DNA of 5,007 nucleotides, from contig JACOWJ010000056.1 in NCBI GenBank assembly GCA_016176845.1, positions 1 to 5,007 of the forward strand. The letters run 5' to 3'. Both the position numbers and the translations under genes were made by a program. The notes under the pieces were generated by a model. That model saw only the letters and a program-made list of their open reading frames with translations, did not search any database and had not been told where the DNA came from. Positions 1 through 5,007 of the stretch are shown piece after piece. Position 1 is the stretch's first letter, and each line of letters starts with the position of its first letter. The DNA is from Nitrospinota bacterium (lineage in GTDB: Bacteria > 2-12-FULL-45-22 > JACOWJ01).

Positions 1-714
1 CAGCACCCCGACTGCCACGGGCGCGGCAACGAAAGGGTTAATGTCGCCCCGGGAGAAGTAGACGCCTGCACTGGTTGCAGCTGTGATGCCGATCATGAAG
101 TTGCTGGTAGCCGAGGCGGCCTTGATGGGCAATTGCATGGCCAGATTCATGGCCGGTACCTTCAAAGGGCCTCCGCCGATGCCCAGCAGCCCGCTCAAGA
201 CGCCCGCGATGTAGCTGATCCCCAGCCCGATGCGCGTCCGGGTTACCCGATAGGAGACCTGTCCGAAAAATGGGTCTTGGTAGGAGCCATGTAAACGCAA
301 GCGGTCGGCCAGGCAATCCGGCGGGGCTTCGGCTGCCGTGCCCATCGACCGATTGCGGAACATCATGAGCGCTGTGTACCCCATGACCAGGGAAAAGATG
401 ATATAGAGCCATTTCCTGCTCACCACCCCGGCCAGATATGCCCCGGTCAGGGCGCCGGCCGTGGTGGCCACCTCGAGGAACATGGCGACTCGGAAGTTGG
501 CCATACGCTCTTTTACATAGGTTGCTGCTGCCCCGCTGGAAGTCGCAATGACCGAGACGATCGAAGCCCCGATGGCATAGCGGATATCGACCTTGAGCAG
601 GAGCGTCAATACGGGGATGATAATGATTCCCCCGCCCAAACCGAGCAGTGCCCCAAACATGCCTGCACCGACGGATAGAGAAAAGACGAGAAGCAAGAAC
701 TCGAGCGGGGTCAT
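1..714 (-). CDS. TauE/SafE-family (DUF81) sulfite/anion exporter-like membrane protein, C-terminus cut by window edge
   Basis: The reading frame is open from an ATG at 714-712 to base 1, giving 238 residues with no stop, so the 3' end lies outside the window; family members are usually about 250-300 aa, so most of the protein is here. The start is supported by GGGAGGT six bases upstream. The protein is strongly hydrophobic. It shows the duplicated glycine signature of TauE/SafE permeases: GLGGGIIIIP at residues 25-34 and GIGGGPLKVP at 178-187, each following a hydrophobic segment. Each half then has an A-x-x-T/S-rich helix (around 49-64 and 200-217). A hydrophilic loop at about 120-160 joins the halves. 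The family moves sulfur-containing or organic anions (sulfite, sulfoacetate and similar) across the cytoplasmic membrane; the substrate here cannot be read from sequence. It is co-directional with the 2-HAD genes but separated from them by a strong stem-loop, so co-transcription is uncertain. Confidence 0.9.
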   Translation of the reverse strand, partial: MTPLEFLLLVFSLSVGAGMFGALLGLGGGIIIIPVLTLLLKVDIRYAIGASIVSVIATSSGAAATYVKERMANFRVAMFLEVATTAGALTGAYLAGVVSRKWLYIIFSLVMGYTALMMFRNRSMGTAAEAPPDCLADRLRLHGSYQDPFFGQVSYRVTRTRIGLGISYIAGVLSGLLGIGGGPLKVPAMNLAMQLPIKAASATSNFMIGITAATSAGVYFSRGDINPFVAAPVAVGVL

Positions 715-758
715 AATGGGACCTCCCGAGGGCATGCAATATTCGAGATCATCTCCTC

Positions 759-799
759 AATAACCCACTACCCAGCCTTTGGCTGGGTAGTGGGTTATT
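759..799 (-). terminator. 19-bp perfect stem-loop after the third 2-HAD gene
   Basis: Bases 759-777 are the exact reverse complement of 781-799, with a 3-nt loop. The structure begins 19 bases after the TAA of the 426-aa gene and ends 44 bases before the exporter ATG. No clean U-tract follows on the minus strand: the stem itself ends in TTATT, then GAGG. It may therefore be a weak or Rho-assisted terminator, or an mRNA-stabilising 3' hairpin, rather than a classic intrinsic terminator. The left arm contains ACCCA twice at a 7-nt spacing, reminiscent of the heptad arrays in the other gaps. Confidence 0.45.
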
Positions 800-818
800 C
801 ACCTGAATAAATCTAATT

Positions 819-2099
819 TTATTTCCCCAACGTCTTGAAGAACTCCGAGATTTTGTTGCGCATCTGGGCCCCCGAGACCACCCGGGAGTCCAACAGGTCC
901 CCATCGACGATGAGGAAGGGAACGCCGGCCTCCTGGGTCACGTCGTCCCGCAGCATCTTCGCCGTCGCGCAGTATTGCCGGCAGCTCCAGTGGGCCAGCA
1001 TCATGGCCACGTCGGCACGGTAGTCTCTGATCTGCTGGGCCATCATCTTGGAGAAGCCCGTGACCCCGCCGTCCCCGTAAGTCAACTTGATGAAGCCCGA
1101 CTTCAGAGGCTTCTTGGCCAGGTAGTCGATGGGATCGGAGGGATCCAGGACGATATCGGAGGCATAGCTCATGGTATCCACCACCAGGACCGCCTCGAAC
1201 TCCTGCTCCATCCAGTCGGCGATGCTCAGATCGAAGAGGGGCAGGACGTAGAGCCAGGCCACCCGATGCCGCTCGTTGGGGATGGCCCCGAGCTTCTGAT
1301 CGACCCGCGCCTTGATCTCCTGGTAGCGATCCTGGAAGTACCGGAGTCCCTGAGGGGTGCCCGCCGAGGTGACCAGGACGCCGAAGTCCTTGATGCTGTC
1401 GCGGCTGCCGATGGGGCAGGGGACGCTCTTGCGAAGATCGCAGATCTTCTCCCAATAGTCATAGCACTGCTTGGAGATGGCGATGACCTCCCGCAGGCGG
1501 TCCAAATCGAGCTTCTTGCCGGTCTGCTCCTCCAGGAAGGCGATCAGCTTCTTCACCTGGGTGCGGGCGTAGGCCAGGTCCCGCTCGCTGGAGCCATAGG
1601 GGGAATCGACCAGGAAGGCGGGGATGCCGTAGACATTGGCCAGGTTCTCGTAGAGCTTGAGGGTCTGGTCGCAGCTGGTGGCCGTGCTCACGGCGAAGGA
1701 GGGCCGGGGGATCATCCCGGATTTGGCCAGGCCGATGGCCACCCGGTGGGGGGAGCAAATCTCATTGGAGAGGCCGTAGCTCTCGGCGATGTCCATGAAG
1801 CGGAAGATCCCCTCTCCGATCATTCCTGTCAGCAGGATGCTATGGTACTCGGCGAGAAAGTAAGGGATGTCCATGGCCCGGTAAACCTCCACCGGGACGA
1901 AGAGACCCGAGTCAGCGATGGGCTCCCCGGCCAGGTTGGCCCGATGAAGCCTTTCGTAGTATGCCTTGACCGCCTCAAAGAACAGGCGGTCGCTCTTGAA
2001 CTTGGACGGGTTTGCCTCCAGGCCCTGGATGGCCATCCCCATCCCGCCGATGATCTGCTCGATCTCCTTGACGCCTTCCAACTCTGCTGTATTGGCCAT
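819..2099 (-). CDS. 2-hydroxyacyl-CoA dehydratase / benzoyl-CoA reductase superfamily protein, large-subunit (HgdA/BcrB/BzdO-like) type
   Basis: This 426-aa cytoplasmic protein ends in TAA at 821-819. The ATG at 2099 is preceded by GGAG with 8-nt spacing, which supports the start. The cysteines expected to hold the [4Fe-4S] cluster of this superfamily are present: C115 in EICSPHR, C143 in TSCDQT, and C373 (or C377) in WSCRQYCATA. The C-terminal GVPFLIVDGDLLDSR segment is the usual family ending. In characterised members two such subunits form a heterodimer, and an ATP-hydrolysing activator injects a low-potential electron to drive alpha-hydroxyl elimination or aromatic ring reduction. It is collinear with the 412-aa protein two genes upstream from residue ~45 to the end, so the two are paralogs. 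It lacks the extra cysteine pairs of that paralog. Its partner could be the 371-aa protein. The substrate is unknown; the gap upstream is 344 bp, so it may be expressed separately. Confidence 0.9.
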   Translation of the reverse strand: MANTAELEGVKEIEQIIGGMGMAIQGLEANPSKFKSDRLFFEAVKAYYERLHRANLAGEPIADSGLFVPVEVYRAMDIPYFLAEYHSILLTGMIGEGIFRFMDIAESYGLSNEICSPHRVAIGLAKSGMIPRPSFAVSTATSCDQTLKLYENLANVYGIPAFLVDSPYGSSERDLAYARTQVKKLIAFLEEQTGKKLDLDRLREVIAISKQCYDYWEKICDLRKSVPCPIGSRDSIKDFGVLVTSAGTPQGLRYFQDRYQEIKARVDQKLGAIPNERHRVAWLYVLPLFDLSIADWMEQEFEAVLVVDTMSYASDIVLDPSDPIDYLAKKPLKSGFIKLTYGDGGVTGFSKMMAQQIRDYRADVAMMLAHWSCRQYCATAKMLRDDVTQEAGVPFLIVDGDLLDSRVVSGAQMRNKISEFFKTLGK

Positions 2100-2115
2100 G
2101 CGTTTTTCTCCCTGC

Positions 2116-2130
2116 GCCCCCTACGGGGGC
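2116..2130. repeat. GC-rich triloop palindrome (6-bp stem) abutting a heptad array
   Basis: GCCCCC, loop TAC, GGGGGC: a perfect 6-bp stem. It lies 17-31 bases upstream of the ATG of the 426-aa gene on its coding strand and directly touches the heptad array starting at 2131. In the mRNA it sits just 5' of the ribosome binding site and could affect translation, but its position at the array border suggests it is part of the repeat module. Confidence 0.6.
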
Positions 2131-2162
2131 GAATTGAAAATTGAAAATTGAAAATTGAAAAT
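2131..2162. repeat. Heptad array 1: four exact ATTGAAA units
   Basis: ATTGAAA occurs four times head to tail at 2133-2139, 2140-2146, 2147-2153 and 2154-2160, followed by AT-rich sequence. It is the most perfect of the four arrays in this gap. A 7-nt period shifts reading frame with each unit, which argues against coding. Confidence 0.85.
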
Positions 2163-2182
2163 TTTTAGATCTTTCATTTGGT

Positions 2183-2206
2183 AATTTCCAATTTCCATTT
2201 TGCAAT
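2183..2206. repeat. Heptad array 2: AATTTCC units, opposite orientation to array 1
   Basis: AATTTCC at 2183-2189 and 2190-2196 is followed by ATTTTGC at 2197-2203 and then AAT. Read on the minus strand these resemble the ATTGRAA units of array 1, so arrays 1 and 2 form an imperfect inverted pair around a centre of about 20 bases. Confidence 0.7.
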
Positions 2207-2220
2207 GCTCGCGAAGCGAG
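2207..2220. repeat. GC-rich triloop palindrome (CTCGC-GAA-GCGAG) abutting array 2
   Basis: CTCGC at 2208-2212 pairs with GCGAG at 2216-2220 around a 3-nt loop. It directly follows array 2, as the 2116-2130 palindrome directly precedes array 1, so the inverted pair of arrays is capped by a palindrome at each end. Confidence 0.55.
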
Positions 2221-2237
2221 TGGAGCTCTCTTTGGAG

Positions 2238-2265
2238 GAATTGAAATTGTAAACTGGAAATTACA
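2238..2265. repeat. Heptad array 3: degenerate AATTGGA-type units
   Basis: Successive heptads read GAATTGA, AATTGTA, AACTGGA and AATTACA. They match the array 1 unit in the same orientation but have diverged. With array 4 this gives a second inverted pair. Confidence 0.5.
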
Positions 2266-2321
2266 ACTTTTAGAATTTTCGTTTGCGCGAATAAGCATTG
2301 GGACGACTAATGACACCGTAG

Positions 2322-2341
2322 GGGCGGGAGTTATCCCGCCC
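2322..2341. repeat. 8-bp GC palindrome (GGGCGGGA / TCCCGCCC)
   Basis: GGGCGGGA at 2322-2329 is the exact reverse complement of TCCCGCCC at 2334-2341, with loop GTTA. No U-tract follows on either strand, so it is not a standard terminator. It lies about 100 bases downstream of the 371-aa gene's stop codon in the transcript sense. I recall TAGGGGCGGG...CCCGCCC-like palindromes as dispersed intergenic repeats in several bacterial groups, but copy number here cannot be judged from one window. Confidence 0.6.
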
Positions 2342-2392
2342 GCTTCTATCCCAACGGTTTTTCGCGCCTATGAATTTTCTCATTTATTGCAA

Positions 2393-2420
2393 TTTTCAAT
2401 TTCCAATTTTCAATTTCCAA
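2393..2420. repeat. Heptad array 4: alternating TTTTCAA and TTTCCAA units
   Basis: TTTTCAA (2393-2399), TTTCCAA (2400-2406), TTTTCAA (2407-2413) and TTTCCAA (2414-2420) are exact and contiguous, so the array is also a 14-nt repeat present twice. On the minus strand the units read TTGAAAA/TTGGAAA, the same family as arrays 1 and 3 in opposite orientation. Confidence 0.85.
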
Positions 2421-2422
2421 TT

Positions 2423-2439
2423 GGCTCGCGTAGCGAGCC
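2423..2439 (-). repeat. GC-rich triloop palindrome just after the stop of the 371-aa gene
   Basis: GGCTCGC (2423-2429), loop GTA, GCGAGCC (2433-2439): a perfect 7-bp stem. In the minus-strand transcript it starts 4 bases after the TAG of the 371-aa gene and runs straight into array 4. The following bases are AATTGG, not a U-tract, so it is at best a 3' stabilising hairpin. It shares GCTCGC/GCGAGC sequence with the palindrome at 2207-2220. Confidence 0.6.
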
Positions 2440-2443
2440 TGGC

Positions 2444-3559
2444 CTAGCCTCGGATCGTCTCGAAGAAGGCCTGGATTCTGGTCTTCATCTGCCCCAGCCC
2501 CGCTACGGAGTAATCCCGGGTGAGCAACATCGCCGGCACCCCCAGCTCCTTGATATTATCCTTGAATAGAGGGAAATCCTCCCCGTAAAGGTCGCAGAAT
2601 TTGAGGGCCTCGTAGATGATCCCCTCGACGCGGAAGTCCTGGATGAGCTGGCGGGAGCGGGCCATCCGCTCACTGGTAGGCCGCATCCGGGCACAGGGGG
2701 AGCGGCGCAGGTAGCGGTTGGCCAGGGCCTGGAGGGGGTCGCCGTTTACTTTCACGTCGTCCCAGAAGTAGCGCGTCCCATTGCACAGGTCGTCACAGAC
2801 CACCACCCCGCCCAGTTCCTCGATGGTCCGGAGGTACTCTGAGTTGTCCAGCTCGCTGCCGACGACCATCATCCGGATCCGATCCTCCCCTTTGGGGGGG
2901 GATGCCGCCTTGGACTGGAGGGAGCTCAGCAGAAGCTCCAGCTTCCGGTTGTATTCTTCTTTGGGCAGGATGAGGCCCGCCAGGAGAATGTCCATCACCT
3001 CGGCCCCGCTGATGGGAGGGGTGTCGGCCTTGCGCAACTCGTAGAGTTGCCTCAGCAGGGTGCGGGTGCGGTTGTAGACCTCGATGGCCTGCCGGAGGGC
3101 GTCGTCGCTGATCTCTTTGCCCACATGGGCCCCCAACCGCTCCCGGAAGTCGCTCAGCTCCCCCGCGAAATACTCCACGGCCTCCTCGTCGGCCCGGTGG
3201 GGCAGCTTCAGGATGTGGGTGAAGGGGGTGTTCAGGTAGCGGCTCCAGACCTCGTAGAGGCGGCGGACGTTGTCGCAGGTGTTGACGGCGATGTAGCCCG
3301 AGAGGAAATCGTAGCTTCCCCGGAAGCCCTCCTCCAGGGAGGCCCGGGCATAGGAACAGACGTTGGAGTAAAGATAGGCGTCGGCGGTGGTGGTGGTCCC
3401 CCCGGTTCCCACCACCCGGATGGGATGGGCCCCGGCTGCGTGAATGATCTCCTCGGGGACGTAAGTGCACATCCAGCCCATGACGGGCTTTCCCTGGTTG
3501 GCTACGGCCTGGGCCACCTGATGGCGGTTGGAGAAAACATCCTTCAACTCCTGGGTCAT
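2444..3559 (-). CDS. 2-HAD superfamily protein, short-subunit (HgdB/BcrC/BzdN-like) type with a DCCP-like extra cysteine set
   Basis: This 371-aa protein starts at an ATG (3559) preceded by GGAG with 9-nt spacing and ends in TAG. Its length fits the short subunit of the family (about 370-390 aa). N-terminal MGWMCTYVPEEIIHAAG (27-43) is the typical 'P-E-E-I-x-x-A-A-G' entry motif. Family cluster cysteines are C68 (NVCSYAR), C95 (NTCDNVRRLYEVW) and C322 (KFCDLYGEDFP). It also has C31 (CTYVPEE), C255/C259 (CDDLCNGTRYF) and C289 (SPCARMRPTSERM). From memory, the double-cubane cluster proteins (Carboxydothermus DCCP, E. coli YjiM) carry cysteines at these extra places and use six per chain, while simple beta subunits such as HadC lack some. 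The SGAEV stretch near 184 also resembles YjiM. It could therefore be a dehydratase/reductase subunit pairing with a neighbouring large subunit, or a DCCP-like reductase. Both would need an ATPase activator, absent here. Confidence 0.9.
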   Translation of the reverse strand: MTQELKDVFSNRHQVAQAVANQGKPVMGWMCTYVPEEIIHAAGAHPIRVVGTGGTTTTADAYLYSNVCSYARASLEEGFRGSYDFLSGYIAVNTCDNVRRLYEVWSRYLNTPFTHILKLPHRADEEAVEYFAGELSDFRERLGAHVGKEISDDALRQAIEVYNRTRTLLRQLYELRKADTPPISGAEVMDILLAGLILPKEEYNRKLELLLSSLQSKAASPPKGEDRIRMMVVGSELDNSEYLRTIEELGGVVVCDDLCNGTRYFWDDVKVNGDPLQALANRYLRRSPCARMRPTSERMARSRQLIQDFRVEGIIYEALKFCDLYGEDFPLFKDNIKELGVPAMLLTRDYSVAGLGQMKTRIQAFFETIRG

Positions 3560-3584
3560 CTCAAGGTTCTCCTTTTTTTCTGAG

Positions 3585-3618
3585 GGATTGAAGCGCCCCG
3601 AAACGGTCGCTTCAATCC
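3585..3618 (-). repeat. 11-bp stem-loop between the first and second 2-HAD genes
   Basis: GGATTGAAGCG at 3585-3595 is the exact reverse complement of CGCTTCAATCC at 3608-3618. Within the 12-nt loop, CCG (3598-3600) can also pair with CGG (3604-3606). In transcript sense it lies between the TGA of the 412-aa gene and the ribosome binding site of the 371-aa gene. An A-tract, not a U-tract, follows it on the minus strand, so termination is unlikely. An intercistronic processing or stabilising hairpin is more plausible. Confidence 0.6.
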
Positions 3619-3627
3619 TTGTTGGTT

Positions 3628-3662
3628 AGTCCCTAGTCCAAAGTCCCTAGCCCCTATTCCTT
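3628..3662. repeat. Heptad array of AGTCCCT type, five units
   Basis: Contiguous heptads read AGTCCCT, AGTCCAA, AGTCCCT, AGCCCCT and ATTCCTT, ending 3 bases past the TGA of the 412-aa gene. The period is the same 7 nt as in the arrays of the 2100-2443 gap, but the unit is different. Confidence 0.7.
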
Positions 3663-3665
3663 GTC

Positions 3666-4904
3666 TCACCGGGCCTCCAGAGTCTCGAAGAACCCTTCTA
3701 GCTTGCCCTTGAGCTCCTCTTCCGAGACCACCGAGGGATCGATCATGTCGCAATCGGCTACCAGCGTGGGGATGCCGGCCTCCTCCCGCATCCGGTCTTT
3801 TAGGATGCGGATGGTGGCGCAGCCCTCCTTACAGGTAACCGGGGCAAAGAAAATCGATCCATCCAGGCTATACCCCCTGCCCATCTCGATCACACTCCGG
3901 CTCCAGTTCTCCACCGGGCCGATGAAGGGCATGGCCAGGGGGAGGTAGAAGGCCTTCTTCGCCAGGCTTTCTAAGGGCCGCCTGGCGTCCATCTCTTCCT
4001 CCCCCCGCCAGTAGTTGACCAGATCGATGGCGATCGCGGCCCCGTGCTCCTGCTCCATCCAGTTCAGGAGCTCCGGGGAGAAGGCCGGGAAGCAGAAGGC
4101 ACACGAGAGACGGAACCGTTCCTGGGGCCTCAGGGGAGGGCGCTTCCCTTCCACCTGCTCCCGGACCTCCCGGGCCACCACCTCGAAGTAGTCCACCGCC
4201 TCCTGGGTGCCGGCCATCATGGCATAAACCGTGCACATGTTGAAGAAGTCCTGATTGCGCATGGGGGAGGGGCAGGCCTTGCGGGCCTCGTTGACCTGGC
4301 GATAAAGGACGGCCGCCTGGCGGGAGAGCTCCACGGTCTCCTCCAGCCGCCCCCAATCCAACGGGCGACCCGTCTGGCTCTCCAGGAAGGGGACCAACGC
4401 CTCCAGCTCCTTCAGGTAATAGGCCACCCCCGCTGGATCGCCCTGGTAGGGCATATCCGTCAAGAAGTAAGGGCAACCGAAATGCTTGACCAGAACCTCC
4501 AGGCTCTTGACCTCCGAGTCGCACACGCCGGCGGCGCTCACGATGAAGTCCGGCGTGGGCAGCAGCCCCCCTTTGGCCATCCCGATCATGGCCCGCTGGA
4601 TGGAGCAGGCCTCGATGGGTGTCCCGTAGGCCGCCGCGGTATCGAAGTAACCCTGGCAGCCCCCCAGGCAGGCCGCGTTCATCGCATGGAGCTCGGCATG
4701 GCAGGGAACGATGTCCATGGCGTAGAAAAGCTCGATGGGGGTGTAGATCCCTAAGATGACCAGAGGCCGGTGATGGGTCCTTTCGGCCTCCTCGATCCGC
4801 GCGTAGTAGCGGGCCATCAGGTCGTAATAGAGCCGGACGCTCTCCAGCGGATGATCCATATCCCGGCCCGCCTGCATGGCCTCCAGGACTTGGGCGATCT
4901 TCAT
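3666..4904 (-). CDS. 2-hydroxyacyl-CoA dehydratase / benzoyl-CoA reductase superfamily protein, large-subunit type with extra cysteine pairs
   Basis: This 412-aa protein ends in TGA. The ATG at 4904 is the first start after an in-frame TGA at about 4951-4949. Its ribosome site, AGGGAG, is only 2 bases away, which is tight; Met10 is an alternative but no better spaced. Cluster cysteines match the family: C100 (EACSIQR), C128 (GVCDSEV) and C358 or C362 (VTCKEGCATI). The C-terminal AGIPTLVADCDMIDP segment and the GFFETLEAR end align with the 426-aa paralog (GVPFLIVDGDLLD, EFFKTLGK). Unlike that paralog it also has C79 and C83 (ACLGGCQGYF) and C268 and C271 (LSCAFC), plus C68, C144 and C385. By family knowledge it would be half of a heterodimeric iron-sulfur enzyme fed by an ATP-dependent activator. 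It is the first gene of the run in transcript order, 106 bp before the 371-aa gene. The substrate is unknown. Confidence 0.9.
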   Translation of the reverse strand: MKIAQVLEAMQAGRDMDHPLESVRLYYDLMARYYARIEEAERTHHRPLVILGIYTPIELFYAMDIVPCHAELHAMNAACLGGCQGYFDTAAAYGTPIEACSIQRAMIGMAKGGLLPTPDFIVSAAGVCDSEVKSLEVLVKHFGCPYFLTDMPYQGDPAGVAYYLKELEALVPFLESQTGRPLDWGRLEETVELSRQAAVLYRQVNEARKACPSPMRNQDFFNMCTVYAMMAGTQEAVDYFEVVAREVREQVEGKRPPLRPQERFRLSCAFCFPAFSPELLNWMEQEHGAAIAIDLVNYWRGEEEMDARRPLESLAKKAFYLPLAMPFIGPVENWSRSVIEMGRGYSLDGSIFFAPVTCKEGCATIRILKDRMREEAGIPTLVADCDMIDPSVVSEEELKGKLEGFFETLEAR

Positions 4905-4918
4905 GGCTCCCTGGTATA

Positions 4919-4963
4919 TTAAAAAGAGGGTGATTTGCCATCGTAATCACTGACTCTTTTTAA
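4919..4963 (-). promoter_or_regulatory. Two-part hairpin with U-tracts on both strands, just upstream of the first 2-HAD gene
   Basis: TTAAAAAGAG (4919-4928) is the exact reverse complement of CTCTTTTTAA (4954-4963). Inside it, GTGATT (4930-4935) pairs with AATCAC (4945-4950) around a 9-nt loop, giving 16 bp interrupted by a 1/3-nt internal loop. On the minus strand the stem ends in CTCTTTTTAA, like an intrinsic terminator, and only 14 bases then remain before the ATG at 4904. That leaves no room for a promoter in between. It therefore looks like a leader attenuator or a palindromic operator, or a bidirectional terminator if the gene is transcribed by read-through. Confidence 0.5.
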
Positions 4964-4967
4964 GATA

Positions 4968-5007
4968 CCTCCCTCCTTTCTATTATGATAGGGTTAGCGG
5001 TACTTCG
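4968..5007 (-). promoter_or_regulatory. Possible -10 element and orphan purine-rich Shine-Dalgarno-like tract
   Basis: On the minus strand CATAAT (4987-4982) matches five of six bases of a sigma-70 -10 box; I see no good -35 hexamer before the window edge. Downstream, AAAGGAGGGAGG (4979-4968) looks like a strong ribosome binding site, yet no ATG, GTG or TTG lies at normal distance: the first candidate is a GTG 17 bases further on. This fits a transcribed leader for the 412-aa gene but is weak evidence. Confidence 0.2.

Follow-up and report, generated by a model that had tools for sequence, protein, structure and literature searches.

The systems closest to the locus described here include: (i) the DCCP of Carboxydothermus (PDB 6ENO, 7YYL and 7YZM; curated model NF040772, YjiM group), which is a homodimer with its own activator, (ii) HadC of the (R)-2-hydroxyisocaproyl-CoA dehydratase (PDB 3O3M), which has a single [4Fe-5S] cluster, (iii) MbdN of the 3-methylbenzoyl-CoA reductase (PDB 9G87), and (iv) BzdN of BzdNO, the class I benzoyl-CoA reductase of Aromatoleum sp. 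CIB (PDB 8S02). BzdNO, in which a double-cubane subunit forms a heterodimer with a [4Fe-4S] subunit, was described in 2025 as the first enzyme of the double-cubane type to have a defined catabolic role (PMC11971306). The [8Fe-9S] cluster of BzdN is ligated in the crystal structure by C36, C73, C100, C263, C293 and C327, and in the model for the enzyme an ATP-driven activase supplies electrons, which this double cubane stores and relays to the catalytic [4Fe-4S]-OH2 cluster (PMC11971306).

The window, the whole 5,007-bp stretch analyzed here, is one entire contig (G000:C8) of a 1.53-Mb draft genome that is 68% complete. The minus strand carries all the genes, which follow one another as B (4904-3666), the second large subunit of the contig (412 aa); S (3559-2444), a small, BzdN/DCCP-like subunit and predicted holder of an [8Fe-9S] double cubane, encoded by an intact ORF of 371 aa with an ATG start; A (2099-819), a large, BzdO/HadB-like subunit (426 aa); and a TauE/SafE-type permease (735-1), truncated where the contig stops. 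The other end of the contig lies 103 bp upstream of B (4905-5007, minus strand). S, A and B match the HGD-D domain PF06050 with 349, 220 and 202 bits, respectively, above the gathering score of 28.4 bits, which places all three in the BCR I/HAD superfamily. The family is large in both genomes of this order, with 29 PF06050 matches in the genome of the window (G000) and 67 in the sister genome G001 (Nitrospinae bacterium RIFCSPLOWO2_12_FULL_45_22, MHDQ01), the only same-order genome compared. G001 belongs to 2-12-FULL-45-22, an uncultured class placed by GTDB in Nitrospinota_B (PMC10839748).

The spacers between the genes hold several repeats. The 344 bp that separate S from A form an AT-rich element whose inverted arms of 48 nt (2116-2163 and 2391-2438, 85% complementary) are made of AATTGAAAATTG-type repeats; positions 2116-2438 look like a non-coding repeat element lying between S and its probable partner. 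A long inverted repeat, ACCCACTACCCAGCC...GGCTGGGTAGTGGGT, occupies the space between A and the TauE gene (736-818), and a 14-nt stem, GGATTGAAGCG..., is found between B and S (3585-3618); both are possible terminators or attenuators.

Of the seven cysteine residues of S (31, 68, 95, 255, 259, 289 and 322), six align one-to-one with the crystallographic ligands of BzdN and with cysteines of DCCP. In this alignment, with all codons on the minus strand, C31 (3467-3469) corresponds to BzdN C36 and DCCP C76, C68 (3356-3358) to BzdN C73 and DCCP C114 as well as to HadC C72 and MbdN C85, C95 (3275-3277) to BzdN C100 and DCCP C144, C259 (2783-2785) to BzdN C263 and DCCP C309, C289 (2693-2695) to BzdN C293 and DCCP C341, and C322 (2594-2596) to BzdN C327 and DCCP C374. 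The preliminary description, which had quoted the motifs CTYVPEE, DDLCNGTRYF and SPCARMR from a 371-aa protein exactly as they are found, had taken C68, C95 and C322 as the usual cluster ligands and had placed C31, C259 and C289 where DCCP has its additional ones; the alignment bears out both assignments. It also settles on C259, rather than C255, as the residue at the ligand position: C255 is Ile in BzdN, Gly in DCCP and Cys in only 2/102 homologs. By contrast, all six cysteines are kept in 92/102 related small subunits, and C68, C95 and C322 are Cys in 102/102 as well as in HadC and MbdN. If seven cysteines were placed at random in 371 residues, the six named positions would all be Cys with a probability of ~2e-12; this value, together with the retention in 92 of the 102 homologs, sets the match above chance. 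The residues at the same six positions are Pro, Cys, Cys, Ala, Cys and Cys in HadC and Gln, Cys, Cys, Phe, Tyr and Cys in MbdN. The arginines that surround the distal sub-cluster of BzdN (R53, R267 and R290) are R48, R263 and R286 in S, and BzdN His330 is replaced by Tyr325. Certain other small subunits (L051:11795-12916, L101, L099, L103, L120, L112 and L113) have Ser or Asp in place of one extra double-cubane ligand of an otherwise complete set of six; the replacements are C259 to Ser or Asp and, in Bathyarchaeota, C289 to Ser.

The fold agrees with this assignment. The best PDB match of S is BzdN (8s02_B, E 6.7e-61). The AlphaFold model of S (mean pLDDT 95.4) likewise has BzdN as its first-ranked Foldseek match, on which it superposes at 1.4 Å over 367 residues (Z 52.5), compared to Z 46-47 and 1.8 Å for DCCP and Z 47.7 for HadC. 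Based on the superposition and the one-to-one alignment with BzdN and DCCP, the six cysteines of the modeled S should, by homology, surround the same cavity as in BzdN. Thus, S is very probably a double-cubane subunit, as the one-to-one ligand match to BzdN and DCCP and the near-identical fold to BzdN indicate for its predicted structure, and the double-cubane reading first made from the DNA alone is supported. The alternative offered with that reading, that C31 and C259 are simply common in BcrC-like subunits, is correct in that the extra cysteines are common in BzdN/BcrC-like proteins but not in setting this against a double cubane; the two readings are compatible because in BzdN those extra cysteines are the double-cubane ligands.

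The position of S in the family was determined from trees and curated models. A scan of the named genome contigs with the single protein gave no relatives, and a query with an alignment gave 80 loci. A tree of 54 small subunits, with large subunits as its root, shows BzdN in a clade of its own, DCCP near the base on a long branch, and HadC and MbdN in one supported group (99) with two subunits of the window's own genome that are without some of the extra ligands. S falls outside the BzdN clade and away from DCCP, in a large uncharacterized radiation of six-cysteine proteins from Nitrospinota, Chloroflexota, Desulfobacterota and Asgard archaea. A more careful tree places S in a clade of 11 members, alpha (support 99/98), made up of same-order paralogs and one relative from genome G033. 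Of the curated equivalogs, the NCBIfam double-cubane model for DCCP is the best match (NF040772, 258.3 bits against a cut-off of 350), with BzdN (TIGR03190, 217.9 against 453.8), BcrC (TIGR02263, 184.4 against 421.15) and HadC (NF052456, 173.4 against 700) also below their cut-offs; Thauera BcrC and E. coli YjiM were compared through these curated models in place of sequence alignment.

A and B share 34% identity, and both large subunits keep the three ligands of the [4Fe-4S] cluster (C115, C143 and C373 in A; C100, C128 and C358 in B) and the counterpart of the catalytic BzdO Glu65 (E84 in A; E71 in B). The model of A (pLDDT 91.5) resembles HadB, MbdO and BzdO with Foldseek TM scores of 0.85-0.89. 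Neither A nor B has BzdO Ser44, Trp46 or His131; thus, the substrate pocket differs. An extra Cys lies four residues past the third cluster ligand in both proteins (A C377 and B C362, CxxxC) and in 19/99 large subunits, mostly of the A and B clades, while HadB, BzdO and MbdO have Ser; it might serve the active-site cluster as a fourth protein ligand or as a proton donor. In 10/99 large subunits, the third [4Fe-4S] ligand itself (the BzdO Cys380 column) is His, not Cys.

Of the two, A is the probable partner of S. Among 103 gene chains that hold a small-subunit gene (S for small and L for large subunit), 74 have S directly followed by L and seven have L-S, tandem S-L modules also occur, and in G001 a related S-L-S-L-S cluster adjoins two activase genes. 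The preliminary description had considered a double-cubane subunit between two large-subunit paralogs unusual because DCCPs are homodimers with their own activator; this is not supported, as BzdNO is such a heterodimer and S-then-L, the order in those 74 chains, is the commonest one in the loci sampled. The placement between two large subunits is itself real on the contig but is partly an effect of the contig edge, the B-S-A order being probably a tandem of S-L modules that is truncated there, in which S pairs with A. Just beyond the contig end, upstream of B, there could be a further small-subunit gene; no small-subunit coding tail is visible in the 103 bp between B and that end.

A different choice of partner, with the same double-cubane part, would have one S form alternative complexes with A and B and so serve two substrate specificities from one relay. 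B, S and A lie on one strand, both large subunits appear functional from their residues, and large-subunit genes outnumber small-subunit genes in 8/103 chains, the window included (S-L-L, L-L-S, L-S-L, S-L-L-L and L-S-L-S-L), of which the seven others include S-L-L in Nitrospinota and Asgard archaea. However, B falls (support 100/98) within a large-subunit clade that stands beside the small subunits of clade beta, the neighbor of alpha, and both its grouping with the alpha large subunits (p-AU 0.0006) and the joining of S to beta (p-AU 0.014) are rejected, while placing A among the alpha large subunits is not rejected (p-AU 0.46), even though the branch of A lacks support. The contig, moreover, stops so close upstream of B that B's own small subunit may be missing. 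Sharing of S is therefore an unlikely arrangement, and pairing with A is preferred.

Two further explanations concern the cluster of S rather than its partner. S could be of the HadC type, with a single [4Fe-5S]-like cluster and the extra cysteines as relics, given that S and HadC have the fold (Z 47.7) and the three core ligands in common; however, HadC is missing Cys at 31 and 259 and MbdN at 31, 259 and 289, subunits of this type form a separate derived clade (99), and relics would not persist in 92/102 homologs. This explanation is quite improbable, and the HadC type is rejected on the ligands that HadC does not have. Least probable of all is that S is a strict DCCP, a small-molecule reductase that forms homodimers, has its own activator and lies between large-subunit genes by chance, for while S has all six ligands and the fold (Z 47) in common with DCCP and the double-cubane model as its best curated match, this assignment is rejected by the score of 258 bits (below the 350 required), by a tree that puts S in a radiation of heterodimer small subunits away from the long branch of DCCP, and by a gene context in which large-subunit genes with intact cluster ligands directly flank S and no activase adjoins it, which suggests a heterodimer.

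The double-cubane subunit with A as its partner leads to a proposal for function. S would bind an [8Fe-9S] double cubane through C31, C68, C95, C259, C289 and C322, and a BcrAD/BadFG-family activase, encoded elsewhere in the genome, would supply low-potential electrons at the cost of ATP. By analogy with BzdNO, S should act as an electron store and relay, its double cubane gathering these electrons and handing them to the [4Fe-4S]-OH2 cluster of a large subunit (A most likely, perhaps B as well), where they would be used on a CoA thioester, the net reaction being most probably a reduction. Four BcrAD/BadFG activases exceed the family cut-off in the 68% complete genome and none is on the 5-kb contig; thus, activation in trans is likely. 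As a whole, this proposal of a double-cubane relay, a trans-acting activase and a large-subunit cluster that acts on a CoA thioester is held with high confidence. The six cysteines are no proof of a reductase over a dehydratase, as MbdN is a reductase subunit without three of the six. Benzoyl-CoA itself is unsupported as the substrate, since none of the downstream benzoyl-CoA enzymes Dch, Had and Oah reaches its curated cut-off in the incomplete genomes G000 (68% complete), G001 and G033. The genome of the window also encodes an MbdN-like small subunit (L059, G000:C51) and, at the end of another contig, an MbdO-like large subunit (L061, G000:C40), each grouping with the respective Mbd protein (support 100); they are probably one split methylbenzoyl-CoA-reductase-like pair.

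Certain relatives of these genes may replace a ligand cysteine with selenocysteine. When stop codons are read through in all loci collected, TGA interrupts otherwise intact family members in four cases, all at a cluster-ligand cysteine and all in draft metagenome assemblies, although the four are not fully independent because L072 and L155 are paralogs. One case, from the window's own genome (G000:C14), is a small subunit resembling those of clade alpha, in which the codon at the position of C95 is an in-frame TGA (L052:6941-6943, plus strand; ...GIVACNT-TGA-DHIRRLYDAW...), and an intact large-subunit gene follows downstream. The others are large subunits of G001 with an in-frame TGA at the position of BzdO Cys95, the first ligand of the catalytic [4Fe-4S] cluster (L072:6918-6920, L155:3816-3818 and L152:5490-5492, all plus strand); the L152 protein resembles BzdO, scoring 404 bits where the cut-off is 448.6, and these three are the only family matches with internal stops among the 67 of G001. 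Both G000 and G001 have a tRNA-Sec above its gathering score and a SelB above its cut-off.

Bacterial SECIS hairpins follow criteria of distance from the codon and of loop sequence. A SECIS-like hairpin with a G within the first two loop bases and at the bacterial distance follows all four TGA codons, with joint probabilities of 0.003, 0.028, 0.038 and 0.0015 against synonymous recodings of the four genes, and this level is reached by 4/4 TGA genes compared to 12/242 cysteine homologs. No further TGA occurs among the six best large-subunit candidates per genome (matches in 38/290 genomes, one with TAA), and there is none in three genomes of another phylum. S, A and B of the window have cysteine at all positions where relatives have TGA. 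The words sought as names of the BCR I/HAD family are absent from two selenoprotein reviews (PMC13188914, 2026; PMC9312934, 2022) and a survey (PMC1794560, 2006). It is reasonably likely that in this subfamily cysteine and selenocysteine can stand in for each other as cluster ligands and that BCR I/HAD is a selenoprotein family absent from those accounts. If so, the G000:C14 paralog would hold a double-cubane cluster with one selenolate ligand, and the candidates would test the effect of selenolate on a double cubane or on an active-site cluster of the benzoyl-CoA-reductase type. These candidates are more surprising than the double-cubane assignment of S.

S itself belongs to a kind already known, as the BzdNO heterodimer has been reported. 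Like BzdN, S has the fold, the six ligands and the three arginines, and, as BzdN partners a [4Fe-4S] large subunit, S would likewise pair with such a subunit, encoded beside it. S differs from BzdN in being 32% identical, in lying outside the BzdN clade and in having Tyr325 for His330, and its locus differs from BzdNO in a partner without BzdO Ser44, Trp46 and His131 and in a genome where benzoyl-CoA pathway genes were not found. With DCCP, S shares the six ligands and the fold (Z 46-47) but not the required score, and, unlike DCCP, it adjoins genes for heterodimer partners. With HadC and MbdN, S shares the fold and the three core ligands, whereas HadC has Pro and Ala at the places of C31 and C259 and a single cluster, and MbdN has none of C31, C259 and C289. 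The HadC/MbdN type looks derived, which agrees with the published view of an ancestral double cubane that later lost sub-clusters. What this analysis adds is breadth: among loci sampled by similarity to S, and so not as an unbiased census, six-cysteine small subunits are the commonest form, and an [8Fe-9S] subunit, as predicted from these ligands, would not be confined to DCCP and BzdN but would extend through Nitrospinota, Chloroflexota, Desulfobacterota and Asgard archaea.
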